Part shown: positions 1 to 36,968 of the stretch, piece by piece
Layout: every line of letters starts with the position of its first letter
How positions within the stretch are numbered: the first letter of the stretch is position 1
Program-made: the position numbers and the translations under genes
Notes under the pieces: generated by a model
The model's input: only the letters and a program-made list of their open reading frames with translations
Told to the model about the DNA's origin: nothing
Database searches by the model: none
Assembly: GCA_902556405.1 (NCBI GenBank)
Contig: CACDWF010000019.1
Span: 1-36,968 of the forward strand
DNA: 36,968 bases
From: an uncultured Alphaproteobacteria bacterium
GTDB taxonomy: Bacteria; Pseudomonadota; Alphaproteobacteria; Rhodobacterales; Rhodobacteraceae
Direction: 5' to 3'

Positions 1-1292
1 AAAAGGCTAGATCATCAACAATTTTCATAGGCCAAGGAAATAATGGTGAGGATGGTCTTTGTTTAGCAGCTCTTTTAAAAATAGAAAATATTAAAACCAA
101 TGTAGTTGACCTAAGCCATAAAAATCGCCCCAAAACTCATGCTTACAAATTCTGTCTTAATCTAGGAATTAATATTCACAAATTTAACGCTTACAAGATT
201 CCAAAAGCCGATTGGTATGTTGATGCCCTATTTGGTATAGGTCTAAATAGAAACCTTACAGGAGACTATCTAAGGGCTGTGAATTATCTGCAATGTACAA
301 AGTCAAAGAAAATATTATCTCTAGATATTCCGAGTGGCCTTCACGGTTCAAGAGGAAATATTTTTAATAAAACAGTTCAAGCAACATCCACCATCTCCTT
401 TCTAACCTTAAAGCCCGGACTATTTTTTGATGACTCTTCTGATTACGTAGGCGATCTTTATTTTAATGATTTAAGCATAAATAAAACTTTCTATAAACCA
501 GATATGACCTCTATTTCGAGAGAGAAAACTCATTTCCCTATTTTATCTCGCTCTGCTCACAAAGGCTCAAGAGGATCATTAATTTGTCTGGGCGGTTCTA
601 AATCAATGGAGGGTGCAGGAATATTGGCATGCATGTCTGCTTTACGATCCGGGGCAGGTAAAGTCTTTTGGGCTTCAGATACAGACAAACTGCAAAGGCC
701 CCCAGAACTGATTCAAATAGAACCATGTATTGAAGACATACAATCAGTTCTAGATAAAAATATGCGTATTGCAATTATAGGTCCAGGGCTAGGAAAGAGT
801 TTCGATAAGGAAATTGAATTCTTATGGAATACTGATCTCAATATTATTCTAGATGCCGACGGATTGGATTGGTTATCGAGAAAAAAGCCAAAAAAGAGAG
901 CAGCGGCGTGGGTTGGCACTCCTCATATTGGTGAGATGAAAAAGCTTTTAAAAGATGACTTCTCGGATAAATGGTCCAACATCATTAAGCTTAAGAAGTA
1001 TTACGGAGGCGAATGGATATTAAAAGGTCCAGGAACCCTTGTTTCAGAAGATAAGCAGCTATGGCTCAATTTATATTCAAATGGATGGTTAGGAACTGCT
1101 GGAATGGGTGATGTTTTGGCAGGTATTATTGCAGGCCTTTGGAGCTCGGGATCCAAAACACCCTTTAGAAGTGCTGTTTACTTACAAACTCAGTGCGCCA
1201 AACATTTTTTGTCTAAGGAAAGCGCCGGCCTGACAGCTGGAAAACTGTCTGAGCTTATTGGATTTAATATTGGTTTAATACATAAAGCCTAA
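1..1292 (+). CDS. nnr: Bifunctional NAD(P)H-hydrate epimerase / ADP-dependent dehydratase, 5'-truncated by window edge
   Basis: Repairs hydrated NADH and NADPH: the N-terminal (YjeF) domain epimerises R- and S-NAD(P)HX and the C-terminal domain dehydrates S-NAD(P)HX with ADP. The reading frame is open from base 3 to the TAA at 1290-1292, so the true start lies left of the window and the ATG at 279 is internal. Visible epimerase motifs are IGQGNNGEDG (about 30-56; the family usually has GNNGGDG), DALFGIGLNR (about 220) and LDIPSGL. The dehydratase domain follows, with HKGSRGSLICLGGS, IGPGLG, LDADGLDWL, GTPHIGEM and the ATP/ADP-loop region GTAGMGDVLAGIIAG. Only the first part of the epimerase domain is missing. 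The stop codon lies inside a perfect inverted repeat. Confidence 0.93.
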   Translation, partial: KARSSTIFIGQGNNGEDGLCLAALLKIENIKTNVVDLSHKNRPKTHAYKFCLNLGINIHKFNAYKIPKADWYVDALFGIGLNRNLTGDYLRAVNYLQCTKSKKILSLDIPSGLHGSRGNIFNKTVQATSTISFLTLKPGLFFDDSSDYVGDLYFNDLSINKTFYKPDMTSISREKTHFPILSRSAHKGSRGSLICLGGSKSMEGAGILACMSALRSGAGKVFWASDTDKLQRPPELIQIEPCIEDIQSVLDKNMRIAIIGPGLGKSFDKEIEFLWNTDLNIILDADGLDWLSRKKPKKRAAAWVGTPHIGEMKKLLKDDFSDKWSNIIKLKKYYGGEWILKGPGTLVSEDKQLWLNLYSNGWLGTAGMGDVLAGIIAGLWSSGSKTPFRSAVYLQTQCAKHFLSKESAGLTAGKLSELIGFNIGLIHKA

Positions 1293-1319
1293 CTTATCTT
1301 ATTAGAAACAAGTTAGGCT
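1286..1319. terminator. Perfect 10-bp inverted repeat between convergent genes (possible bidirectional terminator)
   Basis: AGCCTAACTT at 1286-1295 pairs perfectly with AAGTTAGGCT at 1310-1319 across a 14-base loop. The left arm contains the nnr stop codon, and the repeat sits between nnr and the convergent gene ending at 1326. The bases after it are CTGTATTTATT on the plus strand and TTATGTATT on the minus strand, so the T-tracts are weak. It is the best terminator-like structure in the window, but function is inferred. Confidence 0.5.
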
Positions 1320-1325
1320 CTGTAT

Positions 1326-1952
1326 TTATTGATCAGCCGGAACTGTCATCCATCCATTGTGCAGCTCGCCAACTTCAGCCGCCCGACTTACAAGCGATTG
1401 AAATTCTTCAGTCATCCCCATTTGATCGAATGCTTTTCCGGAAGCTTCAAGCGAAGTTGCGCCATAGGCAATAATCATACTACTCATGTTATCTCCTGTT
1501 ACTGGCATCAAAAGTACAGGATTTACATCGACTTTTTCACACATTCCCTTTACTTCTTCAAACATCTCCATAGCCATTGGCATCTTATCTTTTTTCATGA
1601 GGTACCACCTGAAGTTCATCACTCGATGTGTTGGCTTCATTTCTCCTGCTGCCACTCTTACCAGGTTCAATGGCATAACAATGTCACTTGCTGGGTTGTC
1701 ATCAAGTCTCATTTGTACCTTTGACCACATTTCACTTGAAAAAACTTTTTGAACATCTGCCATAGCTTCAGTGAAATTTGCCGCAAAAGTGGAAAACACT
1801 AAGCATCCTGCATTTTGGCCGAAAACAACTCTGGATACTCGAGCGGTTATTCCCATATCTCCGAATGCTTTGGTTACTTCCAACATATTATTTAGTTGTA
1901 ATTTTGCTTTTCCAAGATGTGGTCTTACAGTATTTGTTGCAATTACAGTCAT
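1326..1952 (-). CDS. Methionine-rich protein with two similar halves, function unknown (208 aa)
   Basis: I do not recognise a named family. The start is placed at the ATG at 1950-1952 because GGAGG lies six bases upstream; the longer frame to 2072 would run through that site into the divergent promoter region. The protein seems to be an internal duplication: residues about 14-97 and about 122-204 share a pattern of helix, strand, a Gly-rich turn (GQNAG / TGDNMSS), a second strand, then a helix and a hydrophobic strand ending in VMP or TVP. That pattern would suit a ferredoxin-like alpha/beta fold of the dimeric-barrel kind. About 21 of 208 residues are Met, most of them in the second half. 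No signal peptide or membrane segment is visible, so it should be cytoplasmic. It is divergent from the phosphatase gene at 2026. Confidence 0.75.
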   Translation of the reverse strand: MTVIATNTVRPHLGKAKLQLNNMLEVTKAFGDMGITARVSRVVFGQNAGCLVFSTFAANFTEAMADVQKVFSSEMWSKVQMRLDDNPASDIVMPLNLVRVAAGEMKPTHRVMNFRWYLMKKDKMPMAMEMFEEVKGMCEKVDVNPVLLMPVTGDNMSSMIIAYGATSLEASGKAFDQMGMTEEFQSLVSRAAEVGELHNGWMTVPADQ

Positions 1953-2025
1953 AATTCCTCCATAATGATTTTTGTTATTGTAAATTGTTTTCAGTTCAAA
2001 ATTAATACTTTTTTTTGTTGGTAAT

Positions 2026-2763
2026 ATGTCAAATGAGATCGGGATCAATAATCTAAGAGACCTAGGGGGCAAAAAAACATCTGAAAACAGAACTCTTAAA
2101 AAGGGTTTGTTTTTAAGATGTGCGGCTCCAACGGAGTGGAATGAGCAGGTTAAAACTCAAATGGCGGCACTTAATAAACCGTTAATCATAGATTTCAGAG
2201 GCGTTCAGGAAGAGAAAAATAACCCTTCTCAGATTCCAAAAGAATTTTTGAGCAAAAGAGTGCACCTACCAATTGAACCCAAAGTGACCGATTTGTTAAG
2301 AAAGTTGAATGAAGTTGATAGATCAAAAAAAACAGAAATAGATAAAATTTTTCAACAGGCATATCGAAAATATACAATTGAAAACATTGGGACTTTTGAA
2401 GAGTTTTTCAACATATTATTTGATAATCCAGATTCCACTATAATGTTTCACTGCACCGCTGGAAAGGATCGAACAGGCTTTGCCTCAGCTTTAATCTTAT
2501 CTCTTTTCGGTGTAGCAAATAAAACAATCATAGATGATTACTTGCTCTCAAACAAAACGTATAAACCGACCCAGAAAGTCAAAAACGAAGTTCAAACAAT
2601 TGGTATCAAACAACTTTTGAGGGTGGAAGAAGGCTGGTTAAATGCTGGACTGGATGAGTTTTCAGAAAGAGTTGGGAATATTAGAGATTTTTGTACTAAG
2701 ATAATAAATGGCGAAAATAGGCTTAGAGAATATCTAGACTATTGCCAAGATTTAGGAGATTAG
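2026..2763 (+). CDS. Tyrosine-phosphatase-like protein (HCX5R, Y_phosphatase3 type), 245 aa
   Basis: Cysteine-dependent phosphatase of the PTP-like class. The N-terminal NLRDLGGKKT and FLRCAAP are typical of the bacterial tyrosine/serine phosphatase family (Y_phosphatase3). The P-loop is FHCTAGKDRTG, with nucleophile Cys143 and Arg149, and IIDFRG occupies the position of the conserved Asp/Arg strand. No secretion signal is visible. It ends five bases before the KduD-like SDR and is probably co-transcribed with it, so the substrate could be a phosphorylated sugar or lipid instead of a phosphoprotein; that is inference. No strong Shine-Dalgarno precedes the ATG at 2026, but the frame is closed nearby. 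Confidence 0.82.
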   Translation: MSNEIGINNLRDLGGKKTSENRTLKKGLFLRCAAPTEWNEQVKTQMAALNKPLIIDFRGVQEEKNNPSQIPKEFLSKRVHLPIEPKVTDLLRKLNEVDRSKKTEIDKIFQQAYRKYTIENIGTFEEFFNILFDNPDSTIMFHCTAGKDRTGFASALILSLFGVANKTIIDDYLLSNKTYKPTQKVKNEVQTIGIKQLLRVEEGWLNAGLDEFSERVGNIRDFCTKIINGENRLREYLDYCQDLGD

Positions 2764-2768
2764 ATCTT

Positions 2769-3536
2769 ATGTCAATAATGGAAAAATTTAAGCTGAACGG
2801 GAAAATTGCTTTAGTGACAGGTTGTAGTAAAGGTATAGGTTTTGGAATTGCTAAAGGCCTAGCAGAAGCCGGAGCTGATATAATTGGGGTCAGTTCTACA
2901 TTAGATAAAGGCAGTGATATTGAAAAATATGTTGAGTCGATTGGTAAAAAGTTCCATTGCTTTAGATGTGATTTTTCTAAAAGACAAAATACTCATAATT
3001 TTTTAAGGGAACTTGGTGAAAATAATTTAGAGCCAAATATTCTAGTGAGCAATGCTGGTTCTTTGATTAGAACTGGGCTGAGTGAACATATTGATGAACA
3101 TTGGGATAGAATACTAGAAATCAATCTATCGTCTCAGTTTGTTCTTGCTAGGGAGCTTAGTTCAAAAATGATTGAAAGGGGCTGGGGTAAAATTATTTTT
3201 ACAGCATCAATTTTATCCCATCAGGGCGGTTTATTTGTTCCCAGTTACACGGCTTCTAAAGGTGGTATAGCGCAACTTACGAAAGCTCTTTCAAATGAAC
3301 TGGCAGACAAAGGAATAAATGTTAATTCCATTGCTCCAGGATACGTAGTCACTGATATAACCACTGCTCTGCGCCAAGATAAAAATAGGTCGGCTGACCT
3401 TATGGCAAGAATACCCATGAAAAGATGGGGTACCATCGACGATATGGCAGGGGCTGCTGTTTACTTAGCGTCTGATGCATCAAGCTATGTTAATGGGGAG
3501 TTATTAAACGTAGATGGTGGTTGGATGGGTAGGTAA
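2769..3536 (+). CDS. KduD-like short-chain dehydrogenase (gluconate/deoxygluconate dehydrogenase family), 255 aa
   Basis: Classical NAD(P)-dependent SDR. The start is the ATG at 2769, preceded by AGGAG at 2754-2758; the frame also opens at 2742 but that overlaps the upstream gene and lacks a ribosome site. Motifs: TGCSKGIG (17-24) for nucleotide binding, NAG (95-97), catalytic Asn119, Ser147, Tyr160 and Lys164 (PSYTASKGG), and a C-terminal SSYVNGELLNVDGGW. The stretches FVPSYTASKGG and RIPMKRWG resemble KduD (2-dehydro-3-deoxy-D-gluconate 5-dehydrogenase) and gluconate 5-dehydrogenase, pointing to sugar-acid metabolism. The exact substrate cannot be read from sequence. Its stop codon abuts the leuB stop on the other strand with no base between. 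Confidence 0.85.
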   Translation: MSIMEKFKLNGKIALVTGCSKGIGFGIAKGLAEAGADIIGVSSTLDKGSDIEKYVESIGKKFHCFRCDFSKRQNTHNFLRELGENNLEPNILVSNAGSLIRTGLSEHIDEHWDRILEINLSSQFVLARELSSKMIERGWGKIIFTASILSHQGGLFVPSYTASKGGIAQLTKALSNELADKGINVNSIAPGYVVTDITTALRQDKNRSADLMARIPMKRWGTIDDMAGAAVYLASDASSYVNGELLNVDGGWMGR

Positions 3537-4637
3537 CTACTGACCTGCTTCTAGCTCCTCCAGTATTTTGTCAGTCATTTCGCTGGTGGAACACAGCTGA
3601 CCTTGATCATCCATCATAAGATCAGGGGTTCTATAGCCTTTTGCGAGTACCTTTTCTATACATTGCTCAAGAAAATTTGCATTTTGCGTATCTGAAAATG
3701 AATACCTTAAAGCCATTGAAAAACTCAAAATACATGCTATTGGATTGGCTTTTGCCTGACCAGAAATATCTGGAGCTGACCCATGTACGGGCTCATACAT
3801 AGCTCGTGGCAACCCATTTTCTTTTTTATTTCCTAAGCTTGCAGAAGGAAGCATTCCCAAGCTACCTGTAAGCATCGCTGCGCAATCAGATAGTATATCT
3901 CCAAAAAGATTGTCCGTTACAATTACATCAAACTGTTTCGGATCTCTAACCAACTGCATCGCTCCATTATCAGCATACATATGGGAAAGCTCTACATCTT
4001 TATAATCAACATGAACCTCATTAACAACATCTCGCCAGAGAACACCGCTCTCCATTACATTGGCTTTTTCCATAGAGCATAATTTTTTATTTCTTTTTAA
4101 TGCGAGTTCAAAAGCACTGATTGCAACCCTGCGTATTTCAGATTCAGTGTATCTTTGCGTATTTATACCTACTCTCTCATTTGAACCATCAGTATGAATA
4201 CCGCGAGGTTCTCCAAAATAAATACCTGATGTAAGCTCTCTTACAATAACAATGTCCAGACCAGAGACTATTTCTTTCTTTAATGAAGAGAAAGAGGCTA
4301 ATGCGTCAAAACATTGAGCTGGACGAATGTTGGCAAATAGGTCCAGTTCTTTCCTAAGTTTCAAAAGCGCTCGTTCTGGTTTCAAATCGAAGCTAAGATT
4401 ATCGTAATCGGGGCCACCGACAGCTCCCAGTAAAACCGCATCCACTTCTAATGCTTTCTTTAAAGTCTCTTCTGTAAGTGGAGTGCCATGTTTATCGTAA
4501 GACGCTCCACCAACCAAACCCTCTTCAATATCTATTTTTAAATCGCGTTTATCCTGAAACCAAGAAATAACGCGCCTAACCTCAGTCATGACCTCTGGAC
4601 CAATCCCATCACCTGGAAGAATAAGCAAAGAAAACAT
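3537..4637 (-). CDS. leuB: 3-isopropylmalate dehydrogenase
   Basis: Third enzyme of leucine synthesis: NAD-dependent oxidation and decarboxylation of 3-isopropylmalate to 2-oxoisocaproate, in the cytoplasm, with Mg or Mn. Motifs: [10 protein letters not shown] at the N-terminus, the [15 protein letters not shown] segment, the catalytic Lys/Tyr region around [13 protein letters not shown], the metal-binding [16 protein letters not shown], and [19 protein letters not shown] for NAD specificity. I chose the ATG at 4637 (366 aa), which has AAGG eight bases upstream; an in-frame TTG sits one codon earlier. Length is normal. It is last in the leuC-leuD-leuB unit, 13 bases after leuD. Confidence 0.96.
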
Positions 4638-4650
4638 CAATTATACCTTT

Positions 4651-5256
4651 TTAAGCCCAGCTAAATTTATTAGAATATTCTTTTTCAAAGCCGCGTATTT
4701 TATCGGATTTCTGAAGTGTTAACCCGATATCGTCTAAGCCATTTAATAGGCAATACTTCTTAAATTCGTCAACTTCGAAATCTACTTGGTCTTCATTATT
4801 GCGAATAATCTTCTGGTTTTTGAGGTCAATTTTCATGTAGGATGTTCTTTCCACTTCGGCGTCCTTCATAAGGTTCTGATGGATCTCTTCAGATACAATT
4901 ATCGGTAGTATTCCATTCTTAAAGCAATTATTAAAAAATATGTCCGCGAAACTTATTGATATTATGCACTTAATCCCAAAATCTTTCAAAGCCCAAGGCG
5001 CATGTTCTCTAGAAGAGCCACAACCAAAATTTGCTCCTCCAACTATAATTGAGGCGTTTTTATAATGTTCTCTATTCAAGACGAAATCTTTTATTTCATT
5101 GCCATTTTGATCATATCGCATTTCAAAAAATAAGTTCTCTCCAAGGCCCGTTCTTTTAATAGTTTTGAGAAATTGCTTAGGTATCAACATATCAGTATCT
5201 ATATTTATTAAAGGCATTGGGGCTGCTATTCCATCTAGTGTATTAAACTTTTCCAT
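4651..5256 (-). CDS. leuD: 3-isopropylmalate dehydratase small subunit
   Basis: Small subunit of isopropylmalate isomerase, which with LeuC converts 2- to 3-isopropylmalate. The 201-residue length is typical. It shows [16 protein letters not shown] near the N-terminus and the conserved swivelling-domain loop [18 protein letters not shown], followed by [21 protein letters not shown]. It lies 13 bases downstream of leuC and 13 upstream of leuB, so the three are almost surely one operon. The Shine-Dalgarno is weak (AAGTGAAAG). Confidence 0.96.
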
Positions 5257-5269
5257 TAGAAACTTTCAC

Positions 5270-6679
5270 TTAAATATCTCTTACATCAGTCAATCGGCCG
5301 GTGATTGCTGCTGCCGCGGCCATTGCTGGGCTCATTAAATGCGTGCGCCCTCCACGGCCTTGTCTTCCTTCAAAATTTCTATTAGACGTTGCCGCACACC
5401 TTTCTTCAGGTAACAACTGGTCAGGATTCATGGCCAAACACATTGAGCAGCCTGGCATCCTCCAATCAAATCCTGCCTCTTTCAGGGAACTTGCTATTCC
5501 TTCTTCTTCCGCCTGTTTTTTCACCAATCCAGAGCCAGGCACCACCATAGCTCTAATACCACTCTTAACTTTCTTCCCTTTAACGATTTTTTCTACCTCT
5601 CTAAGGTCCTCTATTCTGCCATTCGTGCAAGAGCCAATAAAAACAGCATCAACTTTTATGTCTTGCAATCTCTGACCCGGTCTTAAACCCATATATTCAA
5701 GAGATCTTTTAGCAGCTTCTACTTTGCTTCCCTGAAAATCATCGGGACTAGGTACAAAATCGTTAATAGGAAGGACATCCTCAGGACTAGTACCCCACGT
5801 GACAACCGGAGCGATGTCCTCCGCTTTTAAGAAAAACTCTTTATCAAACTTTGCGCCAGGATCTGAAAATAATGTTTTCCAAAACTCAACAGCTTTATCC
5901 CAATTTTCGCCTTTAGGTGAATGTGGTCTCCCTCTCACATATTCTATTGTCTTTTTGTCAGGCGCAATCAACCCTGCTCTAGCTCCACCCTCTATAGCCA
6001 TATTGCAAACGGTCATCCTTCCTTCCATAGAGAGGCTTTCAATAGCACTTCCACAATATTCTATTACATGACCGGTCCCACCAGCTGTACCTGTCTTTCC
6101 AATGATTGTTAATGTAATGTCCTTCGCTGTTACTCCATTTCCTAGCACACCAGCTACCTCTACTCTCATGTTTTTGGACTTCTGTTGAATTAGTGTTTGA
6201 GTTGCGAGAACATGCTCTACCTCCGACGTCCCAATACCGTGCGCTAATGCACCAAAAGCTCCATGCGTTGCTGTGTGGCTATCTCCACAAACAATGGTCA
6301 TACCAGGTAAAGTCCAACCTTGTTCAGGTCCGATAATGTGTACTATTCCTTGCCTAATATCATCAACAGGATAATAATGAATACCAAAGTCTCGAGCATT
6401 CTTATCTAGCGTCTCTAATTGAATACGGCCTTCTTCACTACCAAAATTAGTTAACCGATTTGATGTGGTGGCCACATTATGATCAGGGACCGCAATTGTT
6501 TTATTTGGAGCATGGACTTTTCTTCCAGATTCTCTCAACCCCTCAAAAGCCTGAGGGCTAGTAACTTCGTGTACCAAATGCCTATCGATATATATTAGCG
6601 AAGTATCGTTTTCAGAATGAATTAGATGGTCATCCCAAATCTTGTCATACAATGTTCTATTGTTTTTCATCACTTCCAT
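5270..6679 (-). CDS. leuC: 3-isopropylmalate dehydratase large subunit
   Basis: Aconitase-family large subunit carrying the [4Fe-4S] cluster; works with LeuD in leucine synthesis. Cluster ligands are visible in [14 protein letters not shown] and in [15 protein letters not shown]. Other conserved stretches are [33 protein letters not shown] and the C-terminal [17 protein letters not shown]. At 469 aa the protein is full length. Two starts are possible, ATG at 6679 and ATG at 6670 (fourth codon); neither has an ideal ribosome site and I give the longer. It is first in the leu unit; leuA is not in the window. A 162-bp divergent spacer separates it from the ialB-like gene. Confidence 0.96.
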
Positions 6680-6732
6680 AACTAATTAAACTTTTTGTTA
6701 AAATCCAGCACTTTTTAGTATTTTTTTTTTAA

Positions 6733-6748
6733 AAAACTTTAAAGTTTT
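6733..6748. promoter_or_regulatory. 16-bp perfect palindrome in the leuC / ialB-like divergent spacer
   Basis: AAAACTTTAAAGTTTT reads the same on both strands and lies in the only shared regulatory space of the leu operon and the ialB-rlmN-ldt unit. It follows a run of at least ten T. It could be an operator for a dimeric regulator, but AT-rich palindromes arise easily in such DNA, so this is weak. I see no leucine-rich leader peptide or attenuator in the same spacer. Confidence 0.25.
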
Positions 6749-6841
6749 AATTACTTATTGTGAAAATTAAAAAAGTCTTTTCTAGTTCCATAATTACTTG
6801 TATTAGTATCCAAACCATTGATTTAGGGATAAAAGGCCACA

Positions 6842-7447
6842 ATGAAACCTAGTAAAGATTATGTTCCTATACTTTATTTAAATAAATTATTTTTTACGCT
6901 CCTTTTTTTCGTATTTTTAGGCTATTTGTTTCTAGTAGAAAGTTCTCTTGCTCAGGACAACCTGAGAAAAGCTGAAAAAAGTTTTAGGGATTGGAGCGTC
7001 TTCATATCGAAAGAAGAACCCAAAATGTGCTTTATCGCCTCCCAGTCTATCAAAGGTGAAGCATTTAGAAATAATCAAAAACTCTCATCGGTCAATAGAG
7101 AGAAAGGAACCTTGTACATTGTTAAAATCATAAATAAAGACGGCGAGTATGAAGGGACATTTTATGCTGGATATCCACTACAGGTAGGCTCAAAGGCAAT
7201 CCTTGAAATTGATAATAAAGAAAAAATTGTGTTTTTTGCACATCCTTCACCTACTGCCAAAGCAGAGAAAGATCATGCTTGGGCTCAAAAATTTGATCAG
7301 AAAAAATTAATTACTTACCTTAAAAAGGGTAGCAAGGCTGTAATGAGCGCTATATCGCATCGAAATACGGTAACAAAAGATACTTTTATGCTAACAGGTT
7401 TTTCCGATGCTTTGTCAGAATTAGAGAAACGGTGCAAATTAAATTGA
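6842..7447 (+). CDS. Invasion associated locus B (IalB) family secreted protein, 201 aa
   Basis: The N-terminus has a basic start, a long hydrophobic stretch (about residues 16-33) and a likely signal-peptidase site SSLA|QD near residue 37, so the mature protein should be periplasmic. The body has the IalB pattern: FRDWSVFISKEEPKMCFIAS near the start, a beta-rich centre (TLYIVKIINKDGEYEGTFYAGYPL) and a C-terminal TGFSDALSELEKRC with the usual late Cys that would pair with the early one. The IalB family was named for Bartonella invasion but is widespread in free-living alphaproteobacteria, and its molecular role here is unknown. Its 3' end overlaps the rlmN start by 16 bases, suggesting co-transcription. 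Confidence 0.85.
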   Translation: MKPSKDYVPILYLNKLFFTLLFFVFLGYLFLVESSLAQDNLRKAEKSFRDWSVFISKEEPKMCFIASQSIKGEAFRNNQKLSSVNREKGTLYIVKIINKDGEYEGTFYAGYPLQVGSKAILEIDNKEKIVFFAHPSPTAKAEKDHAWAQKFDQKKLITYLKKGSKAVMSAISHRNTVTKDTFMLTGFSDALSELEKRCKLN

Positions 7448-8571
7448 ACTCACTACCACTATCTCAAGAAAGAACTATTTTAGGGCTTAGCAAAGACGAA
7501 CTTCATTCTTTTGTGTTGGGTTTAGAAACCCATCATAAAAGAGCATCTATGAGAGTTAATCAAATATGGTCTTGGATTTACTGTCACGGAGTAAGTTCAT
7601 TTAGTGACATGACTAACATAGATAAGAATCTTCGGTCAAAACTGCAAAAATTTTTAAATATTTCACGACCAACTATTGAAAAAAAAGAAGTCAGCAATGA
7701 TGGAACTACGAAATATTTATTTTGTTTAGAGGACCAAACCAAAATAGAAACTGTATTTATTCCCGAAGAAAAAAGAAGCACTCTTTGTATTTCTTCGCAA
7801 GTTGGTTGTACATTAAATTGTTCTTTCTGTCATACCGGAACCCAAAAATTGGTGAGGAATCTGACAAGTCAGGAGATTGTAGGCCAAGTTATCGCTGTTT
7901 ATGATGATTTAGATTTATGGAAAAAAATGAAGAGTGAAGGTGGCCAATCTTCTCATTTTGAAATAATTACCAATATTGTTTTCATGGGAATGGGTGAGCC
8001 TCTATTAAATTATGAGGAAGTAAAAAAAGCGTGCGGTATTTTGATGGACAATAAAGGATTGGATTTTTCAAGAAGAAGGATCACTTTATCCACCGCAGGT
8101 ATTGTGCCCAAAATAAAGATTGCTCATGAAGAAATCGGATGCATGATCGCTGTAAGTCTTCACGCTACAGAAAATAAAACCAGGGATATTTTAGTCCCCA
8201 TAAACAAAAAGTGGAATTTGGAACAGTTGCTTGGTTCATTAAGAGATGATGTTAAGTTGCGTAATTCGGAACGAGTAACATTTGAGTATGTTATGCTAGA
8301 TGGAGTTAATGATACAAAAGAAGACGCACATAGGTTAGTCAGATTGCTACAAGGGCTCCCCTCTAAAATAAATTTAATACCATTCAATAATTGGACTGGA
8401 AGTCAATATAAACGTTCCTCATCAGATAGAATAAAAGCTTTTAGAGATATTATAATTAAATCAAGATTACCAAGTCCGATAAGAAGACCTCGTGGAGAGG
8501 ACATTATGGCGGCATGTGGTCAATTGAAGTCCAATTCTTTAAAGAAAAAACAAGTATATGAAGAAAATTAG
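7432..8571 (+). CDS. rlmN: Dual-specificity 23S rRNA A2503 / tRNA A37 C2-methyltransferase
   Basis: Radical-SAM enzyme that methylates C2 of A2503 in 23S rRNA and of A37 in some tRNAs. The cluster motif is CTLNCSFC (Cys126, Cys130, Cys133), and the two methyl-transfer cysteines are Cys119 (STLCISS) and Cys362 (MAACGQ). VFMGMGEPLLNYEEV, RRRITLSTAGIVPKI and AVSLHATEN are also family marks. The start is taken as GTG at 7432 (379 aa); a TTG at 7444 that overlaps the upstream TGA is an alternative. The 3' end overlaps the next gene by 14 bases. Confidence 0.96.
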   Translation: MQIKLNSLPLSQERTILGLSKDELHSFVLGLETHHKRASMRVNQIWSWIYCHGVSSFSDMTNIDKNLRSKLQKFLNISRPTIEKKEVSNDGTTKYLFCLEDQTKIETVFIPEEKRSTLCISSQVGCTLNCSFCHTGTQKLVRNLTSQEIVGQVIAVYDDLDLWKKMKSEGGQSSHFEIITNIVFMGMGEPLLNYEEVKKACGILMDNKGLDFSRRRITLSTAGIVPKIKIAHEEIGCMIAVSLHATENKTRDILVPINKKWNLEQLLGSLRDDVKLRNSERVTFEYVMLDGVNDTKEDAHRLVRLLQGLPSKINLIPFNNWTGSQYKRSSSDRIKAFRDIIIKSRLPSPIRRPRGEDIMAACGQLKSNSLKKKQVYEEN

Positions 8572-9058
8572 CAAAAGGCGCTTCCTCTTATTTTCAATTT
8601 TATTTCCCTTTATTTTCTTTAAACCTTCATGGGGTCATCCAAAAAAACCAAATTTATTGGTTGTGTGGAAAAAAAAGAGGGTTTTAGCTCTTTATAGAAA
8701 CAGTAAAATGTTAAAAGCCTATCGAATTCGCTTGGGGTTCAGTCCGAAGGGACAAAAAGAAAAGGAAGGAGATGGCAAAACTCCAGAGGGAAAATATTAC
8801 ATAACACACAAAAACCCAAAAAGTAAATTTTACTTAAGTCTTGGAATAAACTTTCCGAACCAAGATGATAAAAAAAGAGCCCTTCGAAGAGGTCTTGATC
8901 CTGGTAGTGACATTTTTATTCATGGACTAGGACAAAAAAATGTCATTCTGCACTATCTGTTTGACTGGACGGAGGGATGTATTGCGGTAACAAATAAAGA
9001 AATAGAAGAAATTTATGATTTGGTTGAACCGGGTACTATTATCTACATTTATGCCTAA
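8558..9058 (+). CDS. L,D-transpeptidase (YkuD domain), secreted, 166 aa
   Basis: The signal sequence (KKISKRRF then a hydrophobic run ending PSWG|H near residue 26) points to the periplasm. The catalytic domain has TPEGKYYI, the His of IFIHGLG (His122) and the nucleophile in WTEGCIAVTN (Cys141), matching the YkuD HxxG...S/TxGC signature. Such enzymes make 3-3 peptidoglycan cross-links or attach proteins to the wall; the short single-domain form resembles the YafK group. It overlaps rlmN by 14 bases. Its product is the first of three neighbouring envelope proteins (with the CAP lipoprotein and the second YkuD protein). Confidence 0.88.
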   Translation: MKKISKRRFLLFSILFPFIFFKPSWGHPKKPNLLVVWKKKRVLALYRNSKMLKAYRIRLGFSPKGQKEKEGDGKTPEGKYYITHKNPKSKFYLSLGINFPNQDDKKRALRRGLDPGSDIFIHGLGQKNVILHYLFDWTEGCIAVTNKEIEEIYDLVEPGTIIYIYA

Positions 9059-9072
9059 AATTTAAATGCAGC

Positions 9073-9573
9073 TTAAGACTTGCCGATCATCTGCACCCAC
9101 CAAACCTTGCCAGTGTTATCTTGGTACCAACTAAGCCCTAGGTCAGTAGCTTTGGGGTTTAAAATAATCTCTCTTCCAATCTTACTTTTGAACCAAACAT
9201 TCAATACATCATACTCACCCTCATAGGTCTCCGATACGTTTTCACCAAGCACTGAGCCGTCAAATCCTGCGATTCTTGCTCTGTCAATCGCAGATGATCC
9301 ATCTGAACCATAGTTCCATGCTCGCTGTTGTCGAGCTATGTCAAAAGCGTGTGTCTTGGACGCAGCTGAAAGGCTAGTCGAATATTTTAATTGAGATCTT
9401 CCATTCTCTAATCTAAGAGCATTAACCATCTCGAGGTGTCTTGATTTTAAAGCAGCCGTTTCAAAGCTAGAAATTGCTCCGGACTTGGAATACCCGTAAT
9501 AGACATCGGTGTTTGTGCCAACACAACCCATCAGTATAGTTAATAGCAGTATCTTTAATATAAACTTGTTCAT
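9073..9573 (-). CDS. CAP/SCP-domain lipoprotein, 166 aa
   Basis: The N-terminus is a lipoprotein signal: MNKF, a hydrophobic stretch and lipobox LMGC with Cys17 as the acylated residue. The rest is a compact bacterial CAP (CAP/SCP1/PR-1-like) domain: MVNALRLENGRSQLKYS, LSAASKTHAFDIARQ, GENVSETYEG, and a C-terminal VWWVQMIGKS that matches the usual W-x-Q. The bacterial CAP role is not settled; some bind lipids or the cell wall. GGAGG stands three bases before the ATG at 9573. It is flanked on both sides by YkuD L,D-transpeptidases, which suggests a cell-envelope task. Confidence 0.85.
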   Translation of the reverse strand: MNKFILKILLLTILMGCVGTNTDVYYGYSKSGAISSFETAALKSRHLEMVNALRLENGRSQLKYSTSLSAASKTHAFDIARQQRAWNYGSDGSSAIDRARIAGFDGSVLGENVSETYEGEYDVLNVWFKSKIGREIILNPKATDLGLSWYQDNTGKVWWVQMIGKS

Positions 9574-9678
9574 TTGCCTCCGGGCTCTTTCTTTTTACAA
9601 TAGGAATATAACGTTAACATATGGTTCACATGCAATTAATGCTTTCATAGAAAAGACATTTCAACTAAAACTGTAAAA

Positions 9679-10257
9679 ATGATAAAAATCGTCTCCAATA
9701 TTTTAATAGCTCAGCTACTATTATTTGTTTATACGTTAATAAGCAACCCAATTATAGCTCAGACTGCCGTAGAGTTTAGCGAGGATGGAAAGCCAAAACA
9801 CAATATCTTTTCATTCAGAATACAGTCTTGGCAGGATCATTTTAAGCATCTTAAGAAAGGTGCAATCCTAGTTGATACTAAAACCCGATCATTACATTAC
9901 TGGAATAAGAATGGAACAGAGTATAGAGTCTTTCCAACTTCTGTTCCCCTTAATGAAGATCTGACGAGACTAGGATACACGAAAGTCACAAAAAAGATAG
10001 TCGGACCTGAGTGGAGGCCTACAAAAAAAATGAGAGAAAGAGACCCCAAACTCCCCGAGTTTATGCCCCCAGGTCCTGATAACCCTCTAGGTTCTCATGC
10101 ACTTTATCTTAGCTGGCCTAGTTATCGTATTCATGGGACAAGCGATACTAGAAAAATTGGAAGGCAAAGCTCATCTGGTTGCATAGGGCTATATAATGAA
10201 CAAATTGAAGAGCTTTTCAATTCAGTCGAGATTGGAACGCCGGTTAGAATTCTTTAG
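9679..10257 (+). CDS. L,D-transpeptidase (YkuD domain, ErfK/YbiS type), secreted, 192 aa
   Basis: The signal peptide ends near PIIAQ (about residue 28). The YkuD core has GAILVDTKTRSLHYW, GPEWRPT, GPDNPLGSHALYLSW, the His of YRIHGTS (His152) and the nucleophile in SSSGCIGLYN (Cys168), a textbook HGT...SSGCIGL arrangement. It should work in the periplasm as a peptidoglycan L,D-transpeptidase or wall-anchoring enzyme. It differs clearly from the YkuD protein at 8558, so the two are not a recent duplication. Its 3' end overlaps the convergent SDR gene by 14 bases. Confidence 0.92.
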   Translation: MIKIVSNILIAQLLLFVYTLISNPIIAQTAVEFSEDGKPKHNIFSFRIQSWQDHFKHLKKGAILVDTKTRSLHYWNKNGTEYRVFPTSVPLNEDLTRLGYTKVTKKIVGPEWRPTKKMRERDPKLPEFMPPGPDNPLGSHALYLSWPSYRIHGTSDTRKIGRQSSSGCIGLYNEQIEELFNSVEIGTPVRIL

Positions 10258-11125
10258 AGCTTTTGTGAATTGCAGAAAGTCCATCCCTGTATGAAGGGAA
10301 AGCAAGCTTATATCCCAGTTCGTCTTTGAGCCTTTTGTTTGATACTTTTTTTTCTTCTTTATAAAAACTTCTTGCCATTTCACTTACTAAATCACTTTCC
10401 AAACTGACAGTCTGAGGACAGCTTTTTTTAAGCAAACTTGCTGCGAATTGCGCTACTTCCAACTGCGTTGCAGGCAGATCGTCAGACAAATTAAAAACCT
10501 TAGCTTTAGATTGAGAGCTGATAGCCATCTCGATAGCACCTGCTATATCGTCAACATGAATCCTATTAAATAGATGAGCTGGTTTATCGACTATAAAAAC
10601 TCTTTCATTTTCTATTAAGCGATCAATAAGGCTTCTTCCTGGTCCATATATTCCTGCCAACCTGAAAATCATAGTTTTTATCGAAAGGTTTTCTCCTAAT
10701 TTTAACCATGATTTTTCGGCTGCTACTCGTGTAATACTTCTCTCTAGATTGGGTTCGAGTACTGTATCTTCTGTAACCCATCCACCCTTTTTATCACCAT
10801 AAACACTGGTAGTTGACAGATAACCCGCCCATTTAATTTTTTCGCATTTATTTTTGAATATACACCCATAATTCTTAATAACTGGATCCTTACCTTTGTC
10901 CGGAGGCGCAGTACTCAAAATGTATGGATCCTTGTTAAGGATACTCTTAATCCTTGCCTCATCATCAAAAAAAATTGGTGTGGCATTGAGGGATTTAATT
11001 TCTTTAATCTTTTCATCAAATCTGGTTGTACAAAACACTTGCCAATTTTTTTTCGAAAACTTTTGGCACACAAATTTCGCAGTGTAACCAAAACCAAAAA
11101 TTAACAATATATTATTCTTATTCAT
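10244..11125 (-). CDS. NAD(P)-dependent epimerase/dehydratase-like SDR (YeeZ type), 293 aa
   Basis: Extended SDR fold: FGFGYTAKFV at residues 10-19 for nucleotide binding, the serine/threonine of LSTTSVYGDKKGGW, then FRLAGIYGPGRSLID and NRIHVDDIAGAI. The usual YxxxK tyrosine is replaced in this group, as in E. coli YeeZ-like proteins, so catalytic activity is uncertain. The substrate is unknown. The start overlaps the queG stop by eight bases, so it is translated from the same mRNA as queG. The other end overlaps the convergent L,D-transpeptidase. Confidence 0.78.
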   Translation of the reverse strand: MNKNNILLIFGFGYTAKFVCQKFSKKNWQVFCTTRFDEKIKEIKSLNATPIFFDDEARIKSILNKDPYILSTAPPDKGKDPVIKNYGCIFKNKCEKIKWAGYLSTTSVYGDKKGGWVTEDTVLEPNLERSITRVAAEKSWLKLGENLSIKTMIFRLAGIYGPGRSLIDRLIENERVFIVDKPAHLFNRIHVDDIAGAIEMAISSQSKAKVFNLSDDLPATQLEVAQFAASLLKKSCPQTVSLESDLVSEMARSFYKEEKKVSNKRLKDELGYKLAFPSYRDGLSAIHKSSKEF

Positions 11126-12158
11126 TTTTTATTAGCTCAGAAATAGACCAATTGGCAGCCTCAGATATAAAATCCACAGAATGACCTTTAAAACCTTCCA
11201 GTGATTTAATGTATTCTTTGTTTCCACTATTTCCCATTGCATATATTATATTTCTTAGAAATCTTGTTAATCCTATTCTTTTTATAGCGGTTCCACTAAA
11301 AAACTTCCGAAATTCACTATCTGAAAAGCTTATAGCTTCCTTTAGGGTTAAGTCAGAAAATGTGTCTCTATAATTCACATTTCTGGTTATTTGTGCAAAT
11401 TTATTCCAAGGACAGACAGCCAAACAATCATCGCATCCAAAAATTCTGTTACCAATTGATGATCTAAGTTCTTTATCAATTGCACCTCTATGTTCAATAG
11501 TAAGATACGCAATGCACTTTCTAGCATCCAGCTTATAGGCACCCTCAAATGCGTTTGTAGGACAAATATCTAAACACTTGGTGCAAGATCCGCAATTATC
11601 TTCCTCTGGTTCATCTATCGGCAATGATTTATCAATATACATTACACCAATAAAAAACCAGTTTCCCATATTTCTACTTACCAGATTTGTATGTTTGCCT
11701 TGCCAACCCAATCCACATAATTGTGCTAAAGGTTTTTCCATAACTGGGGCTGTATCCACAAATATTTTCAGGTCACAGTCTAACTTTTTTTTTACCCAAG
11801 ATGCTACGATCTTTAACTTAGATTTGACAATTTTGTGATAATCTCTTTTTGTAGCGAAAACGGAAAAGTTAGATAATTCTTTATCCTTTAATTTTTTGAG
11901 TGGGTCTTCTGAAGGAGTGTAATCATCTGTAAATACCAAAATTGATTTGACACTTGGCCATAAATTTTCTGGTGCTATTCGTTCGTTGATCCTTTTCTCT
12001 AGCCAGTCCATTCCAGCGTTCCAATCGTTTTTAATATAGTCCATAAATTTTTTCTTTATTGATTGATCAACCTTTCTTGGCTCGGTTATGCCGACAGAAG
12101 AAAAGCCAACATCAGAAGCGATTTTATGGAGTTGTGATTTAAAGTCCAATATTTCCAC
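11118..12158 (-). CDS. queG: Epoxyqueuosine reductase
   Basis: Cobalamin- and Fe-S-dependent enzyme of the last step of queuosine synthesis in tRNA. The N-terminal catalytic half has DTAPVMEKPLAQ and GLGWQGKHTNLVSR. The two [4Fe-4S] sites are in CGSCTKCLDICPTNA and CDDCLAVCPWNKF, with ARKCIAYLTIEHRGAI between them. Length (346 aa) suits the family without the extra HEAT extension. The start is GTG at 12158, one base after the stop of the upstream gene; no clear Shine-Dalgarno is seen, which fits translational coupling. Confidence 0.95.
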   Translation of the reverse strand: MEILDFKSQLHKIASDVGFSSVGITEPRKVDQSIKKKFMDYIKNDWNAGMDWLEKRINERIAPENLWPSVKSILVFTDDYTPSEDPLKKLKDKELSNFSVFATKRDYHKIVKSKLKIVASWVKKKLDCDLKIFVDTAPVMEKPLAQLCGLGWQGKHTNLVSRNMGNWFFIGVMYIDKSLPIDEPEEDNCGSCTKCLDICPTNAFEGAYKLDARKCIAYLTIEHRGAIDKELRSSIGNRIFGCDDCLAVCPWNKFAQITRNVNYRDTFSDLTLKEAISFSDSEFRKFFSGTAIKRIGLTRFLRNIIYAMGNSGNKEYIKSLEGFKGHSVDFISEAANWSISELIKNE

Positions 12159-12159
12159 G

Positions 12160-12831
12160 CTAAAAATCTAAGTCACTATAATGGCTTGTTGGCACAAAAC
12201 CAGGAACTAAATCTGTTAGCAAACCAGCATATCTAAAAGCAGGTCGCGACTTAATTTTGGCATACCATTCTTTAATTATTGGTTTAGACTGCCAGTCAAT
12301 ATCTCCTATATAATCTAGCGTAGAAATATGTCCGGCTGCTGAAAAGTCTGCTAGTGACATTTTCTCCCCAGCGAGCCAATTTCTCTTTTCCAAAAGCCAT
12401 TCCAAGTAATCAAAATGAAACTTTATGTTCCTAAGCCCCTCTTTTATTGCACTACTATTGGGTTGGCCAATTTTAAAAATTTTTTTATAAACTCTCTCAT
12501 TAAGTAAATTCTTAGTAACTTCGTTATAAAATTTATCGTCGAACCAAGACGTCATCCTTCGAGTTTCGAATCTTAGGTTTCGGTCAGCTGGAATAAGTTT
12601 TGGAATTGGGTAAGACTCGTCCAAATACTCACAAATAGGTGTACTCTCAGTAAAGACAGTGGGTCCTTCTTTTAATAATGGTACCTTACCAGAGGGACTG
12701 AGCCTAATAAAATCCAAGTTTCTCTCCCATATAGGTTCATCGATTAATTCAACTTCAAGTTTTTTCTCTGCCAAAACCAGCCTCACTTTTCGACAGAAAG
12801 GTGAGAGTGCTAAATGGTGAAGTTTTCTCAT
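12160..12831 (-). CDS. Glutathione S-transferase-like protein, 223 aa
   Basis: N-terminal thioredoxin-like domain with LALSPFCRKVRLVLAEKKL (Ser-Pro-Phe-Cys near residue 10), the cis-Pro segment GKVPLLKEG and the glutathione-binding FTESTPICEYLDE, followed by the all-helical C-terminal domain with WLAGEKMSLADFSAAGHIS. It probably binds or transfers glutathione; the substrate is unknown. It lies directly upstream of queG with one base between, and 54 bases after mtgA. Confidence 0.88.
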   Translation of the reverse strand: MRKLHHLALSPFCRKVRLVLAEKKLEVELIDEPIWERNLDFIRLSPSGKVPLLKEGPTVFTESTPICEYLDESYPIPKLIPADRNLRFETRRMTSWFDDKFYNEVTKNLLNERVYKKIFKIGQPNSSAIKEGLRNIKFHFDYLEWLLEKRNWLAGEKMSLADFSAAGHISTLDYIGDIDWQSKPIIKEWYAKIKSRPAFRYAGLLTDLVPGFVPTSHYSDLDF

Positions 12832-12885
12832 AATTAATAATACCTTTTACAATGCATATATAATTATAAAAAACAGCTGGATCTG

Positions 12886-13551
12886 TCATCTTTTTTTAAG
12901 ATATCTATATCTTTTTTTTAATCTTGAAATTCTATCAACCAGATATGATTTCAATTTTTTAGGACTTCGAGTTTTTGGGCTCGGAAGAGTTAATGCAATT
13001 CGAATTGCTTGCTCTTTTGTGAGTTTATTTGATTGCTTTTTATAATATTTTTCTGAAGCTTTATTGAAACCAAATGCCAGCAGGCTTGTCTCGACAGTAT
13101 TTAAATATATTTCGATAATTCTTCTTTTTGGAATAATAATCTCTAACAAGAAGGTGAAGTATAGTTCTACCATTTTTCTTGACCACGATCGGCCAGACCA
13201 TAAAAAAAGATTTTTTGCAAGTTGTTGTGTTATTGTGGAAGCACCTCTACTTTCCCCTCTTTTAAGTACTTTATAAATCTCTTTTATGTCTACACCTAAG
13301 TGGTTACAAAAATTTGAATCTTCTGTTGCAACTACTGAAAGGACTACGTTTTCACCCATATCAGAAATTGGAGTCCAATTGTAATCTATTTTTCTTTGAA
13401 AAAAATTGCTTTCCGAAACCATAAAGCTCGTAAAAGGAGGATTAAAAAATCTAAGTAAAAAAACGATTAATACGGACAAGAATATAAAGAAGACAAATAG
13501 TAGTGTAATAATTCTCGTAGTTCTGTGTGCTAAATTTTTAATCACGCACAC
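12886..13551 (-). CDS. mtgA: Monofunctional peptidoglycan glycosyltransferase
   Basis: Polymerises lipid II glycan strands without a transpeptidase domain. A single membrane anchor spans about residues 13-34, after which the GT51 domain faces the periplasm. Family motifs: VVATEDSNFCNHLGVD (catalytic Glu in ATED), RGASTITQQLAKNLFLW, and KRRIIEIYLN. The next motif, usually N-V-A-E-x-G-x-G, reads NTVETSLLAFGFN: the Glu is kept but the glycines are not. The start is GTG at 13551 and the length (221 aa) is usual. It follows gltD by 32 bases. Confidence 0.9.
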   Translation of the reverse strand: MCVIKNLAHRTTRIITLLFVFFIFLSVLIVFLLRFFNPPFTSFMVSESNFFQRKIDYNWTPISDMGENVVLSVVATEDSNFCNHLGVDIKEIYKVLKRGESRGASTITQQLAKNLFLWSGRSWSRKMVELYFTFLLEIIIPKRRIIEIYLNTVETSLLAFGFNKASEKYYKKQSNKLTKEQAIRIALTLPSPKTRSPKKLKSYLVDRISRLKKRYRYLKKR

Positions 13552-13583
13552 AAAATATCACTTAAATAGGACAATCTTTTTCC

Positions 13584-15017
13584 TTAGTCTGAAAGACTAC
13601 TATAACCCATCAATGCCGTGTCAACTGATTTTGCAACTTGCCTACCTTCTCTTATTGCCCACACAACTAGAGACTGACCACGTCGCATATCACCAGCTAC
13701 CCACAATTTGTCATGGGAGGTCTTGTAAGATTTGTCATCCGCAAACACATTTCCCCGCTTATCCAGAGACACTTCAGTATCTTTAAAAATCCTATCTGTA
13801 ATGGGCGAAACAAAACCCATGGCCAGCAATACCAAATCCGCTTTAATTACAAATTCAGAGTTTTCTACTTTTTCAAATTTCTCATTTACCCTTATACAAT
13901 TTAAAGAACTGACTTTCCCATTTTCAACCCCAAAAGATGTTGTTAATACTGAAAATTCTCTATCTGCTCCCTCTTCTTGACTCGAAGAGGTTCTCATCTT
14001 GAGAGGCCAATTTGGCCATGTTAGCAATTTGTCTTCCCTTTCGGGCGGAGCAGGCATAATCTCTAGCTGTGTGACAGACAATGCACCTTGGCGAATTGAT
14101 GTTCCTATGCAATCTGAACCGGTGTCTCCTCCACCAATAACAACGACGTTTTTACCATCTGCTGTTATCTCTTCCAAACCCTCGAGCGTCTCTTTGCCTA
14201 CTCTTCTGTTTTGTTGAGGTAAAAAATCCATAGCGAAATATATGCCTTCAGAGTTACGCCCTTCAATGTCTAGGTCACGTGGTTTTTCAGCCCCACAGGC
14301 TAGGATCAAAGCATCGTGTTCCTTTATCATATCATTAATTTCAATATCTACACCTAATTCCACACCACACTGGAATTGAACTCCTTCAGCTGATAATTGC
14401 TCTAATCTTTTATCGATATGGGTTTTTTCCATTTTAAAATCAGGAATTCCATATCTAAGAAGACCTCCCATTTTTTTATTTTTTTCATAAATTATAACAT
14501 TGTGACCTGCCCTGGCTAATTGTTGAGCAGCTGCAAGCCCTGCTGGACCAGAACCAATTATTCCTATTTTCTTGTTTGTCTTATTCTGATTTATCTGTGG
14601 TTTTATCCATCCATTGTCCCATGCCTTGTCAACTATTGAACATTCTATGGATTTTATTGTTACCGGGCTATCAACAATATTTAAGGTACATGAAGCTTCG
14701 CAGGGTGCAGGGCAAATCCTACCCGTAAATTCAGGGAAGTTATTTGTTGAATGTAAGTCTTTAGATGCCTGCTCCCATTCACCCCTATAAACCAAATCAT
14801 TCCAATCCGGAATCTGATTATTAACGGGACACCCTTTCAAGCCCTTCATGTCATGACAAAAAGGAATTCCACATTCCATACATCTGCTGGCTTGATCTCT
14901 TATGACTTGCTCTGGGAGAGGTACTATAAACTCTCTAAAATTTCTTATTCTATCTGATGCAGGCCTATATTTCCTATCTTGCCTATCTATTTCTAAAAAT
15001 CCAGTAACCTTACCCAT
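13584..15017 (-). CDS. gltD: Glutamate synthase (NADPH) small subunit
   Basis: FAD- and Fe-S-containing beta subunit that passes electrons from NADPH to GltB. N-terminal cysteine clusters are in CMECGIPFCHDMKGLKGCP and CPAPCEASCTLN. The FAD-binding GSGPAGLAAAQQLARAGH and the NADPH-binding VVIGGGDTGSDC follow, and the C-terminal second FAD segment is WVAGDMRRGQSLVVWAI. Full length at 477 aa. AGGGA precedes the ATG at 15017, and gltB ends 30 bases upstream. It assimilates ammonia as glutamate together with glutamine synthetase (not in the window). Confidence 0.96.
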   Translation of the reverse strand: MGKVTGFLEIDRQDRKYRPASDRIRNFREFIVPLPEQVIRDQASRCMECGIPFCHDMKGLKGCPVNNQIPDWNDLVYRGEWEQASKDLHSTNNFPEFTGRICPAPCEASCTLNIVDSPVTIKSIECSIVDKAWDNGWIKPQINQNKTNKKIGIIGSGPAGLAAAQQLARAGHNVIIYEKNKKMGGLLRYGIPDFKMEKTHIDKRLEQLSAEGVQFQCGVELGVDIEINDMIKEHDALILACGAEKPRDLDIEGRNSEGIYFAMDFLPQQNRRVGKETLEGLEEITADGKNVVVIGGGDTGSDCIGTSIRQGALSVTQLEIMPAPPEREDKLLTWPNWPLKMRTSSSQEEGADREFSVLTTSFGVENGKVSSLNCIRVNEKFEKVENSEFVIKADLVLLAMGFVSPITDRIFKDTEVSLDKRGNVFADDKSYKTSHDKLWVAGDMRRGQSLVVWAIREGRQVAKSVDTALMGYSSLSD

Positions 15018-15047
15018 CTCAATTTCCCTTATATTCTAAATTAGAGG

Positions 15048-18000
15048 CTATTCTGCAGCTACGATATTATTAAGCTTTTCTGCCTTTATTTCTTCCAATG
15101 CCCTTCTGTATTCCGTAGGCATTACTTTTAAAAATTTAGGCCTAAAATTATCCCATTCGTCTAAAATCTTTTTTGCAAGATCTGATTGAGTAAACTTTAA
15201 GTGTCTAGAAATTATGTTCCTTAGCCTTTCTTCATCATATCTGGTCATATCACTCGATATATCTACGCGACCATGGTGTTCAAAGTCACCCCCGTGATGA
15301 TGCTCAGATTCTAGCAAATCATCTTCTTCTGGAACCGGCTCAAGCTCTACCATTGCCAGATTACATCTATTTTTGAAGGTACCGTCTTCGTCCAACACAT
15401 AAGCGATTCCTCCGGACATACCTGCTGCAAAATTAAGGCCAGTTTTTCCTAAAACGACTACTATACCACCTGTCATGTATTCACAACCATGATCACCCAC
15501 TCCTTCAACAACTGCAGTAGCTCCAGAATTTCTAACGGCAAACCTCTCTCCAACTATACCTCTCAAATAGCATTCTCCGTCAATAGCACCATAAAGAATT
15601 GTGTTTCCTGCTATGATTGAATCTTCAGGAACAATTTTTTTTGCCTCTTTTGGGGGGTATACTATTATTTTTCCTCCAGATAATCCTTTTCCAACGTAAT
15701 CATTTGCTTCGCCTTCTACTTCTAGAGTAACTCCTCTCGATAACCATGCTCCAAACGCTTGACCCGTTGTACCCTTTAAACAAACATTTATTGAATCCTC
15801 AGGGAGACCTCTATGTCCAAAAATACGTGCAACCTCTCCACTTAGCATTGCTCCAGTTGATCTATTGTAGTTATAGATTGGGAGCTTTATTTTTGTGGGT
15901 TTTTTATTTAGCAAGGTATCTTTTGACATTTCAATTAGCTGCCTATCTAGAATATCTTTAATTGGATGGTGCTGTCTTTCACAATTAAACTTTGGTACTC
16001 CATCACCCATCTTTGGATCAAAGAACAGCTTTGTGAAATCGAGACCTTTTGCTTTCCAATGTTTAATTGCTTTTTTCCTATCGAGCACATCAATTTGACC
16101 AATCATATCATCAAATTTTTTGAAACCTAACTTACTCATCAGTATTCTTACCTCTTCTGCAATAAAAAAGAAAAAATTCACAACATGTTCTGGCATTCCT
16201 ACAAATCGCTTCCTCAAAACCGGGTCTTGTGTTGCGATTCCCACTGGACATGTATTCAAGTGACACTTACGCATCATAATACAACCCGATGCAATCAATG
16301 GGGCTGTTGAAAAACCAAACTCATCCGCCCCTAATAATGCTCCAATAACAACATCTCGACCGGTCCTTAGCCCGCCATCAACTTGGACTGCTATTCGTGA
16401 TCTAAGCTTATTTTTCATCAAAGTTTGGTGTGTTTCTGCCAAACCAAGTTCCCATGGTGAGCCGGCGTGTTTCACCGATGTCAGGGGGCTCGCCCCAGTA
16501 CCACCCTCCATACCCGAAATAGTAACATGGTCAGCTTTTGCTTTCGCTACTCCAGCAGCGACAGTACCTACACCAACCTCGGATACTAGTTTGACTGATA
16601 TATCAGCTTTTGGGTTGACGTTTTTAAGATCGAATATAAGTTGCGCTAAATCTTCTATTGAATAAATATCGTGATGGGGCGGGGGAGAGATAAGTCCAAC
16701 CCCTCTAGTAGAATGTCGGACCTTTGCAATTACAGCGTCTACCTTGTGACCAGGAAGCTGGCCTCCTTCACCGGGCTTTGCTCCTTGCGCCATTTTAATT
16801 TGAATCATATCGGAATTTACTAGGTATTCCGTTGTGACACCAAATCTACCAGAGGCAACTTGTTTTATTGCAGACCGTCTGTTGTCGCCATTATTATCAG
16901 TGGAAAACCGTTCAACCTCTTCACCGCCTTCACCTGTGTTCGACTTTCCCTCAATCCTATTCATGGCTATGGCTAGGTTCTCATGCGCTTCTGCAGATAT
17001 TGATCCGTAAGACATGGCTCCGGTAGCGAACCGTTTTACAATTTCCGTGGCCGGCTCAACCTCATCAATTTTAATACTGTCTCTGCCCGTTTCGCTTGAA
17101 TCCTTAAGCCTAAATAAGCCTCTTATTGTAAACAACCTTTCTTCTTGCTCATCCATGGACTTTGAATATTCTTTAAATGTATCGAAAGAATTACTTCTTA
17201 CGGCATGTTGAAGGTTCGTAATCTCATCTGAACTCCAAGCATGTACTTCTCCTCTTTTTCTAACGGCGTAATCACCCCCTACATCTAGAGAGTCTCTTAA
17301 AACTTCTAAGTTTGAATAAGCTTCCTGATGGCGGGTAATCGTTTCCTTTGCTATTTCATTTATTCCTATTCCGCTGATTTGAGTAGAAGTTCCCTTGAAG
17401 TACTTGCTCACGAATTCCTCTGATAAGCCGACTGCATCAAAAATTTGTGCTCCACAGTATGATTGGTAAGTTGAAATACCCATCTTGGACATAACTTTCA
17501 AAAGCCCTTTGCTAACTGACTTTATGTATCTACTAACCGCTTCTGTCTCACTTACATCTTTAGACAGCATGTTTCTTTCTTTAAGATCTAATATAGTGTC
17601 AAAAGCCATATATGGATTTATAGCCTCAGCCCCGTAGCCAGCTAATACTGCAAAGTGATGGACCTCTCTAGGCTCTGCTGATTCCACTACCAATCCAACG
17701 GCTGTTCGCAATCCTTTTCTTATAAGATGGTGGTGTACCGATGCGATGGCCAGTAGAGCAGGCAAAGCTATCCTATCTTTACCGAACTGTCTGTCAGATA
17801 GCACTATAATATTACCACCCTCTTTTACTACCTTCTCCGACTTTACACATATATTTTCCAAACACTCTTCAAAACCTGTATGACCTGTATTCTTGTCAAA
17901 TGTGGTATCTAGAACTCTTGATACAAAATGGTTATCACCAATCTCACTTATCTTTCTAATCTTTTGCATATCCTCATTTGTTAGGATCGGTTGTTTAACC

Positions 18001-19709
18001 TCTAACCTCTTAACATTACCCAAAGATTTATTACTGAAAATATTCGGCCTTGGACCAATAAAAGAGACTAAGCTCATTACTGACTCCTCGCGAATGGGAT
18101 CAATTGGAGGATTTGTTACCTGTGCAAAATTTTGCTTAAAATATGTGTAGAGTAATTTCTTTTTGTTGGATATTGCAGAAATCGGTGTGTCTGTACCCAT
18201 TGAGCCAATAGCTTCTTGGCCGGTTAGTGCCATTGGAGACATAAGTATCTTTAAGTCTTCCTGAGTATAGCCAAACGCTTTCTGGCCAGAGTAAAGATTG
18301 GCCTTTGACAGAGATACTTTCTGTGTTTCATCTGATTCTAAGTCTTCTAAAACAATCTGTGTATTATTCAAAATGCTTTCGTAATCCAATTCATTACTGA
18401 GATTTGCTTTTACTTCCTCGTCAGTTATGATCTTTCCTGCCTCCATATCAATCAAAAGCATTTTTCCAGGTTGCAATCGCCACTTCGTAATCACTTTTCT
18501 CTCATCAACTGGCAGCGTTCCAGCTTCGGAAGCTAATACGACAGTATCATCTTCGGAAACAAAATATCTTGCCGGTCTTAATCCATTTCTATCTAAAGTA
18601 GCTCCAATTTTTTTTCCATCTGTAAAAGCGATAGCAGCTGGCCCATCCCAAGGTTCCATTATAGATGCATGAAATTCGTAAAAAGATTTTCGTTTTCTAT
18701 CCATTAGTGGATTTCCAGCCCAAGCCTCCGGGATAAGCATCATGGAAGCGTGCTGAAGAGGGTATCCTCCCTGGTATAATAATTCAATAGCGCTATCAAA
18801 TGACGCAGTATCGGATTGACCTTCTCTAGTTATGGGCCATATGTCCTTCAAGCTTTCTGCGAGCAGGTGTGATTTCAGACCTGCTTGCCTCGCTGCCATC
18901 CAGTTGACATTACCTCTACTAGTGTTTATCTCACCGTTGTGTGCTACCATTCTATACGGATGCGCCAGTCTCCACGAGGGAAAAGTGTTCGTTGAAAATC
19001 TTTGGTGAACTAAGGCCAAGGCGGTCGCATATCGAACGTCTTTAAGATCTAAATAATATTTAGCCAATTGATCAGCTAAAAACATGCCCTTATAAACAAC
19101 CGTTCGTGATGATAAGGATACCGTGTAAAATAGCTCTTCACTCCCCAGTTCTTTGTAAATTTTGTTGGTTGTTTTTTTTCTTAGTATGTAGAGATTTCTT
19201 TCAAAATCATCCTCGCTCATACCATCAGGTTTCTTGAAGAAGCCTTGCACATGTATGGGTTCAGCTTCGCGAATTTCCTCGTCTTTTGACAAACACTCAT
19301 TGTTTACGGGAATATTGCGCCAACCTAATAACTTTATGCCCTGTTCCTCACTAAACTTAACTATGATGTCTTTTATTTGCGTGTGATATTTGACTTCTTT
19401 TGGGAAAAAAAACATACCCACGCCATAGCTACCGAGATCAGGAAGAAAGCAATTTAATTTTTCCATTTCTTCTCTGTACATTTCGTGTGGAATTTGTGTA
19501 AGCATTCCCGCTCCGTCTCCGACTAAAGGATCTGCACCTGTGGCCCCTCTGTGTTCAAGGTTCTCAAGTATAAAAATCCCTTTTTGAACTATGTCGTTAC
19601 TTTTTCTCCCCTTTATATTGGCTATAAATCCCAAGCCACAGGAATCGTGTTCGTTCCTAGGATCGTAGAGACCCTCCTTTTTATTGCGTTTCTTATCAAA
19701 AATCTTCAT
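15048..19709 (-). CDS. gltB: Glutamate synthase (NADPH) large subunit
   Basis: Converts glutamine and 2-oxoglutarate to two glutamates. The class II amidotransferase nucleophile is Cys24 in HDSCGLGF, exposed after removal of a 23-residue propeptide. Next come the central domain, the FMN domain (GAKPGEGGQLPGHKVD, SPPPHHDIYSIEDLAQLI, TISGMEGGTGASPLTS), the 3Fe-4S ligands in CIMMRKCHLNTCPVG, and the C-terminal glycine-rich beta-helix (GGKIIVYPP, GATAVVEGVGDHGCEYMTGG). At 1553 aa it is complete. The 176-bp spacer to uppP carries its promoter; I see no convincing -35/-10 pair or Shine-Dalgarno there. Confidence 0.97.
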   Translation of the reverse strand: MKIFDKKRNKKEGLYDPRNEHDSCGLGFIANIKGRKSNDIVQKGIFILENLEHRGATGADPLVGDGAGMLTQIPHEMYREEMEKLNCFLPDLGSYGVGMFFFPKEVKYHTQIKDIIVKFSEEQGIKLLGWRNIPVNNECLSKDEEIREAEPIHVQGFFKKPDGMSEDDFERNLYILRKKTTNKIYKELGSEELFYTVSLSSRTVVYKGMFLADQLAKYYLDLKDVRYATALALVHQRFSTNTFPSWRLAHPYRMVAHNGEINTSRGNVNWMAARQAGLKSHLLAESLKDIWPITREGQSDTASFDSAIELLYQGGYPLQHASMMLIPEAWAGNPLMDRKRKSFYEFHASIMEPWDGPAAIAFTDGKKIGATLDRNGLRPARYFVSEDDTVVLASEAGTLPVDERKVITKWRLQPGKMLLIDMEAGKIITDEEVKANLSNELDYESILNNTQIVLEDLESDETQKVSLSKANLYSGQKAFGYTQEDLKILMSPMALTGQEAIGSMGTDTPISAISNKKKLLYTYFKQNFAQVTNPPIDPIREESVMSLVSFIGPRPNIFSNKSLGNVKRLEVKQPILTNEDMQKIRKISEIGDNHFVSRVLDTTFDKNTGHTGFEECLENICVKSEKVVKEGGNIIVLSDRQFGKDRIALPALLAIASVHHHLIRKGLRTAVGLVVESAEPREVHHFAVLAGYGAEAINPYMAFDTILDLKERNMLSKDVSETEAVSRYIKSVSKGLLKVMSKMGISTYQSYCGAQIFDAVGLSEEFVSKYFKGTSTQISGIGINEIAKETITRHQEAYSNLEVLRDSLDVGGDYAVRKRGEVHAWSSDEITNLQHAVRSNSFDTFKEYSKSMDEQEERLFTIRGLFRLKDSSETGRDSIKIDEVEPATEIVKRFATGAMSYGSISAEAHENLAIAMNRIEGKSNTGEGGEEVERFSTDNNGDNRRSAIKQVASGRFGVTTEYLVNSDMIQIKMAQGAKPGEGGQLPGHKVDAVIAKVRHSTRGVGLISPPPHHDIYSIEDLAQLIFDLKNVNPKADISVKLVSEVGVGTVAAGVAKAKADHVTISGMEGGTGASPLTSVKHAGSPWELGLAETHQTLMKNKLRSRIAVQVDGGLRTGRDVVIGALLGADEFGFSTAPLIASGCIMMRKCHLNTCPVGIATQDPVLRKRFVGMPEHVVNFFFFIAEEVRILMSKLGFKKFDDMIGQIDVLDRKKAIKHWKAKGLDFTKLFFDPKMGDGVPKFNCERQHHPIKDILDRQLIEMSKDTLLNKKPTKIKLPIYNYNRSTGAMLSGEVARIFGHRGLPEDSINVCLKGTTGQAFGAWLSRGVTLEVEGEANDYVGKGLSGGKIIVYPPKEAKKIVPEDSIIAGNTILYGAIDGECYLRGIVGERFAVRNSGATAVVEGVGDHGCEYMTGGIVVVLGKTGLNFAAGMSGGIAYVLDEDGTFKNRCNLAMVELEPVPEEDDLLESEHHHGGDFEHHGRVDISSDMTRYDEERLRNIISRHLKFTQSDLAKKILDEWDNFRPKFLKVMPTEYRRALEEIKAEKLNNIVAAE

Positions 19710-19885
19710 TCGCTTTTTACTTTTTTTTACTTATTATCGTTCTGAGAAGACTTTTTAATATAGTTTTCAACAAAAGAAAAGAAAGTTTATAATTTGTATT
19801 GTTAACGATTTTCTTTATGAAAAGCAGGGAAAGACTTAATGGTTTACTGTAAATTCTCTAAAAAACTAAAGTTTATGATTTAAAA

Positions 19886-20668
19886 ATGACCATTTTTCAC
19901 GTTTTTGTTTTGTCTCTTTTACAGGGCGCAACAGAGTTTTTGCCAGTCTCTTCTTCTGCCCACCTAGTGCTTTACAACAAATTTGTAATTGGTGTAAAAA
20001 ATGATTTAAGCCTAGACATTGCAATGCATATCGGCAGCCTACTAGCAGTTATTTTGTTAGTTTCAAAACCGCTAAAAGAACATATAAAACATGTTTTGAT
20101 AAAAAATGGTGTGAGTAAATCAGTTTTTTTTCTGACTTTAGCAACGTTTCCACTTGTATTTATGGCTTTATTCTTAGAATATGCTCGCCTTCTTGAGCTA
20201 TCAAGGCAGGTGGAGATAATTGCGTTCTCCAATTTAATATTCGCTCTGTTACTTTTTGTGTCTGACAGAAAACCGAGCCAACGCAAATTTTCGGATATTA
20301 CGGCAAGAGATGTTTTGGTGATAGGCATTTGGCAATCTTTTTCTGCCCTTCCTGGAACGAGCAGGTCTGGTGCCTCTATAACTGCTGCACGATTTCTATA
20401 TTATAGTAGAAAAGAAGCAATTATCATTTCTGCAGTATTAAGTATACCAGCAATAGTAATTTCGAGTGGCTACATTGGATTTAAATTTTTTAGTAGCCCA
20501 AACAAAATTGATATTGAATTTATTTTCTATGCAGCAATATTTTCATTTATTTTTTCTTATGTTGTTCTTAAGTTTTTCATAAAAATGGGAGAGATTTTTT
20601 CTTTCACTCCTTATGTAATCTACAGACTATTTTTGGGATTAGTCTTGTTGACAGTGTTATATAGCTAA
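19886..20668 (+). CDS. uppP: Undecaprenyl-diphosphate phosphatase
   Basis: Integral membrane enzyme that dephosphorylates undecaprenyl diphosphate to recycle the lipid carrier for peptidoglycan and LPS sugars. Two signature loops are present: LLQGATEFLPVSSSAHLVL near the N-terminus (with the catalytic Glu and Ser/His) and FSALPGTSRSGASITAARFL (catalytic Arg) in the middle. About eight hydrophobic segments are seen across 260 residues. There is no Shine-Dalgarno; a -10-like TATGAT at 19874-19879 ends six bases before the ATG, so the mRNA could be leaderless, but no good -35 accompanies it. The stop overlaps that of the convergent NDUFA9-like gene by four bases. Confidence 0.95.
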   Translation: MTIFHVFVLSLLQGATEFLPVSSSAHLVLYNKFVIGVKNDLSLDIAMHIGSLLAVILLVSKPLKEHIKHVLIKNGVSKSVFFLTLATFPLVFMALFLEYARLLELSRQVEIIAFSNLIFALLLFVSDRKPSQRKFSDITARDVLVIGIWQSFSALPGTSRSGASITAARFLYYSRKEAIIISAVLSIPAIVISSGYIGFKFFSSPNKIDIEFIFYAAIFSFIFSYVVLKFFIKMGEIFSFTPYVIYRLFLGLVLLTVLYS

Positions 20669-21597
20669 CTACGATTGAAGCGACCGACAATCTTTGGCAA
20701 AATTATTTTAAGCTCCTTTGGAGCTATCCCCAAATCTGAGAAGTTTTCGGATTTGCTGTCCACCAAGTTATCATTCTCTAAGCTTTTTACCTGCGCTAAA
20801 GTTAAAAAGGCCGGCACTATACCACCCGATATTAAGCGAAAAAAATCATTTGTTGAAGCAATTAGCTTTGCTAGAAAAAAGGGTATATTTAGAATGATCC
20901 TTTTTCGTTTTATTTCATCTAACAATATATCTATAAGTTCTTTGAATGTGTAAACTTCATCTCCACCCAAATCTAAGTACCTTTCGTGCTGATAATCCTC
21001 TACCAATGAACAAATAGCTTTAGCTACATCATCAACATAAACTGGTTGGAACTTTGTGCATGAACCAACGACTGGAATAAATGGGCTTATTGAGGATAAT
21101 TTTGCAAATCTGTTAAAAAATGTGTCCTCACTTCCGAAAATTAAAGAGGGTCGGATGATATTAGCTTTCGGGAAGCAATCTAGAACAGCTTGTTCGCCTG
21201 CCCCCTTTGACTTAAGCAATTGACTATCTGATTTCGGTGATGCGCCTAAGGAGGAAATATGGATAAATTGACTTACCTGTTCTTCTTTTGCCGCTTTAGC
21301 CAAATTTCTTGCCGCATTTACATGGAGATTCTTAAATGACTGTGAAGGTGTTTCAAAAAAAGTCGCTGCACAGTTAATGACGCAATCAGATCCTTTGATA
21401 TAAGCTAGAAGATTTTTTTCTTCTTTTACGTCGCCACTAATCAACTCTATTTGGCCCACTTTCCCATAAACTCTCAAAAAAAGAGCTGCGTTTGGGTTTC
21501 GGACGACGACTCTGATAAAGTAGCCTTTATAAGCTAATTGTCTGACTACATATCTTCCCAAGAAGCCAGAACCACCGAAAATAGTCACTAAATTCAT
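20665..21597 (-). CDS. Complex I NDUFA9-subunit-like NAD(P)-binding protein, 310 aa
   Basis: Atypical extended SDR with the glycine-rich FGGSGFLGRYVVRQL at the N-terminus, GDVKEEKNLLAYIKGSDCVINCA, HISSLGASPKSDSQLLKSK, NIIRPSLIFGSEDTFFNRF and FQPVYVDDVAKAI. This pattern matches the alphaproteobacterial homologues of mitochondrial complex I accessory subunit NDUFA9. Whether the bacterial protein binds complex I or has its own enzyme role (for example in ubiquinone metabolism) cannot be read here. AGGA lies upstream of the ATG at 21597. Confidence 0.88.
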   Translation of the reverse strand: MNLVTIFGGSGFLGRYVVRQLAYKGYFIRVVVRNPNAALFLRVYGKVGQIELISGDVKEEKNLLAYIKGSDCVINCAATFFETPSQSFKNLHVNAARNLAKAAKEEQVSQFIHISSLGASPKSDSQLLKSKGAGEQAVLDCFPKANIIRPSLIFGSEDTFFNRFAKLSSISPFIPVVGSCTKFQPVYVDDVAKAICSLVEDYQHERYLDLGGDEVYTFKELIDILLDEIKRKRIILNIPFFLAKLIASTNDFFRLISGGIVPAFLTLAQVKSLENDNLVDSKSENFSDLGIAPKELKIILPKIVGRFNRS

Positions 21598-21662
21598 TAA
21601 ATTTATTCCTGCAGTGTAATATATGCGTAAGATAAAGTATTTTTTTCACATATCATTAAAAA

Positions 21663-21690
21663 TTTACAAATTTTAAAAAATTAATATAGA
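21663..21690 (+). promoter_or_regulatory. Candidate sigma-70-type promoter for rnd
   Basis: TTTACA (21663-21668) and TATAGA (21685-21690) are separated by 16 bases and resemble the -35 and -10 consensus. The -10 box ends ten bases before the ATG at 21701, so transcription would begin within about four bases of the start codon and the mRNA would be almost leaderless. There is no Shine-Dalgarno in front of that ATG, which fits. AT-rich background lowers confidence. Confidence 0.35.
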
Positions 21691-21700
21691 TTGAATTAAT

Positions 21701-22330
21701 ATGAACCATCAAAGTAAAATGGCTGTTTCTATATACAAAAATGACATACCTCAAAGCTTAGACTTGGGAAATGATATAGCAGTAGATACTGAGACTATGG
21801 GCTTAAAGTTTGGGAGGGATAGATTATGTTTAGTTCAGATTGCAGACAGTAAAGGCAAAGTTTATTTTGTTCAGATTGACAAAAATCAAAAAATTGCACC
21901 AAACCTAGCGAAGATAATGACCGATGAAAAAGTGGTCAAAATTTTTCATTATGCAAGATTTGACATTGGCGTCCTCTATAAGAATTTAAACTTTATGACC
22001 CGTAATATTTATTGTACCAAAATAGCATCGAAATTAGGAAGAACATTTTCTCAAAACCATGGGCTCAAGAACCTTGTAAAGGAGATACTGTCAATTGATA
22101 TTTCAAAAGAACAACAATCATCTTACTGGGGTGCAGATACTTTAAGTGAAAATCAAATTAATTATGCCAAACAAGATGTTATATACTTGCACAAAATCAG
22201 GCAACATTTAGACAGAATTCTACAACGTGAAGATAGATATGGTGTTTTTCAGAAAACGTGTCATTTCCTACCCACTAGATGCGAATTAGATAGCATGGGA
22301 TGGGAAGACTTGGACCCTTTCTCGCACTAA
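21701..22330 (+). CDS. rnd: Ribonuclease D-like 3'-5' exonuclease (short form, no HRDC domain)
   Basis: DEDDy-family exonuclease of 209 aa, expected to trim tRNA or other RNA 3' ends. Acidic residues: Asp29 and Glu31 (AVDTETMGL), Asp88 (HYARFDIG), Tyr155 and Asp159 (NYAKQDVIYL). KIASKLGRTFSQNHGLKNLV is the usual RNase D middle segment. The C-terminal HRDC domain of E. coli RNase D is absent, as is common in alphaproteobacteria. Starts at 21701 or the ATG at 21719 are both possible. It sits ahead of lptC, its standard alphaproteobacterial neighbour. Confidence 0.9.
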   Translation: MNHQSKMAVSIYKNDIPQSLDLGNDIAVDTETMGLKFGRDRLCLVQIADSKGKVYFVQIDKNQKIAPNLAKIMTDEKVVKIFHYARFDIGVLYKNLNFMTRNIYCTKIASKLGRTFSQNHGLKNLVKEILSIDISKEQQSSYWGADTLSENQINYAKQDVIYLHKIRQHLDRILQREDRYGVFQKTCHFLPTRCELDSMGWEDLDPFSH

Positions 22331-22400
22331 TTTTCTTTACAAACATTAGAACTCACGATGCTTTAATTTAATTAGCAAAGGAATTAAAAAGCAAAAAAAT

Positions 22401-22997
22401 ATGGTAAATGATGCAACTAAATACACCAGAATGGTTTTTTGGCTTAAATTTATGATCGGGTTAAGTGCGGGTCTATTGTTTTTGATGATTTTTGTCCTTT
22501 CATACTCCAAAAAGGTGGATCCTTCATTTAGCGTTGTGACAAACGATGTAAGAATTGGATTGAAATATCAAGCGCGTGATACCCATATTACAGGCAATAC
22601 CTCAGATGGTGGCTCTTTTGACTTTCATGCTAAAGCGTTAAACCCAAGTCACCAAAATGATAAAACCGTTATTTTATCTCAACCACTCGGCAAAATATCC
22701 TTTTCAACTGATCATGAGTTTAATTTTTCATCTGATTTTGCTAGCCTTAATTTAGATGATCAAAATATTTGGTTTAATGGCAACCTTTTACTAAAAAACT
22801 CATGGGGGACACTGATAAAAACAGAGGAGCTAATCGCAGATTTTGAGAAAAAATTATTGATTGGGCCTAAAACAATCGCGGCTGAGACAAAATTTGGCTC
22901 TTTGGCTAGTGGGGGGATGGAATACTTCTATAATTCCGATCTTGATGAAGAGATTTTTTTTACAAACGGAGTAAAAATTGAAATATTTGTCGACTAA
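22401..22997 (+). CDS. lptC: LPS export protein LptC
   Basis: Bitopic inner-membrane component of the Lpt bridge that moves lipopolysaccharide to the outer membrane. A single membrane segment covers about residues 12-32, and the rest is a periplasmic beta-jellyroll with repeated short strands (VRIGLKYQARDTHITGN, FSSDFASLNLDDQNIWFNG). Sequence conservation in LptC is low; the call rests on topology, length (198 aa) and position between rnd and lptA. The nearest AAAGGA is 18 bases from the ATG, so its ribosome site is poor. Confidence 0.85.
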   Translation: MVNDATKYTRMVFWLKFMIGLSAGLLFLMIFVLSYSKKVDPSFSVVTNDVRIGLKYQARDTHITGNTSDGGSFDFHAKALNPSHQNDKTVILSQPLGKISFSTDHEFNFSSDFASLNLDDQNIWFNGNLLLKNSWGTLIKTEELIADFEKKLLIGPKTIAAETKFGSLASGGMEYFYNSDLDEEIFFTNGVKIEIFVD

Positions 22998-23481
22998 AAA
23001 AATTGCGTTCCGTCTAGCTGACAAAAAATTATCTTTTGGGGTTCCTATTTTCTTGTTTTTACTATTGTTTTATGACGGCGCTGAATCTTCTGAAATAAAA
23101 AAAGAAATAATAAGATTTAGCTCAGAGACTGCTCAGATAAAGAAAAGAGATGGTCTTCTGTACTTATCTGGTGAGGTGAAAATTTTATATGGGCAATATG
23201 TAATAAAATCAGATTTTTTAGTGGCAAAAACCGGTAATGTTGGCACACCCGAGGTTAAAATAATTGAGGCTAATAAAAATATTTATTTCTCTAATAATAA
23301 AGATATTTCTGCTAAGGGAGATAAGCTTTTTATGGATGTAGACAAAAAATTTGTTTCTATAGAAGGTGATGTTGAGTTTTCTCAAGGCAAATCAATAATT
23401 AGAGCTAATAAAATAAATGTTGATTTAGTTACCGAAACAGTAGATTTTGAAGGAATTAAGGACTCGTTCATAGAAAATTAA
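22978..23481 (+). CDS. lptA: LPS transport periplasmic protein LptA
   Basis: Periplasmic bridge protein that carries LPS between LptC and LptD. The start is TTG at 22978: GGAG (22968-22971) stands six bases upstream and there is no ATG between it and the hydrophobic export segment (about residues 18-35). The OstA-like beta repeats are seen in IIRFSSETAQIKKRDGLLYL, SGEVKILYGQYVIKSDFLVA and VEGDVEFSQGKSIIRANKIN-like stretches. It overlaps lptC by 20 bases. The N-terminus before the hydrophobic run is unusually long for a signal peptide. Confidence 0.88.
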   Translation: MKYLSTKKIAFRLADKKLSFGVPIFLFLLLFYDGAESSEIKKEIIRFSSETAQIKKRDGLLYLSGEVKILYGQYVIKSDFLVAKTGNVGTPEVKIIEANKNIYFSNNKDISAKGDKLFMDVDKKFVSIEGDVEFSQGKSIIRANKINVDLVTETVDFEGIKDSFIEN

Positions 23482-23495
23482 AGGAATAAAGATTG
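23481..23495 (+). promoter_or_regulatory. Ribosome binding site deciding a TTG start for lptB
   Basis: AAGGA at 23481-23485 lies seven bases before TTG at 23493-23495. No ATG or GTG gives a full-length LptB N-terminus in this frame, so this site fixes the start. The first bases of the site overlap the lptA stop codon. Confidence 0.65.
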
Positions 23496-24257
23496 ATAAA
23501 GCCATATTTGAGCGTGGATAACCAAAAAGGTAAAGATGTTGGATTAAAGATCCAGGGTCTTAGAAAAGTGTACAAATCCAGACTTGCTTTGATGGATTTC
23601 AGTATTTTTGTCACAAGAGGTGAAGTTGTTAGTTTACTTGGTCCAAATGGCGCAGGAAAAACAACGGCGTTTAACATTATTGCAGGAATACATAGATCAG
23701 ATGGTGGTTCCATAACACTTGATGGAAATGAAATATCTAATCTTCCCATGTATAGAAGATCTAAAGTGGGGCTCGGGTATCTTCCTCAAGAATCGTCAAT
23801 TTTTAAAGGCCTAACAGTGGAAAAAAATATCGATGCAATACTTGAGCTGAAAATTAGAGACTCAAAGGAGAGGCGTAAGAAACTTGAGGAATTATTGGGT
23901 GAGTTTTCAATTACACATCTACGAAACGCCAAGGCAGTCAATCTTTCGGGTGGTGAAAGAAGAAGAGTTGAAATAGCACGGTGTCTTGCAAGTCAACCGA
24001 AGTACATCTTGCTGGATGAACCATTTGCTGGGGTTGATCCAATAGCTGTTGACGAAATCCGGGGACTAGTCCGCGAACTTAAGGATAGAAATATTGGGGT
24101 TTTGATAACTGATCACAACGTCAGAGAAACACTAAAAATTGTAGATAGAGCCTACATCATTAGTAATGGAAAGATCATCAAGTACGGGACTCCTGATTCT
24201 GTGATTAGTGATCAAGACGTAAGGCGCATTTATTTAGGCGATGCGTTCGCGTTATAA
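23493..24257 (+). CDS. lptB: LPS export ABC transporter ATP-binding protein
   Basis: ATPase that, with LptF and LptG, extracts LPS from the inner membrane. Walker A GPNGAGKTT (50-58), Q-loop Gln99 (GYLPQESSIF), signature LSGGE (151-155), Walker B ILLDEP with Glu176, and switch His208 (TDHNV). The fragment ESSIFKGLTVEKNI is characteristic of LptB. The protein is 254 aa, complete, and starts at TTG. The next gene is ptsN, 69 bases away; the rpoN and hpf genes usual at this place are not there. Confidence 0.96.
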   Translation: MIKPYLSVDNQKGKDVGLKIQGLRKVYKSRLALMDFSIFVTRGEVVSLLGPNGAGKTTAFNIIAGIHRSDGGSITLDGNEISNLPMYRRSKVGLGYLPQESSIFKGLTVEKNIDAILELKIRDSKERRKKLEELLGEFSITHLRNAKAVNLSGGERRRVEIARCLASQPKYILLDEPFAGVDPIAVDEIRGLVRELKDRNIGVLITDHNVRETLKIVDRAYIISNGKIIKYGTPDSVISDQDVRRIYLGDAFAL

Positions 24258-24326
24258 AAAAAACATAAAACTGTAGAAAAAAAGATTTTTTTATTGTAAC
24301 TTCAGCCAAATTCGGGGGATTTTTTA

Positions 24327-24794
24327 ATGAAAATGTACGACATACTTTCTACAAAGGCTATAAGAACAAAAGTTAAAGCAGCAAATAAAAAGAAACTTTT
24401 GCAAGACATCGCTAATATAGCTGCTGAGCACATAGGCATTCCAAATATGGATATCGCTAAGTCTTTGCAACAGCGCGAAATACTTGGACCGACAGGAATT
24501 GGAAATGGTGTTGCAATACCTCACGTAAAAATAAGAGGTTTGACGAAAATTTTTGGGTTTTTCTACAGTTTAGAGCGTCCAATAGATTTCGAATCAGCCG
24601 ATAAGCAGCCCGTAGACCTCATATTCACCCTATTAGCTCCAGAGAATAACAATGGTACTGAACACCTTAAAGCTTTAGCAATGGTTTCAAGAGTGTTTAG
24701 CGACAAAGATATACGGGCTAAACTTAGGTCTTCAGAAAGCACCGAATCTTTGTTTGCCATATTGACAAGCAATGAAGACTCAAAAGCCGCCTAA
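24327..24794 (+). CDS. ptsN: Nitrogen-PTS EIIA component
   Basis: EIIA-Ntr, the terminal phospho-acceptor of the regulatory nitrogen phosphotransferase system, which controls targets such as potassium transport and stress responses by its phosphorylation state. The phosphorylated residue is His66 in GIGNGVAIPHVKI; LDLIFTLLAPENN-like sequence follows and length (155 aa) is typical. The start is ATG at 24327; a second ATG is two codons on. HPr and EI-Ntr genes are not in the window. Confidence 0.93.
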   Translation: MKMYDILSTKAIRTKVKAANKKKLLQDIANIAAEHIGIPNMDIAKSLQQREILGPTGIGNGVAIPHVKIRGLTKIFGFFYSLERPIDFESADKQPVDLIFTLLAPENNNGTEHLKALAMVSRVFSDKDIRAKLRSSESTESLFAILTSNEDSKAA

Positions 24795-24936
24795 ACTGAG
24801 CGCACTTTCTAATAAAATTTATCCCCATAACTTTTAAACTAACTTTTTAAAAAATTTTGTTTTTCAAATTTTTGTTCATTTAAAACTTAAGTATTCATTG
24901 CAACCTTAGACCCTTATATTTCTAATGATATTGGTC

Positions 24937-25731
24937 TTAACCATATTTCTGCAATTTCTGCCAATCTATTCTCTCACTGTCTTTTGATTCTCTGAATGCT
25001 ATAAAACCCCTATTCTCATAGTTCTTTTTCCCATAAATTAGTTCTTTTTTTGTCTTTAAATCAAGAAGGGAGCCACCAGCATATTTTAGTATTGCATGAC
25101 CTGCAGCCGTATCCCACTCCATCGTTCGGCCAAATCTAGGGTAGATATCTGCTATCCCCTCAGCTAGTTTGCAGAATTTAATTGATGAGCCAATTTTTAA
25201 AAATTCATGATCAAAATCTTTTTTAAAAATCTTACCTTCTCTTCCAACAAAATTGTTTTCTGAAGTTATCAGTGTTAACACTTTTCTATTTTTAGAGCTG
25301 CCAGATAATCTAACTTTCTCTGATTTTTTCAAGAAATTATATTTAAAGCTTTTGAAATCTTCTGATGTATAAAAAATCTCACCGCTTATTGGGCTGTAAA
25401 TAACTCCTAATTCAGGTCTCCAGTTATTTACATAAGCTATGTTCACAGTGAAATTATTAGTTCTATTTAAAAAACCCTTCGTTCCGTCCAATGGATCAAT
25501 AATAAAAAATGTTCCTTTATTTACAACCCTATTTTCAGATTCCTCCGATATTGCCGGTATTTTTGGAAACTGTCGAGTTAAAACACTCAAAATTATTTCA
25601 TTCGCCTTCTCGTCAGCTGTCGTTACTGGAGAGCTGTCAGCTTTGAGAGATGTTTTAAATTTACCACTCTCATAAATTTCACGTATAACTATCCCTGCAT
25701 CTGTAGCTAATTTGATCAATGTGTCAATCAT
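24937..25731 (-). CDS. cysQ: 3'(2'),5'-bisphosphate nucleotidase CysQ
   Basis: Mg-dependent, lithium-sensitive-type phosphatase of the inositol monophosphatase superfamily that removes the 3' phosphate from PAP/PAPS, a by-product of sulfate assimilation. Metal ligands are in AISEESENR (Glu), IIDPLDGTKGF (two Asp) and MEWDTAAGHAIL (Asp). FTVNIAYVNNWRPELGVIYSP is typical of CysQ and favours it over inositol monophosphatase. At 264 aa it is complete. It converges on ptsN across a 142-bp AT-rich spacer with no clear terminator. Confidence 0.9.
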   Translation of the reverse strand: MIDTLIKLATDAGIVIREIYESGKFKTSLKADSSPVTTADEKANEIILSVLTRQFPKIPAISEESENRVVNKGTFFIIDPLDGTKGFLNRTNNFTVNIAYVNNWRPELGVIYSPISGEIFYTSEDFKSFKYNFLKKSEKVRLSGSSKNRKVLTLITSENNFVGREGKIFKKDFDHEFLKIGSSIKFCKLAEGIADIYPRFGRTMEWDTAAGHAILKYAGGSLLDLKTKKELIYGKKNYENRGFIAFRESKDSERIDWQKLQKYG

Positions 25732-25793
25732 CTTCTAAACCAAAAATTTGTATACACTCTTACAACAAAAATATATTTTTAGCACCATCTAAT

Positions 25794-25821
25794 CTTGCAC
25801 GATAAAATTAATTGCCTATAT
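25794..25821 (+). promoter_or_regulatory. RpoH (sigma-32)-like promoter of dnaK
   Basis: CTTGCAC (25794-25800) and CCTATAT (25815-25821) are separated by 14 bases. This agrees well with the heat-shock consensus CTTGAAA / CCCCATNT and with the alphaproteobacterial form that keeps CTTG. The -10 box ends 42 bases before the dnaK ATG. No CIRCE repeat is present here. The start site itself is not proven. Confidence 0.5.
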
Positions 25822-25863
25822 ACCATATGATTAACGATATTATTTATTCGAAAGGTCATAATT

Positions 25864-27777
25864 ATGGGTAAGGTAATCGGTATAGACTTGGGAACAACAA
25901 ATTCATGTGTCGCAATAATGGAAGGCGCAAATGCTAAGGTTGTTGAAAACTCAGAAGGTGCTAGAACAACACCATCAATTGTAGGATTTACTGATGAAGA
26001 GCGCTTAGTAGGTCAACCAGCCAAGCGACAAGCTGTTACAAACCCATCAGATACTCTCTTTGCAGTTAAGCGACTAATTGGGAGACAGTATAACGACCCA
26101 ATGGTTACAAAGGACAAAAAAATGGTTCCTTACAATATTGTTGAGGGTAGCAATAAGGACGCCTGGGTTGAAGCTAAAGGGGAGAAGTATTCTCCAAGTC
26201 AAATATCAGCTTTTATATTGCAGAAAATGAAGGAAACTGCAGAAAGTCACTTAGGGGATGACGTAACTCAAGCAGTTATCACCGTGCCAGCGTACTTCAA
26301 TGATGCGCAGCGACAAGCTACAAAGGACGCAGGGAAAATTGCTGGGTTAGAAGTGCTCAGAATTATTAACGAGCCGACTGCAGCTGCACTTGCTTATGGT
26401 TTAGAGAAGAAAGGTGGTAAAACCATTGCCGTTTATGATTTGGGGGGAGGTACATTTGATATATCAATTTTAGAGATCGATGACGGCCTTTTTGAGGTAA
26501 AGTCAACAAATGGGGATACATTTCTAGGGGGAGAAGACTTTGATCTCAGAATAGTAGATCACTTGGCGGATGAATTCAAGAAAGAGAATGGTGTTGATTT
26601 AAAAGCCGACAAAATGGCTTTACAGAGGCTAAAGGAGGCCGCTGAAAAGGCAAAAATAGAGCTGTCATCTTCGAGCCAAACTGAAATTAACCAGCCTTTT
26701 ATATCCATGGATCCAAAAACTAGTCAGCCTTTGCATTTAGTAATGAAGCTGACGAGGGCAAAGCTTGAGACCTTAGTTGCAGACCTTATAGCCAGATCAT
26801 TGAAACCGTGTCAGGCTGCCATAACCGACGCAGATGTTAAAAAAGGCGATATAGATGAAGTTGTTCTTGTTGGTGGAATGACTAGAATGCCCAAAGTTAT
26901 TGAGGAAGTAACTAGTTTCTTTGGAAAGGAACCTCACAAAGGTGTTAATCCTGATGAAGTTGTTGCCATGGGTGCCGCGATACAAGCTGGGGTTTTACAA
27001 GGTGATGTAAAAGATGTCGTTCTTCTTGACGTGACGCCTTTGAGTCTAGGAATAGAAACTTTAGGTGGAGTATTTACGAGATTGATAGATCGAAACACAA
27101 CTATTCCAACTAAAAAGAGCCAGGTATTCTCCACTGCTGAAGATAATCAAAGTGCTGTTACCATAAGGGTCTTTCAAGGTGAGCGAGAGATGGCTACAGA
27201 TAATAAAGAACTAGGCAAATTCAATTTAGAGGAAATCCCCCCTGCTCCTAGGGGCATGCCACAGATTGAGGTAACCTTTGATATAGATGCAAATGGTATT
27301 GTTTCCGTCTCTGCTAAAGACAAAGGCACGGGAAAAGAACAAAAAATAACCATACAGGCATCAGGTGGACTTTCGGAAGAAGAAATAGATAAAATGGTTC
27401 AAGACGCGGAAGAAAATGCCGAGTCTGATAAAGCCAAAAAAGATCTTGTCGAGGCTAAAAACCAAGCGGAGAGCCTTATCCATAGCACTGAAAAGTCGAT
27501 TGAGGAGCATGGCGATAAAGTTGACCCATCTACCATTGAAGCGATGGAGCTTTCAATGAAGGCGCTAAAAGAGGTTTTAGACAGTGATGACGCAGAAAAA
27601 ATTAAAGCTAGAAGTCAAGACTTGACCGAAGCTTCAATGAAACTGGGAGAGGCTATCTACAAAGCAGAAGCAGATAAGAACGCTGGGGAATCCGATGCGG
27701 CCGATGATAGTGTTGATAAAGATGACGGTGACATCGTAGATGCGGACTTCGAAGACCTTGATGACCAAAAAAAATAA
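25864..27777 (+). CDS. dnaK: Chaperone protein DnaK (Hsp70)
   Basis: ATP-driven chaperone that binds exposed hydrophobic peptides, helped by DnaJ and GrpE. The nucleotide-binding domain has [16 protein letters not shown] at residues 5-20, [32 protein letters not shown] and [13 protein letters not shown]; the linker [17 protein letters not shown] and the beta-sandwich substrate domain follow, then a helical lid and an acidic tail ending [12 protein letters not shown]. Full length at 637 aa. AAAGG stands upstream of the ATG, and dnaJ begins 37 bases downstream. Confidence 0.98.
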
Positions 27778-27814
27778 TTGAAAGTTTTTGTTCCTCCTAG
27801 TTATGGAAAGCTAA

Positions 27815-28954
27815 ATGGCAAAAAGAGATTATTATGATACGCTTGGCATCTCAAAAGGTGCATCTGAGGCCGATATAAAAAAGGCATTTAGATCCAAAGC
27901 AAAGGAACTTCATCCAGATAAAAATTCAGGAAGCGCAAAGGCAGAGGAAGAGTTTAAGGCTGTAAACGAAGCGTATGACGTACTTAAAGACCCGAATAAA
28001 AAAGCTGCATATGATCAATATGGTCATTCTGCCTTTGAAAACGGTGGTTTTGGTAATGCTGGCGGTGGTGCAGATTTTTCATCGGCATTTTCGGACGTAT
28101 TTGAAGATCTTTTTGGGGATTTTATGGGAGGTTCCTCTCGTAGAGGTTCTAACTCATCTTCAAAAAGAGGGTCAGATCTAAGATATAACATGACTATATC
28201 TCTAGAGGAAGCTTACAAAGGAAAGTCAACAAACATTACAGTTCCATCTTCTATAAAATGTGAACAATGTAGTGGAACGGGAGGTAAGGATGGAACTCAA
28301 CCATCGTCATGCCCAACATGCAGCGGTATGGGAAAGGTTAGAGCACAACAAGGTTTTTTTACAGTTGAGAGGACTTGTCCAACATGCTCCGGGAAAGGCC
28401 AGATGAACAAAAATCCATGTCGCTTTTGCTCAGGTTCAGGAATAACCCAAAAAAATAAGAATCTTAGTGTAAACATTCCAGCCGGGGTTGAGACTGGTAC
28501 ACGAATTAGATTAACTGGAGAGGGCGAGGCTGGATTGCAAAATGGTCCCGCAGGAGATCTATATATTTTTACCGAAGTTCTTAATCACTCAATATTTCAA
28601 AGAGAGGGGGCTAATCTCTTTTGTCAAATACCAATATCTATGGTGTCGGCCACACTTGGCGGAGATATTGAGGCACCAACTCTTGACGGAGGCAAGACAA
28701 GAGTAAAAGTTCCTGCGGGGATTCAAAGTGGAAAGCAGTTACGATTGCGGGGAAAAGGTATGCCAAATATTAGAGGTGGTTCTTATGGCGATTTATACAT
28801 AGAACTGAATATAGAGACTCCTGTTAATCTCAATGAAAACCAAAAAGACCTACTAAAAGAGTTTGAAAAATCTCTTCAGGAAACCTCTAATAATCCCAAA
28901 TACTCTAACTTTTTTTCAAAAGTGAAGAGTTTTTGGGAGAAAAACAGCAACTAA
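27815..28954 (+). CDS. dnaJ: Chaperone protein DnaJ (class A Hsp40)
   Basis: Co-chaperone that delivers substrates to DnaK and stimulates its ATPase. J-domain at residues 1-70 with HPD at 33-35, a Gly/Phe-rich linker (about 75-120), then four zinc-binding CxxCxGxG repeats: Cys149/152, 166/169, 188/191 and 202/205. The C-terminal substrate-binding domains follow to residue 379. All class A parts are present. GGAAAG precedes the ATG. mutS follows after 72 bases. Confidence 0.97.
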
Positions 28955-29026
28955 ATCATTGCTTACTTATTCCAAATTGTACAGTATTGAAGCATAGAGA
29001 AAACCTTAATCACGAGACCCATTGCG

Positions 29027-31591
29027 GTGCAAACAACCCCTGTAATCCAGCAATACTTAAATATTAAGGCTAGTCACCAAGACTCGCTTCTGTTCTTTAG
29101 AATGGGCGATTTTTATGAGCTTTTTTTTTCTGATGCAGAAATAGCATCAGATGCCTTAAACATCATACTCACAAAAAGAGGACAACATAAGGGAAAGGAC
29201 ATACCTATGTGCGGTGTTCCTTTTCATTCCGCAGAGGGCTACATAAAAACACTTCTAGATCAAAATATAAAAGTTGCTATATGTGAACAGCTTGAAACGC
29301 CAAAAGAAGCAAAAAAAAGAGGCTATAAAGAAATTGTAAAAAGAGATGTGGTTAGAATAATCACTCCAGGCACAAAATTAGAAGAATCTTTTCTAGTACA
29401 AAAAGAAAATAATATTTTAATGGCCTTATTTTTTTTTGATAATGTTTGGACTTCTTGCTGGATAGATATTTCAACTGGTTTATTCAAATCAGCAATAACC
29501 GATGAGCAAGGATTATTATCATTGATTGATCAAATATCGCCAAATGAGACTATTTCATATAAAAATAAAAAAGAATTATCCATATTGAGATCAAATTCAC
29601 TTCTTGAAATAACCTGGCTAGAAAGTAAAAAAAGTTTTTCTAGAAACATTTCAATTGATTACTTATCTTCTTTTTTCGATCCAGATCGTCTTCAAAAACT
29701 TAATACCAGCTTGTTAGGGTCTATTTCTCTCATCGTCGAATATCTTCAGAAGAATAAAAACCTGTTTCTAGAACATTATGATATTCCGGAGCAGGTTGAG
29801 TTATCAAATATTATGACTATCGATCCTTCCACGCGAAAGAATCTTGAAATTAATACTTCGTTGGATGGTGAAAAAAATCTATCTCTCTTGGGTGTAGTTG
29901 ATAAGACCTGCACTCTTCTTGGATCGAGACTACTAAAAAGGCGATTAAATGGGCCATCCACAAAACAAGATCAGATTTTAAAATGGCAAAGTAAGACTGC
30001 TGAGTTCTATGATAATCATCAAGTCACTGAGGGAGTTAGGGATTTATTGAATAAATTTCCTGATACAGAAAGATCCTTATCCCGGTTAATAAGACTTGGT
30101 CCAAATCCTAGAGACCTTTTATCTTTGAAAACAGGCATGAGACTATTTTTTATGTTGAAAGAAAAGATAACGCTTTTTGAGCATAACAGCATTGGTCTAG
30201 GAAAGTTGCTTGAAGATAATCTTAAGAACATGCTTAAAGAGCTTAACTTAGCCCTTGAGGAAGAGCCACCCCTTACAATGAAAGAAGGTGGTTTCATTAA
30301 ACAAAACTTCAGTGATGAATTGCATAAGATGAAGTTGATTGAAAGAAAGGCTAACTCTGATCTTTTGGAATTGCAAACAAAATACTCCAAAAAAACTGGG
30401 ATAAAATCATTAAAGCTAAAATATAACAATGTTCTAGGTTACTTTTTTGAAACACCAATTTCCTACAAGAATAAATTACTGGAATATAATGAATTTTTTC
30501 ACAGACAAACAACAGCCAACACCATTCGAATTAAAAGTGTAGCCCTTGATCATATAGAAAAATCTGCGCTCTGTGCCAGAAATTCTGCTTTGGAGTTAGA
30601 GAAAAAAATATTGGGGGAATTACATCAAAAGGTATTAGAAATAAGTAAGGATATTATTAGTTTATCTAGGAAAATTGCTTCTTTAGACGTCTGCTCAACA
30701 CTCGGATATATAGCTAAAATAAATAATTGGTGCTGTCCTTTAGTAGATAACAGCAAAGATTTCATCGTCAAGGGTGGACGCCATTCTGTGGTTGAAAAAA
30801 CACTTTTTAAGAAAAGCCTCAATGCCTTCGTTCCAAATGATTGTTCATTAAGTGCCAATGAACATTTGTGGTTGATAACTGGGCCTAATATGGCAGGCAA
30901 GTCAACATTTCTGAGACAAAATGCACATATTATTATTTTAGCACAAATTGGATCCTATGTTCCCGCAAACGAAGCGAAGATTGGGATTGCTAACAAGCTA
31001 TTTAGCAGAATAGGAGCATCAGATAATATTTCTAAAGGTCAATCTACATTTATGGTGGAAATGCTAGAAACAAGCAATATCATCAAAAATGCTGATGAAA
31101 GATCTTTTATTATTTTAGATGAAATAGGAAGAGGTACATCTACCTTTGATGGTTTAGCTATTGCGTGGGCTATTATTGAAAGAGTTTTGCGAAATAATAA
31201 ATCCAGAACCCTGTTTGCGACACATTATCACGAGCTTACAGAAATAGAAAAAAACAACTCCAAAGTTAAAAACGTTTCCTGTGAGATTAAAGAATGGAAT
31301 GATGAGATAATTTACTCTTACAAAGTAATAAAAGGTAAGTCGAAAGGCTCCTTAGGGATAAAAGTTGCAGAGTTAGCCGGTTTTCCAAACGATGTCATTG
31401 TAGAAGCTAATGCTCTACTCGGAAAGCTACAAAATAAAGGAGCAAATCAAAATAATGCTGTTTTGAAGAAAGAAGATTTTCAAATGGAAAGACTTTTTAG
31501 AGTCAAGGATGAAATAGATAACATCGATTTGGACAATATAACGCCCTTAGAGGCGCTCAATATTCTACATAGGTTGAAAAGTTATAATTAG
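29027..31591 (+). CDS. mutS: DNA mismatch repair protein MutS
   Basis: Recognises mispairs and small loops and starts repair with MutL. The mismatch-binding Phe-x-Glu is in FRMGDFYELFFSDA near residue 30. The ATPase domain has GPNMAGKSTFLRQ (about 618-630), the DEIGRGTSTFDGLAIAWA Walker B/dimer segment and the FATHYHELTE switch. Length (854 aa) is standard. The start is GTG at 29027 with no clear Shine-Dalgarno; no ATG is available before the mismatch-binding motif. It may be read through from dnaKJ, since no terminator is visible between. It ends three bases from the grpE stop. Confidence 0.96.
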   Translation: MQTTPVIQQYLNIKASHQDSLLFFRMGDFYELFFSDAEIASDALNIILTKRGQHKGKDIPMCGVPFHSAEGYIKTLLDQNIKVAICEQLETPKEAKKRGYKEIVKRDVVRIITPGTKLEESFLVQKENNILMALFFFDNVWTSCWIDISTGLFKSAITDEQGLLSLIDQISPNETISYKNKKELSILRSNSLLEITWLESKKSFSRNISIDYLSSFFDPDRLQKLNTSLLGSISLIVEYLQKNKNLFLEHYDIPEQVELSNIMTIDPSTRKNLEINTSLDGEKNLSLLGVVDKTCTLLGSRLLKRRLNGPSTKQDQILKWQSKTAEFYDNHQVTEGVRDLLNKFPDTERSLSRLIRLGPNPRDLLSLKTGMRLFFMLKEKITLFEHNSIGLGKLLEDNLKNMLKELNLALEEEPPLTMKEGGFIKQNFSDELHKMKLIERKANSDLLELQTKYSKKTGIKSLKLKYNNVLGYFFETPISYKNKLLEYNEFFHRQTTANTIRIKSVALDHIEKSALCARNSALELEKKILGELHQKVLEISKDIISLSRKIASLDVCSTLGYIAKINNWCCPLVDNSKDFIVKGGRHSVVEKTLFKKSLNAFVPNDCSLSANEHLWLITGPNMAGKSTFLRQNAHIIILAQIGSYVPANEAKIGIANKLFSRIGASDNISKGQSTFMVEMLETSNIIKNADERSFIILDEIGRGTSTFDGLAIAWAIIERVLRNNKSRTLFATHYHELTEIEKNNSKVKNVSCEIKEWNDEIIYSYKVIKGKSKGSLGIKVAELAGFPNDVIVEANALLGKLQNKGANQNNAVLKKEDFQMERLFRVKDEIDNIDLDNITPLEALNILHRLKSYN

Positions 31592-31594
31592 GTA

Positions 31595-32224
31595 TTAGGT
31601 CTCCTGACTCTCATCTTTTTTATTTTGAATAACTCCTGAGGACACACCCACCTGTGCAGCTCTTAATAACCTTTCTCCTATTGTAAAACCATTTGCCATT
31701 ACTTGAATAATATTTCCTTTTTCAATATCTGGGTGGGGGCCCTCAAACATTGCTTGATGAAATTTAGGATCGAATTTTTCACCCTCTTCAGGAGCTAATT
31801 CATTAATTTCATGGTTTGAGAAAGTGTTCAGCAGTTCTTTTTTTGTAAGCTCTATTCCCTCTAAAAAAGCATTTTGCTTTTCCATCATTTCATGATCAAC
31901 GCTTTCCAAGGCTCTATTAAGATTATCCAGAACAGATAATATATCCCTAGCTAGCTTCGTACCACCATATATCTCTGCATCTTTTTTTTCCTTGAAAAAT
32001 TTTTTTCTTATGTTTTCTGTTTCAGCAAGAGCTCTCATCATTTTGTCAGAAAGATTTTTGTTTTCCTCTTTAAGCTCTTCTAGTGTTTTTTCTTCTCCAT
32101 CAATTTCCAAATTTGAGTCTTCTGCTTCTTTTTCTTCATTATCAGTAAAAGTTTCTATCTCTTCCTTATTATTCTGCTTCTCTCCGTTATCCTCTGGATT
32201 CATCCCTATATCCTCTTTATCCAT
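31595..32224 (-). CDS. grpE: Nucleotide exchange factor GrpE
   Basis: Dimeric ADP-release factor for DnaK. An acidic, low-complexity N-terminus (about residues 1-45) leads to a long coiled coil (TLEELKEENKNLSDKMMRALAETENIRKK) and the C-terminal beta domain with FDPKFHQAM and GFTIGERLLRAAQVGVSSG. The start is ATG at 32224 with GGAGG eight bases upstream, a strong site. It is 209 aa. In most alphaproteobacteria hrcA precedes grpE next to rph; here that gene is missing. Confidence 0.95.
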   Translation of the reverse strand: MDKEDIGMNPEDNGEKQNNKEEIETFTDNEEKEAEDSNLEIDGEEKTLEELKEENKNLSDKMMRALAETENIRKKFFKEKKDAEIYGGTKLARDILSVLDNLNRALESVDHEMMEKQNAFLEGIELTKKELLNTFSNHEINELAPEEGEKFDPKFHQAMFEGPHPDIEKGNIIQVMANGFTIGERLLRAAQVGVSSGVIQNKKDESQET

Positions 32225-32489
32225 TTTAACGACCTCCCCATTCTACCTAGTATTTTCGTCTACGGTCTGCGTATAAAAGGCAGCACTATTATTTCGATCT
32301 TTAATCTTTCATTCATGGTAATAAATAAAATATGCACTCTTGTATATAAGATATATGTGTGAATTAAAAGAAATTAAAGGCATTTAAATATAAAAAATTG
32401 AGGCTTATTTTTACAATTTAAATTAAAACTTGCTTTATTTAAGTGAATAATTCTTTATGTATACATAAATAAACAGCACTAGTAAAGAA
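32225..32489. other. 265-bp non-coding spacer between grpE and rph, the longest gap in the window
   Basis: This divergent spacer must hold the promoters of both grpE and rph. It is AT-rich and contains no credible gene: the only small plus-strand frame, starting at 32315, encodes about 15 residues and has no ribosome site. I see no full CIRCE, no clear RpoH-type promoter facing grpE and no recognisable hrcA remnant. A 16-bp palindrome at 32454-32469 is the one notable structure. Confidence 0.6.
32454..32469. promoter_or_regulatory. 16-bp perfect palindrome upstream of rph
   Basis: TTTATGTATACATAAA is a perfect palindrome ending 20 bases before the rph ATG. The position overlaps where a -10 region or an operator would be expected. 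Function is not known. Confidence 0.35.
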
Positions 32490-33197
32490 ATGGACACGTT
32501 AAGCGAAGAGATGAGGGATGTCTCGATATCTTTTGATTTATTAACAAACATAGAAAACTCTTGTCTTATAAAATTTGGCAATACGATCGTCATTTGTAAA
32601 GCTACTATCGAAGAAACTGTTCCTCCTTTCTTAAGGAAAAGCGGTATGGGGTGGGTTACAGCAGAGTACGGAATGCTACCAGGTTCTACAAATGAAAGGA
32701 TGAAAAGGGAAGCTAAACAGACAGGCCAAAGTGGTCGAACACAAGAGATTCAAAGATTGATTGGAAGAAGTTTGAGAGTTGCTGTTGACAGAGTTGCCCT
32801 AGGAGAGAGACAAATAATAATCGATTGCGATGTTATCCAGGCTGACGGCGGCACTAGATGCGCTTCTATTTGTGGGGGATGGGTCGCTCTAAAACTTGCA
32901 ACCAAAACGCTGTTAAAAAATGGGCAGATAAAGTTTGATCCGATTATCCGGCACGTAGCAGCTATATCATGTGGAATTGTCGATGGGGAGAAAAGAATGG
33001 ACCTCAACTATCAAGAAGATAGTGCAGCTGAGACAGATGCCAATTTTGTTATGGACGATAAGGGAGAATTAATTGAAATTCAATGCTCGGCTGAAAAAAA
33101 ACCGTTTTCAAAAGAAGAATTCGATATAATGTTTTCAATGGCTTCAAAAGGGATAAAAAAAATTGTCGAAATACAGAAGTCAGCTTTAAATGAATAG
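32490..33197 (+). CDS. rph: Ribonuclease PH
   Basis: Phosphorolytic 3'-5' exoribonuclease that trims tRNA 3' ends, working as a hexamer. Core motifs are intact: GWVTAEYGMLPGSTNERM, SGRTQEIQRLIGRSLR, IDCDVIQADGGTRCASICGG, GIVDGEKRMDLNYQEDSAAETDANFVM. The N-terminus is odd: it reads MDTLSEEMRDVSI where family members have an RPxGR segment, and a TAA at 32466-32468 closes the frame upstream. It is 235 aa. The 3' end overlaps rdgB by eight bases. Confidence 0.93.
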   Translation: MDTLSEEMRDVSISFDLLTNIENSCLIKFGNTIVICKATIEETVPPFLRKSGMGWVTAEYGMLPGSTNERMKREAKQTGQSGRTQEIQRLIGRSLRVAVDRVALGERQIIIDCDVIQADGGTRCASICGGWVALKLATKTLLKNGQIKFDPIIRHVAAISCGIVDGEKRMDLNYQEDSAAETDANFVMDDKGELIEIQCSAEKKPFSKEEFDIMFSMASKGIKKIVEIQKSALNE

Positions 33198-33801
33198 AAA
33201 ATTTCAAGAACAGGATTTAGTGTTAGCGACCCACAATACTGGAAAGATTGAAGAGTTTAAGCATTTGTTTGGCGAAGTTAACTTCAATATTACGGATATA
33301 GGTCAATATTATTGGCAACCACCCGAAGAAACTGGAAAATCGTTTTGGGAAAATTCCTTAATAAAGGCGAGAGAAGCTACAAAGTTGACTGGCCTGGTGA
33401 GCTTAGCAGATGACAGTGGGCTTTGTGTTGACCGGTTAAAGGGCGCACCAGGGATTTATTCAGCGGATTGGGCAGTTAAGAGTAACGGCTCGAGGGATTT
33501 TAAGTTTGCAATCGAAAAGCTCGTAAGGGAAATTGAAAAAACTAATTTTGAAAATCCTTGCACCGCTCATTTTATTTGCTCCTTAATTTTGTATTGGCCA
33601 GATAATCATTTCGAGAAGTTTGAAGGGAAAATATTTGGTGAGATAGTTTGGCCAGGTAGAGGTGAAAAAGGTCATGGCTATGATCCGGTTTTTCTACCAA
33701 ATGGATACAAAGAAACCTTTGGGCAGATGGATAGGTGGAAGAAAAATAAGATAAGTCATAGGGGCTTAGCTATGGATAATCTACTTAAAGCTTGCTTTTG
33801 A
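33190..33801 (+). CDS. rdgB: XTP/dITP pyrophosphatase (Ham1/RdgB)
   Basis: Removes non-canonical purine nucleotides (ITP, dITP, XTP) from the pool by cutting them to monophosphates. Motifs: LATHNTGKIEEFKHLF at the N-terminus, SLADDSGLCVDRLKGAPGIYSADWA, GYDPVFLPNGYKETFGQM and SHRGLAMDNL. Length (203 aa) is typical. It starts inside the last codons of rph and ends one base before hemW, so the three are one operon, a conserved alphaproteobacterial order. Confidence 0.95.
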   Translation: MNRKFQEQDLVLATHNTGKIEEFKHLFGEVNFNITDIGQYYWQPPEETGKSFWENSLIKAREATKLTGLVSLADDSGLCVDRLKGAPGIYSADWAVKSNGSRDFKFAIEKLVREIEKTNFENPCTAHFICSLILYWPDNHFEKFEGKIFGEIVWPGRGEKGHGYDPVFLPNGYKETFGQMDRWKKNKISHRGLAMDNLLKACF

Positions 33802-33802
33802 C

Positions 33803-34942
33803 ATGGAAAGGTCTTCGCTAGCCTTGTACATACATTGGCCATTTTGTATGATAAAATGTCCATATTGCGATTTTAATTCATACAAAAGGGAAAGTCCTAG
33901 TCAATCTCATTGGTTAAAGGCCTATTTGAAAGCATTAGAATTTTGGTCATCAAGACTGGATAAAAGAGAAGTTAATTCTATCTTTTTCGGTGGAGGGACG
34001 CCAAGTCTTCTCGAACCTGATTTTGTGGATATGGTATTACAGAAAACCGATAGCCTATGGAGTATTAATAGTGATTGTGAGATTACAATCGAAGCCAATC
34101 CAAACAGTGTGTCTGCTAGTAAGTTTAAATTATTTCGAGACATCGGTATAAATAGAGTGTCGGTAGGAGTACAAGCTCTCAATAATAAAGATCTTAGTAA
34201 TTTAGGCCGTGATCATAATAAATATCAAGCTATTGAAGCTATAGAGATAATTAAAAATTGGTTCAAAAATTATAATCTCGATTTTATATATGGCAGGCAG
34301 CATCAAAGTACCAGCGAATGGAAGGACGAACTTTCGCAAATAATATCCCTAGAAGCACCACACCTTTCTCTGTATCAACTTACAATAGAAGAAAACACTA
34401 ATTTCCATAAGCTTTTCAAGAGAGGCTTGTTAAGGGGTTTACCAACACAAAAGATCGTATCTGATATGTTTGATATCACGAAACAACTTTGTGAAGATGT
34501 TGGGTATAAGCAATACGAAACATCTAATTATGCCAAGAAGGGATATAAGTGTAAGCATAATCTTTCATACTGGAAGTATGGAGATTATATTGGGATAGGA
34601 CCAGGTGCGCATGGAAGGGTTAATATATCAGGAGAAAGGTATGCTATAGAAGAGGAGAGAAACCCTGATAATTGGTTTAAAAAAGCAGTTTCCCTAAACC
34701 CAAATACGCCAAAGATAACCCCAATAGACAAAAGGGTTGCGTTTGAGGAAAAATTAATCATGAACCTTAGAATCGCGCAGAACATACCTATCTCCATCTT
34801 TGACTATGAAAAACTTTATCCAGTAGTAAGGGATTTAGAAGAGAACAATTTAATAGAAATTAAAAATGAAAATATTATCGTGAAAAAAAAAGGTTCAAAA
34901 ATGTTGGATTACGTTACACGATCATTAATAGACTGCTATTAA
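33803..34942 (+). CDS. hemW: Radical SAM heme chaperone HemW (HemN-like)
   Basis: Radical-SAM protein related to oxygen-independent coproporphyrinogen oxidase but now understood in several bacteria to bind and deliver heme. The cluster ligands are Cys15, Cys19 and Cys22 (HWPFCMIKCPYCDF), lacking the fourth Cys that marks true HemN. SIFFGGGTPSLL, RVSVGVQALNNKDLSNLGR and CKHNLSYWKYGDYIGIGPGAHG are family segments. It is 379 aa. Its stop lies in a 7-bp inverted repeat and is four bases from the convergent parB stop. Confidence 0.92.
   Translation: MERSSLALYIHWPFCMIKCPYCDFNSYKRESPSQSHWLKAYLKALEFWSSRLDKREVNSIFFGGGTPSLLEPDFVDMVLQKTDSLWSINSDCEITIEANPNSVSASKFKLFRDIGINRVSVGVQALNNKDLSNLGRDHNKYQAIEAIEIIKNWFKNYNLDFIYGRQHQSTSEWKDELSQIISLEAPHLSLYQLTIEENTNFHKLFKRGLLRGLPTQKIVSDMFDITKQLCEDVGYKQYETSNYAKKGYKCKHNLSYWKYGDYIGIGPGAHGRVNISGERYAIEEERNPDNWFKKAVSLNPNTPKITPIDKRVAFEEKLIMNLRIAQNIPISIFDYEKLYPVVRDLEENNLIEIKNENIIVKKKGSKMLDYVTRSLIDCY
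34925..34942. repeat. 7-bp inverted repeat spanning the hemW stop codon
   Basis: TTAATAG (34925-34931) and CTATTAA (34936-34942) pair perfectly around the loop ACTG. It lies at the convergent hemW/parB junction. Neither strand has a T-tract after the stem, so it is a poor intrinsic terminator, although it may help end or protect the transcripts. Confidence 0.3.
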
Positions 34943-34946
34943 AAAT

Positions 34947-35852
34947 TCAGATCTTCATTATTTTTGAACAAAACACATCTAATTGTTCTAAGTCTTTATA
35001 TTTTATTATGATACTGCCTCCCCCAGAATTTTCATTGTGATCAATAACGGTCTTTAGGCCTAGGGCCATTTTTAGGTCTTGTTCTAGATTTAGGGTGTCA
35101 ACATCTTTTTCAATTGATTTGTCCTTTTTTATTTTATTACTACTTTGAGCTATTCCTTTTTTTACTATATTTTCTATATCCCTGACTGATAGACCTTCTT
35201 CAATTATTTTCGTCGCCAAAAATTCCGAGTTTTTTACTCCGACTAGCGATCTTGCATGCCCGCTAGTCAATTTACCTTCTTTTAAAAATTTAATTATGCT
35301 CTCTGGGAGGGAAAGAAGTCTTAAAGAATTAGCAATATAACTTCTTGATTTTCCTAATGATGACGAAACTTTTTCTTGGGTATAGCCAAATTCTCTAATC
35401 AATTGATGATATGAATTTGCTTCTTCAATTGGATTTAGGTCTACCCTCTGAATGTTTTCAATAATGGAAATTTTAACAACCTCTTCATCGGTCAACTCTT
35501 TAATCAATACCGGAACCTCATGTATTTTAGCAATTTGCGCAGCTCTCCATCGCCTTTCACCAGCTACTATTTCGTAAAAACTATTATTCTTTCTGACAAG
35601 AATGGGTTGTATTATTCCAGTTTCTCTTATTGAAGATGCCAAGCTTTTTAACTCATCTTCTGAAAAGTCTTTTCGAGGTTGATTCTGATTCGGTACAAGT
35701 TGTTCTATTGGAAGGAAATTGGAACTATTGGATGCCTTGTTAACCTCATTTTCTCCGTTACTGATCTCAACTATTTCGTCAAAACTGTCAACATCTAAAA
35801 AGGATGACAGCCCTCTACCCAAACCTTTTTTTCGTTCATTTTTTGAACTCAT
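34947..35852 (-). CDS. parB: Chromosome partitioning protein ParB
   Basis: CTP-dependent DNA clamp that loads at parS sites near the origin and spreads to guide segregation with ParA. The start is ATG at 35852 (301 aa), with AAGGA close upstream; the frame continues to a TTG at 35867 that is less likely. Motifs: the N-terminal KKGLGRGLSSFL ParA-contact region, the CTP-binding GERRWRAAQ and IIENIQRVDLNPIEEA, the helix-turn-helix GYTQEKVSSSLGKSRSYIANSLRLL, and LTSGHARSL. It overlaps the parA 3' end by 17 bases. I found no full parS palindrome in the window. Confidence 0.95.
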   Translation of the reverse strand: MSSKNERKKGLGRGLSSFLDVDSFDEIVEISNGENEVNKASNSSNFLPIEQLVPNQNQPRKDFSEDELKSLASSIRETGIIQPILVRKNNSFYEIVAGERRWRAAQIAKIHEVPVLIKELTDEEVVKISIIENIQRVDLNPIEEANSYHQLIREFGYTQEKVSSSLGKSRSYIANSLRLLSLPESIIKFLKEGKLTSGHARSLVGVKNSEFLATKIIEEGLSVRDIENIVKKGIAQSSNKIKKDKSIEKDVDTLNLEQDLKMALGLKTVIDHNENSGGGSIIIKYKDLEQLDVFCSKIMKI

Positions 35853-36639
35853 TTTTCCTTCTTTCAAAGTGATCTTCCCTCTTTAAAAATTCCGCTGCTA
35901 ATTTTTGATACGCAATAGCACCAGAACATTTGTGATCATAAATTAGAGCTGGCATTGAAAACGAGGGTGCCTCACTGATCCGCACATTTCTAGGTATAAC
36001 TGTATCGTAAACAAGCTCTCCAAGATTTCCCCTTACATCTTCTTCAATTTGTTCTGATAAGTTGTTTCTCTTATCGAACATGGTCAATACGATCCCATGA
36101 ATTTTTAGGTCTTGATTAATTTTTGATCTTATATCCCTTACTGTTAATAGCAATTGACTTAGTCCCTCAAGCGCAAAAAACTCTGCTTGTAAAGGAACAA
36201 GAACAGAATTTGAAGCCACCATTGAATTTATAGTTAAAAGATTAAGAGATGGTGGACAGTCAATTAAAATATAATCAAAATCAACCTCCTCTTTCGCTAA
36301 CAGGTCACGGAGTTTAACGATTCTTCCCTTTTCCTCGAAAAGATCAACGTCAATAGATGATAAATCAGTCGATGCAGGAGCTATAGAAAGATATGGTATA
36401 TTGGTTTTTTTAACAACGTCTTTTAAACTGGCTTTACCTGTGAGTAAATCATAAGTGGAAATTTCTCTTTCATTTTTTTGAACGCCTAAACCTGTCGAAG
36501 CATTTCCCTGAGCATCTAAATCCATAATCAACACTTTATTATTCACAGCAGCTAGGGCTGTAGATAAGTTTATAGCAGTAGTTGTTTTACCTACCCCGCC
36601 TTTTTGGTTAGCAATAGATATAATTGAAGGATTAGATAT
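35836..36639 (-). CDS. parA: Chromosome partitioning ATPase ParA, apparent ATA start
   Basis: Walker-type ATPase that drives origin segregation with ParB. The deviant Walker A motif QKGGVGKTTTAINL lies at about residues 11-24 of a 267-residue product; MDLDAQGNASTGLG, IDCPPSLNLLTINS and VIPRNVRISEAPSFSMPALIYD follow. Taking the first GTG (36546) as start would delete the P-loop, so it cannot be right. Upstream of the P-loop the frame is open to a TAA at 36658-36660 and contains no ATG, GTG, TTG or CTG. ATA at 36637-36639 gives an N-terminus M-SNPSIISIANQKGG that matches ParA, with AGGGA six bases before it and rsmG ending 11 bases upstream. A sequence error (ATG read as ATA) is the main alternative. 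Confidence 0.9.
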   Translation of the reverse strand: MSNPSIISIANQKGGVGKTTTAINLSTALAAVNNKVLIMDLDAQGNASTGLGVQKNEREISTYDLLTGKASLKDVVKKTNIPYLSIAPASTDLSSIDVDLFEEKGRIVKLRDLLAKEEVDFDYILIDCPPSLNLLTINSMVASNSVLVPLQAEFFALEGLSQLLLTVRDIRSKINQDLKIHGIVLTMFDKRNNLSEQIEEDVRGNLGELVYDTVIPRNVRISEAPSFSMPALIYDHKCSGAIAYQKLAAEFLKREDHFERRKNEFKK

Positions 36640-36650
36640 TTTATTTCCCT
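36637..36650 (-). promoter_or_regulatory. Shine-Dalgarno and ATA start candidate of parA
   Basis: On the minus strand AGGGA (36650-36646), a six-base spacer AATAAA and the codon ATA (36639-36637) form a normally spaced initiation site apart from the start codon. The rsmG stop codon immediately precedes it. Initiation at ATA is inferred; ATT at 36624-36622 is a second option but has no ribosome site. Confidence 0.5.
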
Positions 36651-36968
36651 TTATCGTTTAAAAATTTTTTCCACTCTAATTATATTTCCAGAGGAGTTGC
36701 TGTGACTATCAACAACATCATAATCAAAAAACCAGTAATTTAAAGTTTTATCTAATTCGTGCCTGTAGTTTTCACCCTTCAAAAATAAACAAACACCTCT
36801 TTCCTTTCGATGATGATAAGAAATCTCAATTAGTTCCTTTAGCTCTGAAAACGCCCTTGCTGACAAGATGTCTGCATTTAAATGTTCTATTGTTCTGATA
36901 TTTTTATTCAAAACTTTTACATTTAAATCAAGTTTTCGAACGACCTCCTTGAGAAAAAAAACTTTTTT
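36651..36968 (-). CDS. rsmG: 16S rRNA (guanine527-N7)-methyltransferase RsmG, 5'-truncated by window edge
   Basis: Methylates G527 of 16S rRNA; also called GidB. Only the C-terminal 105 residues are present and the frame is open to the right edge, so the TTG at 36911 is not the start. The visible part has FFLKEVVRKLDLNVKVLN, the IEHL segment and the conserved ADILSARAFSELKELIEIS (matching the D-V-V-x-A-R-A-x-x-x-L of RsmG), then CLFLKGENY and a C-terminal beta strand pair ending VEKIFKR. It is followed by parA and parB in the standard rsmG-parA-parB order. Confidence 0.9.
   Translation of the reverse strand, partial: KKVFFLKEVVRKLDLNVKVLNKNIRTIEHLNADILSARAFSELKELIEISYHHRKERGVCLFLKGENYRHELDKTLNYWFFDYDVVDSHSNSSGNIIRVEKIFKR

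Follow-up and report, generated by a model that had tools for sequence, protein, structure and literature searches.

A conserved AUH codon as the probable translation start of parA in a genus of marine Rhodobacteraceae

The gene for the chromosome partition ATPase ParA in a genus of marine Rhodobacteraceae appears to be translated from a conserved non-canonical start codon of the form AUH (H = A, C or U), which is AUA in the species represented by the window, that is, the whole stretch of 36,968 nucleotides analyzed here; this assignment is well supported by sequence comparison across the genus. In the explanation that we favor and consider likely as a whole, the conserved AUH start is rescued by a strong Shine-Dalgarno (SD) sequence and by coupling to the upstream gene rsmG, and would limit the production of ParA, possibly rendering it sensitive to IF3.

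The parA locus and its predicted start codon

Three adjacent minus-strand genes of the window are arranged in the order rsmG, parA, parB (Table 1), the order that is usual for alphaproteobacteria; the genus shares both the proteins and the gene order with other members of this class and differs from them in the parA start. The predicted ParA protein matches the AAA_31 (204 bits) and CbiA (101 bits) domains and contains the Walker A motif KGGVGKTT near the N-terminus, a feature of chromosomal ParA (Soj), and the location of parB directly downstream and of rsmG upstream is the context of a chromosomal ParA as well. Among the NCBIfam models, 26 match this protein; none of the best 25 of the 26 reaches the cut-off, and there is no chromosomal ParA/Soj equivalog among those 25. 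In several loci of the genus (L010, L011, L015, L016 and L018), parA consists of 261 codons, not 267, so that the 17-nt overlap between parA and parB (positions 35836-35852 of the window) is absent there.

Table 1. Coordinates of the features discussed in the text (window positions unless a locus is named)
Feature	Coordinates	Strand	Remarks
rsmG (gidB), 3' part	36651..36968	minus	cut by contig end; GidB match 51.8 bits
parA coding sequence	35836..36639	minus	267 codons + TGA; ParA/Soj-type P-loop ATPase
predicted parA start codon ATA (non-canonical, AUH class)	36637..36639	minus	AUH in 20/20 same-genus orthologs; protein-level constraint from here
parA Shine-Dalgarno AAAGGGA	36646..36652	minus	duplex energy -5.5 kcal/mol in this species
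first canonical in-frame parA codon GTG (codon 32)	36544..36546	minus	downstream of P-loop; ORF list limited to ATG/GTG/TTG starts here
parB	34947..35852	minus	ATG at 35852-35850; 17-nt overlap with parA end
hemD ATT	L116:7185-7187 (G008:C3:107185); also L165-L172, L174-L178		

Read on the minus strand, the parA frame runs from an in-frame TAA (36660-36658) through ACG ATA AAG GGA AAT AAA to ATA (36639-36637), which is followed by TCT AAT CCT and then by the P-loop. The first-pass annotation of this DNA held that the frame contains no ATG, GTG, TTG or CTG from the TAA to a point past the P-loop, and none was found down to the GTG at 36546; both the position and the spacing of the ATA, which it had placed at the expected N-terminus six bases after AGGGA (36650-36646), are likewise borne out. 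Upstream of the parA start, the frame contains an additional ATA (36654-36652) as well as an ACG. The TAA of rsmG occupies positions 36653-36651, with 11 bases separating it from the parA ATA. The N-terminus of ParA predicted from the AUH start is (M)SNPSIISIANQK, with or without the Met.

A protein search for ParA in 61 genomes, the window's own and 60 relatives, yielded matches in 60, with the weak matches in some of the genomes representing other ATPases of the superfamily. Under a threshold of E 1e-50 or better, a parA ortholog is present in 20 of the 22 same-genus genomes, and the two genomes without parA are 74% and 62% complete. Some of the same-genus records bear the names of metagenome bins (MED-G56, EAC2087), and others carry AG- names, which we take to denote single-cell assemblies; judging by their names, some of the records presumably come from marine Alphaproteobacteria or Rhodobacteraceae, and the genus may be the one named MED-G52. 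All 20 orthologs, which comprise 19 distinct sequences (two are identical), contain an AUH codon at the homologous position, namely AUC in 14, AUU in 4 and AUA in 2. This recurrence goes beyond chance, and the codon is retained down to ParA protein identities of 76-77%. The start proposed earlier was AUA; its non-canonical nature holds, but what is conserved is the AUH class, AUC being the commonest variant, rather than AUA itself.

No in-frame ATG, GTG or TTG was found 6-35 codons before the P-loop motif in the listed frames of the 20 parA genes of the genus. Outside the genus, in contrast, the expected stretch of parA contains an in-frame ATG, GTG or TTG at 95 of 96 distinct loci (one duplicate was dropped), under a loose rule that accepts any such codon 6-35 codons before the motif and leaves the actual starts unproven. 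At the one locus that fails, L067, the nearest GTG is closer to the P-loop and the frame remains open for a long way upstream. The AUH codon of the genus aligns with the GTG or ATG of Rhodobacteraceae relatives (ATC TCT AAT CC versus GTG TCT GAT CC).

A case apart is L045 (2500-2570, Rhodobacteraceae NAT185), in which parA has no clear ATG, GTG or TTG near the N-terminus and could begin with CTG or ATT after AAAGGA. This locus is counted under the outgroup rule solely through codons that possibly are not its real start, and is a candidate for a second non-canonical parA start, outside the genus.

We assign the parA start to the AUH codon because every ortholog detected has it, because constraint at the protein level sets in at this point and because a strong SD precedes it at the right distance. 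Among the 18 inner-clade genomes, the variable columns at codon positions 1, 2 and 3 number 3, 4 and 4 of 5, respectively, in the five codons preceding AUH, whereas the thirty codons following it have 5, 1 and 24 of 30; this shift in variability across codon positions indicates that constraint at the protein level begins at AUH. An SD is present upstream in each of the 20 parA copies, with a mean duplex energy of -7.5 kcal/mol (range -4.8 to -11.1, with -4.8 in L019/L020) compared to -3.0 for 547 canonical starts of the genus, and 11 of 123 genes have an SD as strong on average, all these energies being calculated with an assumed anti-SD sequence instead of one taken from the 16S of this genome. 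The start region of parA is weakly folded (-4.2 versus -6.5 on average). The nearly constant position of the rsmG end also speaks for this start: the first base of the rsmG stop is located 14 nt before AUH in 17 of the 20 loci, 17 nt before it in two, and 4 nt before it in L018, the locus of which contains ambiguous bases; thus, the rsmG stop is 11-14 nt upstream of the parA start in 19 of the 20. The ATG of parB is homologous and present in all 20 genomes, and in many parB copies a TTG stands five codons before it as well.

Start codons elsewhere in the genus

The use of start codons in other genes of the genus was surveyed in conserved clusters of reading frames. The first survey included 204 clusters with 757 ORFs, among which 137 clusters had at least 3 genomes and 100 columns. 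An aligned ATG, GTG or TTG is common to 123 of these 137 clusters (468 ATG, 49 TTG and 30 GTG); the other 14 are parA, hemD and 12 that, on inspection by eye, have canonical starts falling short of exact alignment, a doubtful ORF or incomplete copies. An extended survey, in which the stretches of the first were reused and more were added, comprised 188 conserved clusters of this kind, 167 with a canonical start in common; by eye, the other 21 consist of parA, hemD and clusters that either are incomplete or show a canonical codon close to the N-terminus, cluster 16 (below) being one of them. Thus, as judged by eye, parA and hemD are the only ones of the 188 clusters whose full-length members all lack a usable canonical codon at the conserved N-terminus or ahead of it, in surveys that are blind to AUH genes with an ATG a few codons later. 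General laxity of start codons in the genus is rejected on these counts. Two-genome clusters with conserved columns before the canonical codon also occur; most of these are near-identical pairs with a close ATG and were set aside, and infC is one such cluster.

Two clusters showed conserved codons ahead of a canonical codon. Cluster 16 (G000 joined stretches, plus strand, 58854-59319; also G005 and G019), which, judging by its sequence, is probably a glyoxalase-like gene, has 12 conserved codons before the likely ATG in three genomes. In cluster 120 (G000 joined stretches, minus strand, 127602-129030; G008, 235714-237142), 16 conserved codons precede the first TTG in two genomes, a configuration that reflects either an overlap with the upstream gene or another unusual start.

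The second gene identified in the surveys, hemD, encodes uroporphyrinogen-III synthase (Pfam HEM4). Among the 15 same-genus matches, 14 have the N-terminal end present, and in all 14 an ATT is found at the conserved N-terminus after AGGAGG (AGGTGG in two); no hemD was detected in the assembly that contains the window. No in-frame canonical codon precedes the ATT in 12 of the 14; the other two have an in-frame GTG shortly upstream, so that their start is ambiguous. The ATT falls within the terminal part of the preceding reading frame, which, from its position and sequence, we take to be hemC, and because of this overlap the invariance of the ATT may have another cause. Unlike that of parA, the start region of hemD is more folded than average (-11.9 versus -6.5).

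The genus copies of infC, the classic gene with a start of this class, present a further case. All 13 copies found have an AUH codon behind AAGGAG, AUC in 11 and AUA in 2, the latter variant being present in the window's own genome (L134; G000:C3, near 41230). In 8 of the 13 copies there is an ATG seven codons downstream that could be the start, so that a clean comparison is afforded by only 5, those without a nearby ATG, which include the copy of the window's own genome. For that copy, AUA is the best start candidate on sequence grounds, and the five copies make AUH initiation in the genus likely.

Alternative readings of the parA codon

The alternative that retains the greatest, although still modest, plausibility accepts AUH as the true parA start and posits that it is merely tolerated, with the strong SD and the coupling to rsmG compensating for it and without any regulation through IF3 or the level of ParA. 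The drift of the third base among A, C and T is compatible with tolerance, as is the capacity of a strong SD to compensate. Parsimony on the parA tree of the 20 genomes gives five third-base changes at this codon, none of them to G, a count that depends on a tree with poor support for 9 of its 16 inner branches. Fourfold sites within parA served as the control, and among these G is absent in 1 of 12 sites with at least five changes and in 5 of 19 with four to six changes; against this background the absence of G at the AUH codon is only mildly unusual, in agreement with tolerance, and avoidance of G at the third base is weak evidence. However, AUG is a single change away, and yet inspection of the codon for ATG in relatives, as the first-pass annotation had suggested, finds it in none of the 20 genomes of the genus; moreover, the genus is not generally lax, as parA and hemD stand alone among the 188 clusters. 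Selection against AUG at the parA codon appears plausible, although parA alone is no proof of it. We retain limitation of ParA through the AUH start as the preferred reading.

Initiation upstream of this codon, either at the in-frame AUA or AUU (36654-36652 in the window, where it overlaps the rsmG stop as AUAA) or at the ACG, would extend ParA by five or six residues and is improbable. An AUH codon is indeed present five codons upstream in all 20 genomes, but in 17 of the 18 inner-clade genomes its second and third bases coincide with the T and A that begin the rsmG TAA, and this sharing largely explains its invariance; besides, no SD is seen before the upstream AUH, and codons -4 to -1 vary at the first and second positions. 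Even less credence can be given to a product that joins rsmG and parA through a -1 frameshift or read-through of the stop, with AUH as an internal isoleucine codon. The rsmG frame does reach parA in another frame, and in L010 and L011 the parA frame is open further upstream; however, an in-frame stop is present 7-11 codons upstream in 18 of the 20 genomes, inspection by eye revealed no slip site common to the inner clade and L019/L020, and the codons upstream of AUH show no constraint at the protein level, so that such a fusion is rejected.

Initiation at the internal GTG (36546), which would yield a ParA without the P-loop, is hardly tenable: this is the first canonical codon, with which an ORF list limited to ATG, GTG and TTG begins, but the thirty codons between it and AUH contain the P-loop and vary at only 1 of 30 second positions in the 18 genomes, and the GTG is missing in G014 and G009; the earlier judgment that GTG 36546 is not the start is upheld by this constraint. 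Finally, the first-pass annotation left a choice between true AUA initiation, which the sequence comparison supports, and a base error, and although a single A for G would turn ATG into ATA, an error or a pseudogene is refuted by the non-canonical codon in 20 of 20 relatives and by an intact, conserved ParA.

Possible translational control of ParA and related systems

The mechanism we propose follows from the pairing at the start codon. The fMet-tRNA would pair properly with just the first two bases of AUH, and IF3 would then reject most of the initiation complexes, whereas the strong SD, together with translational coupling to the close rsmG stop, would rescue enough initiation for a low output of ParA. 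The parB gene in the same operon, with its ATG, is expected to be translated more efficiently than parA, and weak initiation probably lowers ParA relative to ParB. Control of parA by IF3 may also occur, in which case a shortage of free IF3 relative to 30S subunits would increase the synthesis of ParA, as for infC. The earlier suggestion that ParA is kept low and is sensitive to IF3 fits the AUH start and may be correct. It is a more speculative proposition, which we put forward tentatively and regard as doubtful, that a small set of AUH genes (infC, parA and hemD) read via IF3 makes chromosome partition dependent on how much free IF3 there is per ribosome, such that ParA tracks translational capacity. 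To our knowledge, no growth-state link of this kind has been reported for chromosome segregation.

The AUH start of parA belongs to a known kind, that of conserved non-canonical starts limiting a gene, as in infC, sigR and ccpN; parA as a member of this group appears to be new, and no case of a non-canonical parA start was found among ranked search results from the open-access literature. The pcnB gene of E. coli reportedly has an AUU start that limits its translation, and shares this class of start with parA, although the gene and the organism are unrelated. According to the published descriptions cited here, IF3 destabilizes complexes at starts other than ATG, GTG and TTG (PMC5472188), and in vitro, an increase in IF3 reduces the full-length share for weak third-base pairs including AUU/CAU (PMC10158994). 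The gene for IF3 itself, infC, starts with ATT in E. coli and with ATC in Streptomyces (PMC5472188), and its AUU, AUC or AUA start is described as part of IF3 autoregulation (PMC5472188, PMC13009471). The parA gene of the genus has the same class of start codon with a strong SD; it differs in that it has no known link to IF3, and we infer its regulation by this factor.

Another parallel is seen in sigR of Streptomyces, which, as described in PMC5472188, is a non-infC gene with a non-canonical start and a strong SD that is conserved in one genus and was not seen in the other genera named there. It starts with GTC in 32 of 34 Streptomyces (GTT in the other 2), in contrast to AUH in parA, and is repressed by IF3, a control that is experimental for sigR and predicted for parA; the same description has the downstream partner gene made in excess (PMC5472188), which can be likened to the output predicted for parB relative to parA. 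In Firmicutes, ccpN (AUA) and cvfC1 (AUU), which encode a repressor and a small protein, respectively, in contrast to the chromosome partition ATPase of an alphaproteobacterium, have conserved starts and a strong SD like those of parA, and these starts lowered reporter output; in the S. aureus assays described, AUU and AUA starts gave about 10% of the AUG reporter output in poor medium, and ccpN up to 30% in rich medium (PMC13009471).

Overproduction of ParA in free-living Azorhizobium is described as having little effect and no visible harm (PMC6842974), so that bacteria do not generally need to keep ParA limited, although defects upon deletion or overexpression of par genes in other bacteria are cited in that paper (PMC6842974).

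Very few genes with conserved non-canonical starts are described in the papers cited here, and parA of ocean bacteria adds one to their number. It makes testable whether the fidelity of initiation sets the level of a partition protein, with the ATG of parB, present in the same operon in 20 of 20 genomes, as a built-in comparison. Gene callers that accept only ATG, GTG and TTG would place the ParA start at codon 32 and so omit the P-loop, and annotated copies may therefore look truncated.
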